Source: Candidatus Nomurabacteria bacterium (lineage in GTDB: Bacteria > Patescibacteriota > Minisyncoccia > Phycocordibacterales > SBAW01). Taken from it: 46,457 nucleotides of DNA. Location of the stretch: positions 11,617 to 58,073 of the forward strand of contig CALQYT010000004.1 in NCBI GenBank assembly GCA_943348815.1. The letters are read 5' to 3'. Within the stretch, counting starts at the first letter, position 1; each line of letters opens with the position of its first letter. Positions 1 to 46,457 of the stretch are shown here, piece after piece. Below the pieces are notes generated by a model that was not told where the DNA came from, searched no databases, and worked only from the letters and a program-made list of their open reading frames with translations. A program made the position numbers and the translations under genes.

Positions 1-54
1 CCCGACTCAAGGCAAAACACCCGATTTTGCAAAGAGTCGGGCGTTTTGATTTTT
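1..54 (+). terminator. Rho-independent terminator of an upstream gene outside the window
   Basis: An 8-bp outer stem (CCCGACTC at 1-8 with GAGTCGGG at 34-41) encloses an inner 6-bp stem (GCAAAA 12-17 with TTTTGC 25-30). T-rich tracts follow at 43-46 and 50-54. The gene it terminates lies before the window. Confidence 0.8.
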
Positions 55-97
55 CTAAAAAATAAACTACAGTTGAGTTAGGTTCTTCGTTTTTTGA

Positions 98-410
98 ATG
101 CCCGGTGGCTCTGAGCGCATGGAGGTGAAAAGCGTTGGCGATTAAGCCGCTGACGCTGAAAGGGGACCTTCGGTCCACTTTGCACCAATATGGCAGACTC
201 CGGCATCTTGCGGTGACAGCTTCGATCACGGGTTTCATTCCCGGGTCTCACCGTTCGTAGGAGGGTCCGTCAAGGATCGCACGGCCTTAGGCCCTGGTCT
301 GGTGGCGGTGAGGGGGAGGGACGAGAGTTCCTCGTTTAGAATCCCAAACACGGTGGGTATACATTCCTGCCACCCTCCACGATTTTGGCTCCACCTTGGT
401 GGAGCTTTTT
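98..410 (+). ncRNA. Unidentified structured RNA ending in an intrinsic terminator
   Basis: This stretch of about 310 nt has no convincing reading frame but is rich in local hairpins: an AGCG/CGCT stem with inner GGC/GCC near 130-156, GGACC/GGTCC near 163-177, CGGG/CCCG near 228-243, and GAGGGAC-GAGA-GTTCCTC near 315-332. The ends can pair: GGTGGC at 104-109 with GCCACC near 368-374, and TGGAGGTG near 120-127 with CACCCTCCA near 371-380. A strong terminator closes it. Possible -10 elements are TAAACT (63-68) and TAGGTT (79-84). I looked for and did not find the signatures of tmRNA (GGNTTCGAC, alanine tag), RNase P RNA (GAGGAAAGTCC), SRP RNA (GGAAGGAAGCAGC) or 6S RNA. The strand follows from the terminator. 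It could be a very divergent housekeeping RNA or a lineage-specific one. Confidence 0.55.
388..410 (+). terminator. Intrinsic terminator of the structured RNA
   Basis: GCTCCACC (388-395) pairs with GGTGGAGC (398-405), with the inner bases forming the loop, followed by TTTTT at 406-410. Confidence 0.85.
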
Positions 411-494
411 GTTCTCGGCTCTTCCGCGAACGCTTTTTGCACGCCTTTTTATATGAGATGATTAAGATATATCAAATAAATCAAATATTTCTAT

Positions 495-845
495 ATGGGA
501 ATGAATAAAGGTCCGCAGATTCCGTCTCCTGGAGCTCCTAAACAAAACCAAGAGCAACAATCAAAAAGAAGTTTTGTAACTACTGAGGGTTTTCCAATTT
601 CTATAATAGAACAAAAAGATATTGAAGGGATTAAAGTGGGTGACAAATTAACACTAAAAGAAGGCGCCTACCGTCCAACATTTCGTGAAGATACTAAAGC
701 TGAAGTAGTTGGTTTTACTTCCGATGATAAAGTGGCAATCCAGTTGGATGGTGATAAGGTTGCTCTAGAAACCATTGTGGATTTTCAAAACTACTATGAA
801 AATTGGGGCCCCAATGGTCTAGATTTCGAAAAAAAAGCAGCATAG
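495..845 (+). CDS. Small hypothetical protein
   Basis: This 116-residue protein matches no family I recognise. It has a Pro/Gln-rich N-terminus (about residues 1-25) and then a compact, predicted all-beta part with charged turns, including a KVGDKLTLKEG segment and a VAIQLDGDKVALETI segment, suggestive of a small SH3- or translation-factor-like barrel. There is no signal peptide or membrane segment. The gene is noticeably more A+T-rich than its neighbours. The start may instead be the ATG at 501, which removes two residues. No Shine-Dalgarno sequence is visible. It follows the structured RNA by about 85 nt of A+T-rich DNA. Confidence 0.6.
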   Translation: MGMNKGPQIPSPGAPKQNQEQQSKRSFVTTEGFPISIIEQKDIEGIKVGDKLTLKEGAYRPTFREDTKAEVVGFTSDDKVAIQLDGDKVALETIVDFQNYYENWGPNGLDFEKKAA

Positions 846-866
846 GTTCGCGGAGTGCTTTTGGGG

Positions 867-872
867 TACAAT
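867..872 (+). promoter_or_regulatory. -10 hexamer TACAAT placing the start at 880
   Basis: TACAAT ends 8 nt before the ATG at 880, so RNA would start at or one base before that codon. The hexamer covers the upstream in-frame ATG at 871, which argues against that start. Confidence 0.55.
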
Positions 873-879
873 GTCTCTT

Positions 880-1629
880 ATGGCCCTTTCGTGGAGTAAT
901 CGGCGTAAGCTTCTTTATACTGCCGTCGTGAGTGTTATCGCACTCATCGTCGTTTATTTTCTCTACACGAGCCTTTTTAACCGCCCACCAACTTGTTTTG
1001 ACGGCGTGCAAAATCAAGACGAACATGGTGTTGATTGCAGCGGCGTATGCTCACTAATTTGCAAAAACGAAACCCGCGCACCCATAGTTTTGTGGAATCG
1101 CGCCTTCCAGGTGGCGCCGGGTGTTTATACCGCGGCAGCCTACGTACAAAACCCCAACATTGGTGATGCTGCACGCCGCGTTTCGTATACCTTCCAACTT
1201 TTTGATGAAAAAAATGTTTTAGTTAAAGAGCGCACGGGCAGCATCGACCTCCCGCCGGTGCAAACCGTGCCGTTTATTGACCCTAATATTAATGTCGGCA
1301 ATCGCATCGTTGCCAAAGCGATCTTCGCCTTTACCCAAGATCCGGTTTGGCAGCGCGCCGACCCACTCCCAACGCTGCGCGTGGGCAACCAATCGCTTGC
1401 CGCAGACGGCTCGCGCCTTTCGGCCACCGTCTCCAATACCTCGATCCAAGATGCAAGTCAGATAGTGGCAACCGCGGTGCTCTTTGACGCACAAGGTGTC
1501 GCGCGCGCCGCGAGCAAAAGTTTAATTCCGCTTATCGCGCGCAAGTCGTCGCAAGACGTTGTGTTTACCTGGAGCGGTGGCGTGCCCAACATAATCCGTG
1601 CCGAAATTACGGTGCTACCCAGCTTCTAA
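880..1629 (+). CDS. Single-pass membrane protein with Cys-rich motif
   Basis: About 249 residues. A short basic cytoplasmic N-terminus (SNRRKL) is followed by one membrane helix (about residues 10-33) and an extracytoplasmic domain. Directly after the helix is a Cys-rich motif, PPTCFDGVQNQDE..DCSG.C..IC, with four Cys, probably a disulfide- or metal-stabilised knot. The rest is beta-rich with repeated VxN/VSNTS elements and resembles an immunoglobulin-like or CARDB-like fold. I know this architecture only as a recurring uncharacterised CPR membrane protein. The gene overlaps rodA by one base (TAATG), so the two are probably cotranscribed and it may serve in cell-wall synthesis or envelope maintenance; that link is inference. 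Confidence 0.7.
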   Translation: MALSWSNRRKLLYTAVVSVIALIVVYFLYTSLFNRPPTCFDGVQNQDEHGVDCSGVCSLICKNETRAPIVLWNRAFQVAPGVYTAAAYVQNPNIGDAARRVSYTFQLFDEKNVLVKERTGSIDLPPVQTVPFIDPNINVGNRIVAKAIFAFTQDPVWQRADPLPTLRVGNQSLAADGSRLSATVSNTSIQDASQIVATAVLFDAQGVARAASKSLIPLIARKSSQDVVFTWSGGVPNIIRAEITVLPSF

Positions 1630-2783
1630 TGAGCCCGCTGCGCTTTGGCAAAAAAAGTTCCCTGCCCGCCGGCGGGCGCGGTATAGACTGGATTGCTTTT
1701 TCGGCTGCTCTAGGTCTCTGCATTTTGGGGCTCGTAACCATGAGTTCGTTTCAGTCGCAGGACCCGTTTTTCTTCCGCCAGTGCATCTGGATTTTGCTCG
1801 GCGTCGTGGTATTTTTTGTCGCAAGTAAAATAGACTGGCGCTTTTTGCGTCTTAGTACGGTTGCTGCTGCCGTATATGCGGTCGTGCTGTTGCCACTCAT
1901 TTTTTTGGTAGTAGCAGGCCATGCGACCCAGGGCGCCAAGTCATGGTTTGACTTGGGGCCCTTTGCACTCCAGCCGGTTGAGTTTGTAAAACTCGCGCTC
2001 ATTATTGCACTTGCCAAATATTTTTCTCGCCGACACATCGAGATAGCCAACATCCGGCATATTTTAGTTTCGGGAGCTTACGCGGGGATCGTATTTATTT
2101 TGGTGGCTCTGCAACCAGACTTTGGCTCAGCAATTATCATATTTTTAATCTGGCTCGGCATGGTTTTGCTCTCGGGCATTTCGCGCACGCATTTGTTTGT
2201 AGTGTTGGGGCTTGGCCTTGCAGCATTTGCGGGGCTGTGGCTGTTTGGATTTCACGACTACCAAAAAACGCGCATCCTCACGTTCGTTCATCCGCTTGCC
2301 GACATCCACGGCGCTGGGTACAACGCATATCAGTCGACGGTGGCGGTGGGCTCGGGGCAGTTGCTCGGCAAGGGGATAGGCTACGGCACGCAGAGCAAGT
2401 TGCGTTTTTTGCCCGAGTATCAGACTGACTTTATTTTTGCCGCCTTCGCCGAAGAGTGGGGGTTTATTGGGATCGTATTAGTGTTTGCACTCTACGGCGT
2501 GTTGTTTTGGCGGATACTCGCTGCGGCGTCACGCGGGGCATCTAACTTTGAGACGCTCTTTGCACTCGGTGTTTTGTGTTATTTCGGCGCGCACTTTTTA
2601 TTGCATGTGGGGATCAACGTGGGGATCTTGCCGGTTACGGGCACCACGATACCGTTTATGAGCTACGGCGGCTCACACTTGCTGGCCGAGTTTTTGGCGC
2701 TCGGGATGATTGCCGGAATGCTGCGCTATGCGGGCGCCGCGCGCCAAGGTGCGGGTGTTGAGTGGAGCGGGTACGGGAGTTGA
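1629..2783 (+). CDS. rodA: RodA-type SEDS peptidoglycan glycosyltransferase
   Basis: 384 residues with about ten membrane helices. SEDS hallmarks are present: GAKSWFDLG..LQPVEFVKLAL, then GKGIGYGTQSKLRFLPEYQTDFIFA and the C-terminal GTTIPFMSYGGS. The GTQSKL..FLPE.QTDFIF pattern is RodA-like rather than FtsW-like. SEDS proteins polymerise lipid II into glycan strands in the cytoplasmic membrane with a partner class B PBP; no PBP is visible in the window. The start overlaps the preceding stop (TAATG). A perfect 14-bp G+C palindrome (1664-1677) sits near the start and encodes the N-terminal LPAGGRG segment, outside the conserved core. Confidence 0.92.
   Translation: MSPLRFGKKSSLPAGGRGIDWIAFSAALGLCILGLVTMSSFQSQDPFFFRQCIWILLGVVVFFVASKIDWRFLRLSTVAAAVYAVVLLPLIFLVVAGHATQGAKSWFDLGPFALQPVEFVKLALIIALAKYFSRRHIEIANIRHILVSGAYAGIVFILVALQPDFGSAIIIFLIWLGMVLLSGISRTHLFVVLGLGLAAFAGLWLFGFHDYQKTRILTFVHPLADIHGAGYNAYQSTVAVGSGQLLGKGIGYGTQSKLRFLPEYQTDFIFAAFAEEWGFIGIVLVFALYGVLFWRILAAASRGASNFETLFALGVLCYFGAHFLLHVGINVGILPVTGTTIPFMSYGGSHLLAEFLALGMIAGMLRYAGAARQGAGVEWSGYGS
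1661..1680. repeat. G+C-rich palindrome inside the rodA 5' end
   Basis: GCCCGCC (1664-1670) and GGCGGGC (1671-1677) form a perfect 14-bp palindrome preceded by CCT. The same CCTGCCCG...CCGGC..GG theme occurs at 24402-24424 at the 3' end of another coding sequence. Confidence 0.5.
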
Positions 2784-2792
2784 AAAGGGTTG

Positions 2793-2798
2793 TATAGT
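2793..2798 (+). promoter_or_regulatory. -10 hexamer TATAGT, leaderless start at 2805
   Basis: TATAGT ends exactly 7 nt before the ATG at 2805, so the expected +1 is the A of the start codon. No Shine-Dalgarno is present. Confidence 0.65.
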
Positions 2799-2804
2799 GG
2801 TGGC

Positions 2805-3737
2805 ATGAAGCCTTTAGGCGGTTTTGTCTGGCTCCCGCTTTTAATCCTGGCCGGTCTCATTATTTTAGGCGGCGGAACATATTGGTATACCCATCGCACA
2901 CTGGGATCATCTGGGGAAGGGGTACGAATCAATATTCTCTCCATCAAACCTCAACCGGGGCGCTCACCACTTGTGACTTACGAAATATCAGGGACTCTAC
3001 GCGAGAGCTTGATCAATTTAATCCGCGCTGATGATTTAAAAATCTATTGGTGGGACACCGCATCCGTCGGTGTCCATGCCATTGATCTCACTGGCCAACC
3101 GCGCAAGAGTTCGGAGCCAAGCACAGTGCCTTTTCCTGAAGGCAATTACTTTTTTAAGATCGAACGTTCCGGTGACACAGTTGCCACCAGTTCGGTATTT
3201 CATGTTCCTAGTAGTTCGTGGGGCGCAACCACCGCTGAGGAGCAAAAAGATTGTATATACAATGGGCATACGTACAAGAGCGGTACAGCCACGTATACGC
3301 CAATTTCTGGTTTGCGGGTCATTTGCAAAGATGGGCGATGGGAGAGCACGGCAGGAGGAGCTGATATTACTGCAGATGTTGAGAAGGAGACGGAAGTGAC
3401 TATCGACACGTCGTCTCTCGATTCGAGCTCAAGCAACCCCACACTTTCTGGCTCGGTTTCTCCACAAATAACGGATTTGGAAATAAGTATTTTCTCCTAT
3501 GATCCGAAGACTCATGGGGGTGACGAAGTGTGGGGGAGTGGCAATACTACTGTTGCTATTAAAAATGGAAAGTGGTCGGTGCGAATAGAGGTGCCCGGTG
3601 CCGCGACACCTTGGAGGCTTACGCCTGGCACCTACCAAGTCCTTGTGGATGGACGACCGCGCAATGATCCTTACGCGGGTTTTTATAGCTCCAATTACAA
3701 ACCTCTACGAACTGGCATTCTTACCATAAAGCCATAA
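2805..3737 (+). CDS. Membrane-anchored extracytoplasmic protein with GFVWLP N-terminus
   Basis: 310 residues. The N-terminus MKPLGGFVWLP plus about 20 hydrophobic residues is an uncleaved or pilin-like anchor, nearly identical in plan to the next gene. The outer part is beta-rich. A central segment near residue 150 has a CIYNGHTYKSG...CKDGRW pattern, like a small VWC-type disulfide domain. A Ser/Asp-rich linker follows, and the C-terminal third looks like an Ig-like or carbohydrate-binding fold. Function is unknown; a surface role is inferred. It is transcribed from its own leaderless-type promoter. An in-frame TTG at 2790 lies upstream but overlaps the -10 element, so I chose 2805. Confidence 0.7.
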   Translation: MKPLGGFVWLPLLILAGLIILGGGTYWYTHRTLGSSGEGVRINILSIKPQPGRSPLVTYEISGTLRESLINLIRADDLKIYWWDTASVGVHAIDLTGQPRKSSEPSTVPFPEGNYFFKIERSGDTVATSSVFHVPSSSWGATTAEEQKDCIYNGHTYKSGTATYTPISGLRVICKDGRWESTAGGADITADVEKETEVTIDTSSLDSSSSNPTLSGSVSPQITDLEISIFSYDPKTHGGDEVWGSGNTTVAIKNGKWSVRIEVPGAATPWRLTPGTYQVLVDGRPRNDPYAGFYSSNYKPLRTGILTIKP

Positions 3738-3744
3738 AAATCTA

Positions 3745-3753
3745 TGCTATTGT
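3745..3753 (+). promoter_or_regulatory. Extended -10 (TGC-TATTGT), leaderless start at 3760
   Basis: The hexamer at 3748-3753 ends exactly 7 nt before the ATG at 3760. The preceding TGC makes an extended -10 element. Confidence 0.7.
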
Positions 3754-3759
3754 AGCCGC

Positions 3760-4620
3760 ATGAAGCCTCCACAAGGTTTTGTCTGGCTCCCTGTTTTGTT
3801 GGGTGTTTTGGCCGTGCTTGTGGTTTCTGGTGGGGCGTACTTTCTTACTCATAAATCCAATAGCTCGGGTCCCGGATCCGCTTCGGAGCTTTATTATGAT
3901 CAGCCATGGGCGGCAACTTCTTCAACGCTCGTTGCAAATCCAACCAGCGGTCCGGCGCCGCTTAAAGTTAGGTTTACTACTGACGCAGGGGAAAGATCTT
4001 CTATTGATTTGGGTGATGGAAAAGACAGAGTAAATTACCTTTCTTTTGAAGGAAAAAACTGTACACCCACACTATGTAGAGGTGAGTATACCTACACTGA
4101 GCCAGGAAAATATTACGCACGAGTTACAGATGAGGTTGGCGGGACCATGGCCACGGCAGAAATTGTTGTCACTTCTCCATCTAATACTCCCAAACAATCC
4201 ATTTCTGTCCCCGGCATGAGCAAGTACACCGACACCGACTTTGGCTTTTCTTTTTGGTATCCGAGTACCTGGCAAGTCGAAGTAGATAGTTATGACAGTG
4301 ACCAACTCGACGTTGGTCCAGCGAGCGCGCCGTTTGTAACAATTCGAAAAATACATTCCGTGGTCACATCCTCAGATGTTGTTGGGACAACCATGGGGGG
4401 ACTCCTTATGATTGATGCACATGCACACAAGACAGAATGGGTGTATTACGTTCCATTTGGATCCCGCGGCTTTTTACAAGTCGCCCAACAGGGTTATGAC
4501 CTATCCCAGGGTTATCTTTCCGCAACAATCATGGCCATCGACCCGTCGGTCGCGATACCAGTAAGTGCAACCGAACAAATAAAGATTATTCAGGCCGAAA
4601 AAGATGCGTACGCTCAATAA
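3760..4620 (+). CDS. Membrane-anchored PKD-like protein with GFVWLP N-terminus
   Basis: 286 residues. The N-terminal MKPPQGFVWLPVLLG and hydrophobic stretch (about residues 7-28) match the preceding protein. Residues of about 55-130 resemble a PKD/Ig-like domain: SGPAPLKVRFT, a DLGDGK turn, and YTYTEPGKYYARV. The C-terminal part (FGFSFWYPSTWQVEV onward) resembles the PsbP-like, lipoprotein-associated domains common in small bacterial surface proteins. The substrate is unknown. The two adjacent genes share the anchor but not the outer domains, consistent with duplication of a start cassette. The 3' end overlaps the convergent glycosyltransferase gene by 7 bp. Confidence 0.7.
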   Translation: MKPPQGFVWLPVLLGVLAVLVVSGGAYFLTHKSNSSGPGSASELYYDQPWAATSSTLVANPTSGPAPLKVRFTTDAGERSSIDLGDGKDRVNYLSFEGKNCTPTLCRGEYTYTEPGKYYARVTDEVGGTMATAEIVVTSPSNTPKQSISVPGMSKYTDTDFGFSFWYPSTWQVEVDSYDSDQLDVGPASAPFVTIRKIHSVVTSSDVVGTTMGGLLMIDAHAHKTEWVYYVPFGSRGFLQVAQQGYDLSQGYLSATIMAIDPSVAIPVSATEQIKIIQAEKDAYAQ

Positions 4621-5729
4621 AGTTTCAACGTTTCTTTAACCATCCTCTCCAAACTAAATTTTTCGCGGACGGATTTTTGGAGGGTTTCGGCAAATTTAAT
4701 ACGTAAGTCGGGGTTTTCGGCCAAGCGTTGCAAGGCGTCGGCCAACGCATGTTGGTTTTCGCGCTCAACGAGCAAACCCGAGACGCCGCTTTCAATTACT
4801 TCGGGCACTCCACCCACGTCGCTTGCCACGGTGGGTAGCCCCGCAAAACCCGCCTCAATAAGTGCGTAGGCTAATGCTTCGGTACGCGAGGGGAGCGCAA
4901 AAAGATCAAACGCTTTTAAGTAGCGCCAACCATCTGGTATAAATCCAACCAAGTGAATTTGCTCGGCGAGCCCGAGTTCGTCCGCCAGAGTCTCCAAAAA
5001 ATTCCGCTCCTCACCCTCACCCAACACCACTGCATGCAACACCATGCCGTGTTGTTTTAGTTCGTAGAGTGCACGCACAAGGGTATGCAAACTTTTGTTC
5101 CAGGTTAGTTCAGCCAAACCACCGATATACAACCCGTCGCCAAACTGCAGGGGGAGCGCGGCGCGCGCCTCTTCTCGATTTAAAAACTCCGGCTCGGCTA
5201 TCCCAAGTTGCACCAGCACGAGCTTGCGCTGTACAAACGGCATAGTGCGCGCGCCGCGCAAAATCGCCCGCGACACCGCAATGGTGTGATGCGAAAGTAA
5301 GACGGTTATATAGTGCGCCCACCAAAAAATCCACCGCTGCCAAAAAGGCCTATCTTCATTAAACGCCCAACCATGTGCAGTAAACAGTATTTTTTTGATG
5401 CCCAAAACCCGGGCAGCAAGTGCACCAAGTATTCCGGCTTTGGAACTATTTAAATGCACAACGTCGGGTCCTAGCTCGTTTATGAGTCTATAGATATCGC
5501 GATACGCGCCGGCGTCTCGGGTCGAAACATCGCGCCCCAAATTACCCAAAAGTCGCCCCTCAACCCCGGCTTTTTTGAGACGTTCGGCGAGAGCGCCCTC
5601 CTGTCCGTAGGCCACAACCACGCTATGCCCGGTAGCTTTGGCAGCCGTGGCCAAATCAAAGACATAGCGCTGCGCGCCACCCCAATTTGCCTTGGTAACT
5701 ATGTATAAAATGCGCTTTGGAACGTCCAT
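4614..5729 (-). CDS. GT4-family glycosyltransferase
   Basis: 371 residues with the GT-B fold. The N-terminal domain starts with a nucleotide-fold strand and the glycine-rich acceptor loop NWGGAQRYV. The C-terminal domain has GLAELTWNKSLHTL, then LPSRTEALAYALIEAG with the E-x7-E motif of retaining GT4 enzymes, then GGVPEVI. Such cytoplasmic enzymes move a sugar from a nucleotide or lipid-linked donor to a growing glycan. The start is the ATG at 5729; a TTG at 5768 is possible but lies inside the divergent promoter region. It is divergently arranged with the sugar-phosphate transferase at 5768, and the pair likely work on one surface polysaccharide (inference). Confidence 0.88.
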   Translation of the reverse strand: MDVPKRILYIVTKANWGGAQRYVFDLATAAKATGHSVVVAYGQEGALAERLKKAGVEGRLLGNLGRDVSTRDAGAYRDIYRLINELGPDVVHLNSSKAGILGALAARVLGIKKILFTAHGWAFNEDRPFWQRWIFWWAHYITVLLSHHTIAVSRAILRGARTMPFVQRKLVLVQLGIAEPEFLNREEARAALPLQFGDGLYIGGLAELTWNKSLHTLVRALYELKQHGMVLHAVVLGEGEERNFLETLADELGLAEQIHLVGFIPDGWRYLKAFDLFALPSRTEALAYALIEAGFAGLPTVASDVGGVPEVIESGVSGLLVERENQHALADALQRLAENPDLRIKFAETLQKSVREKFSLERMVKETLKLY

Positions 5730-5741
5730 GGCGGTAGGCGG

Positions 5742-5756
5742 GTTATATGCTATTGT
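5742..5756. promoter_or_regulatory. Divergent overlapping -10 elements
   Basis: On the plus strand TGC-TATTGT (5748-5756) predicts a 5-nt leader for the ATG at 5768. On the minus strand TATAAC (complement of 5742-5747) predicts a 6-nt leader for the ATG at 5729. The two -10 elements abut, so the genes are probably transcribed competitively. Confidence 0.6.
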
Positions 5757-5767
5757 AACCGACAACA

Positions 5768-7129
5768 ATGGCTTTTAGTGGCAGAGGACTCGTATTTGCG
5801 GGGGATCTACTAGCGTTCGCCCTTTCGCTATGGGTAACGTTGCTGCTGCGTTACGGGGGGCTGCCGTCGCCCGAGTTGCTGGCAATCCACGTGGTGCCGT
5901 TTGCCCTGCTGTTTTTGCTGTGGGCGCTCGTGTTTTATATGGCGGGGCTTTACACCAAGCGTGCGCTACTTTCGCAGTCCGAACTTGCGGGCGCGCTGTT
6001 GCGCACGCAGCTCTTAAACATCATGCTCGCGGGGCTTTTCTTTTTTGTAACGCCGGTTGGTATTACGCCCAAAACGACACTCGCTTTATATTTGGTCGTT
6101 TCGCTCGCGCTTATTTTTATTTGGCGACTCATGCTCTTGCCGCGCATTGCCTACCCATCGGCACGCGAGCGTGCGGCCTTGGTTGGTAGTGGCGCTGATG
6201 CTACTGAGTTGGTCGCGGAAGTTAATAAAAATCCACGCTACCGATTGGAGTTTGTAGTGCATCAGACCTCGCAAGAAGTAGTGGACAATTTCGAAAAGTT
6301 TGCCGCACGTTTGCAGGGTGAGCGGGTCACTATGTTGGTGGTCGACACCAGCGATGAGACACTCAAGCCCGCACTCGAGCGCATTTACGCGCTGTCATTT
6401 TTGCACGAGCGCTATTACTTTGCCGACCTGTACCGCGTATATGAAGAAATTTTTGACCGCGTGCCCCTCTCGCTGTTGCGGTACGATTGGTTTTTAAAAA
6501 ACCTTTCTTTAACTCCGTCCGGCTTTTACTCAATAGTTAAACGGCTGATCGACATCGTGGGCGCACTGTTGATGGGCGTACTTACCGTCATTATTACGCC
6601 GCTCGTGTGGTTTGCCATACAGTTTGAGGGCTCGGGCAATTTGTTTATTGCCCAAGAACGCCTCGGGCAATATGGCGACCCGTTGCGCGTCTATAAATTT
6701 GGCAGCATGCGGTTTAACAAAACAGCATCCAGTGAGTGGACTATCGAAGAAAAGCAGCACAACCCGGTTACTAAAGTGGGTGCATTTTTACGCCGCACGT
6801 CGCTCGACGAATTTCCGCAGTTTATAAGTATTTTGCGCGGCGAGATGTCTTTGGTTGGCCCACGCAACGATATTATGGGGCTCGGTATGCGGCTCGCCGA
6901 AACGCTGCCGTATTATATGGCTCGCTATATGGTTAAACCGGGGATCACCGGTTGGGCACAAATTAACCAGCGTTACGAGCCGGGCAACATTTCGCCGCAA
7001 TCGATTGAGGAAACCAAAGGCCGTTTGGCATATGATTTTTATTACGTCAAAAACCGCTCGCTCGCGCTCGACATTCTTATCCTGCTGCGCACGGTTAAAC
7101 GTATGCTCTTTCGCGTGAGCCCTTGGTAA
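5768..7129 (+). CDS. Polyprenyl glycosylphosphotransferase (bacterial sugar transferase)
   Basis: 453 residues. Four or five N-terminal membrane helices (about residues 1-130) and a linker domain precede the C-terminal catalytic domain (about 255-453). That domain has a membrane-embedded helix (KRLIDIVGALLMGVL), then LRRTSLDEFPQ, GEMSLVGPRND and KPGITGWAQIN, all hallmarks of the WbaP/polyprenyl-phosphate hexose-1-phosphate transferase family. These enzymes start a polysaccharide repeat by moving a sugar-1-phosphate from a UDP-sugar to undecaprenyl phosphate at the inner face of the membrane. The specific sugar cannot be read from the sequence. The downstream epimerase starts 2 nt after its stop. 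Confidence 0.93.
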   Translation: MAFSGRGLVFAGDLLAFALSLWVTLLLRYGGLPSPELLAIHVVPFALLFLLWALVFYMAGLYTKRALLSQSELAGALLRTQLLNIMLAGLFFFVTPVGITPKTTLALYLVVSLALIFIWRLMLLPRIAYPSARERAALVGSGADATELVAEVNKNPRYRLEFVVHQTSQEVVDNFEKFAARLQGERVTMLVVDTSDETLKPALERIYALSFLHERYYFADLYRVYEEIFDRVPLSLLRYDWFLKNLSLTPSGFYSIVKRLIDIVGALLMGVLTVIITPLVWFAIQFEGSGNLFIAQERLGQYGDPLRVYKFGSMRFNKTASSEWTIEEKQHNPVTKVGAFLRRTSLDEFPQFISILRGEMSLVGPRNDIMGLGMRLAETLPYYMARYMVKPGITGWAQINQRYEPGNISPQSIEETKGRLAYDFYYVKNRSLALDILILLRTVKRMLFRVSPW

Positions 7130-7131
7130 CC

Positions 7132-8199
7132 ATGAAGCGCACCTTACTTATTACCGGGGCGGCAGGCTATGTGGGCACGATGTTGGTGCAGCGTTTTGCC
7201 GCGCGCGAGGATGTGGAGAAAATAATCGGTCTCGACAAAGAGCCCATCCCCGATGTTTTGAAGGGCGAGAAAAAGCTCGTTTATCTGCAAAAAAATACGG
7301 TAGATGACTGGGAGGCCGAGGTTGCCGCGCACAAACCAACGATTGTCATCCATACCGCGTGGCAAATACGCGAGTTTTATGGCGTGCGCGGCAAGTTGGG
7401 TTGGCAGTGGAATATCGACGGCTCGGACAAGATCTTTGATTTTTGTTTTAAAAATCCGGTTGAGCGTTTGGTATATTTTTCGACCGTTGCATCTTACGGT
7501 GCATACTCGAGCAACACGATTGAGCATCGATTTACTGAAGACGAGCCTTTCCGCAAAAGCGATTATAGTTATGCCGAGGAAAAACGAGTTACAGAAATAC
7601 ATTTAGAAGAGCGCTACAAAAATCGTACCAATAAAAATATTGCGGTAAGTATCGTGCGCCCGGCTGCCATTACTGGTCCGCGCGGACGTTTTATGCGCAT
7701 ACGCTTTGGCTTGCAGTCGACGCTTTCGGGTCAAATGCGCGGCGCGTTTATCTACAAACTTATTTCGGCAATGGTTGCCTTTGTACCGGTCACGCCCAAG
7801 TGGGTGCGGCAATTTATCCACGAAGACGATGTGGTGGGGATCGTCGAGCGTTTGGCGTTTGGTGAACGGGCAGGGGATTACGAAGTATTTAATATCTGCC
7901 CGGCGGGCGCGGTCGTGCGGGGGAGTGATATGGCCAAAGCGGTGGGCAAAAAAACGTTGCCCGTGTATCCGTGGATGGTACGCATGGCCTTCTTTATTTT
8001 TTGGCACCTAACGCGCGGCAAAATCCCGACCGGCCGCGGCGCGTGGAAGGGCTACTCCTACCCGATCGCGGTTGATGGCTCGAAGGTAACGCGCAAGCTC
8101 GGCTACGTTTATACATATCCAGGCATGGACGCCTTTTATTACACCGATGGTTTGTACGCTTCGTTTGTGCCCGAGGAGTTGCGGCGGCCTAAAAACTAG
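7132..8199 (+). CDS. NAD-dependent epimerase/dehydratase family protein
   Basis: 355 residues of extended short-chain dehydrogenase type. The Rossmann motif GAAGYVG is at the N-terminus, a Ser/Thr-rich strand (FSTVASYG) follows, and the catalytic YAEEK (YxxxK) is near residue 145. A VRPAAITGPRGR segment marks the substrate-binding part. Longer than typical, with a hydrophobic C-terminal helix region (WMVRMAFFIFW). Probably a nucleotide-sugar modifying enzyme of the surface-glycan pathway; the product is unknown. I chose the ATG at 7132 over the upstream TTG at 7123, which overlaps the preceding gene. Confidence 0.82.
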   Translation: MKRTLLITGAAGYVGTMLVQRFAAREDVEKIIGLDKEPIPDVLKGEKKLVYLQKNTVDDWEAEVAAHKPTIVIHTAWQIREFYGVRGKLGWQWNIDGSDKIFDFCFKNPVERLVYFSTVASYGAYSSNTIEHRFTEDEPFRKSDYSYAEEKRVTEIHLEERYKNRTNKNIAVSIVRPAAITGPRGRFMRIRFGLQSTLSGQMRGAFIYKLISAMVAFVPVTPKWVRQFIHEDDVVGIVERLAFGERAGDYEVFNICPAGAVVRGSDMAKAVGKKTLPVYPWMVRMAFFIFWHLTRGKIPTGRGAWKGYSYPIAVDGSKVTRKLGYVYTYPGMDAFYYTDGLYASFVPEELRRPKN

Positions 8200-8203
8200 A
8201 CGC

Positions 8204-8232
8204 TTGTAAAGCGTGTGGTGTAGTGCTAACGT
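8204..8232 (+). promoter_or_regulatory. Sigma-70-type promoter for galE with a structured leader
   Basis: TTGTAA (8204-8209), a 17-bp spacer and TAACGT (8227-8232) preceded by TGC. The predicted leader is about 44 nt and contains an 8-bp hairpin (GGAACG 8240-8245 with CGTTCC 8250-8255) and the SD AAGGAGG (8271-8277), five bases before the ATG. Confidence 0.65.
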
Positions 8233-8282
8233 TCGCGGTGGAACGATCCCGTTCCGCAACCTAGTGGCCCAAGGAGGCTCGC

Positions 8283-9251
8283 ATGACTGTGCTCGTCACA
8301 GGCGGCGCGGGCTTCATCGGAGCTCACGTCGTCAAAAAGCTACTCGCCAAAAAAGAAAAAGTGGTGGTGGTCGATGATCTCTCTAGCGGGTGGGCGGGTC
8401 GCATGCCTATCAACATCCCTTTCGAGATAGGCGATATTGCCGATACGGCTTTCTTACGGTCGGTCTTTCGACGGTACTCTATCTCGGCAGTGGTTCATCT
8501 CGCGGGTTCAATCTTGGTCGGAGACTCGATCAAGTATCCGTTGTTGTATCATCGGAACAATGTCGTCGCTTCGCACACGCTACTTACGGTGATGCTTGAG
8601 TTTGGAGTGAGGACGATCGTCTTCTCTTCTTCCGCGGCGGTGTATGGTGACCCAAGCCAGACACCGGTAACCGAAGAGGCCGACTTAAGGCCGGTCAATC
8701 CGTATGGGTGGAACAAGCTCACCACGGAAATGATGCTTCGGGACTATGCCAAGGCCTATGGGTTGCGATACGTGGCTTTGCGGTATTTCAATGCCGCTGG
8801 GCCTGGTTATCGGCGGAGGCCAGCTTCGCATCTTATCCCGCGGGCGGTGCACGCGGTGCTTGGGATCGAGCCATACTTTAGGCTCAATGGTGCGGACTAT
8901 CCAACTAGGGATGGCACCTGTGACCGCGACTACGTCCATGTGGAAGACCTCGCCGACGCACACTATGTGGCGTGGTGGTATCTGCTCAATGGGGGGACTA
9001 GCCTCGCGCTCAATTGCGGAGGAGGTAAACCCTATTCCAACTTGGAGGTGCTCCAAAAAATTAGGAGCATTTCCGGCGTTGACTTTCCGATCGAAATCGG
9101 TCCGCGCCGGCAAGGGGATCCAGCCAGCCTGGTTGCCCATATTGGGTTGATCCGCGAAACCTTAGGTTGGGTACCCAAACTTGGTCTTGAGACTATGATC
9201 GGAAACGAGCTCGAGTTCGCTCGCATGTACCTCAGTAAACCCACCGCTTAG
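8283..9251 (+). CDS. galE: UDP-glucose 4-epimerase (GalE-like)
   Basis: 322 residues. Rossmann motif GGAGFIG (residues 7-13), VVHLAGSILVGDS, SSSAAVYG, catalytic YGWNK, RYFNAAG and DRDYVHVEDLADAH are the GalE signatures; family length is about 330. It interconverts UDP-glucose and UDP-galactose using bound NAD, supplying the adjacent glycan genes. Unlike most genes here it has a strong SD (AAGGAGG) and a longer leader, and 6 of its 10 Phe codons are TTC, whereas murC has about 1 TTC in 18. This suggests different ancestry or high-expression selection. The stop codon lies within the loop of its own terminator. It could act on other UDP-hexoses. Confidence 0.85.
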   Translation: MTVLVTGGAGFIGAHVVKKLLAKKEKVVVVDDLSSGWAGRMPINIPFEIGDIADTAFLRSVFRRYSISAVVHLAGSILVGDSIKYPLLYHRNNVVASHTLLTVMLEFGVRTIVFSSSAAVYGDPSQTPVTEEADLRPVNPYGWNKLTTEMMLRDYAKAYGLRYVALRYFNAAGPGYRRRPASHLIPRAVHAVLGIEPYFRLNGADYPTRDGTCDRDYVHVEDLADAHYVAWWYLLNGGTSLALNCGGGKPYSNLEVLQKIRSISGVDFPIEIGPRRQGDPASLVAHIGLIRETLGWVPKLGLETMIGNELEFARMYLSKPTA

Positions 9252-9267
9252 ACGCGGTGGGTTTTTT
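9239..9267 (+). terminator. Intrinsic terminator of galE
   Basis: ACCCACCGC (9239-9247) pairs with GCGGTGGGT (9254-9262), followed by a T run to 9267. The galE stop TAG (9249-9251) lies in the 6-nt loop. Confidence 0.9.
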
Positions 9268-9274
9268 CTTTGTG

Positions 9275-9283
9275 TGCTAGGAT
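9275..9283 (+). promoter_or_regulatory. Extended -10 (TGC-TAGGAT), near-leaderless start at 9291
   Basis: The hexamer at 9278-9283 predicts +1 at 9290, one base before the folD ATG. Confidence 0.65.
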
Positions 9284-9290
9284 GTGCAAA

Positions 9291-10037
9291 ATGCTAGTCG
9301 ACGGCAAAAAAGTAGCCGAGGAGGTGCTAAAGGGGTTAGAAAGGGAGCGTAAGCACTTTGGCGCGCTCAAGCTCGGGCTTGTGATGGAGGGTGGCGACGC
9401 GGCAACCGAGTCGTTTGTCAAAATTAAATCGCGGATTGCGGAGCGTCTTAAAATTACAACCGCGCGCTACTCGCCGCAGGAAATGTCGAAGGCAATAAAA
9501 GAGTGCGACGGGATAATCGTGCAGCTGCCGATCGCACACGATGCCGAGTTGTTGGCCAAACTTCCTCCCGGGAAAGATATCGATGGACTTTCTAAAAAAC
9601 CAGTCGTGCGCCCGCCGGTCGCCGAAGCGATCTGCGAGATTTTTGACCGATGTAACATAGCGGCGCGCGGTAAGCATGCGGTGGTGGTCGGCGCGGGGCG
9701 TTTGGTGGGTGCACCGGCGGCCGAACTTTTGCGTGACTTGGGTGCCAAAGTTGAGGTAGTAACCGAGCACGACTCGCTCGAGCCGCTACACTTTGCCGAC
9801 ATTGTGGTGTTGGGTGCGGGCAAGCCCGGGCTCATTGAACCGGACATGTTGCACCGCGGGGTGGTGTTGATTGACGCGGGCACCAGCGAGCAGGGCGGCA
9901 AAGTCAAAGGCGATGCGCGGCCCTCCTGCGCCAATGTAGCCTCGGTCTTTACCCCCGTCCCGGGTGGGGTGGGCCCTATTGCAGTGGCGATGATTTTCAA
10001 AAATTTGTTCGTACTTGCAAGACGAAACAAGAAGTGA
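9291..10037 (+). CDS. folD: Methylene-THF dehydrogenase/cyclohydrolase, short form
   Basis: 248 residues, shorter than the usual 280-290. Recognisable family elements are ESFVKIKSR (corresponding to the catalytic Y-x3-K loop), IIVQLPIA, PPGKDIDG, GAGRLVGAP of the NADP Rossmann domain, VLIDAGTS and TPVPGGVGP near the C-terminus. The catalytic Lys is kept, but the conserved Tyr of the loop is Phe here. FolD interconverts 5,10-methylene-, methenyl- and 10-formyl-THF in the cytosol. Upstream in-frame TTG (9270) and ATG (9282) codons overlap the -10 element, so 9291 is the likely start. The Tyr-to-Phe change may weaken cyclohydrolase activity (inference). Confidence 0.85.
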   Translation: MLVDGKKVAEEVLKGLERERKHFGALKLGLVMEGGDAATESFVKIKSRIAERLKITTARYSPQEMSKAIKECDGIIVQLPIAHDAELLAKLPPGKDIDGLSKKPVVRPPVAEAICEIFDRCNIAARGKHAVVVGAGRLVGAPAAELLRDLGAKVEVVTEHDSLEPLHFADIVVLGAGKPGLIEPDMLHRGVVLIDAGTSEQGGKVKGDARPSCANVASVFTPVPGGVGPIAVAMIFKNLFVLARRNKK

Positions 10038-10049
10038 TTCTCTAAGGGC

Positions 10050-10736
10050 ATGGCGGCCTTCCTCAAAGACGGCACGATAGCCGACTTTCAGGCCTTTAAC
10101 CATGTCGTGTACGGTCGTATCGACGACCGCTATTACGCCACGTGGGATCTCCTCAACCAACAGCAGCGCTTTACGATGCGGGCGCTCAAGGGTATCCGCA
10201 AACGCGATACCGAGAAACTCAAACTCAATTTGCTAGTCTCAATGTCGTTTTTAATGGCGATTGCAAACCGCTTTCATATCAATGTTGAGGAAGAAATGTG
10301 GCGAAGATTCCCAACCCTTTGTTCTTATTGTGGTAAACATATTTGCGCGTGCAAAACTATCAAGCCCCGTAACCGTAAAGAGGTCGTGATTGATAATCGG
10401 TTGCGCCCCAAAAATATGCTGGGCTTTCAAAAAATGTTTGCAAAAATTTATCCGCCCGCAAAACGCACCTTGGCTGATGCGGGCGTGCACTTGGCCGAAG
10501 AAGCGGGAGAGGTGTCAGAGGCCATTCATAATTTTATTGGTCAACACAAAATGCGACAGCTCGAGGATATTAAACTTGAGATTGCCGATTATCTTTCGTG
10601 TCTGTTTGGTGTCGCCAATTCGGCAAAAATAAACGTTGCCGGAGAGCTTGCGCGCATGTTTAAAAACAATTGTCACGTCTGCCACAAAGCCCCGTGCACC
10701 TGCACCTTCGCCTCGGTCACCCGGTATAGGTCTTAA
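10050..10736 (+). CDS. Duplicated MazG-like NTP pyrophosphohydrolase with two zinc knuckles
   Basis: 228 residues made of two related halves. The C-terminal half keeps the MazG/all-alpha NTPase metal-binding signature: EEAGE (E150, E151, E154) and EIAD (E177, D180), followed by FGVANSAKINVAGELARMF and a Cys4 knuckle (C208, C211, C216, C218). The N-terminal half repeats the tail: KLNLLVSM, AIANRFHINVEEEMWRRF and a second Cys4 knuckle (C91, C94, C99, C101), but Glu and Asp of the ExxD motif are replaced by Asn and Val. It is therefore an internal duplication in which one copy lost its catalytic residues. The family hydrolyses (d)NTPs, often as house-cleaning. It starts 12 nt after folD and is convergent with the next gene. 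Confidence 0.75.
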   Translation: MAAFLKDGTIADFQAFNHVVYGRIDDRYYATWDLLNQQQRFTMRALKGIRKRDTEKLKLNLLVSMSFLMAIANRFHINVEEEMWRRFPTLCSYCGKHICACKTIKPRNRKEVVIDNRLRPKNMLGFQKMFAKIYPPAKRTLADAGVHLAEEAGEVSEAIHNFIGQHKMRQLEDIKLEIADYLSCLFGVANSAKINVAGELARMFKNNCHVCHKAPCTCTFASVTRYRS

Positions 10737-10744
10737 AATTAAAA

Positions 10745-10773
10745 CACCCCAAGCGGTGGTTACCGCTCGGGGC
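10745..10773 (-). terminator. Intrinsic terminator between convergent genes
   Basis: CCCC and AGCGGT (10747-10757) pair with ACCGCT and GGGG (10762-10772). Read on the minus strand a T-rich run follows (complement of 10735-10745), so it mainly serves the minus-strand gene. Confidence 0.7.
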
Positions 10774-10792
10774 TTTAGATATCTGCGCCGAT

Positions 10793-11350
10793 TTACTTTT
10801 TCTCGAGCAACTGGTCGGCGAGCGCAATAAGCGCTATTTTTATGTTGTGGTCGATTTCCACACCCGAGCTTATCAATTCGTCGAGCAGGGGAATGAATGC
10901 GACGATCACGCCAGTCACCTTCGTCTTCAAGTGGTTGTAGAGACGCTCAAGGACCCAACCGTTGGGTTCTTGCTCAAGCGCCGCCTTGAAGATGCTGACC
11001 TGGTCAGCGACCGGGATCTTCTGATACGCAGCGAAGAGCCGATTCCACAGGTCGCCGTTATCCGTGAGCACCCGTCCGTTCTGCTCCTTAAACTCGAGGT
11101 CGAAGATTTCGAGGAGAACCAAAGCGTCGATCTTGTCGTCACCGATCTCGTTGAGATAGGGCTCAATTACAGCCCCCTCGATTTCCTCATAGGGGTAATT
11201 GCCTTCAAGCGGCTGGCCGTCTTGATGTAGCTTAAGCCAATCAGCAAAACGCTCGGCAAGTGGTGCGCCTGTGTAAACGCGCACAAACGCCGAAAGCGCT
11301 GCTTCATCTGTGTCGGTGATCGCTCGGGACACGTCGTCGTAGCGGGGCAT
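10793..11350 (-). CDS. Hypothetical acidic helical protein with strong SD
   Basis: 185 residues, mostly predicted alpha-helical and acidic, with no membrane segment or recognisable motif. The second half reads like paired helices (IFKAALEQEPNGWVLERLYNHL, ALIALADQLLEKK). I do not recognise a family. It has a very strong SD (AAAGGAGG, complement of 11356-11363) five bases from the ATG, and 4 of 7 Phe codons are TTC. These traits set it apart from the leaderless genes around it. It lies between folD/MazG and secD on the opposite strand, with its own promoter and terminator, so it is an independent unit. Confidence 0.65.
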   Translation of the reverse strand: MPRYDDVSRAITDTDEAALSAFVRVYTGAPLAERFADWLKLHQDGQPLEGNYPYEEIEGAVIEPYLNEIGDDKIDALVLLEIFDLEFKEQNGRVLTDNGDLWNRLFAAYQKIPVADQVSIFKAALEQEPNGWVLERLYNHLKTKVTGVIVAFIPLLDELISSGVEIDHNIKIALIALADQLLEKK

Positions 11351-11384
11351 GATGTCCTCCTTTCCCGCTGGAACTTTCGTGACA

Positions 11385-11412
11385 TTTATATCACGATTTT
11401 TAAAAATGGCAA
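11385..11412 (-). promoter_or_regulatory. Promoter for the SD-bearing hypothetical gene
   Basis: On the minus strand, TTGCCA (complement of 11407-11412), a 16-bp spacer and TGA-TATAAA (complement of 11385-11390). The predicted leader is about 28 nt and carries the SD. Confidence 0.65.
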
Positions 11413-11435
11413 CTGCTGCAAAAAGGGCAAAATTT

Positions 11436-11444
11436 TGTTATGGT
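11436..11444 (+). promoter_or_regulatory. Extended -10 (TGT-TATGGT), near-leaderless start at 11452
   Basis: The hexamer at 11439-11444 predicts +1 at 11451, one base before the secD ATG at 11452. It contains the upstream in-frame ATG (11440), which is therefore unlikely to be used. Confidence 0.65.
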
Positions 11445-11451
11445 TGAGCGC

Positions 11452-12798
11452 ATGTTTGCCATACGGTATTGGGCGGTGGTTGTTTTGATTGCGGCGGCGG
11501 CCATAGGCTTTTTTGTATATGCCACCACTGGTTCGACAGGCTCACCACAAGCGGGGCAGGGTCGCTTTGACTTTAAACTCGGGCTCGACCTCTCGGGCGG
11601 CACACATCTGGTTTACACGGTGGACTCCAGCAAGGTCGCCAAGGCTGACATCGCCGATGCGCTTACGTCGCTGAGGCAAGTGATAGAGCGCCGCGTCAAC
11701 GCCTTTGGGGTTGGCGAGCCGGTAGTGCAGGTTGAGCAGGGCGGCGCCTTGGGTAATGGCCAGTATCGATTGGTGGTTGAGCTCCCGGGCGTTACCGACA
11801 CACAAGAGGCAATCAAGCGCATTGGTGAGACGCCGGTATTGGAATTTAAATTAGTAAAAAAAGGTCAAGAACAAAATCTCACCGACACCACGGGCAATGC
11901 TATTGCAACTTCGTTTGAAGACACCGGATTGACCGGAAAATATTTGACGCGCGCGACGCTCCAATTTGGCAACGGTTCGACCCAGAGTTTACAGCAACCG
12001 GTGGTGCGCGTTGACTTTAATAGTCAGGGTGCGCAACTCTTTGGCGACATCACGTCTAAAAACACGGGCCGACTTTTGGGCATCTTCCTCGACAATCGTT
12101 TGATTTCCGCGCCGGTGATCCAAGAAAAAATTACTGATGGCACGGCTATAATTTCGGGTAATTTTACCGCCGATGTGGCGCGCGAGATGGTGCGCAACCT
12201 TAACCTCGGCGCCTTGCCTCTCCCGATCGCGCTCGAAAACACGCAAACCATCGGCGCAACGCTCGGCCAAGATGCGCTGCACGCGGGAGTCTATGCGGGC
12301 ATTATTGGTTTTATCCTCCTTTCTATATTTATGATCCTCTGGTACCGCTTGCCGGGTGTTGTGGCGGTAGTCTCGCTCTTAATCTACGTCGTGTTGATGC
12401 TCGCACTCTTTAAACTCATCCCCGTGGTGCTTACGGCGGCCGGTATCGCAGGCTTTATCCTTTCGGTCGGTTTGGCGGTAGATGCCAACGTGCTGATTGC
12501 CGAGCGTATAAAAGAGGAGTTAGCAGCGGGCAACAAAGCGCAGCATGCAATCCGCGAGGGTTTTGCCCGCGCGTGGTTGGCGATCCGCGACTCCAACATT
12601 GCGCACATTATCGCGGCAGTAATCTTGTTTTGGTTTTCAACTTCGCTCATCAAAGGTTTTGCCTTGGTGTTTGGACTTGGAGTATTAATTTCGATGCTCT
12701 CGGCTATCACCATATCGCGCACGTTCTTGCTGGCGCTCGGGCTTAACACGGAGTCGAAGGTTGGACGCTTCTTAATGCGCTCAGGACTCAACAAATAG
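11452..12798 (+). CDS. secD: Protein translocase subunit SecD
   Basis: 448 residues. After one N-terminal membrane helix comes LGLDLSGGTHL (about residues 43-53), the SecD/SecF signature, then the P1 periplasmic region with RRVNAFGVGEPVVQ and LPGVTDTQEAIKRIG. The C-terminal part has five further helices with GFILSVGLAVDANVLIAERI, whose Asp lies in the proton path. SecDF uses proton motive force to pull secreted proteins through SecYEG. The P1 domain is short compared with E. coli, as in Gram-positive types. secF follows after an intervening gene encoding an exported protein. The start was chosen from the promoter position. Confidence 0.93.
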   Translation: MFAIRYWAVVVLIAAAAIGFFVYATTGSTGSPQAGQGRFDFKLGLDLSGGTHLVYTVDSSKVAKADIADALTSLRQVIERRVNAFGVGEPVVQVEQGGALGNGQYRLVVELPGVTDTQEAIKRIGETPVLEFKLVKKGQEQNLTDTTGNAIATSFEDTGLTGKYLTRATLQFGNGSTQSLQQPVVRVDFNSQGAQLFGDITSKNTGRLLGIFLDNRLISAPVIQEKITDGTAIISGNFTADVAREMVRNLNLGALPLPIALENTQTIGATLGQDALHAGVYAGIIGFILLSIFMILWYRLPGVVAVVSLLIYVVLMLALFKLIPVVLTAAGIAGFILSVGLAVDANVLIAERIKEELAAGNKAQHAIREGFARAWLAIRDSNIAHIIAAVILFWFSTSLIKGFALVFGLGVLISMLSAITISRTFLLALGLNTESKVGRFLMRSGLNK

Positions 12799-12800
12799 TC

Positions 12801-13454
12801 ATGCACGTTTTTTCTTACAGACTAGCACTTGGGTTGGCGGGCATTGCACTGGCGGCGCCCTTGTTTACACAAGCAAGCTTACCCATACTTGATATGTGCG
12901 GCTCGCCGGTTGAGGTAGGTGGAAAGTACTACGTATTTGGAGCAACTGAGCGATATAAAATTGGTGAGCTAGACTTGCCTCCGGAGATTCGGATCTCAAA
13001 CAATGGTACGACGGATATCCTTGTTGCGTATGGAACCAACGGTCCACATAGTAAGCCGGTCATACTTGAGACCACGATGGGGAGATACAAACTGACGAGC
13101 GAATATATCGAAGGCAAGGGAAATTTCACTAAGTTTAAATGGGATTCTCAAACGCAAACTTGGATACCTCAAGACGAAAATAGTATAGGTGGGTATACGG
13201 CAATCCCTTTGCAATACATAGTAGGTGTGCCCACGGAAAAACCTCAAAAAACGGTTGGGACTACGACAACACAATTTGTTATAAAGGCGCTTTATGGAGA
13301 CAAACCTATAGAGATACACGGAAGCCGAGAAGTTGTAGGGGCAATGCGCATGTGTACTGACGAAGAAAAAATCCAGCACGATCAAATTGCTGCAATGTCC
13401 AAGCCCTCATTTTTGGGTAAGGTATTCGCTTGGTTTTTTAATTTCTTTAAATAA
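12801..13454 (+). CDS. Exported protein encoded between secD and secF
   Basis: 217 residues. A Sec-type signal peptide (about residues 1-25, ending near TQAS) is followed by a beta-rich extracytoplasmic domain and an aromatic, amphipathic C-terminal tail (FLGKVFAWFFNFFK) that could lie on the membrane surface. Two Cys (in DMCGSP and MRMCTDEE) may form a disulfide. No family is recognised. It starts 2 nt after secD and ends 6 nt before secF, so all three are probably one transcript. It is more A+T-rich than both neighbours. The placement suggests a SecDF accessory or simply a passenger; neither is proven. Confidence 0.7.
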   Translation: MHVFSYRLALGLAGIALAAPLFTQASLPILDMCGSPVEVGGKYYVFGATERYKIGELDLPPEIRISNNGTTDILVAYGTNGPHSKPVILETTMGRYKLTSEYIEGKGNFTKFKWDSQTQTWIPQDENSIGGYTAIPLQYIVGVPTEKPQKTVGTTTTQFVIKALYGDKPIEIHGSREVVGAMRMCTDEEKIQHDQIAAMSKPSFLGKVFAWFFNFFK

Positions 13455-13460
13455 AAGACT

Positions 13461-14360
13461 ATGAACATCTCTAAAAATTTAAATTACTTTTTTATTCTCC
13501 CGGCGGTGCTCAGCATTGCTGCAGTTATTGCACTGCTGGTCTGGGGACTTAAGCCGGGTATCGACCTCTCGGGCGGCTCGCTCTTGCAGGCGACTTTTTC
13601 TGGAAGTCGTCCCGACTCCACTGCCGTCCAGGCAGTGTTGGGGGGATTGAATCTCGGCGAAGTGCGCGTGCAGCCTGCCGACACGAGTAGCTACATCATC
13701 CGCACGCGCGCGCTGAGCGAGCAGGAGCACCAGGCGGCCAACCAGGCGCTCGCAAAACTTGGCACCGTGCACGAAGATCAGTTTACGACCGTTGGTCCGA
13801 CCATCGGCGCAGAACTTTTGCAAAAAGCATGGATCGCGATCGTGTTGGTGGTCCTTTGCATCATTGCGTTTATTGCCTTTGCCTTCCGCGGTGTTTCTAA
13901 ACCGGTCGCGTCGTGGAAATATGGTGTGGTAGTTATTGTGACGCTGCTGCACGACATACTGGTCCCGGCAGGATTTTTTGCCGTCTTTGCACATTTTGTA
14001 GGTGCCGAAGTTGATTCGCTCTTTATTCTTGCCCTCCTCACGATTCTTGGTATCTCGATCAACGACACTATTGTGGTGTTGGACCGCATCCGCGAAAACC
14101 TCGGCTACAACCACGAGCACAGCAAGCGCGAGGAGTTTGACCAAGTGGTGGGCCGCAGCATCATGCAAACGCTCGCGCGCTCTATCAACACTTCGGTAAC
14201 GGTAGTCATCGTGCTCGCGGCGCTCTACTTTATGGGGCCTGAAACCACTAAAAACCTTGCACTCATGCTCATTGTCGGTATGATCGCGGGCACCTACTCA
14301 TCGATCTTCCTCGCGAGCCCATTGTTGGTACTCTGGCAGCGCTGGTCTGGGCAAAAATAA
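13461..14360 (+). CDS. secF: Protein translocase subunit SecF
   Basis: 299 residues with six membrane helices. GIDLSGGSLLQ (about 33-43) is the shared SecD/SecF motif; TVGPTIGAELLQKAW precedes helix 2, and LTILGISINDTIVVLDRIREN is the conserved helix 4-5 signature. It is the SecD partner in proton-driven late-stage protein export across the cytoplasmic membrane. Transcribed with secD and the gene between them; the next gene begins 2 nt after its stop. Confidence 0.93.
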   Translation: MNISKNLNYFFILPAVLSIAAVIALLVWGLKPGIDLSGGSLLQATFSGSRPDSTAVQAVLGGLNLGEVRVQPADTSSYIIRTRALSEQEHQAANQALAKLGTVHEDQFTTVGPTIGAELLQKAWIAIVLVVLCIIAFIAFAFRGVSKPVASWKYGVVVIVTLLHDILVPAGFFAVFAHFVGAEVDSLFILALLTILGISINDTIVVLDRIRENLGYNHEHSKREEFDQVVGRSIMQTLARSINTSVTVVIVLAALYFMGPETTKNLALMLIVGMIAGTYSSIFLASPLLVLWQRWSGQK

Positions 14361-14362
14361 TA

Positions 14363-14917
14363 ATGATCATCGGCATTACCGGCACTTTGGGCGCAGGTAA
14401 GGGCACGGTGGTCGAGTATTTGAAAGGGAAGGGCTTTAAACATTTTGCGGTTTCAGATACTTTTTTGGTAAGCGAGGCACGTCGGCGGGGTCTTGAGCCA
14501 ACCCGCGTGGTGCGGCGCGATATCGCAAATGAGTTTCGTGCAAAAGGCCCGACCAAATTACAGGAAGCAGTGTATGAAATGGCACGGCCGGCGATCGAGG
14601 CAAAAGAAAATGTAATTATCGAACCCCAACATACGGCAGGGGAGGTTGGGTTTATCCAGTCGCTTGGAGGTGTCGAACTTTCAGTGGATGCTGATTTAGA
14701 AATTCGCTACCAACGAATTCAGAAGCGTGGCAGCAGCAAAGATAATGTAACGTTCGAGGAGTTTAAAAAAGAACAGGAATTTGAAATGTCACAGACTGAC
14801 CCAAATATGAATAATCTTGGCGCGGCCATTGCTAAGGCTGACTATCATTTGACCAACAACGGCAATCAAGAAGAACTATTTGCCCAGGTCGAAAAGGCCC
14901 TAGAAAACAGGGGATAA
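14363..14917 (+). CDS. P-loop nucleotide kinase-like protein
   Basis: 184 residues. Walker A GTLGAGKGT is at residues 7-15. A small-molecule kinase layout follows: a SDTFLVSEARRRG segment, a RRDIANEFR segment and an Arg-rich lid (RYQRIQKRG near 110-120). It belongs to the adenylate/cytidylate/dephospho-CoA kinase-like AAA_18 group, closest in pattern to dephospho-CoA kinase, but I cannot assign the substrate. The C-terminal part is charged. Its end runs into a tract of G runs just upstream of the rRNA promoter. Confidence 0.7.
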   Translation: MIIGITGTLGAGKGTVVEYLKGKGFKHFAVSDTFLVSEARRRGLEPTRVVRRDIANEFRAKGPTKLQEAVYEMARPAIEAKENVIIEPQHTAGEVGFIQSLGGVELSVDADLEIRYQRIQKRGSSKDNVTFEEFKKEQEFEMSQTDPNMNNLGAAIAKADYHLTNNGNQEELFAQVEKALENRG

Positions 14918-14957
14918 CCCTGGGGAAAAACAGGGGGTAAAAGGGGGATAAACGGGG
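14910..14957 (+). other. Five-run G tract, potential G-quadruplex upstream of the rRNA promoter
   Basis: G runs of four or five occur at 14910-14913, 14922-14925, 14933-14937, 14943-14947 and 14954-14957, separated by loops of 5-8 nt. This satisfies the usual four-run quadruplex pattern. It begins at the 3' end of the kinase gene and ends about 25 bp before the -35 box of the rRNA promoter. Confidence 0.6.
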
Positions 14958-14982
14958 CCCTAGCTGAGCCGTATTTCTTCAT

Positions 14983-15010
14983 TTGACATACGGGGTTGGT
15001 CGTATATACT
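14983..15010 (+). promoter_or_regulatory. rRNA promoter P1
   Basis: A consensus TTGACA (14983-14988), 16-bp spacer and TATACT (15005-15010). It is one of only three clear TTGACA boxes correctly spaced in the window. Expected +1 is near 15017, about 200 nt before the 16S start. Confidence 0.8.
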
Positions 15011-15034
15011 GTCCCTAACTGTCGGGTCGTGGGA

Positions 15035-15086
15035 TTCTTTCTTTAACCAAAGAAGAAACCCCCGCTGCTTGGCGGGTTTGTTTTTT
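15035..15086 (+). promoter_or_regulatory. Terminator-like hairpin in the 16S leader (possible attenuator), with boxA-like sequence
   Basis: CCCGC (15061-15065) pairs with GCGGG (15072-15076), extended by AAA/TTT pairs across a bulge, and a run of six T follows (15081-15086). A second stem (TTCTTT 15035-15040 with AAAGAA 15049-15054) lies just before it and contains CTTTAAC, resembling a boxA antitermination element. Inference: an attenuator or a processing signal. Confidence 0.45.
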
Positions 15087-15113
15087 GACATAAGAATAGA
15101 TAGTGAGCATAAA
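15085..15113 (+). promoter_or_regulatory. Possible second rRNA promoter P2
   Basis: TTGACA (15085-15090), 17-bp spacer and a weaker -10 CATAAA (15108-15113). It overlaps the end of the leader terminator T run, so it would bypass the hairpin. Two further hairpins (GGTTCGCC/GGCGAACC and CAAGAAAAAG/CTTTTTCTTG) lie between it and 16S. Confidence 0.45.
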
Positions 15114-15219
15114 GAAACACAACTTGTTCAATCAGGTTCGCCTCCACAGGCGAACCGGCAAGAAAAAGCACCTCTTTTTCTTGTTCCGTTCATCAATCGA
15201 GCAAAAGAGCATTAACTCT

Positions 15220-16682
<1,463 letters not shown>

Positions 16683-17051
16683 TGAAATGCGTTTCTGTAT
16701 CTCGTACGAGTACAGAAACTGAATCGGCGATCGTCCCTCCGGAGCGAAAGCTCCGTTCGGGATGGCGAGATAGTACTATTGCTAAATTGTACTCGGTAAT
16801 TGGTTAGATATCGTCATAACCCTCGATGATTCATAGAGTACCCTTTGTTGAGTATACGAAGGTGGAAAATGGATCTTGGTCGCCGTCGCCGAAAGGCTAT
16901 GGCGGACTAAAAACGGAACAAGAAAAAGGTGTGTTTTTTAAGTCCCGACGTAAAGTCGGGATCCCGACCGAAGCGTCGGGGCTCACAAGCAGAGAGGCCC
17001 AACGAAAGAAGGGTGTTTTTGTCGTGCGTGCGTGGCTTTTTTATAAAAATG
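16683..17051 (+). other. Spacer after 16S with hairpins; no gene supported
   Basis: It holds a hairpin at 16691-16719 (GTTTCTGTA with TACAGAAAC) and another at 16732-16764 (CGTCCC with GGGATG around CGGAGC-GAAA-GCTCCG). Palindromic repeats lie at 16885-16981. CTCGATGAT (16822-16830) can pair, with one bulge, with ATCAATCGAG (15192-15201) upstream of 16S, possibly a pre-16S processing stem. A 77-codon frame at 16826-17059 crosses the repeats and has no good start. Confidence 0.5.
16885..16981. repeat. Palindromic repeat cluster (REP-like)
   Basis: An imperfect GTCGCC...GGCGGAC palindrome around GCC-GAAA-GGC (16885-16907) is followed by two tandem hairpins: TCCCGAC-GTAAA-GTCGGGA (16943-16961) and TCCCGAC-CGAAGC-GTCGGGG (16962-16981). 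The CCCGAC motif also opens the window-start terminator. Such units resemble intergenic REP-type repeats; family size needs the genome. Confidence 0.55.
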
Positions 17052-17060
17052 TGTTATGAT
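17052..17060 (+). promoter_or_regulatory. Extended -10 (TGT-TATGAT) for the small SD-bearing ORFs
   Basis: Hexamer at 17055-17060 predicts +1 near 17067 and a leader of about 27 nt before the GTG at 17094, with SD AGGGGAG at 17081-17087. Confidence 0.6.
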
Positions 17061-17093
17061 GTTTGGGACGATCAATCAACAGGGGAGACCGTC

Positions 17094-17210
17094 GTGAAGT
17101 TCCTCGCAGGACTCTATATGGCGTTCGTCGTCTTTCCGCGGATGTTGGTGCGGCAAGAGTTGCACCGTCGCGGCTATGCGGTGGATATGCGGAAGCTGGA
17201 CGGCGACTGA
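17094..17210 (+). CDS. Small ORF, 38 residues, SD-preceded
   Basis: GTG start preceded at 6 nt by AGGGGAG. The product has a hydrophobic first half (FLAGLYMAFVVFP) and a basic/acidic second half (RQELHRRGYAVDMRKLDGD), so it could be a small membrane-associated peptide. Its stop overlaps the next start (TGATG), indicating translational coupling. Phe codons are mostly TTC. No family is recognised. The promoter, SD, coupled second ORF and terminator together support a real small operon. Confidence 0.5.
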   Translation: MKFLAGLYMAFVVFPRMLVRQELHRRGYAVDMRKLDGD

Positions 17211-17305
17211 TGTACAACACACTCCAGTTCTTCATCTTTCTGTTCGGCCTCTGTGTCGACCGGAAGTTTCGGGAGGCATTCTTTGCCCCCGACCATCCTG
17301 CCTAA
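17210..17305 (+). CDS. Small ORF, 31 residues, translationally coupled
   Basis: ATG at 17210 overlaps the preceding TGA. The peptide starts MYNTLQFFIFLFGLCVD, which is hydrophobic enough to be a short membrane segment, then RKFREAFFAPDHPA. No homology is recognised. It ends just before a terminator. Confidence 0.45.
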   Translation: MYNTLQFFIFLFGLCVDRKFREAFFAPDHPA

Positions 17306-17306
17306 A

Positions 17307-17337
17307 CTAGCTGCTCGTGCGGCTGGTTTTTTGTTTT
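17307..17337 (+). terminator. Intrinsic terminator of the small-ORF operon
   Basis: CTAGCTGC-TCGT-GCGGCTGG: stem 17307-17314 with 17319-17326, followed by TTTTTTGTTTT (17327-17337). Confidence 0.8.
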
Positions 17338-17344
17338 AAAAGCG

Positions 17345-17353
17345 TGCTATAAC
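17345..17353 (+). promoter_or_regulatory. Extended -10 (TGC-TATAAC)
   Basis: Hexamer at 17348-17353 predicts +1 near 17360, about 25 nt before the ATG of the 22-residue ORF. Confidence 0.55.
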
Positions 17354-17384
17354 GAAGAAGTACAGTCACGGAGGTGGAAGTACC

Positions 17385-17453
17385 ATGCAGCGATGCATGC
17401 TGGAGAGCTCTCCGCTTCGGCAGGAGGGTGCCGCTTTTCTCACCGCCACGTAG
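17385..17453 (+). CDS. Possible 22-residue ORF within a structured transcript
   Basis: ATG preceded at 10 nt by GGAGG (17370-17374). The peptide MQRCMLESSPLRQEGAAFL... resembles nothing known. The DNA is also strongly structured: CATGCA-GCGA-TGCATG, the palindrome GGAGAGCTCTCC, and CTCC-GC-TTCG-GC-A-GGAG. The unit may therefore be a small RNA rather than, or as well as, a peptide gene. A 10-bp hairpin (17498-17528) closes it. Confidence 0.35.
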   Translation: MQRCMLESSPLRQEGAAFLTAT

Positions 17454-17497
17454 TCAGCCCACAGGAGCTCCTCGGACAGAAATTCAATACGTTTCAG

Positions 17498-17528
17498 CGC
17501 CCCGGCTTCTCACACACGAGCCGGGGCG
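17498..17528 (+). terminator. Strong hairpin without T run
   Basis: CGCCCCGGCT (17498-17507) pairs with AGCCGGGGCG (17519-17528). The bases after it are TCTGCTATG, so it is a stable RNA 3' hairpin or weak terminator rather than a classical one. Confidence 0.5.
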
Positions 17529-17553
17529 TCTGCTATGTAAAACTCTAATTTAG

Positions 17554-17626
17554 TGCGGGCGCTAGGGATCGAACCTAGGACCTTTCGAGTATCAGTCGAA
17601 TGCTCTACCAACTGAGCTACGCCCGC
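17554..17626 (-). tRNA. tRNA-Ile (GAT)
   Basis: Read on the minus strand: acceptor GCGGGCG/CGCCCGC, D arm GCTC...GAGC, anticodon arm TTCGA-CTGATAC-TCGAA with anticodon GAT, T arm CTAGG-TTCGATC-CCTAG and discriminator A. 73 nt, no encoded CCA. It is not associated with the 16S operon in the usual Ile/Ala spacer position but stands alone about 0.9 kb downstream on the opposite strand. Confidence 0.96.
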
Positions 17627-17635
17627 GACGATCGC

Positions 17636-17644
17636 ATAGTAGCA
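17636..17644 (-). promoter_or_regulatory. Extended -10 (TGC-TACTAT) of tRNA-Ile
   Basis: Complement of 17636-17641 gives TACTAT preceded by TGC. The expected +1 (17629) is 3 nt before the tRNA 5' end. Confidence 0.6.
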
Positions 17645-17651
17645 AATATTT

Positions 17652-17660
17652 TGTTAGGAT
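17652..17660 (+). promoter_or_regulatory. Extended -10 (TGT-TAGGAT) of the cold-shock gene
   Basis: Hexamer at 17655-17660 predicts a leader of about 34 nt with SD AAGGGAG (17687-17693). It is divergent from the tRNA-Ile promoter. Confidence 0.55.
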
Positions 17661-17700
17661 GGTAGCGTCGCTGTTGCGGTAGTAGTAAGGGAGATGCAGC

Positions 17701-18111
17701 ATGGATACCAAGGTCGAGCCCAAAGTTCTTTGCGGACGATTTGCTGAAAGGCTAATCGGACCGATGGTTGGAGCAGAAGCAACCGTCAGAATTAAAAAGA
17801 AAGGAGTTGGCTGGGAGATTATCCAGATTCTCACGCTCCACCAGTTGCCACTTGTTTTGCCGGAGACAATAACAGGCCCCATTACACGCAAGATGAAATG
17901 GTTTAACAAGATCCGAGGCTATGGCTTCGTGCAAGGGATCGCAGACGGCTATGAACTTTTCCTGCATGTCGATCTAATTAAGCGTTGTGGTATTGATCCC
18001 GATCGTCTCGTGGAGGGTACTGATGTGGTGGTGTCCTACGGCACCAACTCCAATAACGGGAAACTCACCGTTACCGACATCGCGCTCGCGCCTGAGCCCG
18101 CTAAAGTTTAA
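17701..18111 (+). CDS. Cold-shock-domain protein with N-terminal extension
   Basis: 136 residues. The C-terminal 75 residues are a cold-shock domain: KMKWFNKIRGYGFVQ is the RNP1 region, and LFLHVDLIK matches RNP2 (VFVHxS), with the family Ser replaced by Asp. The N-terminal 60 residues (GRFAERLIGPMVGAEATVRIKKKG...) look beta-rich but not like a second canonical cold-shock domain. Such proteins bind single-stranded RNA/DNA and melt RNA structure. A real SD precedes it. A terminator (18111-18136) closes a single-gene unit. Confidence 0.85.
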   Translation: MDTKVEPKVLCGRFAERLIGPMVGAEATVRIKKKGVGWEIIQILTLHQLPLVLPETITGPITRKMKWFNKIRGYGFVQGIADGYELFLHVDLIKRCGIDPDRLVEGTDVVVSYGTNSNNGKLTVTDIALAPEPAKV

Positions 18112-18136
18112 GAGCCTTTTCGAGGGCTCTTTTTTG
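18111..18136 (+). terminator. Intrinsic terminator of the cold-shock gene
   Basis: AGAGCC (18111-18116) pairs with GGGCTCT and is followed by a run of T to 18135. Confidence 0.85.
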
Positions 18137-18137
18137 T

Positions 18138-18146
18138 TGCTATAGT
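18138..18146 (+). promoter_or_regulatory. Extended -10 (TGC-TATAGT), leaderless start at 18153
   Basis: Hexamer 18141-18146 ends exactly 7 nt before the ATG at 18153. Confidence 0.7.
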
Positions 18147-18152
18147 GATCGC

Positions 18153-18563
18153 ATGGAAGACCGCTCAGAGCATTTTGTTGGCAAAGTCGCTCAAAAGGCG
18201 ATTATCGAGCGGGATGGAAAAATTTTGGTGTGCAAAGGTATTGGCGACAAGGTATGGGAGTTGCCGGGCGGCAGACTGCATAATGGTGAAAAACCACAAG
18301 AAGGTTTGGCGCGAGAAATCAAAGAAGAAGTTAATTTAGAAATTTCGGTTGGGAAACCCGTTTTTATTGACAAGTCATACCACGGTAAAGAAAAAGCCGA
18401 CCAACTTTTTGTTACGTATGCGTGTACGGTAATCGGCGGCGAGTTTAAGGCAGATCCAGGAGAGGTTGAAGACTATTGTTGGGTCGCTCAAAAAGAAGCT
18501 CTCGCGCTACCGTTGTTTGAAGATTGCAGGGCTGCCCTGCGGGCTTATTTTGGTGTAAGGTAA
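18153..18563 (+). CDS. Nudix hydrolase
   Basis: 136 residues. Nudix box near residues 39-61: GGRLHNGEKPQEGLAREIKEEVNL. The key RE..EE residues are present; the usual Gly after EEx is Asn. Nudix enzymes hydrolyse nucleoside diphosphates linked to another group using Mg2+, acting on oxidised nucleotides, nucleotide sugars or (p)ppGpp-like molecules; the substrate cannot be told. The start is fixed by the leaderless promoter. Confidence 0.9.
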   Translation: MEDRSEHFVGKVAQKAIIERDGKILVCKGIGDKVWELPGGRLHNGEKPQEGLAREIKEEVNLEISVGKPVFIDKSYHGKEKADQLFVTYACTVIGGEFKADPGEVEDYCWVAQKEALALPLFEDCRAALRAYFGVR

Positions 18564-18606
18564 GGTTCCTCTTTTTTGGAATTGGTATACGCTATTGTCT
18601 CAGGAA

Positions 18607-18615
18607 TGATATACT
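18607..18615 (+). promoter_or_regulatory. Extended -10 (TGA-TATACT), leaderless GTG start at 18622
   Basis: Hexamer 18610-18615 ends exactly 7 nt before the GTG at 18622. Confidence 0.65.
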
Positions 18616-18621
18616 TAGCTT

Positions 18622-19317
18622 GTGAAGAGGGGCCCAAAACCTAAAGGCAAAGTTAAGCTCAAATGGTCTACAAAATTTGCATACGCGATCGGTCTACTTA
18701 CAGCGGACGGCTGTCTTTCAAAAGATGGTCGGCACATTGACTTTACTTCGAAGGACAAAGTACAGGTGGGAATGTTTAAAAAATGTCTAGGTCTTGATAC
18801 AAAAATTGCAATAAAGTTGTCCGGCGCCGGGAACCGAGCCTATCACACTCAATTTAGTGATGTGCTCTTTTATAACTTTTTACTCGGGATTGGCTTGTCC
18901 CCTGCAAAATCTAAAACGATAAAATCTGTTTCCATACCTTCAGAATATTTTGTAGACTTTTTGAGAGGATATTTTGACGGAGATGGGTGTAGTTATTCTT
19001 ATTATGACCCGCAGTTTAAAAAAAGTTTTAGATTCTACCTTTCCTTTGTTTCTGCTAGTCCGCCATTTCTTGATTGGTTACGGCGAGAAATTCAGGTTTC
19101 AGTGGGTATACACGGTTTTATAAATGGATGGGGCGACAAGTCGTATCTTCAACTTAAGTATTCAAAAAAAGAGGCAATTCTGCTTTGCAAGTTTATGTAC
19201 TATAGTACAAACATCCCTTTTCTGCGTAGGAAGCGATTAAAAATTGAGAAATCTCTGCGCATTATTGGGTCACGCCGGAGTGGTGAAATTGGTAGACACG
19301 CTACACTCAGACTGTAG
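18622..19317 (+). CDS. LAGLIDADG homing endonuclease, free-standing
   Basis: 231 residues with GTG start. Two LAGLIDADG motifs: AIGLLTADGCLS (about residues 17-28) and FLRGYFDGDGCS (about 112-123), each with the metal-binding Asp. This two-motif arrangement is typical of monomeric homing endonucleases. The basic N-terminus (KRGPKPKGKVKLK) could contact DNA. The reading frame continues through the first half of the downstream tRNA-Leu gene, and its stop is the TAG in the tRNA anticodon stem. It is A+T-rich compared with its neighbours. No intron or intein host is visible, so it is free-standing; insertion next to a tRNA suggests a mobile origin. Confidence 0.88.
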   Translation: MKRGPKPKGKVKLKWSTKFAYAIGLLTADGCLSKDGRHIDFTSKDKVQVGMFKKCLGLDTKIAIKLSGAGNRAYHTQFSDVLFYNFLLGIGLSPAKSKTIKSVSIPSEYFVDFLRGYFDGDGCSYSYYDPQFKKSFRFYLSFVSASPPFLDWLRREIQVSVGIHGFINGWGDKSYLQLKYSKKEAILLCKFMYYSTNIPFLRRKRLKIEKSLRIIGSRRSGEIGRHATLRL

Positions 19318-19360
19318 TTCCCGCAAGGGATTGGAGGTTCAAATCCTCTCTCCGGCACCA
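19274..19360 (+). tRNA. tRNA-Leu (CAG)
   Basis: Acceptor GCCGGAG/CTCCGGC, D arm, anticodon arm CTACA-CTCAGAC-TGTAG with anticodon CAG, long variable arm (TTCCCGCAAGGGATT) typical of class II tRNAs, T loop TTCAAAT, encoded CCA at 19358-19360. The first 44 nt overlap the endonuclease reading frame. A possible -10 (CATTAT, 19260-19265) also lies inside that frame. Confidence 0.96.
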
Positions 19361-19364
19361 ACTA

Positions 19365-19910
19365 ATGAGTAACCTTGTAACTAAAGCCAAAGAGTTTGCC
19401 TACCGTGCCCACGAAGGGCATTTTCGGAATGACAAAGAGCACAGCCCCTACATCGTGCATCCGAAAGAAGTTTCAGAGCTTGTCGAAAAATCGGGAGGGA
19501 CCGAGGTCGAGATAGCCGCCGCGTGGTTGCACGATACCGTCGAGGACACGCCAACTACTATTGAAGATATTGAGCGTGAGTTTGGTAAAGAGGTGGCCGA
19601 GGTGGTGGCGGGACTTACTGATTTGCCGGAGTTCGAAACGCTCCCGCTTGCCGAACGCAAAGCCAAACAAGCCGAACGCGTGCGCGGCGAGAGCGATTCG
19701 GTCAAACGGGTTAAGTTGGCCGACCAAACCTCTAACGTGGGCGCAGTAGGCGGCGGCGTCTTTCTTGATATGCACGGCCAGCGCGCCCGGGAGTATGTTG
19801 AAGGCGCCAAAAAGATCGCCGAAGAATGCAAGGGTATAAGCCCCTTTTTGGACACCCTTTTTCAGGAAAAATACGTGGTCGCTCTTGGGGGCTTGGGCGA
19901 ATCTGATTAG
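19365..19910 (+). CDS. HD-domain hydrolase, SpoT/MESH1-like
   Basis: 181 residues. It shows the (p)ppGpp-hydrolase HD pattern: AHEGHF...YIVHPKEV, then AAWLHDTVEDT with metal-binding HD, and VKLADQTSNV near residue 125. It lacks synthetase, TGS and ACT domains, as in small alarmone hydrolases. Hydrolysis of ppGpp or a related nucleotide in the cytosol is likely, but the family also includes NADPH phosphatases. It begins 5 nt after tRNA-Leu and may be read through from that promoter. Confidence 0.85.
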   Translation: MSNLVTKAKEFAYRAHEGHFRNDKEHSPYIVHPKEVSELVEKSGGTEVEIAAAWLHDTVEDTPTTIEDIEREFGKEVAEVVAGLTDLPEFETLPLAERKAKQAERVRGESDSVKRVKLADQTSNVGAVGGGVFLDMHGQRAREYVEGAKKIAEECKGISPFLDTLFQEKYVVALGGLGESD

Positions 19911-19987
19911 CGCTTCAGGTATTCTTCAGGAAAGACTTTATATCCTTACCCGGTTAGTTTAGAACCTTTATTTTTTAAGCTTTTTTC

Positions 19988-20620
19988 ATGGACAACCAAA
20001 GCACAAACATAGGGGCGTGGATTATCGGGGTCATTGTGGTCGTGATAGTAGTAGCTGGTTTGTGGTGGTATTTCTCGGCACCCGCCGCGGTGGCACCGGG
20101 TCCAAATGGTGAGGCAACGACAACGCAGACAACGAGCGGTACGGGGACCCCCGGCAACTCGACGGTGGTCGAGACCCGCAGCGGCAACGTCGCTTCGGTC
20201 GTGGCCGGGGTCGAAGACAGCAGCACGTTTAACTCTCTTTTTAGTTCGACCGGCGTAGCGGCAACACTCACGGGCAAAGGGCCGTATACGGTCTTTGTGC
20301 CGGTCAGCGAGGCGTTTGCTCACCTGCCCGCTGGCAGCTCGACCGCAACGATGACTGCCGCTCAAAAGAAGCGTTTGGTGCAGTACCACGTTGTCTCGGG
20401 CAAGGCGCTTGATGTTGATGCGGTTTCGGCGGGTGCATACACCGCCCTCTCGGGTGACAAAATCAACTTTAGTGTTGATGTCGCTAAACAAGCAGTGTAT
20501 GTAAACGGCGGCTTTGTTATCAAACAGTACAAGGCCACCAACGGCATCGTCTACCTCATTGGTGCGGTGCTTATCCCGCCGCAAAAGGCATCTCCAGGCA
20601 CTACTCCCGCAACCCCGTAA
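19988..20620 (+). CDS. Membrane-anchored fasciclin (FAS1) protein
   Basis: 210 residues. One N-terminal membrane helix (about 9-30), a Thr/Gly/Pro linker, then one FAS1 domain: VVAGVEDSSTFNSLFSSTG, GPYTVFVPVSEAFAHLP and QYHVVSGKAL are the H1, FAS1 box and YH motifs. A Pro/Thr tail ends it. FAS1 domains mediate adhesion and face outward here. Its own terminator follows. No clear promoter is visible. Confidence 0.9.
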   Translation: MDNQSTNIGAWIIGVIVVVIVVAGLWWYFSAPAAVAPGPNGEATTTQTTSGTGTPGNSTVVETRSGNVASVVAGVEDSSTFNSLFSSTGVAATLTGKGPYTVFVPVSEAFAHLPAGSSTATMTAAQKKRLVQYHVVSGKALDVDAVSAGAYTALSGDKINFSVDVAKQAVYVNGGFVIKQYKATNGIVYLIGAVLIPPQKASPGTTPATP

Positions 20621-20633
20621 TTTCCTCTTTAAC

Positions 20634-20668
20634 AACCCGCCGCTTCTTTGCAGAAGCGGCGGGTTTGT
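20634..20668 (+). terminator. Terminator after the fasciclin gene
   Basis: AACCCGCCGCTTCT (20634-20647) pairs with AGAAGCGGCGGGTT (20652-20665), a 14-bp stem, with a short T stretch after it. Confidence 0.8.
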
Positions 20669-20682
20669 CGCATGATAGCGGG

Positions 20683-21987
20683 GTGGATCACAGGAGCTTT
20701 TTTGTGGGTAAGCGTGTCACGCTCATGGGGCTTGGCCTTTTGGGTCGTGGGGTAGGCGATGCCGAGTTTTTGGCACCGCTGTGCAAAGAGTTGGTCGTTA
20801 CTGATTTAAAAAGTGAGTCAGAGCTCGCAGCTTCTTTGGAGCGCTTAAAAAAGTTTCCTAACATTACGTACCATCTGGGCGGTCATCAAGAAAAAGATTT
20901 TACCGACACCGACATGGTCCTCAAAGCGGCGGGTGTGCCGCTAAACTCACCGTACATCGCCGTTGCACGTGCCAAAGGTGTGCCGGTGTATATGTCGAGT
21001 GCGTTGTTGGCCAAGTTTGCCGGAGAGAGTGGTGCAACCATAGTGGGGGTTACGGGCACGCGCGGCAAATCAACCACGTCGGCACTAATTTTCTATGCAT
21101 TACAAACGGCTGGCCGGCCGGCATATGAGGGTGGCAATGTGCGCGACGTTTCAACCCTTGCATTACTGCCAAAAATAAAAAAAGGCGATGCGGTGGTGCT
21201 GGAATTAGACTCTTGGCAACTACAGGGGTTTGGCGACCTGCGCATTTCGCCGCATATTGCGGTCTTTACCAACTTGCTTGATGACCACAAAAATTATTAC
21301 GCGCAAAATCCCGAGCAATATTTTTGGGACAAAGCGAATATCTTTTTGCATCAAAAGAGCGGTGACAAACTAGTAATGGGCGAGCAGGTGCTTAACCGCA
21401 TTCGCTCTGCCAATCCGCCCGTCGCCCCTCTTGTCCCACCGCCTATTCCTGCTGATTGGCAGCTACAAATCATCGGCGAACACAACAAAATAAACGCCGC
21501 GCTTGCGGCGGCGGCGTTGCGAATGCTGGGGTTAAAAGATACAGAAATTAAAGCGGCATTTGAGAGCTTTAAACCGGTAGAAGGACGCTTGCAGTTGGTA
21601 CGCGAAGTGAATGGCGTAAAAATTTATAACGATAATAACGCGACGACACCCGAAGCCACGCTTGCGGCTCTGGGTAGTTTTAGCGAGCCCGTGATTCTTA
21701 TTGCGGGGGGTGCAGATAAAAATCTCGATATGAGTGAATTTGTAAACCAAATTAAAAATTGCAAAAAAGTCTTATTACTCGAGGGCACCGGTACCGACCG
21801 CATAAAAAACCAAATTTTAAATACTACGATATATCGTAGTATTCCTGAGGTGGTAAAAGATGCGGTGGCTGCTGCACAGCCCGGAGATGTTATTTTGTTT
21901 AGTCCCGCATTTGCCTCGTTTGGCATGTTTAAAAACGAATACGACCGCAACGACCAATTTTTGGATGCGGTGAAAATGTTACAGTAG
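20683..21987 (+). CDS. murD: UDP-N-acetylmuramoylalanine-D-glutamate ligase
   Basis: 434 residues. N-terminal uracil-binding domain with MGLGLLGRG, P-loop GVTGTRGKSTTS (about 122-133), NLLDDHKNYY, GEHNKINAALA, VEGRLQLV, YNDNNATTPEATLAAL and the C-terminal LFSPAFASFGMFKNEYDRNDQF. MurD adds D-Glu to UDP-MurNAc-L-Ala in the cytosol. The start is a GTG at 20683, 7 nt past CATGAT, a weak -10; a TTG at 20665 is less likely because it falls in the terminator. A 24-bp perfect palindrome (21820-21843) lies in the coding sequence where MurD is poorly conserved. murC follows at 5 nt. Confidence 0.92.
   Translation: MDHRSFFVGKRVTLMGLGLLGRGVGDAEFLAPLCKELVVTDLKSESELAASLERLKKFPNITYHLGGHQEKDFTDTDMVLKAAGVPLNSPYIAVARAKGVPVYMSSALLAKFAGESGATIVGVTGTRGKSTTSALIFYALQTAGRPAYEGGNVRDVSTLALLPKIKKGDAVVLELDSWQLQGFGDLRISPHIAVFTNLLDDHKNYYAQNPEQYFWDKANIFLHQKSGDKLVMGEQVLNRIRSANPPVAPLVPPPIPADWQLQIIGEHNKINAALAAAALRMLGLKDTEIKAAFESFKPVEGRLQLVREVNGVKIYNDNNATTPEATLAALGSFSEPVILIAGGADKNLDMSEFVNQIKNCKKVLLLEGTGTDRIKNQILNTTIYRSIPEVVKDAVAAAQPGDVILFSPAFASFGMFKNEYDRNDQFLDAVKMLQ
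21820..21845. repeat. 24-bp perfect palindrome inside murD
   Basis: AATACTACGATA (21820-21831) is followed directly by its reverse complement (21832-21843). The core TACTACGATATATCGTAGTA plus TTCC recurs at 33502-33525 in a glycosyltransferase gene, read in another frame. Confidence 0.85.
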
Positions 21988-21992
21988 CTCCT

Positions 21993-23210
21993 ATGTCGCA
22001 AAAGATTTTTATGTCGGGGATTGGCGGGATAGGCATGTCGGCCTTGGCCCAGCTTTTTGTTGCAGAAGGTAATGAAGTATCAGGGTCAGATCGCGAGGAG
22101 TCGCCAACGACCCGCATGCTGGTCGAAAAGGGTATTGCGGTTGCTATTGGCCAAATCGCACAAAATATTCCTGAGGGTACCCAGTTGTTGGTGTACAGCG
22201 ATGCAATACCCGCCGACAACGCAGAGCGTATGACGGCGACAGAGCACGACATCCCCCAACAATCTTACTTTGAGGCGTTGGGTAAATTTGCAGAGACTAA
22301 GCGCACTGTTGCTATCGCCGGTACTCACGGCAAAACGACTACAACCGCTATGTTGGGCAAAATGTTAGTCGATGCCGGAGTAGATCCGACGGTGGTGGTG
22401 GGAAGTATTGTCACCGAATGGGGGAGTAATTTTAGAGCAGGCAAAAGTGATTGGCTGGTAGTCGAAGCGTGCGAGTATCGCAACCACTTTTTAAACTTTA
22501 AGCCCGAGGTGTTAGTCATCACCAACATCGAGCTCGACCATACTGACTTTTTTAAATCGATTGATGAAATCCGCGCCGCGTTTGACGAGGCGCGAAGCAA
22601 CGCCAAAGTAACTATCGCAAGCGAGCAATATCGCGCCGAGTCGGTGCCCCAGCTCCTTATCCCCGGCGAGTTTAATGTCGAAAATGCGCGTGCTGCCAAG
22701 GCCGCAGCTAAATGTATTGCACCCGAAGTCCCCGAAGAGGTGTGGGACAAATCACTGGCCAACTATCGCGGCACGTGGCGGCGCTTTGAGCACAAAGGCA
22801 CGCTACCAAGCGGCGCAACGTTGTATGACGACTACGCGCATCACCCGACGGCGATTAGTCGCACGCTCACCGCAGCACGCGAGCTTTTTCCTGACAAAAA
22901 AATAGTATTGTTTTTCCATCCGCATCTCTACAGCCGCACGCGCGATTTGTTTGACGAGTTTTCAACCGCACTTGCCCAAGCAGACGAGGCATATATTTTG
23001 CCCGTGTATGCGGCACGCGAGCCGCACGACCCGTCGGTATCGCACGAAGCGCTTGCGGCAGCCGTTAATAAAAAGGGCGGCCACGCCAAAGCGGTTACGG
23101 GGTTTGAAGAAACCACGGCTCTATTAAAAATGCTTGGTGCCGACAAGGTTGCCTTTACCATGGGTGCCGGCGATGTGTACAAAGCAGGAGAAGCCGCACT
23201 TAAAAATTAA
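21993..23210 (+). CDS. murC: UDP-N-acetylmuramate-L-alanine ligase
   Basis: 405 residues. GIGGIGMSALAQLF at the N-terminus, P-loop AGTHGKTTTTAML (about 109-121), VVEACEYRNHFLNF, ITNIELDHTDFF and RRFEHKG...LYDDYAHHPTAI are standard MurC motifs. Mur ligases of this length are somewhat short for MurC (about 460). It catalyses the first amino acid addition in peptidoglycan precursor synthesis, in the step before MurD. Phe codons are almost all TTT (about 17 of 18), the codon habit of the core genes here. Confidence 0.92.
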   Translation: MSQKIFMSGIGGIGMSALAQLFVAEGNEVSGSDREESPTTRMLVEKGIAVAIGQIAQNIPEGTQLLVYSDAIPADNAERMTATEHDIPQQSYFEALGKFAETKRTVAIAGTHGKTTTTAMLGKMLVDAGVDPTVVVGSIVTEWGSNFRAGKSDWLVVEACEYRNHFLNFKPEVLVITNIELDHTDFFKSIDEIRAAFDEARSNAKVTIASEQYRAESVPQLLIPGEFNVENARAAKAAAKCIAPEVPEEVWDKSLANYRGTWRRFEHKGTLPSGATLYDDYAHHPTAISRTLTAARELFPDKKIVLFFHPHLYSRTRDLFDEFSTALAQADEAYILPVYAAREPHDPSVSHEALAAAVNKKGGHAKAVTGFEETTALLKMLGADKVAFTMGAGDVYKAGEAALKN

Positions 23211-23211
23211 A

Positions 23212-23237
23212 AATCGACCTCCGCAGAAGTCGATTAA
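23212..23237 (-). terminator. Terminator of the zinc-ribbon gene
   Basis: AATCGAC pairs with GTCGATT (about 23210-23236). On the minus strand it is followed by TTTAATTTTT. Confidence 0.75.
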
Positions 23238-23449
23238 GCTGGAATGTTGACCGGTCGAAAGTCGGATTCGGAAAGTCCGACCTTGTCGCACCCGCGACAT
23301 CCCCATTGACCTGAGCTGGCTTCGACACGAGCGTGGTCACCGCAGTCGCGGCACGTCCACATCTTGTTGAGAAACCAGAGGTCGAGGACTGCGGCGTGTT
23401 GAAGTGATATTGGCCGTTTTAGTTCGGTCTTCGATTCAACCAAAGCCAT
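23234..23449 (-). CDS. Small zinc-ribbon protein
   Basis: 71 residues. Two CxxC pairs, CRDCG and CRGC, about 15 residues apart form a likely zinc ribbon; the N-terminal 28 residues are basic/hydrophobic without a clear fold. Small zinc ribbons often bind nucleic acid or protein partners, but no specific role is inferred. An AGGGGAT stretch about 10 nt upstream may act as SD, and a -10 (TAAGAT, complement of 23477-23482) predicts a leader of about 20 nt. It is divergent from rsmI. Confidence 0.7.
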   Translation of the reverse strand: MALVESKTELKRPISLQHAAVLDLWFLNKMWTCRDCGDHARVEASSGQWGCRGCDKVGLSESDFRPVNIPA

Positions 23450-23534
23450 AGTGAGTCATCCCCTGCAGCCATTTAAATCTTATCGTATGTAGCAAAATTT
23501 TTTGTACACAGAATGTGCAATACAACTAAAAAAA

Positions 23535-23543
23535 TGCTAGGGT
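23535..23543 (+). promoter_or_regulatory. Extended -10 (TGC-TAGGGT), near-leaderless start at 23551
   Basis: Hexamer 23538-23543 predicts +1 at 23550, one base before the rsmI ATG. Confidence 0.65.
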
Positions 23544-23550
23544 GTGCTCC

Positions 23551-24198
23551 ATGAGTGGCAAGCTTTCAGTCGTTGCAACCCCCATTGGCAACTTAGAGGA
23601 CATCACCCTCCGGGCTTTGAGGGTACTTAAAGAGGCCGATTTTGTGGCGTGCGAAAATATTGCCAATACCCGCAAACTGCTTTCGCATTTCGACATCCAC
23701 ACGCCTGCTATTGCCGACTCCAAAGTGTTAGGACTTTTAGCGCAAGACAAACACGTGGCGTTGGTGAGCGATGCGGGTACGCCTAATGTGTCTGATCCGG
23801 GTGGTGAGTTGGTGGCCAAAGCGCGTGCAGCAGGCGCCCAGATTGAGACCATCCCCGGCGCCTCAGCACTCCCCGCGGCGCTTGCCATTGCGGGCATACG
23901 TGCACCGCATTTTGTTTTTTATGGATTTTTGCCGCAGAAAAAAGGTAGGGAGAAGCTGTTTAAAGAAATAGCCAAGGAAGAGCGCGCCAGTATCTTTTTT
24001 GAGTCACCGCATCGCATTATGAAGGCGTTAGACTCACTCCAAAAAAATGCCCCTGATCGCCGTATTGGCCTCTATCGCGAACTTACTAAGTTGTATGAGG
24101 AAGCGCTTATCGGTACGCCCACCGAATTGCTTGCCCTACTCGAGAACGACTCCAACAAACAAAAAGGCGAGTTTGTGGTGATTGTGGAAGGGGAGTAA
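23551..24198 (+). CDS. rsmI: 16S rRNA C1402 2'-O-methyltransferase
   Basis: 215 residues, shorter than the usual 280, ending just after the methylase domain. LSVVATPIGNLEDITLRALRVLKEAD at the N-terminus, ALVSDAGTPNVSDPG and IETIPGASALPAALAIAG are RsmI signatures of the tetrapyrrole-methylase fold. The usual EDTR motif reads ENIA here, so SAM or rRNA contacts may differ. RsmI methylates C1402 in the decoding centre of 16S rRNA, whose surroundings are also altered in this genome. The start follows from the promoter. Confidence 0.88.
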   Translation: MSGKLSVVATPIGNLEDITLRALRVLKEADFVACENIANTRKLLSHFDIHTPAIADSKVLGLLAQDKHVALVSDAGTPNVSDPGGELVAKARAAGAQIETIPGASALPAALAIAGIRAPHFVFYGFLPQKKGREKLFKEIAKEERASIFFESPHRIMKALDSLQKNAPDRRIGLYRELTKLYEEALIGTPTELLALLENDSNKQKGEFVVIVEGE

Positions 24199-24201
24199 AC
24201 T
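24196..24201 (+). promoter_or_regulatory. -10 hexamer TAAACT, leaderless start at 24208
   Basis: TAAACT overlaps the rsmI stop and ends exactly 7 nt before the ATG at 24208. Confidence 0.55.
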
Positions 24202-24207
24202 AAGTGT

Positions 24208-24486
24208 ATGTCTAAAGAAATGGCGGTGATTGCGCTCGGGTTGCTGGTTATTGCCGTACGCACTTTGCTGGGGATCCCCGGCTCGTGGCAAACGCTCATT
24301 CTCACACTCGCCGGAGTGGTCATAGTGGTCATCGGATTTTTATTGCGCGGAGAGGCTATCAAGCGCCAGGGTCGCTCGGGCTCTATGCCGTTTGTCGAAA
24401 ACCTGCCCGACCGGCAGGCGGGCATGTCTAACCGCGCCAGCGCTCCTTCCGATCATGAAACCCAAAAGCTCTCTTCGCTTAATTAG
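24208..24486 (+). CDS. Small two-helix membrane protein
   Basis: 92 residues. Two hydrophobic helices (about 5-20 and 28-46, joined by a GIPGSW turn) precede a basic, polar tail. The tail region LPDRQAGM coincides with a G+C-rich palindrome (24402-24424), suggesting that a repeat supplied the C-terminal codons. Family unknown. The 3' end overlaps the next gene by 32 nt. Confidence 0.55.
   Translation: MSKEMAVIALGLLVIAVRTLLGIPGSWQTLILTLAGVVIVVIGFLLRGEAIKRQGRSGSMPFVENLPDRQAGMSNRASAPSDHETQKLSSLN
24402..24424. repeat. G+C-rich interleaved palindrome at a gene 3' end
   Basis: CCTGCC (24402-24407) pairs with GGCAGG (24413-24418), and TGCCCG (24404-24409) pairs with CGGGCA (24419-24424), giving two alternative stems. 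It resembles the rodA palindrome at 1661-1680. Confidence 0.5.
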
Positions 24487-25564
24487 CCGCACCTACCTCT
24501 ATCTCCTGGCGCTTGCGGCACTCGTGCTTGCAGCGGGGCTTGGATACACCAAGTTGGCCGGTAATTTTTCGGTATCCTACGAACAGGTACAGGCAACCAC
24601 GACGCAGCCTTTTATCCCGCCACTTGATCTGGCCGAGTATAACGTGCGATTACTCGCACTTGCGCACGTTGCAACCTCGAGCCCGTGGTACGCGGCTTTT
24701 TTGCAAGGGACTACAACCGCTTCGACCACGCAGCCTCGGCCAGTGTGGCCGCTCATGCGCGCCAACCCACGCGACTCGCGCGCCCTGCTGCCGTTTAACC
24801 GCATCGTGGCTTACTACGGTAATTTTTATTCCAAACAAATGGGGGTGCTTGGCGAGTACGACGAAGCCACGGTACTGGCCAAACTTGCGAGTACCACCGA
24901 AGAGTGGGAGGCTGCCGACCCAAACACACCGGTAGTCCCCGCTATCGAATACATTGACGTTACGGCGCAAGGTAGTGCCGGCAAAGACGCCAAGTATCGT
25001 TTGCGCATGCCGGACAGCCAAATAGACAAAGCACTCGCAATGGCTAAAAAAATAAACGGCGTTGTGGTTCTCGACATCCAAGTTGGCTTGAGTACGTTGC
25101 AAGACGAAGTGCCACTGCTCGAAACGTATCTCGCGATGCCGAACGTGCATTTGGCTATCGACCCGGAGTTTGCGATGCGCAATGGCACGCCGCCGGGGCG
25201 GGTCATTGGTAGCTTGGATGCGACGGATATAAATTACACGATCAATTATTTGAGCGACTTAATTAAGCTGCATGACCTACCGCCAAAAATTTTGGTGGTG
25301 CACCGCTTTACCGAAGATATGGTGACTAATTATAAAAAAATAGCGCCTACCCCCGAGGTGCAGGTGGTGATGCAAATGGACGGCTGGGGCTCGCCGCAAC
25401 GAAAGTATGGAACTTATAACGCAGTCATCAATCCCGAGCCAGTCCAATTTACTGGCTTTAAACTCTTCTACAAAAACGACCTTAAAGAAGATCCGCCGCG
25501 TTTGCTGACTCCCCAAGAAGTGCTCGATCTTACCCCAAGCCCCAGCTTTATTCAGTACCAGTAG
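24455..25564 (+). CDS. Signal-anchored extracytoplasmic protein, TIM-barrel-like
   Basis: 369 residues. An N-terminal membrane anchor (about 12-30) is followed by a domain with alternating strand/helix pattern and conserved-looking acidic turns: VVLDIQVG, HLAIDPEFAMRNG, LPPKILVVHRF, VQVVMQMDGWG. That layout resembles a TIM-barrel glycosidase or polysaccharide-processing domain, which I infer with low certainty. No catalytic pair can be named. The ATG at 24455 is preferred because upstream starts fall within the previous gene's repeat. Confidence 0.6.
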   Translation: MKPKSSLRLISRTYLYLLALAALVLAAGLGYTKLAGNFSVSYEQVQATTTQPFIPPLDLAEYNVRLLALAHVATSSPWYAAFLQGTTTASTTQPRPVWPLMRANPRDSRALLPFNRIVAYYGNFYSKQMGVLGEYDEATVLAKLASTTEEWEAADPNTPVVPAIEYIDVTAQGSAGKDAKYRLRMPDSQIDKALAMAKKINGVVVLDIQVGLSTLQDEVPLLETYLAMPNVHLAIDPEFAMRNGTPPGRVIGSLDATDINYTINYLSDLIKLHDLPPKILVVHRFTEDMVTNYKKIAPTPEVQVVMQMDGWGSPQRKYGTYNAVINPEPVQFTGFKLFYKNDLKEDPPRLLTPQEVLDLTPSPSFIQYQ

Positions 25565-25577
25565 GGTTCATACGTCT

Positions 25578-25586
25578 TGTTATACT
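25578..25586 (+). promoter_or_regulatory. Extended -10 (TGT-TATACT), near-leaderless start at 25594
   Basis: Hexamer 25581-25586 predicts +1 at 25593, one base before the ATG. Confidence 0.7.
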
Positions 25587-25593
25587 TACAGGG

Positions 25594-27471
25594 ATGCCGG
25601 AAAATCCCGAACAGATAACGTATTTTGCTAAGACCAACGCCCGTGGGCAGGAGGTGCCTTTTGGTATTCGGCGCGAGGATCGTGTGCGGCACATGTATAT
25701 CATCGGCAAGACCGGCATGGGCAAGTCGACCCTGCTCGAAAACATGGCGATCCAGGACATCCGCAACGGCGAAGGGATAGCATTTATCGATCCGCACGGC
25801 TCAACAGCCGATCGCATTTTGGAATATGTACCCGAGCATCGCAAAAAGGATGTCGTGTACTTTGCGCCCTTCGACATGGAGTACCCGCTTGCGTTTAATG
25901 TCATGGAGGATGTGGGTTACGACAAACGCCACCTGGTGGTCTCGGGCTTGCTCGCCGCCTTTCGCAAAATCTGGGTCGATGCCTGGTCGGCCCGCATGGA
26001 GTACATACTTTCCAACACGTTGCTTGCGCTTTTGGAGTACCCGGGCTCAACCTTGTTGGACGTCAACCGGCTCCTCATCAACAAAAACTTCCGGAAAAAA
26101 GTAGTGGAGAACGTCAAAGACCCGATTGTGAGAAGTTTTTGGGTCGATGAGTTTGCTACCTACACCGACCGTTACACCCAAGAAGCAACACCCGCGATCC
26201 AAAACAAAATCGGCCAATTTACCTCTAACCCCCTCATCCGCAACATTGTGGGGCAACCGGTATCCTCGTTCGATATCCGCCGGCTGATGGACGAAAAGAA
26301 GATTTTGATTATGAACCTCTCCAAAGGCCGAGTGGGAGAGGTAAACGCAACGCTGCTTGGTTCGATGCTCGTAACCAAAATTTATTTGGCGGCGATGTCG
26401 CGTGCCGATGTGTCTGCTGAGGTGATGAATAGGCTGCCGAGTTTTTATTTTTATGTCGACGAGTTTCAAAACTTTGCTAACGAGTCCTTTTCGGACATTC
26501 TCTCCGAGGCGCGCAAGTACAAACTCAACCTGATTATTGCGCACCAATATATCGAACAAATGGAGGAAGAGGTGCGTGATGCGGTCTTTGGTAACGTGGG
26601 TACGACGGTCGCTTTTCGGGTCGGACCCTTTGACGCAGAGGTGCTCGAAACTATTTTTAATCCGCAATTTACCGCGACCGATTTGGTTAACTTGGGTTTT
26701 GCCCAAATTTATTTGACGCTCATGATTAATCGTGTAGGTTCACCGCCGTTTAGCGCCACGACGCTCCCGCCGTTTGACCCGCCCCCCGAGATGCATGTGG
26801 AAGAAGTATTGCGTATGTCGCGCACTACTTTTGGCAGACCGCGTGCCGAGGTTGAAAAATTAATCCAAGAGTGGCAGGGCAGTGAGCCACCTAACCTTGA
26901 GCAGCCTAAAAAACGTCCGCCTGCAGCTCGCAGCTACTCACGTAGTGTCGACATTCCGCAACCAAGCCAAAGCGTGAGCCCACCTCCTGCACCCCCACCT
27001 CCGCCCCCGGAAGAGCCTCCGGTATCACGCCCCGCACCGGTACATCGCCCTGCCCATCAGGTAGACGCCAAGACCCTCGGCGAGCACTTGGCGCACGAGC
27101 ACACGCTTGCGCAAAGCAAGGCTAAAGAACCGGTAGAAGACCTCCCACCGCCTTTGCCGCAGCATATACGACCTGTGCGTCAGGATCATCCACCTCGCCC
27201 CCCTTACAAACCTCCCGTCAAACCCGAGCGCCCTCCGCTTGAGGGCCCCAAGACCCTAAAAGAAGCGCTCGAGGCAGCGTACAAAAAACCGCAACCTACT
27301 GAAGTGGCGCCCGAGCCTACGGCACCCGCCGCCGCTACTTCTATCCCGGGTGTGAATCTCAAAGAGATACTTGCTAAGGTCGTGACACCACCGCCGCAAT
27401 CGGAGAAGAAATCCGAAATTCCGGAGGCTGTGTTGCGCGACATGCTTGCCGTCGATGAAGAAATTACTTAA
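25594..27471 (+). CDS. VirD4/TraG-like coupling ATPase with Pro-rich tail
   Basis: 625 residues. Walker A GKTGMGKST is near residues 38-46, IAFIDPHGS follows, and Walker B plus sensor region FYFYVDEFQNF lies near 285-295. LSEARKYKLNLIIAHQYIEQ matches the type IV coupling protein/TraD-TraG core. There is no N-terminal membrane helix, so it is cytosolic. Residues of about 430-600 are Pro/Ala-rich and disordered, ending in helical segments. Such ATPases pump DNA through conjugation or related channels; in CPR they occur as chromosomal genes. It overlaps the ComEA-PKD gene, so both probably serve one DNA-handling apparatus (inference). Confidence 0.82.
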   Translation: MPENPEQITYFAKTNARGQEVPFGIRREDRVRHMYIIGKTGMGKSTLLENMAIQDIRNGEGIAFIDPHGSTADRILEYVPEHRKKDVVYFAPFDMEYPLAFNVMEDVGYDKRHLVVSGLLAAFRKIWVDAWSARMEYILSNTLLALLEYPGSTLLDVNRLLINKNFRKKVVENVKDPIVRSFWVDEFATYTDRYTQEATPAIQNKIGQFTSNPLIRNIVGQPVSSFDIRRLMDEKKILIMNLSKGRVGEVNATLLGSMLVTKIYLAAMSRADVSAEVMNRLPSFYFYVDEFQNFANESFSDILSEARKYKLNLIIAHQYIEQMEEEVRDAVFGNVGTTVAFRVGPFDAEVLETIFNPQFTATDLVNLGFAQIYLTLMINRVGSPPFSATTLPPFDPPPEMHVEEVLRMSRTTFGRPRAEVEKLIQEWQGSEPPNLEQPKKRPPAARSYSRSVDIPQPSQSVSPPPAPPPPPPEEPPVSRPAPVHRPAHQVDAKTLGEHLAHEHTLAQSKAKEPVEDLPPPLPQHIRPVRQDHPPRPPYKPPVKPERPPLEGPKTLKEALEAAYKKPQPTEVAPEPTAPAAATSIPGVNLKEILAKVVTPPPQSEKKSEIPEAVLRDMLAVDEEIT

Positions 27472-28609
27472 AACTAGTTTTTTGTTTTTGCTCCCGCTGC
27501 AACTACTAGCCGCCACGCTGGTCAATATCAACACGGCCGATTTGGCAACACTTGAGACCTTAAACGGTATTGGCCCGTCCAAAGGTCAGGCAATTATCGA
27601 CTACCGCACGCAACACGGACCGTTTGCAAAAATTGAGGACATTATGAATGTGAGCGGCATAGGGACCGCGACGTACAACAATATTAAAAATTCTATTACG
27701 GTGGGGGAGACGATCACGCAAACAACCGGCACGACCTCAACCACGCAAACATCTACCTCTACTCAGACTACGCAAACCCAAACTTCTGCAACGAGTACCA
27801 GTTCTGACACGCAAGCCGCGGCAGGAGTAGCACCGGTAATAACCGTACGTGCAACCGTGCCTACCCGCGTGATGGTAGGGGGTGGCGCCTATTTTGAAGC
27901 AACGGCATTGGGGTCGGAGGGTTTGCCACTCCCGTATCCGCGCTGTATTTGGAATTTTGGTGATGGCACTACTGCCGAAGGATGCCGCGTTTTGCACGCG
28001 TACAGTTATCCAGGGTCTTACTCGGTCGTTATCAACGCCGCGTACAATTATTCTTCAGCGATTAGCCGCATAACCGTAGAGGCGGTGGCGGCGCAAGTGT
28101 CGTTGCGGGTCGAAGCGGATGGATCACTTACCCTTGTTAACAACTCCAATCAGCAACTCGATATTGGGTACTGGTCATTTTTGCAAGGCGACCATCCATT
28201 TATTATTCCTGAAGCGACGGACGTACTTGCCGGTGGGGGAGTGCGTTTCGCGCCGGCGGTTTTAGGATTTGTGGCGACCACCGATGCACGATTGCTCTAT
28301 CCAAACCAAGCGGTTGCCGCGAGCGCGGTGCCGGGTGATTCGTCGCCTTTGCGTGGCGAACGGGTCGTGGTTGCTTCGGCTAAGACTTCTGCTCCAAAAA
28401 CGATTGTCCAAGCTTCTCAGCCTACACGAGAAACAACGGGTCAAGTTCTCGGTACTTCAACCAAATCGGATTCTTCCCCGATGTTATGGTGGTCGCTCGG
28501 GGGGCTCGTGTTTGTCCTTGCCACCGGGGGTGCGGCAGCCTATTATGCGCGGCGACCCAAGGTGGTAGCTGAAACTTATCCTACCGCCGAGGAGTTTGAT
28601 ATCGAATGA
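27455..28609 (+). CDS. Anchored ComEA-type HhH protein fused to PKD domain
   Basis: 384 residues. Signal peptide (about 1-20, LLPLQLLAAT), tandem helix-hairpin-helix repeats of ComEA type (about 22-85; VNINTADLATLETLNGIG and IMNVSGIG), a long Ser/Thr/Gln linker, a PKD domain (about 135-210; WNFGDGTTAEGC and YSYPGSYSVV), a lamin-tail-like beta domain (about 215-285), a second linker, and a C-terminal membrane helix (WWSLGGLVFVLATGGAAAYY) with cytosolic tail. ComEA binds DNA during uptake; the added domains and C-terminal anchor would present it at the cell surface. The start overlaps the previous gene by 17 nt, indicating cotranscription. Confidence 0.85.
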   Translation: MKKLLKTSFLFLLPLQLLAATLVNINTADLATLETLNGIGPSKGQAIIDYRTQHGPFAKIEDIMNVSGIGTATYNNIKNSITVGETITQTTGTTSTTQTSTSTQTTQTQTSATSTSSDTQAAAGVAPVITVRATVPTRVMVGGGAYFEATALGSEGLPLPYPRCIWNFGDGTTAEGCRVLHAYSYPGSYSVVINAAYNYSSAISRITVEAVAAQVSLRVEADGSLTLVNNSNQQLDIGYWSFLQGDHPFIIPEATDVLAGGGVRFAPAVLGFVATTDARLLYPNQAVAASAVPGDSSPLRGERVVVASAKTSAPKTIVQASQPTRETTGQVLGTSTKSDSSPMLWWSLGGLVFVLATGGAAAYYARRPKVVAETYPTAEEFDIE

Positions 28610-29451
28610 AAACTATTGTCGTTACGGGGGGTGCGGGTTTTGTTGGCTCGCATCTCTGCGAGCGGCTTGCCAAAGAGGGCAGCCGTGTTATCTCGCTCGA
28701 CAATTATTTTGTTGGCTCGCGCGACAATCATGTGGCGGGCGTGGAGTATCGCGAGGGGCACACCAAAGATATCGAAAAGCATATCCCCGAAACACCCGAC
28801 GTTCTTTTTCATTTAGGTGAGTACTCGCGCGTCGAGATCAGCCTTACCGAGCCGGCGTTGGTGTGGGATTTAAATAAAGACGGCACCTTTGGGGTGGTTG
28901 AATTTTGGCGTAAGAAAAAATTTAAACTCATATACGCGGGTTCATCGACCAAGTTTGGTGATGGTGGCCTCGGTCGCGTGCAAAGTCCCTATGCCTGGAC
29001 CAAAGCAAGTAACACTGAACTCGTACAAAATTATGGCCGCTGGTACAACCTGCCCTATGCCGTGACTTACTTTTATAATGTCTATGGCCCACGCGAGCGT
29101 GCGGGAACGTATGGGACGGTGGTTGAGATTTTTAGACAGAAAAAATTAAAAGGCGAGGTATTAGGGGTCAATTCACCCGGTACACAAAAGCGCAATTTTA
29201 CGCATGTGGATGATATTGTCGAAGGTTTAGTGTTGGTGGGCGAGCGTGGAGTGGGTGATGAGTTTGGCTTGGGTAGTCCGGAATCGTTTTCGGTGCTGGA
29301 GGTGGCAACTATGTTTGGTGGCCCGGTCGAAATGCGACCCGAGGTTGCCGGTAACCGCATGGATGCGACGCTCGACACCACCAAGTCTGAGGCGCTTGGC
29401 TGGCGGCCGACACACCACTTGGTAGACTATATAGCCGGCCGCGCGGTATGA
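28606..29451 (+). CDS. NAD-dependent epimerase/dehydratase
   Basis: 281 residues, short-chain type. GGAGFVGSHL at the N-terminus binds NAD; YAGSSTKFG and YAWTK supply the catalytic Ser and Tyr/Lys; VYGPRERAGT and RNFTHVDDIVEGL are typical of GalE/dTDP-glucose dehydratase relatives. It would alter a nucleotide sugar for the glycan locus; the product is unknown. Its ATG overlaps the preceding TGA (ATGA). Confidence 0.85.
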   Translation: MKTIVVTGGAGFVGSHLCERLAKEGSRVISLDNYFVGSRDNHVAGVEYREGHTKDIEKHIPETPDVLFHLGEYSRVEISLTEPALVWDLNKDGTFGVVEFWRKKKFKLIYAGSSTKFGDGGLGRVQSPYAWTKASNTELVQNYGRWYNLPYAVTYFYNVYGPRERAGTYGTVVEIFRQKKLKGEVLGVNSPGTQKRNFTHVDDIVEGLVLVGERGVGDEFGLGSPESFSVLEVATMFGGPVEMRPEVAGNRMDATLDTTKSEALGWRPTHHLVDYIAGRAV

Positions 29452-30539
29452 AAAAAATTCTAATTTTCTCACTTGCCTATTATCCGCGCGTCGGCGGAGC
29501 CGAGGTGGCTATCAAAGAGATCACCGATCGCATTGGTGATATCGAATTTCATATAGTCACCCTTCGATTTGACTCAGGGCAAGCGAAGGAAGAAAAGATG
29601 GGCAACGTGATACTGCATCGCGTAGGAAAGGGGGGCTCGTACTTGGATAAAATTTTATTTGTGCCGCGCGCCACATTTTTGGCGCGACGTTTGCACGCTC
29701 AAGAAAAATTTGACGGTGCGTGGGCGATGATGAGCTACATGCTCTTTCCTATTGTTTTGGCAAAATTAAAAATTCCGTATGCGCTCACCTTGCAGGAAGG
29801 GGACACCGAGCAGTACATGTTTGGCCGGCTCAGGATTCTTCCTTTTTTGTTTTTACTCAAACGCGGCTTTCGTGAAGCAAAAGTAGTACAAGCGATTTCC
29901 ACCTATCTGGGCGACTGGGCACATAAAATGGGTTTTCCGGGTCCACTAGAAATCATTCCGAACGGCGTTGATATACAAAAATTTTCTGGCGAAAAAGTTT
30001 CGCATGAACAGCCGACCGTTATTACTTCGTCTCGTTTGGTGCATAAAAATGCAATCGATGATTTGCTTCGTGCAATTGCATTAATTCCTGACACTAACCT
30101 CATAGTTGCCGGAAGTGGGCCCGATGAAAATAAACTAAAAAAACTTGCCCAAGAACTTGGCATAGTCGCGCGGATTAAATGGCTTGGTCATGTCGACCAT
30201 GCGCAACTCCCGGCACTTTTGCACGCATCAGATGTGTTTGTGAGGGCCTCGCGCTCCGAAGGTATGGGAAACTCCTTTGTTGAGGCGTTTGCGGCTGGGG
30301 TACCTGTGGTCGCGACGCAGGAAGGGGGGCTTAAAGACTTTATTACGCCCGAGGTAGCTTGGCCGGTGGAGAAGGATCGACCCGACCAAATAGCGGCCCA
30401 AATTAAGGCTATTTTGGGTAACCCGGGGCGTGCGGCGGTAGTTATAGAAAATGCCAGAAAACTGGCCTTTGAGAAATACGATTGGACCCTAATCGCGCGC
30501 GCGATGGAAGAGTGCGTGTTTTCTCGACTTTTTTCATGA
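29448..30539 (+). CDS. GT4-family glycosyltransferase
   Basis: 363 residues, GT-B fold. RVGGAEVAIKEI is the N-terminal glycine loop, IPNGVDIQKF the interdomain segment, ASRSEGMGNSFVEAFAAGVPVVAT contains E-x7-E. ATGA overlap with the previous gene shows coupling. It begins a run of closely spaced glycosyltransferase genes likely assembling one surface glycan. Confidence 0.88.
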   Translation: MKKILIFSLAYYPRVGGAEVAIKEITDRIGDIEFHIVTLRFDSGQAKEEKMGNVILHRVGKGGSYLDKILFVPRATFLARRLHAQEKFDGAWAMMSYMLFPIVLAKLKIPYALTLQEGDTEQYMFGRLRILPFLFLLKRGFREAKVVQAISTYLGDWAHKMGFPGPLEIIPNGVDIQKFSGEKVSHEQPTVITSSRLVHKNAIDDLLRAIALIPDTNLIVAGSGPDENKLKKLAQELGIVARIKWLGHVDHAQLPALLHASDVFVRASRSEGMGNSFVEAFAAGVPVVATQEGGLKDFITPEVAWPVEKDRPDQIAAQIKAILGNPGRAAVVIENARKLAFEKYDWTLIARAMEECVFSRLFS

Positions 30540-31528
30540 TCAACATACTTTTAGCAACCGGTCTTTACCCGCCGGAGAGCGGCGGGCCCGCGACCTATGC
30601 AAAGCTGTTGGAAGAGCGCATGCCAGCATTTGGGTTTGAGGTGACGGTATTGCCATTCCGTGCAGTGCGTCATCTGCCTAAAATTTTTAGACACGCGGCC
30701 TATTTTTTAAAATGTTTAGGAAAGGCGCGTGGAGTCAACATAATTCTTGCGCAAGACACGGTATCGGTTGGGTTTCCGGCAGCGCTTGCTGCAAAACTAA
30801 CCGGCAAAAAATTTGTACTGCGCGTGCCGGGCGACTATGTGTGGGAGCAGGCGCGGCAGCGGTATGGTGTGGTGGATGAATTAGACGAGTTTCAAACCAA
30901 GTCTTACGGACTACGGGTAGGCCTACTGCGCGCCATCCAAAAATTTGTTGCACGCAGTGCCAATGTGGTAATAGTACCAAGCGGCTATATGCAAAAAATA
31001 GTCGGCGGCTGGGGTGTTGTGCCCATGCTAGTTTATAACGGCATTGATATTCCGGTACCATACGAGTTGCCCAAAGAGCGGCCAGAGGGTTTTTTTATTG
31101 TTTCGTTTGGTCGCCAAGTGCCGTGGAAGGGTTTTGACGCGCTGCGGCGCGTAGTGGCACGAGAGCCGCGGTGGCAGCTTAAAATATTTGATAACCTTCC
31201 GCGCGTACAAGCGATGGGTTGGGTAAAAGTGGCGAGTGTGTATGTTAACAATTCGACCTACGAAGGTCTCTCGCATCAACTGCTCGAGGCGATGGCGCTT
31301 GGCACACCGATTGTGGCGACGAGCGTTGGCGGCAATCCTGAGTTGGTGCAAGATGGCGGTTTACTTATCCCCGCTAAAGACGATGAGGCGCTGTATCAAG
31401 CACTTAAAAAAATTGAGGATGATCAAGCGGGTACACAGGAGCGTGCACGGCGTGCAGAAGAGCGGGTGCAGGAGTTTGCGATACCCACAACACTGCAAAA
31501 ACTTGCGGAACTTCTAAAAACTATATGA
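30536..31528 (+). CDS. GT4-family glycosyltransferase
   Basis: 330 residues, GT-B fold. LYPPESGGPATYAKLL is the acceptor-side motif, VYNGIDIPVP the linker, and STYEGLSHQLLEAMALGTPIVAT contains the E-x7-E motif. The start is the ATG at 30536, overlapping the upstream stop; an earlier in-frame start lies inside the previous gene. Confidence 0.88.
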   Translation: MINILLATGLYPPESGGPATYAKLLEERMPAFGFEVTVLPFRAVRHLPKIFRHAAYFLKCLGKARGVNIILAQDTVSVGFPAALAAKLTGKKFVLRVPGDYVWEQARQRYGVVDELDEFQTKSYGLRVGLLRAIQKFVARSANVVIVPSGYMQKIVGGWGVVPMLVYNGIDIPVPYELPKERPEGFFIVSFGRQVPWKGFDALRRVVAREPRWQLKIFDNLPRVQAMGWVKVASVYVNNSTYEGLSHQLLEAMALGTPIVATSVGGNPELVQDGGLLIPAKDDEALYQALKKIEDDQAGTQERARRAEERVQEFAIPTTLQKLAELLKTI

Positions 31529-32406
31529 AAGTCTTACTAATTACAGGCGACCGGCGCTTTGGGCCGGGTAATGAACGTTACGAGCTGCAGCGCAACGCGG
31601 TGGAGGAATTGGCAGTGGTGTTTTGGGGGCGGGGGAGTTTGTGGCCAAAAATTCCGCCAGGGCAGTTTGACGTGGTGAGCGCGCAGGACCCCTTTTGGCG
31701 TGGGTTGTTTGGGTGGCGGGTTGCTAAAAAGCTCGGAGCGAAATTTAACGTACAAGTACATACCGACCTGTCTGCACAAAGTTTGGTGCGGCATGTACTT
31801 GGTCAGATTGTTTTGCGTCATGCCGACTCGGTGCGGGTGGTGTCAGAAAAAATAAAACAGCAAGTTGCGCGTATTGGGGTGCGCGCAAAAATATCGGTGC
31901 TGCCGGTCTTTGTCGACCTAGAGAAGTTTCGCACTATTTCACGCGCATTACAGCTACCTAAAACAATACTGTGGATTGGCCGCTTTGAACCGGAAAAAGA
32001 TCCCCTGTATGCATTTGAAGTTTTACGACAGGTGCCGGGTGCGCGTTTAGTAATGCTCGGGGCGGGGAGTTTGGCAGGAGAGCTAAAACAAAAGGCAGAA
32101 GGGCTATCGGTAAGTTTCCCCGGCTGGCAGGACCTTAAGCCCTATTTGGCACAAGCTGATATGGTGCTCTGTACCTCTAGGCACGAGAGTTGGGGACAGA
32201 GTATAGTAGAAGCGCTCGCGGCCGGCGTGCCCGTGGTTGCGCCCGATGTGGGTATAGCGCGCGAGGCGGGTGCACTAATTGCGCCCAGAGCAGACTTGGC
32301 TGAGAAAGTAAAAGAAGTGCTGCAATCGGGAGCACGGGGCGAATTAAAACTTAACGTCTTGGCAGCTCCACAGTGGGTAGCGGCGTGGAAGCAATCACTT
32401 ACCTAA
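31525..32406 (+). CDS. Glycosyltransferase, GT4-like
   Basis: 293 residues, smaller than usual. The N-terminal domain is short; WIGRFEPEKDPLYAFEVL is the C-domain start, and TSRHESWGQSIVEALAAGVPVVAPD has E-x7-E. The overlap with the preceding gene (4 bp) suggests coupling. Confidence 0.85.
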   Translation: MKVLLITGDRRFGPGNERYELQRNAVEELAVVFWGRGSLWPKIPPGQFDVVSAQDPFWRGLFGWRVAKKLGAKFNVQVHTDLSAQSLVRHVLGQIVLRHADSVRVVSEKIKQQVARIGVRAKISVLPVFVDLEKFRTISRALQLPKTILWIGRFEPEKDPLYAFEVLRQVPGARLVMLGAGSLAGELKQKAEGLSVSFPGWQDLKPYLAQADMVLCTSRHESWGQSIVEALAAGVPVVAPDVGIAREAGALIAPRADLAEKVKEVLQSGARGELKLNVLAAPQWVAAWKQSLT

Positions 32407-32408
32407 GT

Positions 32409-33299
32409 ATGAAAAAACCTCTCATTGGATTTATCGGCCAGGGATTTATCGGCAAAAGTTATGCTGATGATTTTGAGCGCCGCGGCTACACGGTAGTGCG
32501 TTATTCGTTGGAGGAGCGCTATCGCGCTAATAAAAATAAGATTAAAGAATGCGACATTGTTTTTATTGCCGTACCAACTCCGACAACGCCGCGAGGGTTT
32601 GATTACTCGATTGTGCGCGAGGGTTTGGGGTTGGTGGGCCCGGCGAAAACCGCGGTTATCAAATCAACCATTTTGCCCGGCACTACGCAAAAACTACAGA
32701 AGCAGTTTCCAAAACTCTACGTCATGCATAGTCCGGAGTTTTTGGTACTCAAGCAGGCGGCCGAGGATGCGGCGCGCCCGCTGCGCAATATTGTGGGTGT
32801 TTCTAAAAACACCAAAGCGTTTCGTGACCGGGCGCACATTATTTTGCGCACCCTCCCCAAAGCGCCGTTTGAGGTGGTGTGCGGCGTACGCGAGGCAGAG
32901 CTGGTCAAATATGCAGGAAACTTCTTTTTGTACCTGCGGGTACTCTTTGCCAACCTCATTTTTGACTTAGCTAAAGCCTCAGGGGCCGACTACGAAGTGG
33001 TGCGTGCTGCGGTGGCGGCCGACCCGCGCATCGGTGCCTCGCACTTACAGGTAGTGCACGATAGCGGGCACAAAGGGGCCAAACTGGGCCGTGGTGCGGG
33101 CGGAGTGTGCTTTATCAAAGACGTCGCGGCACTCGCCGAGTTATATGGCAAATCGGTTAAGGATCCGTGGGGCGACAAGTTTTTGGCAGCCGCGATAGAA
33201 AAAAATCTCCATTTGCTGGTGACCTCTAACAAAGATCTCGATTTGGTTGAGGGCGTGCACGGCAAAGCTGCCGTTGCCCGGCACCGCAAACGTCGTTAG
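32409..33299 (+). CDS. UDP-glucose/GDP-mannose dehydrogenase family protein lacking C-terminal domain
   Basis: 296 residues against about 430 for the family. Rossmann motif GQGFIG (10-15), HSPEF (Glu110), ELVKYAGN (Lys167, Asn171) and GAGGVCFIKD with catalytic Cys234 are present, so NAD-binding and central domains look intact. The C-terminal nucleotide-sugar-binding domain is missing; the protein ends in a basic tail. The stop is clean and the next gene follows after 3 nt, so it looks like a settled short form rather than a frameshift. It would oxidise a sugar to a uronic acid if substrate binding is solved otherwise. Confidence 0.82.
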   Translation: MKKPLIGFIGQGFIGKSYADDFERRGYTVVRYSLEERYRANKNKIKECDIVFIAVPTPTTPRGFDYSIVREGLGLVGPAKTAVIKSTILPGTTQKLQKQFPKLYVMHSPEFLVLKQAAEDAARPLRNIVGVSKNTKAFRDRAHIILRTLPKAPFEVVCGVREAELVKYAGNFFLYLRVLFANLIFDLAKASGADYEVVRAAVAADPRIGASHLQVVHDSGHKGAKLGRGAGGVCFIKDVAALAELYGKSVKDPWGDKFLAAAIEKNLHLLVTSNKDLDLVEGVHGKAAVARHRKRR

Positions 33300-33302
33300 T
33301 TT

Positions 33303-34190
33303 ATGAAGTTACTTATCACTACCCAGGCGGTAGATAAAAACGACTCTCATCTTGGTTTTTTTGTGCGATGGTTAGAAGAGTTTGCAAAACACTGTGAGGA
33401 GATAACGGTTATTTGTTTGCGCGAAGGAGAACATTTTTTACCGGCACACGTAAAGGTCTATCCACTCAAATCAAAAAATAAGATAGGCCGCGCCTTTGAG
33501 TTACTACGATATATCGTAGTATTCCGACACCGCTATACTCACGTGCTCGTGCATATGAATCCGGAATATTTGGTTGCGGCGGTATGGTTGTGGCATTTGC
33601 TTGGGAAAAAGATTGGGCTTTGGTATACACATAAAAGTGTTGATCTTAAATTGCGCATAGCAGAAAAATTAGTAGATATAATTTTTACCGCCTCGCGTGA
33701 GAGCTTCCGACTGCCGAGCAAAAAAGTACATATCATGGGACATGGGATTGATACTGATTTTTTTAATCCTGACCCGAGTATTGTGCGCGGCGAACACTGG
33801 CTTTCGGCCGGGCGCCTAAGCAAGAGTAAGCGCCACGACTTGGCTATCCGCGCGGCTGCCGAGGCGGGGAAGGAATTACGGATAGGAGGTGAGGGGCCGG
33901 AGCTCAAAAATTTACAGGAGCTAGCGCAAGAGCTTGGCGCGCGAGTCACCTTTTTGGGAGGGCTCAGTCACGCGCAGGTGCGTGACGAGTTTCGCCGTGC
34001 GGCGCTCTTTTTGCATATGAGCGAGACGGGGAGTTTGGATAAGATGATTTTGGAGGCTGTTGCTTGCGGCTGTCCGGTACGCACGCGCGACCCAGCGCTC
34101 AAGTTTTTAGAGACGGCGAGCCCCGAATATGTGCGCGAGCATCACTCTCTCCAAAAACTTATTCCTGCTATGCTCAAGGAGTTAGCATGA
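33303..34190 (+). CDS. Glycosyltransferase, GT4-like
   Basis: 295 residues. MGHGIDTDFF marks the linker, WLSAGRLSKSKRHDLAIRAA the C-terminal domain, HMSETGSLDKMILEAVACGCPV the E-x7-E-like region (Glu at SETGSLDKMILE). It contains the 20-bp palindrome at 33502-33521, encoding LRYIVVF. It overlaps the next gene (ATGA). Confidence 0.8.
   Translation: MKLLITTQAVDKNDSHLGFFVRWLEEFAKHCEEITVICLREGEHFLPAHVKVYPLKSKNKIGRAFELLRYIVVFRHRYTHVLVHMNPEYLVAAVWLWHLLGKKIGLWYTHKSVDLKLRIAEKLVDIIFTASRESFRLPSKKVHIMGHGIDTDFFNPDPSIVRGEHWLSAGRLSKSKRHDLAIRAAAEAGKELRIGGEGPELKNLQELAQELGARVTFLGGLSHAQVRDEFRRAALFLHMSETGSLDKMILEAVACGCPVRTRDPALKFLETASPEYVREHHSLQKLIPAMLKELA
33502..33525. repeat. 20-bp perfect palindrome shared with murD
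   Basis: TACTACGATATATCGTAGTA followed by TTCC is identical to 21822-21845. In murD the first base is codon position 3, here it is position 2, so the encoded peptides differ. Confidence 0.85.
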
Positions 34191-34834
34191 CCCACCAGTT
34201 TGGACTCCTACATACGCTCAAACATCTCTACCGCGGCCAAACGCTTATGCGGATTTTGATGAACCAAGAGTTGAGCCGCGAGCGTGTACATGGCAAGGTG
34301 GCCGACATCGGCGGCGGGCACGAACCTGATTATTTTGACTATTTCGCCGGCGCCGATGATGCGGAGGTGCAAAAAATAGACGGCTCGTTTACGGGTATCG
34401 ATTTTGAGAAGGATCTTTTGCCCTTTGCCGACGCGAGCATCGACACCGCGCTTTTGTGCAATGTGCTGGAGCATATGTACAACTACCGCTTCTTGCTGGA
34501 ACAAACGCACCGGATCCTCGTGCCGGGTGGGCGACTGATTGGCATTGTGCCCTTTTGGGTTGGGTATCATCCCGACCCGCATGACTACTTTCGTTATACC
34601 CATGAGGCACTGCTAAAAATTTTGACTGACGCAGGATTTAATACTGTTTCAGTGCGCCCCTTTGGTCGCGGGCCCATACTTGCCAACTTCAACACGATTG
34701 TCTTGTCGCTCCCGTGCGCGCTGCGCCCGGTGGTGTATCTTTGGTACGCGTTTTTTGACAAACTCTTCCTGCGTTTGCGACCCCGCAGTGGCGTGCGCAA
34801 TCCACTCGGGTTTGTGTTTACGGCCAATCGCTAA
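34187..34834 (+). CDS. SAM-dependent methyltransferase
   Basis: 215 residues, class I. VADIGGGHEPD is motif I, LPFADASIDTALLCNVLEHM the motif II-III region, and HRILVPGGRLIGIVPF motif IV, as in Methyltransf_11. Probably modifies a glycan or lipid carrier in this locus. The start is the ATG at 34187, coupled to the previous stop. Confidence 0.88.
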   Translation: MTHQFGLLHTLKHLYRGQTLMRILMNQELSRERVHGKVADIGGGHEPDYFDYFAGADDAEVQKIDGSFTGIDFEKDLLPFADASIDTALLCNVLEHMYNYRFLLEQTHRILVPGGRLIGIVPFWVGYHPDPHDYFRYTHEALLKILTDAGFNTVSVRPFGRGPILANFNTIVLSLPCALRPVVYLWYAFFDKLFLRLRPRSGVRNPLGFVFTANR

Positions 34835-34836
34835 CT

Positions 34837-35907
34837 ATGGAACACGTAACTTTTTTTGTTGATCCGGCCTGGCAGCGGCAAGGACTGCAGCATATTCCGC
34901 TCCTCTACACCATGTGGGGTAACCCACTCACGGCTAGTGTACCGTTTTGGCGCGAGCTGTTTGAGCGCCGGTGTTTTGACACTAAGTACTATTCGGTCAC
35001 TACTGAAGCGGCTAAAGCAGATATGGTGCTTATGCCTTACAGCCACAATGTGGCGTTGGCACAATGGCCCGAACTCTTGGATGCCTGTGCACAGGCAAGC
35101 AAACAGCTCAGCAAACCACTTTTTATTGACGGGCTGGGCGACATCGAACATCCCGTCAAAATTCCGAACACGGTGGTATTGCGTTACGGAGGCTATCGCT
35201 TTATGCCCGAAAAAAATGCGATCCATATTCCACCCTATGCCGACGATCTATTGGAGTTGTATTCCAAAGGTGAGCTTGCGGTGCGCAATAAAGGGCCGCG
35301 GCCGCTCATTGGCTTTGTGGGGTGGGCATCACTCCCGTTTGGACAAAAGCTCCGCACGATTGTTAAAGAACTCCCCCCACGATTAAAAGCACTTGGTGAC
35401 GATAGGTATGCCGCTGTGCGCAAAGGAGTTTTCTTTCGGGCTGCCGCAACGGCGGTGCTCAAAAAATCTCCCCGTGTTGCAACCAATTTTATTCTCCGGT
35501 CAACTTTTTCGGCCAATCTCGCCACCATGTCGGGGAAGCCCGAAGACTTGCGGCGCGAATTTGTTGAAAACTTGCTATCGTCTGACTACGGGCTGTGTGT
35601 GCGGGGCGACGCCAATGCCTCGGTACGGCTGTTTGAGACGCTCGCACTGGGGCGTATCCCCGTGATTGTCGACACCGAGTGTATCTTGCCCTTTGCCGAC
35701 GAAGTCGATTACCGGCAGTTTTCTCTCATTGTCGACTTTCGCGATATGGCACGCTTGCCTGACCTTGTGGCCGACTTCCATAACAGCCTCACCAACGAGC
35801 AGTTTATGAATATGCAGCGCAAGGCGCGCGCAGCCTACGTCAACTATTTCCGCGTTGATGCCCTGATGCCGCATATTTTGAAAGAATTGGATAAAATTTT
35901 ACATTGA
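34837..35907 (+). CDS. Exostosin-like glycosyltransferase (GT47-type)
   Basis: 356 residues. The C-terminal half shows the exostosin-family pattern: GLCVRGDANASVRLFETLALGRIPVIVDTE, with the Arg-Gly-Asp and Glu-rich donor-binding segment. The N-terminal half is unassigned. GT47 enzymes are best known from eukaryotic heparan and plant cell-wall synthesis but also occur in bacterial glycan loci. It begins just after the methyltransferase stop. Confidence 0.8.
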   Translation: MEHVTFFVDPAWQRQGLQHIPLLYTMWGNPLTASVPFWRELFERRCFDTKYYSVTTEAAKADMVLMPYSHNVALAQWPELLDACAQASKQLSKPLFIDGLGDIEHPVKIPNTVVLRYGGYRFMPEKNAIHIPPYADDLLELYSKGELAVRNKGPRPLIGFVGWASLPFGQKLRTIVKELPPRLKALGDDRYAAVRKGVFFRAAATAVLKKSPRVATNFILRSTFSANLATMSGKPEDLRREFVENLLSSDYGLCVRGDANASVRLFETLALGRIPVIVDTECILPFADEVDYRQFSLIVDFRDMARLPDLVADFHNSLTNEQFMNMQRKARAAYVNYFRVDALMPHILKELDKILH

Positions 35908-35932
35908 CACAAATTGGTTCTGTAAATATAGT
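35904..35932 (+). promoter_or_regulatory. Consensus sigma-70 promoter of the cupin gene
   Basis: TTGACA (35904-35909), exactly 17 bp, then TATAGT (35927-35932). It overlaps the end of the exostosin gene. Leader about 42 nt with GGGAAAGG as SD at 35965-35972. Confidence 0.85.
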
Positions 35933-35980
35933 TCGACGTGAAAGGAAGATCTTCTTAGTGCAACGGGAAAGGTCCAAGTA

Positions 35981-36466
35981 ATGACAAACATGCGGTTGCG
36001 GAAGGCACCCATCATTGGCGAGCCGAGCCGGGTGGCGGATGTGTGGTTTGAGGTCTGCAAACCCGATGATCCCACGAGTCCGAAAGGTTCTCGGACGTGG
36101 AACCTTCTTTTCGACACCGACATGCAGGCTGGGCGCGCCCGCTGCATGATCGCGTATCGAATTCGGGGCGAAGGAGTTGGTAATCACTTTCATCCACGGG
36201 TTGAAAATAAAGATCCCGAAATCTTCGTAGTCTTGATCGGGAGCGTGGAGTTTTGGTTCAAGGACATTTACGGCGAGGAGAGGACGATTCCAATCGCCGT
36301 GAACTCGCAGAATATCAATCCAGTCATGATCAAGATCCCACCCTATCTGCTCCACAGGATAAACATCGTGAGTCCCTATGCGGTGTTCGAAGAGTTTCAA
36401 ACGGGGCCCTTCGATCCGTTCGTAAACTACAGCGCCGTGGAGTTTGAGTTGTTGCGGCAACAATAA
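35981..36466 (+). CDS. Cupin-domain protein
   Basis: 161 residues. The cupin motif 1 is seen as GNHFHPRVENKDPEIFVVLIG (two His and the Glu) and motif 2 as IPPYLLHRINIVSP. Related cupins in sugar loci are epimerases or isomerases of nucleotide sugars, but the metal-binding His/Glu set also fits an enzyme or sensor of another kind. It has a consensus promoter, an SD and 6 of 11 TTC Phe codons, unlike its neighbours, so it is probably a separately acquired or strongly expressed unit. A terminator follows. Confidence 0.78.
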   Translation: MTNMRLRKAPIIGEPSRVADVWFEVCKPDDPTSPKGSRTWNLLFDTDMQAGRARCMIAYRIRGEGVGNHFHPRVENKDPEIFVVLIGSVEFWFKDIYGEERTIPIAVNSQNINPVMIKIPPYLLHRINIVSPYAVFEEFQTGPFDPFVNYSAVEFELLRQQ

Positions 36467-36489
36467 TAGACCGGGTTTTCAGAAGTGGG

Positions 36490-36516
36490 GCGCGGTTGCA
36501 AGGCCGCGCTCTTTTT
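36490..36516 (+). terminator. Intrinsic terminator of the cupin gene
   Basis: GCGCGG (36490-36495) pairs with CCGCGC (36504-36509), followed by TCTTTTT. Confidence 0.85.
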
Positions 36517-36540
36517 AATTCTGGATTATGATTTATATCA

Positions 36541-37443
36541 CTAACTCAGCGCTATTGACGCGCCTCCATGTGCAATAGAGCGTTCAGCTGCGTCTAGTAT
36601 TTGGACGACGGCGAGTCCTTGAGCAATACCACTTACCGGTTTTTCTTTTTTCTTAATGCCTTTGAGAAATGCTTCTAACTCCCGTGTCAGCGGCATCGCG
36701 GCTTTGTAGGGGGGAAAAGAGACTTTGTTTTTTTGGTAGGAAGTTACTTTTTGTTTTGGCAAGATATCGTCGTACACGAGGCTACTTTTTTCTCCGACGA
36801 TAGTTAAGCGGCTGCGTTTTTGAGGCAACAGCGAGCTGCTGAGTATGTAGCCGGTGGTACCTCCTTTGAAGTCAAGTTTTATCTGCGAGCTGCTCCACAG
36901 TTTTGTTTTTGGCCGCAGGCTCGCGCCGGCCCATGCCGAAACTTTTTGCGGCATCTTACCCATAATATCTACCATTAAGTACACCGCGTGCGACCAATCC
37001 CACATCGCAGAATAATCTTCCCGAAAAGGACCGATACTGCCGCCCTCGCCGAGCAAGAAGCGGATCTTGCCAAGCGTTCTCGAAAGTTTCTTTGTTTCTT
37101 GATAAGCCGGATTATACAGATGGATATGCCCTACAAAAACGAGAGAGCGGCTTTTTTTTGCAGCAGCCACCAACTTGCGCGCCTCTCGCACATTAAGGGT
37201 CATCGGCTTTTCTATAAATACCGGAATGCCGCGCCGTATGAAGGGTAGGGCGATCTGCGCATGGGTTGCCGGCGGAGTTGCAATAATCACTCCGTCGATG
37301 TCGTTTTTGGTGAGCAGAGTTCGCCAATCGCGGGTTACTTGATAGGCGACTTTGCAGCTCGGGATAGTGTGAAGAGTTTTAAGAATAACACTGCCCCAGC
37401 GGCCTGTCCCCACTACTGCAATCCGGGTGGGTCTTTGGCTCAT
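36541..37443 (-). CDS. Gfo/Idh/MocA-family oxidoreductase
   Basis: 300 residues. VVGTGRWGSV binds NAD(P); FIEKPMTLN contains the conserved EKP Lys; the central beta-sheet domain follows. It would oxidise or epimerise a sugar or nucleotide sugar. It follows the UDP-sugar decarboxylase-like gene at 2 nt, so both form an operon with the methyltransferase upstream of it. Confidence 0.88.
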   Translation of the reverse strand: MSQRPTRIAVVGTGRWGSVILKTLHTIPSCKVAYQVTRDWRTLLTKNDIDGVIIATPPATHAQIALPFIRRGIPVFIEKPMTLNVREARKLVAAAKKSRSLVFVGHIHLYNPAYQETKKLSRTLGKIRFLLGEGGSIGPFREDYSAMWDWSHAVYLMVDIMGKMPQKVSAWAGASLRPKTKLWSSSQIKLDFKGGTTGYILSSSLLPQKRSRLTIVGEKSSLVYDDILPKQKVTSYQKNKVSFPPYKAAMPLTRELEAFLKGIKKKEKPVSGIAQGLAVVQILDAAERSIAHGGASIALS

Positions 37444-37445
37444 GG

Positions 37446-38534
37446 CTAGTCTTGTACGGCTCCCTCGGTGTAGCGTGAGTCAGTGCGGCACCAGTCAATA
37501 AACCGGGCGAGACCTTGTTGCAGACTTACCTGCGGAGCAAATTTAACGTCGGAGCGGGCTTTAGTGATGTCAGGACAGCGACGCTCGGGCTCCCCAGCGG
37601 GATAATTGGCCGGGTAGGGGATAAGCGTATACGTGGCGCCGCTTCCTTCGATTTTTACAAACAGTTCGGCGAGGTCTTTCATTGATATTTCGTTGTCTTC
37701 ATTGCCGATGTTGTACACCTCGCCAGGTTTGCCGCTCAGAAGCACTTTAAGGAAGCCGGTTGCGGCGTCGGTAATATAGCAAAACGTCCGGGTCTGTCGG
37801 CCGTGACCGTGGACCGGTATTGGTTGTTTGTTGAGTACTTTGTACGCAAACATAGGTAATACGCGACGGTCGGCGTGCCCCATGCCCGGGCCAAACACGT
37901 TGAAGGGGCGCACAGTTTTTGTCGGAATACCGTATTGTTGGTGATAAATACTGACGATGGTTTCGGCAAGACGTTTTGATTCGTCGTAGCAGGCGCGCGG
38001 TCCGACTGAAGAGACATAGCCGTGGTAGGTCTCGGGTGTTGGGACGGCCTTCGGGTCAGGATCGCCGTATATTTCGCTTGAACTGAAGAAAAAGAATCCT
38101 TCGAGATTTTTATTTTTTCGCGCGAGTTCGAGAAGATTTTTTACACCCGTGACCGCGCTTTCTATCGTCTCAAGCGGGTATTTTTTGTAATACACGGGTG
38201 AGGCGAGCCCTGCAGCGTGAATGATGTAGTGAATGTCCTCTCGCACGGGGAGCGGGTACGATACATCGCCCCACACTTCGAGCACGTCGTTGCGTCCTTT
38301 AAAGTTAAAATCCGGATGAGGCTGTCCGGTAATGAAGTTGTCTACCGAAATAATACGGCAGGGTTTTTTAAGAGTGGTGTCGTTTAAGTAACACAGAGCC
38401 CCTACCAAGTATTTGCCCAAGAACCCAGAACCGCCACTAATAAGAACGGTCTTCCCCTCAAGTTTGTGGGCTTCCTCCGAACTTAGGTTTTTTCCTATAG
38501 TCGCGATATCTTCCCAAACGATGTTTCCAGACAT
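37446..38534 (-). CDS. NAD-dependent epimerase, UDP-glucuronate decarboxylase-like
   Basis: 362 residues. ISGGSGFLGKYL is the Rossmann motif, HAAGLASPVYYKKYPLETI the dTDP-glucose dehydratase/UXS-type segment, FSSSEIYGDP and YDESKRLAET the catalytic region. The Ala-Ser-Pro run is typical of UDP-xylose synthase. Together with the UDP-sugar dehydrogenase at 32409 it could make a UDP-pentose (inference). A 33-residue N-terminal extension precedes the Rossmann core. Confidence 0.8.
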   Translation of the reverse strand: MSGNIVWEDIATIGKNLSSEEAHKLEGKTVLISGGSGFLGKYLVGALCYLNDTTLKKPCRIISVDNFITGQPHPDFNFKGRNDVLEVWGDVSYPLPVREDIHYIIHAAGLASPVYYKKYPLETIESAVTGVKNLLELARKNKNLEGFFFFSSSEIYGDPDPKAVPTPETYHGYVSSVGPRACYDESKRLAETIVSIYHQQYGIPTKTVRPFNVFGPGMGHADRRVLPMFAYKVLNKQPIPVHGHGRQTRTFCYITDAATGFLKVLLSGKPGEVYNIGNEDNEISMKDLAELFVKIEGSGATYTLIPYPANYPAGEPERRCPDITKARSDVKFAPQVSLQQGLARFIDWCRTDSRYTEGAVQD

Positions 38535-38542
38535 AGTTCAAC

Positions 38543-38551
38543 ACTTTAGCA
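38543..38551 (-). promoter_or_regulatory. Extended -10 (TGC-TAAAGT), near-leaderless start at 38534
   Basis: Complement of 38543-38551. Expected +1 at 38536 gives a 2-nt leader. Confidence 0.55.
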
Positions 38552-38592
38552 TGGGCTAAAAAAGATGACCAGGACTTTTGAGGCTCTCGTTT

Positions 38593-39771
38593 TTAGCTAA
38601 CTTCTCGTGGGGGGATGGGTATCAAGTAGCGATAGTTGCCCGCGCTTGTCTTTTTCTTAATATCGTCAAAATACTCGTAGGCAAACACAACGAGGAGGTC
38701 AGGTTTATGGGCTTCCAAATACTCTTTTGGCACAATCGGTATATGAGTCCCTGGGCTGTGACGGCCTTGTTTGAGGGGGCTATCGTCGACAATAAACTCA
38801 ATCAATGAAGGTCCGATGTTTCCATAATTGCAAATAGTGGCTACGCGCGCCGGCGAGCTATAGCCGGCAACTTTGACGTCCGAGGCTTTGTACTCCAAGA
38901 GTTTATCTTTAAACGCGGTCAGGTAGGTGTTGACCGTGTTTTTGAATTGTTCCAAAGTTGATACGGTCAGTGTCTGTTCTTCTTGCGCAAGCAGTTCCAT
39001 TACCCGTGCCGACGCCGCGCCGCTACCGTTGCGTGCCGTAACGCGGATAGAACCACCGTGCGGAGCTATCTTTTCCACATCGGCGACGTACATTCCGTGC
39101 TTCTCAAAAAGATTTTTTAGAGAAGTAAGGGAATAATAAAATATACGGTCTAAGTAGAATCTCTCAAATTGGGTCCGTTCTACAATATCCCCGATGTACT
39201 CAACTTCGATGATAAAGTCGCCCGTTTCAGTCATGAGATCTTTTACCGCATCGATAAAGGAGTGAGGATCTTCCAGGTGGGTAAAGATGCTGCTAGCGAC
39301 TACGACATCCGGTCTCCCATATTCTTTTTTTACCTGTTCAGCGGCCTCCGTGTTAAAGAATGAAACTATGGTGGTGAGTCCAGCATCATTGGCAATTTTC
39401 CCCACGTTGACCGAAGGGTCAATGCCGATGGCCTTTACCCCGAGCGCTTTGAGAGGTTTTAGGAGTATCCCGTCGTTCGAACCCACATCGACCACAAATT
39501 TTGCCGAAGAGAGCTGTTTAGCCAGTTCTTCAAAATGTCGCACGAGGCCGAGGTTGACTGAGGAGAGATAAAAATAATCTACGAACATCCGTTCGCGGGA
39601 AACGATAGTGCCCAGTTGCACGTTCTTGCAATTGGTACAAAAGAATACGGTAAGCGGAAAAAAGTCTTCTGTCTTAAACTCAGTCTCCAGAGGATATTTG
39701 TTAGCGAGGGGTTGTTTCCCTAGATTGAGAAACTCAACCGCAGTGTCTTTTTCGCACAGATGGCATTTCAT
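38593..39771 (-). CDS. Sugar C-methyltransferase (NovU/TylC3-type three-domain)
   Basis: 392 residues. An N-terminal zinc-binding part has CHLCEK and CTNCKN; the SAM domain has VVDVGSNDGILL and SIFTHLEDPHSFI; the C-terminal domain has VAGYSSPARVATICNYGN and IVDDSPLKQGRHSPGTHIPI. This order (zinc, SAM, C-MeT-C) is typical of enzymes methylating C-3 of dTDP-keto sugars. It is likely to make a branched sugar for the glycan. Its -10 (TATAGT, complement of 39806-39811) predicts a leader of about 28 nt without SD. Confidence 0.88.
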   Translation of the reverse strand: MKCHLCEKDTAVEFLNLGKQPLANKYPLETEFKTEDFFPLTVFFCTNCKNVQLGTIVSRERMFVDYFYLSSVNLGLVRHFEELAKQLSSAKFVVDVGSNDGILLKPLKALGVKAIGIDPSVNVGKIANDAGLTTIVSFFNTEAAEQVKKEYGRPDVVVASSIFTHLEDPHSFIDAVKDLMTETGDFIIEVEYIGDIVERTQFERFYLDRIFYYSLTSLKNLFEKHGMYVADVEKIAPHGGSIRVTARNGSGAASARVMELLAQEEQTLTVSTLEQFKNTVNTYLTAFKDKLLEYKASDVKVAGYSSPARVATICNYGNIGPSLIEFIVDDSPLKQGRHSPGTHIPIVPKEYLEAHKPDLLVVFAYEYFDDIKKKTSAGNYRYLIPIPPREVS

Positions 39772-39805
39772 GTGATTATTTGATGGTAAGGGCGATTACC
39801 CAATT

Positions 39806-39848
39806 ACTATACTACAGGCAGGCTTTTTGTTTTTGAAAACGGTATAGT
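39806..39848. promoter_or_regulatory. Divergent promoters between methyltransferase genes
   Basis: Minus-strand TATAGT (complement of 39806-39811) serves the gene starting at 39771. Plus-strand TATAGT (39843-39848) ends exactly 7 nt before the GTG start at 39855. Confidence 0.6.
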
Positions 39849-39854
39849 AAGGGC

Positions 39855-40568
39855 GTGACCAAAAGCAGGCTAGAAAACGTGCTCGAGCGGATGCGGCTAT
39901 ATACGGATTGGTACAAAGTTACCCTGCCACTTAACCGCTTGCTCGATTACTGCAATATTAATCCGCGCGTGCATCTGCACAATGGGATGCAGTTTGTGGT
40001 GCGGATTTTTTCTGACGATCTCAATATTATTGCCGAGGTGGTTGGGCGCGACTCCTATGGAATTGAAGACTTAGCTCTCAGGGACGACGCGCTCGTTGTT
40101 GATGTCGGCGCCAACGTCGGCGTTTTTAGTGCGTGGATAAAACATCTCCACCCTAATGCCCACTTGGTGGCCTACGAGCCGCACCCTGCCAATTTACTGC
40201 TCCTGCAAGAAAACGCACCCTTTGCCACTATTCATGCCGAGGCAGTCGTAGGCACTGAGGGCGAGGTGCATATCGAGGCCGAGGGACACACCTCCGCACT
40301 TAAGTTGGCTAAAGTAGGGGTCGCGGTACGGGCAATAACACTCGAGCAGGCGTTGGCGCCATTGCTCAAAGTCGATTTACTCAAGGTGGATATCGAAGGC
40401 TCCGAGTACGACGTGTTTATGCACACTCCCCCGAGTGCGATGCAAAAGGTGCAGCAGGCGGTTGTCGAAGTACATCACGACGATTGGCGCGAGTGGTTTG
40501 AAAATTATTTTAAAACCTGCGGTTTTGCGGTGCATTGGAGTGAGGATTTATTGGTCGCCAAACGGTAA
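39855..40568 (+). CDS. FkbM-family methyltransferase
   Basis: 237 residues, GTG start fixed by the promoter. VVDVGANVGVFSAWI is motif I, VAYEPHPANLLLLQ is motif II, LLKVDIEGSEYDVF the FkbM hallmark. It O-methylates a sugar or glycan residue. Confidence 0.88.
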   Translation: MTKSRLENVLERMRLYTDWYKVTLPLNRLLDYCNINPRVHLHNGMQFVVRIFSDDLNIIAEVVGRDSYGIEDLALRDDALVVDVGANVGVFSAWIKHLHPNAHLVAYEPHPANLLLLQENAPFATIHAEAVVGTEGEVHIEAEGHTSALKLAKVGVAVRAITLEQALAPLLKVDLLKVDIEGSEYDVFMHTPPSAMQKVQQAVVEVHHDDWREWFENYFKTCGFAVHWSEDLLVAKR

Positions 40569-40576
40569 TGTTTTTG

Positions 40577-40585
40577 TGTTAGAGT
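40577..40585 (+). promoter_or_regulatory. Extended -10 (TGT-TAGAGT), leaderless start at 40592
   Basis: Hexamer 40580-40585 ends exactly 7 nt before the ATG at 40592. Confidence 0.7.
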
Positions 40586-40591
40586 GCTCGC

Positions 40592-42301
40592 ATGTGTGCC
40601 ATTGCCGGTGTTACGGCTCCGGATAAAGGGTTAGTCGAGCGGATGAATGCGCTCATGGCTCATCGTGGGCCCGACGATACGGGCGTTTTTTTCGACCACC
40701 AGGTGGCGCTTGGACACAACCGGCTTTCGATCATCGACCTTACGCCGGGCGGACATCAGCCCATGGCGGCGGGCGAGTTACAAATTACCTTCAACGGCGA
40801 GATCTATAACTACCGCGAGTTGCGCGAGGGTTTAAAAAAAGCAGGCGAACAGTTTGTGAGCGAAAGCGATACCGAAGTTATTGTGCGCGGCTATGCGCGC
40901 GAGGGCGTAGCATTTTTTAACAAACTACGCGGGATGTGGGCATTTGCGATTTATGATCCCAAAGCGGGGAAGTTAGTGCTGTCTCGTGACGCGTTTGGTA
41001 TTAAGCCACTTTACTATTATCAAAAAGGTAAGCAGTTTGCATTTGCCTCTGAGTTGCGGGGCTTGCGACCAGTACTTGAGCTCTTTGGTCATACTGACAA
41101 TGTACTCGCGCACCATTTATATTTTTTGTTTGGCTACATACCCGCACCGCATTCGCCGTTTGTAGAGGTTAAAAAAGTTCTCCCCGGCGAGGTGTTGATC
41201 TATGATCTGGCGACGCAGACTCTTGCACACAGCAAATTGGTGCCCGAAGTCGCTGACACGCCGCGTACGCTTGATGAAGCATTGGGAGACAGTGTACGTG
41301 CGCACTTTGTGGCCGATGTGCCGGTTTGCCTCTTTTATTCAGGTGGCATCGATTCCACCTTGTTGCTGGCAAAGGCTCGTGAGTTGGGATTTAACCCCGA
41401 GCCGTTTTTCTTGCATATCCCCAACCGACTCGACAACGAGTATGCGGTTGCCGCAGCCAAAGAGCTTGGGGTTAAGCTCACAAGTTTTGACTTTAGTCCT
41501 AAGCAAGCGCTTGAACGTTTTTTGTCGCTCCGAGAATCATTGGATGAGCCGTTCGCAGATACGTCGTATATTCCGACGGAATATCTGTCAGAGCAGGTAG
41601 CCCGAACGCACAAGGTGGTGCTCTCGGGCGAAGGGGGTGATGAGTTTTTTGGCGGCTATCACCGGCACAATCATTTGCTTGGTCTCCAAAAAGGAATGCG
41701 ATTGGTGCCCGAAGCGCTAGTTGCCAGGTTGCCCGCACGTTTGCGCCGTGCCGCAGAATCTAAGATCAATCGTGATCCGTATGCAGCCTATTTGGAATTT
41801 GTACGCGTCGATGAGGGTCTTGTCTCGCGCACTGAGGCTTTGGAGTTTTTGCACGAGCGGGTAGCGGCGCGCGACGAACTTGGGCTCGCCTTTGATCAGG
41901 AAGTTTATTTGCCGGATGATTTGTTGTTTAAAATCGATCGCGCCGGCATGCGGCATGGGCTTGAGGGTCGTGTGCCGTTTTTGGATACGCAGTTTTTTGC
42001 CGCAGCGCGCCAACATAGTGCGCGCGAACGGCACGGCGGCTCGCCAAGCGGCAAAGGCATGCTCAAAGATTTGTTGCGCAACTATTTGCCCGAGCAATTG
42101 GTTGAGCGCCCCAAACAAGGTTTTAGTATCTCGCTTGCGGTGCTCAAAGATGTACCGCAGGAAGTGAAACAAGAAGCGCTTGCTTACGCGCAGCAACATG
42201 CAGAGCTCATTCCACTAGATCCGGCTCAGGCATTACAGCATCCACAGAGTGCGTACGCTCTATTGATTTGGACGGCGTGGCACAAAAACTTTTTTAAGTA
42301 A
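40592..42301 (+). CDS. asnB: Asparagine synthase (glutamine-hydrolysing) type amidotransferase
   Basis: 569 residues. Cys2 is the N-terminal nucleophile (MCAIAGV), followed by RGPDDTGVF, HNRLSIIDL and GEIYNYREL of the glutaminase domain. The synthetase domain has the PP-loop FYSGGIDSTLLL (about 247-258) and LSGEGGDEFFGGY. It could make asparagine or, given the surrounding glycan genes, amidate a uronic acid in the polymer. The start is fixed by the promoter. It overlaps the next gene by one base. Confidence 0.9.
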   Translation: MCAIAGVTAPDKGLVERMNALMAHRGPDDTGVFFDHQVALGHNRLSIIDLTPGGHQPMAAGELQITFNGEIYNYRELREGLKKAGEQFVSESDTEVIVRGYAREGVAFFNKLRGMWAFAIYDPKAGKLVLSRDAFGIKPLYYYQKGKQFAFASELRGLRPVLELFGHTDNVLAHHLYFLFGYIPAPHSPFVEVKKVLPGEVLIYDLATQTLAHSKLVPEVADTPRTLDEALGDSVRAHFVADVPVCLFYSGGIDSTLLLAKARELGFNPEPFFLHIPNRLDNEYAVAAAKELGVKLTSFDFSPKQALERFLSLRESLDEPFADTSYIPTEYLSEQVARTHKVVLSGEGGDEFFGGYHRHNHLLGLQKGMRLVPEALVARLPARLRRAAESKINRDPYAAYLEFVRVDEGLVSRTEALEFLHERVAARDELGLAFDQEVYLPDDLLFKIDRAGMRHGLEGRVPFLDTQFFAAARQHSARERHGGSPSGKGMLKDLLRNYLPEQLVERPKQGFSISLAVLKDVPQEVKQEALAYAQQHAELIPLDPAQALQHPQSAYALLIWTAWHKNFFK

Positions 42302-43428
42302 TGTCAGAGCGACTCTCAAACTTAGTGCTACTCGTGCGCTGCTACGGGCGTTTTTTGTTGCACGGTCGCGCTAACGCACAAGTAACCAATCCCCGCTGTG
42401 TGGTGATAGTCCAGTTTGGCAAGTTAGGCGACATGGTATGCACGACACCGGTGTTTCGCGCCATTAAACAAAAGTTTCCGCAGGCACGCGTTGTGGTGGT
42501 GGGAGACAGGGCGGGTGGATCGGTGCTTGCGGGTAATGCTGATGTCGACCGCTATATTATTTGTGGCAAACAGGATGTTGCAAAAACTCTCGCCGCATTA
42601 CGCGAGGAGACACCTGACGCAGGGCTCACCGCGGGCCCCAGTATGCGCGGCTTTGCACTCTTGTATTTAGCCGGTGCACATTTGGTAGTCGCTCCCCAAG
42701 TGGTGGGACGCAAGAGCTCAGAGGGTACTTTTTATAAACTGGTGCGTATGCTCGGTGTTTTACGCCCGCACCGCATTGGGCAATACGCCCCGCGCGAGTA
42801 TCTTAACTTGCTCGAGCCGTTCGGCATCACTACCGACGATACGACCAAACATCTCGCAGTTGCCACAGAAGCCAAAGAGCGCGTAGAAAATTTTTTGCAA
42901 GAAAAAGGTTTGGCAGACGCGCGATTGATCGGCATCGCTTCCTCGGCGGGTAACAAACTCAAAAACTGGCCGGCCGAGCGTTTGGCTGCCGTGGCTGATT
43001 ATTGTGCACAAAAATATAACGCTCGGGTTGTGGTATTGGGAGCACCAAGCGACAAGCCAGAGAGCGACGCCCTCATCCGATCTGCAAAAATTACGCCACT
43101 CGATACCACCGGACTTTTTAGTATCGAAGAGCTAAAAGCACTTATTGCACAGCTGGAAGTCTTTATTGGCGTTGATACCGGGCCTATCTATATTGCCGAA
43201 GCGCTCGGGGTGCCCACCATCGACATCGTGGGGCCGATGGATGAAAACGAACAACCACCGCGTGGCCCGCGCAACCTGGTAGTAGTGCCGCCGTTTGAGC
43301 GCACGCCGGAGCTGTTTATCATGAGTCCGGGGATTTATAACGAAACAGAGGCTCGACGACAGGCGCAGAGTATTACCGTCAAACAGGTTACCGACGCCGT
43401 TGATGTGCTTATGGCACGTAAATCTTAA
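42301..43428 (+). CDS. Family 9 (heptosyltransferase-like) glycosyltransferase
   Basis: 375 residues, GT-B fold. VIVQFGKLGDMVCTTPVFRAIK is the GT9 N-terminal motif, ASSAGNKLKNWPAERLAAVADY the C-domain start, GVDTGPIYIAEALGVPTIDIVGP the donor-binding part. GT9 enzymes transfer ADP-heptose or related sugars. It overlaps the converging gene by 20 bp. Confidence 0.88.
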   Translation: MSERLSNLVLLVRCYGRFLLHGRANAQVTNPRCVVIVQFGKLGDMVCTTPVFRAIKQKFPQARVVVVGDRAGGSVLAGNADVDRYIICGKQDVAKTLAALREETPDAGLTAGPSMRGFALLYLAGAHLVVAPQVVGRKSSEGTFYKLVRMLGVLRPHRIGQYAPREYLNLLEPFGITTDDTTKHLAVATEAKERVENFLQEKGLADARLIGIASSAGNKLKNWPAERLAAVADYCAQKYNARVVVLGAPSDKPESDALIRSAKITPLDTTGLFSIEELKALIAQLEVFIGVDTGPIYIAEALGVPTIDIVGPMDENEQPPRGPRNLVVVPPFERTPELFIMSPGIYNETEARRQAQSITVKQVTDAVDVLMARKS

Positions 43429-44899
43429 AACGATCTACGGTTTGTACTAATTTAAGGTGGCTTACATCCCACGAGTCGCTTTGGTCTTTAATCACCAACG
43501 TGATGCCAAGTTTTTGTACCGCAGCAGCGTTGAGTTGCTGCGGCAGCGCTGCCACCGCATCCAAATAGCCCGGTGGAGCAACGTAGAGTTTGGCGTAAGC
43601 ATTATTCGGCGTATCGGCGCTAGTGTAAATAGGGAGATATTGCGAGATGTCAGGGTTGGCATAGACTACTTGTTTTGGCTGCGAGCGGAGATAGTCGACC
43701 AATGGTGCGTAGGCTTGTGCGGCCGTGGCTACTGAGTCGAATCGGTTATAAAAATTTACTTGGGCCACTACTGCTGTGGCAACGAGCATGATTGAAACAA
43801 CGGCAGCTACGGGTAGCTGTATTTTTGGCGCAAAGCGCTCGAGTAGCTTCCAGAGTACAAGCGCCAGCACGATACCAACAAATGGTTTGGTGATGTACCA
43901 GTGGAAGTGCCCGGGTTGCACGTATACTCCCGTGAGTACTTGCTGATTGAGCACTATGGCTAGTGAGACTGAACAAAGCACGAAAAACGTGCGGGCCTCG
44001 CTGCCAAGAAGTGATTTGGAAAACCACGAGACCACGAGTAGTACCACAACCCACACGCCAACCACAGGCGCATGGCTGTGCAAAATTTCTTGTGCAGCTG
44101 CGGCGGCCGCATAGCCCGGGTAACTATGAGAGGCGATACTGTTGAGTACAAAGGGGATGTCGAGTAGGAGTGCAACCACTCCCGCGAGGAAAAATCGCAA
44201 ACTTTGCGAGTAGTGTTTTAGCCAAAACTGGTAGAGAAACCATAGCCCCATGCATGCACCTAAAAATGACCATACATACGGCGACAGATAGAGGCTTGCC
44301 CCAGTGATAACGCCAAGTAACAGCACTGCAGGCCACGTTGCGTTGGCGCGCATTCGGTAGAGCAACCACAGCCCGCCAAATAAAAACACACCGCTTAACT
44401 CAGGGTTGATGGGTCGCCCCCAAATAACCCCAAGAATACTGTCGCCGCTCATAACAACGGTGGCGAGCATGCCGGTCAGCGCTGCAAACAACGCGGCTAG
44501 ACGCGCGCCGCTCAGCTCGAGTGCCAGCCCGTAGATGAATAAAAAGATAATCAGCGGCAAAACTACTTTGGCCACAAGATTTATTTGTGTGGCGCTGAGG
44601 CCGACACCCATGCCTGCGTATGCAACCAAATCTTCGCCCAAACCGGGGCTCAGGTATGGGATGTTTTTAAAAGGTAAGAAGGTATTGCCAAGCAGGGGAT
44701 GACCGTCATAAACCTCTTGCATGCGCGCCAAATAATGCTCCTCGGCATCATGACCCATCATCGCGATGCCGCGATACGCAGGGCCGTGCGCAAAGTAGGC
44801 ATACGGAGCAACCATAAGGATGCCCATACAAAGCGCCAGTACGTACGCTGCCGCGTGCGTGTGCAAATGCGAGCTAACCTTCGCTATGGTAGATGACAT
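43409..44899 (-). CDS. Multi-spanning membrane protein, GT-C-like
   Basis: 496 residues with about ten or eleven membrane helices. The first outer loop has an acidic segment, MMGHDAEEHYLARMQEV, resembling the catalytic Asp/Glu loop of GT-C glycosyltransferases (donors on polyprenyl phosphate). A C-terminal outer domain of about 110 residues follows the last helix. I infer a lipid-linked sugar transferase or flippase; unproven. It overlaps gtrA upstream by 26 bp. Confidence 0.7.
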   Translation of the reverse strand: MSSTIAKVSSHLHTHAAAYVLALCMGILMVAPYAYFAHGPAYRGIAMMGHDAEEHYLARMQEVYDGHPLLGNTFLPFKNIPYLSPGLGEDLVAYAGMGVGLSATQINLVAKVVLPLIIFLFIYGLALELSGARLAALFAALTGMLATVVMSGDSILGVIWGRPINPELSGVFLFGGLWLLYRMRANATWPAVLLLGVITGASLYLSPYVWSFLGACMGLWFLYQFWLKHYSQSLRFFLAGVVALLLDIPFVLNSIASHSYPGYAAAAAAQEILHSHAPVVGVWVVVLLVVSWFSKSLLGSEARTFFVLCSVSLAIVLNQQVLTGVYVQPGHFHWYITKPFVGIVLALVLWKLLERFAPKIQLPVAAVVSIMLVATAVVAQVNFYNRFDSVATAAQAYAPLVDYLRSQPKQVVYANPDISQYLPIYTSADTPNNAYAKLYVAPPGYLDAVAALPQQLNAAAVQKLGITLVIKDQSDSWDVSHLKLVQTVDRFKIYVP

Positions 44900-45266
44900 G
44901 TTTGCTTATTGAAAACGTTAGTAGAGTAGTGATGAGTGCACTAATGCAGATGGAGATTAGATAGTGCAAACCTAGGATGCTCGTACCAACGTACACTATT
45001 GCAGTGTTAATGCAGAATACGAGACCATAACTTGCCAGAAATAAAAAATACTTTTTAAGATAGGCACTTCGTTCATGTTCAGGAAAAGTGAAAAACGCGT
45101 TGAGTACAAAGGTTAGGCTCCAACTGAAAAGCAGTGCTAGTACAAATGCCCAGAGATACCATACCTGTGCCCATACCACGAGCCCGTGAGTAATTCCGAG
45201 GTTAATCAAAAGACCAATGCCGCCTACCGTACAAAATTTTATAAATTGCCAAAAGTTTTTGTGCAT
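44874..45266 (-). CDS. GtrA-family membrane protein
   Basis: 130 residues with four helices and short loops. FIKFCTVGGIGLLINLGI and FSWSLTFVLNAFFTFPEH are GtrA-family signatures. GtrA proteins are thought to flip polyprenyl-linked sugars or nucleotide sugars. The downstream GT-C-like gene fits as the acceptor-side partner. Confidence 0.88.
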   Translation of the reverse strand: MHKNFWQFIKFCTVGGIGLLINLGITHGLVVWAQVWYLWAFVLALLFSWSLTFVLNAFFTFPEHERSAYLKKYFLFLASYGLVFCINTAIVYVGTSILGLHYLISICISALITTLLTFSISKHVIYHSEG

Positions 45267-45270
45267 AGTT

Positions 45271-46029
45271 TTATTTCTTGAGGCCGGTCAATATCCAGCC
45301 CATACCATTCTTGGGTGCTGTAATTGTAACCGTAAGTCCGAGCCCTTGACTAAGTGCAAACACTTCTTCCTTGCGCCAATAATGTGCGACCGCAGGGATT
45401 AGCTGGTCGAACGCAATACTATGTACGTGCCAGTATTCAAATCCTGCAAGCTGGCGCGAGTACGCATCGCGTAAGATGCCCAGTTTAATAAATGTGTACC
45501 AGGGGAGGGAAAGGGCATACGTAATAGTGTGCACCAGGAAAAGCGGTAACCGAGAAGTAATGAGCCGCAAGGTATTGAGGAGAGGAACCTTTAGTTCGTT
45601 GCCTTCGTAGCTATATACCCAAACCACTAACGTGCCGCCGTGCCGGAGTGCGCGGGTAAAATTTTCTAGCGCGAGACGTGGATTGCGAAGATGGTGGAGC
45701 ACCCCGATGCACATGACGATATCAAACTCTTCGTGCCACGGCGTGTGTGATATATCACAGCGCTCGACGGTTGCTTGGGGAAATTCGGCAAGTGTGTGAC
45801 GTGCCGACACAAGAGACTGCTCGTCGTTGTCAAAGGCTACCAGATGTTTAGCCCCCCAGCGTAGCGGCCAATAGCTGTTGCGCCCCATCCCGCAACCAGC
45901 ATCAAGAACATCCTTGCCCGCAAAATCCTCGGGGCCCATATCACTCCAATTTCGGAATTGTCCCTCATATGCTGGCGTCAGACGGGCGTACTTTTTCCAC
46001 TCGTAGCCAAAGCGTTCTTCAGATGCCAT
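45271..46029 (-). CDS. SAM-dependent methyltransferase
   Basis: 252 residues. VLDAGCGMGRNSYWPL (motif I), HLVAFDNDEQSL, and FDIVMCIGVLHHLRNPRLALENFTRAL (motif III) show a class I enzyme. A conserved aromatic C-terminal half with basic helix contacts probably binds the substrate. Starts 8 nt after the upstream gene; stop 5 nt before gtrA. Confidence 0.88.
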   Translation of the reverse strand: MASEERFGYEWKKYARLTPAYEGQFRNWSDMGPEDFAGKDVLDAGCGMGRNSYWPLRWGAKHLVAFDNDEQSLVSARHTLAEFPQATVERCDISHTPWHEEFDIVMCIGVLHHLRNPRLALENFTRALRHGGTLVVWVYSYEGNELKVPLLNTLRLITSRLPLFLVHTITYALSLPWYTFIKLGILRDAYSRQLAGFEYWHVHSIAFDQLIPAVAHYWRKEEVFALSQGLGLTVTITAPKNGMGWILTGLKK

Positions 46030-46036
46030 GGAGTTG

Positions 46037-46457
46037 TTATTGCCACGTATCGTACCACAATTGGAAAATCAAAAGATTCCAAAGTTGTTTGGCATGATTG
46101 CGACCGGCAAGATGTTCGGCCACCAAACGCGAAACCTCTTTTGGTTCAAAAATTTCCGACTTTTGCACGCGGGCAGGGCTAAGCATTTCTTGCATGAGAT
46201 CTTTCAACTCGCTGCGCAGCCAGGCAGCGGTGGGGGCTGCAAAACCTTGTTTCGGACGATCCAAAATTTGATCGGGTAATTTCCCGTGCATGAGGGTACG
46301 CAACAACTGTTTGCCGCGGCCGTTTTTGTATTTAAATTCCGGCGGTAGCGCGAGTAAAAACTCCACGAGATCGTGGCTCAAAAATGGTGCGCGGACCTCA
46401 AGCCCAAAGCGCATGCTCGCACGGTCAACTTTTACGAGCACCTGATCCATCAAGTAG
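46037..46457 (-). CDS. Asparagine synthase family protein, C-terminal part (runs off window)
   Basis: The last 140 or so residues of a synthetase domain: LMDQVLVKVDRASMRFGLEVRAPFLSHDLVEFLLALP is the conserved AsnB segment, and DRPKQGFAAP the C-terminal motif. The gene enters from beyond 46457 on the minus strand. It is the second asparagine-synthase-type enzyme in the locus. Confidence 0.88.
   Translation of the reverse strand, partial: YLMDQVLVKVDRASMRFGLEVRAPFLSHDLVEFLLALPPEFKYKNGRGKQLLRTLMHGKLPDQILDRPKQGFAAPTAAWLRSELKDLMQEMLSPARVQKSEIFEPKEVSRLVAEHLAGRNHAKQLWNLLIFQLWYDTWQ

Follow-up and report, generated by a model that had tools for sequence, protein, structure and literature searches.

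Single-domain MazG proteins carry one domain per chain and assemble as dimers or tetramers, and in E. coli MazG the N-terminal MazG domain is inactive. The dimeric all-alpha dUTPases have, to our knowledge, no Cys4 motif. According to the accessible text of PMC2954211, these dUTPases are thought to be descended from MazG-like ancestors through duplication; asymmetric duplicated MazG-like chains are thus known in principle, and the notion of a duplicate with one dead half is not in itself new. MazG-type domains have also been connected with conflict: DefensePredictor predicted MazG domains in defence, among candidates that the accessible part of the paper states to be unvalidated (PMC13092281), and Atd1 is presented, in the available portion of PMC10419184, as a MazG-like phage anti-defence protein.

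The window, which is the whole stretch of DNA analysed here (46,457 nucleotides), encodes between folD and secD a protein (P0001, the twin protein) that consists of two MazG-type halves. Only the second half has the catalytic acids, and each half ends in a Cys4 knuckle. The gene, its motifs and its surroundings are listed in Table 1.

Table 1. Positions in the window of the twin gene, its parts and its flanking genes
Feature	Position	Strand	Details
folD, left flank of the insertion site	9270..10037	+	Pfam PF02882
Twin MazG-Cys4 protein P0001	10050..10736	+	ORF, 228 aa, ATG start
Half 1, degenerate MazG fold	10065..10361	+	Residues 6-104; profile match to half 2; structural match to 1vmg
Half-1 counterpart of EEAGE: R40 F41 T42 M43 R44	10167..10181	+	Alignment of the two halves
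R50-K51 pair, half 1	10197..10202	+	RK tally among 32 members
Half-1 counterpart of ExxD: N60 L61 L62 V63	10227..10238	+	Alignment of the two halves
Cys4 knuckle 1	10320..10352	+	C91-x2-C94-x4-C99-x-C101; all four Cys in 32/32 members
Half 2, MazG domain	10401..10712	+	Residues 118-221; Pfam PF03819 and structural matches
Catalytic EEAGE (E150, E151, E154)	10497..10511	+	Residues 150-154, half 2 only
Catalytic EIAD (E177, D180)	10578..10589	+	Residues 177-180, half 2 only
Cys4 knuckle 2	10671..10703	+	C208-x2-C211-x4-C216-x-C218
185-aa ORF between twin gene and secD	10793..11350	-	No Pfam match
secD, right flank of the insertion site	11440..12798	+	Pfam SecDF; direct neighbour of folD in same-genus genomes

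Two halves, one set of catalytic acids and two knuckles

The local alignment of half 1 with half 2 has a BLOSUM62 score of 86, compared with 24.6 +/- 4.2 for shuffled sequences; without the Cys parts the score is 58, compared with 23.5 +/- 4.1, and in both cases none of 1,000 shuffles reaches the observed value. Chance likeness of the halves is thereby ruled out. Profiles of the halves, built from 22 relatives, match each other with a probability of 99.6, or 99.1 without the Cys parts, and the duplication put forward in the initial annotation is confirmed by both approaches, also when the cysteines are removed. The tandem pattern that it described, a common ANxxxINVxxExxRxF motif and a Cys4 signature, was located in each half: the motif reads ANRFHINVEEEMWRRF in half 1 (residues 72-87) and ANSAKINVAGELARMF in half 2 (residues 189-204), and CxxC-x4-CxC ends each half, giving four cysteines at fixed spacing, twice. 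The annotation was equally right that EEAGE and EIAD occur only in half 2, where the aligned residues of half 1 are RFTMR and N60/V63, and that the Glu and Asp of the second motif are Asn and Val in half 1. Its 'gain of two knuckles' stands as to the number of knuckles and not as to two gains, as both halves carry the knuckle at the same place; because of this common position, the knuckle was probably acquired once, ahead of the duplication. Pfam recognises half 2 through PF03819 (residues 147-205, 23.2 bits with a curated cut-off of 22) and gives no match for half 1.

The AlphaFold2 model, based on 22 sequences, has a pLDDT of 93.3 and a pTM of 0.90, with pLDDT of approximately 85-92 in the Cys4 blocks. 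Half 1 (model residues 6-89) superposes on SsoMazG (1vmg) with Z 8.1 and an rmsd of 1.2 A over 83 of 83 residues, the top structural match among those listed, while Vibrio iMazG, Bacillus MazG and YpjD superpose on half 2 at Z 6.5, and the remaining MazG matches have Z values of around 5-6.6. Since values of 5-8 are middling for helical proteins, much of the case for the fold rests on sequence evidence. Searches of the PDB with the whole protein gave no Foldseek match below E 0.001 and, by sequence, one irrelevant match (E 0.35). A second structure, predicted for the phage-plasmid version from 4 rows, is poor (pLDDT 55.2) and supports no claim about the fold. Both halves of the window protein are MazG folds in a confident model, in agreement with the 'MazG-like' assignment; the opposite outcome, no resemblance between the halves, did not occur. 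Unrelated single-chain four-helix bundles (talin, FAT and catenin) align across both halves, for example over model residues 26-195, as is expected from a MazG-dimer-like core in one chain. Of the intramolecular dimer first proposed, the MazG fold of each half is borne out by the model, and the pseudo-dimer geometry is what the bundle alignments would imply.

A family spread over Patescibacteria, a filamentous phage and phage-plasmids

We identified 32 distinct two-half relatives in scattered Patescibacteria, in one Vibrio filamentous phage and in P1-type phage-plasmids of E. coli; with this many distinct members a sequencing or assembly oddity is ruled out. In a phylum-wide draw of 379 genomes, 18 gave a match at E 1e-10, and in 17 it is full-length (G113, a short match, was not counted as such). 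A draw of 297 genomes from the same order yielded 15 matches, of which 13 are full-length (the partial match of G502 was not counted) and one more, L084, has both halves. This last protein (from G682) lies outside the 32-member set, as the script required one match spanning more than 150 positions; it has two halves, but knuckle 1 and the catalytic acids are lost. L073 is the same protein as L007 and is outside the 32-member counts and trees. The start codons of some relatives were chosen by the script, and the sequences used for L013, L014 and L016 do not begin with ATG. L006 and L007, close relatives that carry a taxon name, belong to Ryanbacteria/Patescibacteria.

Outside the phylum, tblastn against 50,697 phage records found one match, in a filamentous phage of Vibrio cyclitrophicus (E 4e-15, covering 94% of the query), and further matches at a threshold relaxed to E 10 were all short and weak. 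Among 72,556 plasmids there were 17 tblastn matches, all in E. coli, and the three that were opened are IncY; the twin gene is present in 19 of 5,426 E. coli genomes, always plasmid-borne. No relative emerged from IMG/VR scans with the P0001, P0002, clade-A and clade-B alignments, and the scan with the P0002+P0003 alignment found eight contigs with an identical query range and 29% identity; the one that was translated (L065) encodes the E. coli plasmid protein. Regarding family databases, PF03819 matches 13 of 22 A2 members at E<=1, and Pfam recognises neither L018 nor L022, two clade-B members, at E<=0.01. NCBIfam contains no family at E<=10 for the whole protein or for either half, the MazG equivalog NF007113/TIGR00444 not being matched, and PHROGs returned weak MazG-like matches. 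PADLOC did not match the window protein and gave weak LmuB matches (E 0.001-0.17), mainly to the C-terminal tails of the phage and plasmid versions. These versions (L056 6649-7641 and L057 5920-6912) have an extra C-terminal tail of approximately 100 aa, which is probably helical, and the LmuB likeness is perhaps mere coiled-coil similarity. None of the 14 short MazG proteins examined is a single half with a Cys4 tail, the possible ancestor.

Seven of the eight cysteine columns are invariant in all 32 members, and C208 is kept in 31, being His in L082. Among the acids of half 2, E151, E154 and E177 are found in 26 of 32 members, D180 in 32 and E150 in 17; the EExxE...ExxD core (E151, E154, E177 and D180) is complete in 26, and in none of the 32 does half 1 carry the acidic set. 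The six members without the core form one clade with 100/100 support, within the larger group of the window protein; they keep all eight cysteines and lack the acid set in both halves, and catalysis is therefore not a universal function of the family. The division into one catalytic and one structural half may consequently hold for the window protein, with acids in half 2 only, but not as a family rule. The R50-K51 pair is RK in 21 of the 26 acid-bearing members and in none of the six acid-less ones, and its loss alongside the acids suggests, at the level of sequence, that half 1 may assist the live site. This link falls short of proof because the pair and the acids disappear together just once on the tree, and RK is also absent from five of the 26 acid-bearing members. 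In a tree of the halves, one branch separates all N halves from all C halves (82/71; 84% of bootstrap trees), which points to a probable single duplication before the family spread. Most simply, then, duplication and knuckle both predate this spread.

Two further observations concern the genomes of acid-less members. The PF00692 dUTPase family was found at E 0.001 in none of the six (G109, G171, G251, G273, G416 and G425) vs 250 of the 379 genomes of the phylum draw, an absence that may reflect lineage because three of the six share one family. The twin gene of L022, whose protein is itself without catalytic acids, is adjoined by a gene (L054 6487-7941, minus strand) whose product combines a MazG domain (Pfam E 1.7e-7) with a fused region that matches radical SAM weakly (E 5.7e-4, below the cut-off).

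The twin gene is a mobile accessory gene. At E 1e-3, not one of the 34 other same-genus genomes has the protein. Excluding the genome under study, 27 same-genus genomes have folD and 23 have folD and secD within one fetched locus; the folD-secD junction is without the twin gene in all 23. In 21 of these the gap between the two genes is 3-340 bp, and in the other two (L105 2280-3137 and L127 2303-3148, both minus strand) a gap of around 990 bp contains a 2OG-Fe(II) oxygenase-like gene, so that insertion may have occurred here more than once. The 185-aa ORF has no match in the same-genus folD loci either. Because folD and secD are adjacent elsewhere, the twin gene and this ORF most simply entered the junction in their own lineage, where the twin gene is single-copy (819-kb assembly of 17 contigs). 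In the P1-type plasmids, DNA homology to P1 ends after bplB and restarts just before repL; in the IncY P1-type plasmids the twin gene, hokD and a small gene take the place of pmgF, rlfB and rlfA. It is the folD-secD junction without the gene together with this replacement in P1 that identifies the gene as mobile and accessory. In the Vibrio filamentous phage, the twin gene lies between a pI-like gene and a border transcription regulator. Filamentous-phage loci with a pI/border regulator arrangement are described, in the accessible text of PMC11630473, as variable and defence-enriched, and the position of the twin gene has that same layout, a likeness of layout alone. When 308 predicted neighbours from 22 loci were clustered, no gene was found that generally accompanies the family.

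Proposed function and alternative explanations

On balance, we consider it probable that the twin protein is a single-chain, pseudo-dimeric NTP pyrophosphohydrolase of the MazG superfamily whose zinc sites would be structural or serve for docking. In half 2, E150/E151/E154 and E177/D180 would form the binding site for Mg and a nucleoside triphosphate, and this half would hydrolyse the triphosphate to monophosphate and pyrophosphate. Half 1, as the dead copy, would complete the four-helix core from the opposite side, with its basic residues R44, R50 and K51 presumably facing the phosphates. The Cys4 site at the end of each half probably holds one zinc and could serve as a structural cap or as a partner-docking surface. 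The biological role is the least certain part of this proposal. With well below even confidence, we tentatively assign the gene to conflicts involving mobile elements, in defence or counter-defence, rather than to core metabolism. This role is favoured because of the spread of the family, its insertion sites and the suggestions of MazG defence and counter-defence functions in the accessible parts of PMC13092281 and PMC10419184.

Conflict use and nucleotide sanitation are close rivals. A housekeeping enzyme that serves the thymidylate/one-carbon pathway by clearing dUTP, dCTP or damaged dNTPs, with a distribution due to ordinary gene transfer among reduced genomes, is a doubtful explanation, yet several observations are consistent with it: no other protein of its genome matches the Pfam MazG model, which makes the twin protein the sole MazG-family match there (the same search was positive in 14 of 14 control genomes); 12 bp separate the folD stop from the ATG of the twin gene on the same strand; and, besides folD in the window, metabolic neighbours include SHMT beside L013 and thymidylate kinase beside L017 and L023. 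The same-genus genomes argue in the other direction, as all 34 lack the protein, and their folD-secD pairs do without the gene, so that folD may be a chance neighbour; nor is there a general conserved neighbourhood. Replacement of the trimeric dUTPase/DCD is not supported, PF00692 being above the cut-off in 17 of 29 carrier genomes vs 239 of 379 in the phylum draw.

The knuckles allow other readings. We find it unlikely that the cysteines are redox-active, bind another metal or merely staple the fold, without any binding role. The knuckles are short and lie at the end of each MazG unit, and the change of C208 to His in L082 is a common zinc-ligand swap that would fit a purely structural zinc; however, the spacing within the knuckles hardly varies even between members that have diverged strongly, and Y93 and P88, located nearby and conserved in the six proteins that were aligned first, may mark a surface. 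Alternatively, the protein could be a zinc-dependent nucleic-acid- or protein-binding factor in which the nucleotide site acts as a ligand sensor and catalysis is secondary or lost. The persistence of the Cys4 sites in 31-32 of 32 members when six have lost the acids, and the existence of a well supported (100/100) and diverse acid-less clade, hence maintained without acids, speak for such a factor. A full catalytic core in 26 of 32 members would be hard to explain were activity dispensable, and in L084 knuckle 1 is gone along with the acids; we regard this alternative as distinctly unlikely. Finally, the Cys4 pair might recognise nucleic acid or a partner protein and so gate NTP/dNTP hydrolysis by the live half, one clade, its catalytic half dead, being a pure binder or sensor, which would make the family a new mobile conflict protein of ultra-small Patescibacteria, filamentous phages and P1-type phage-plasmids. 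This is a highly speculative and improbable scenario.

Comparison with described MazG-type proteins

Each half of the twin protein has the predicted fold of SsoMazG (1vmg), iMazG (2q5z/2q73), YpjD (2gta) and Bacillus MazG (5ie9), and half 2 likewise has their EExxE...ExxD. In contrast to these single-domain proteins, the twin protein has two fused halves, one of them dead, with a Cys4 tail on each. Dimeric all-alpha dUTPases (C. jejuni 1w2y) and DR2231 have a four-helix unit in one chain, as is proposed for the twin protein; the DR2231 structural matches fit half 2, and 1w2y is not among the structural matches listed for the twin model. The twin halves differ from the dimeric dUTPases in being still recognisable as a repeat, each with Cys4. 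The E. coli and Mycobacterium MazG proteins have two MazG domains per chain, again as in the twin protein, and 3cra fits model residues 1-109, but the twin protein is shorter, has Cys4 tails, has a different spread and does not match the NCBIfam MazG equivalog.

The predicted viral structures of BFVD include MazG-like proteins comparable in length to the twin protein (170-290 aa; Acj9, phage G Gp58, pT24 and others); they align over most of the chain, a whole-length structural match with a TM of around 0.5 (Foldseek E 0.008 and weaker), although their sequences are unlike that of the twin protein (approximately 6-15% identity). The MazG domains of DefensePredictor (PMC13092281) and Atd1 (PMC10419184) are, like the proposed activity, MazG-type enzymes in phage-host conflict, and no Cys4 twin is described in the accessible parts of these papers. 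In a search of the openly accessible literature, we found no paper holding both 'MazG' and 'zinc knuckle', and the Cys4 pair, the persistence without catalysis and the Patescibacteria/phage spread were likewise not found. In NCBIfam, PADLOC and Pfam the twin family is not represented beyond the generic MazG model.

Overall, the MazG fold and duplicated MazG-like chains are already known. What stands out is a two-half family in which probable metal sites outlive the catalytic site and which is shared by Patescibacteria and phages of two unrelated kinds. As it includes both acid-bearing and acid-less versions, the family offers a natural test of the role of the Cys4 sites. It is also a lead to a nucleotide-based conflict system, testable in E. 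coli through the P1-type gene.
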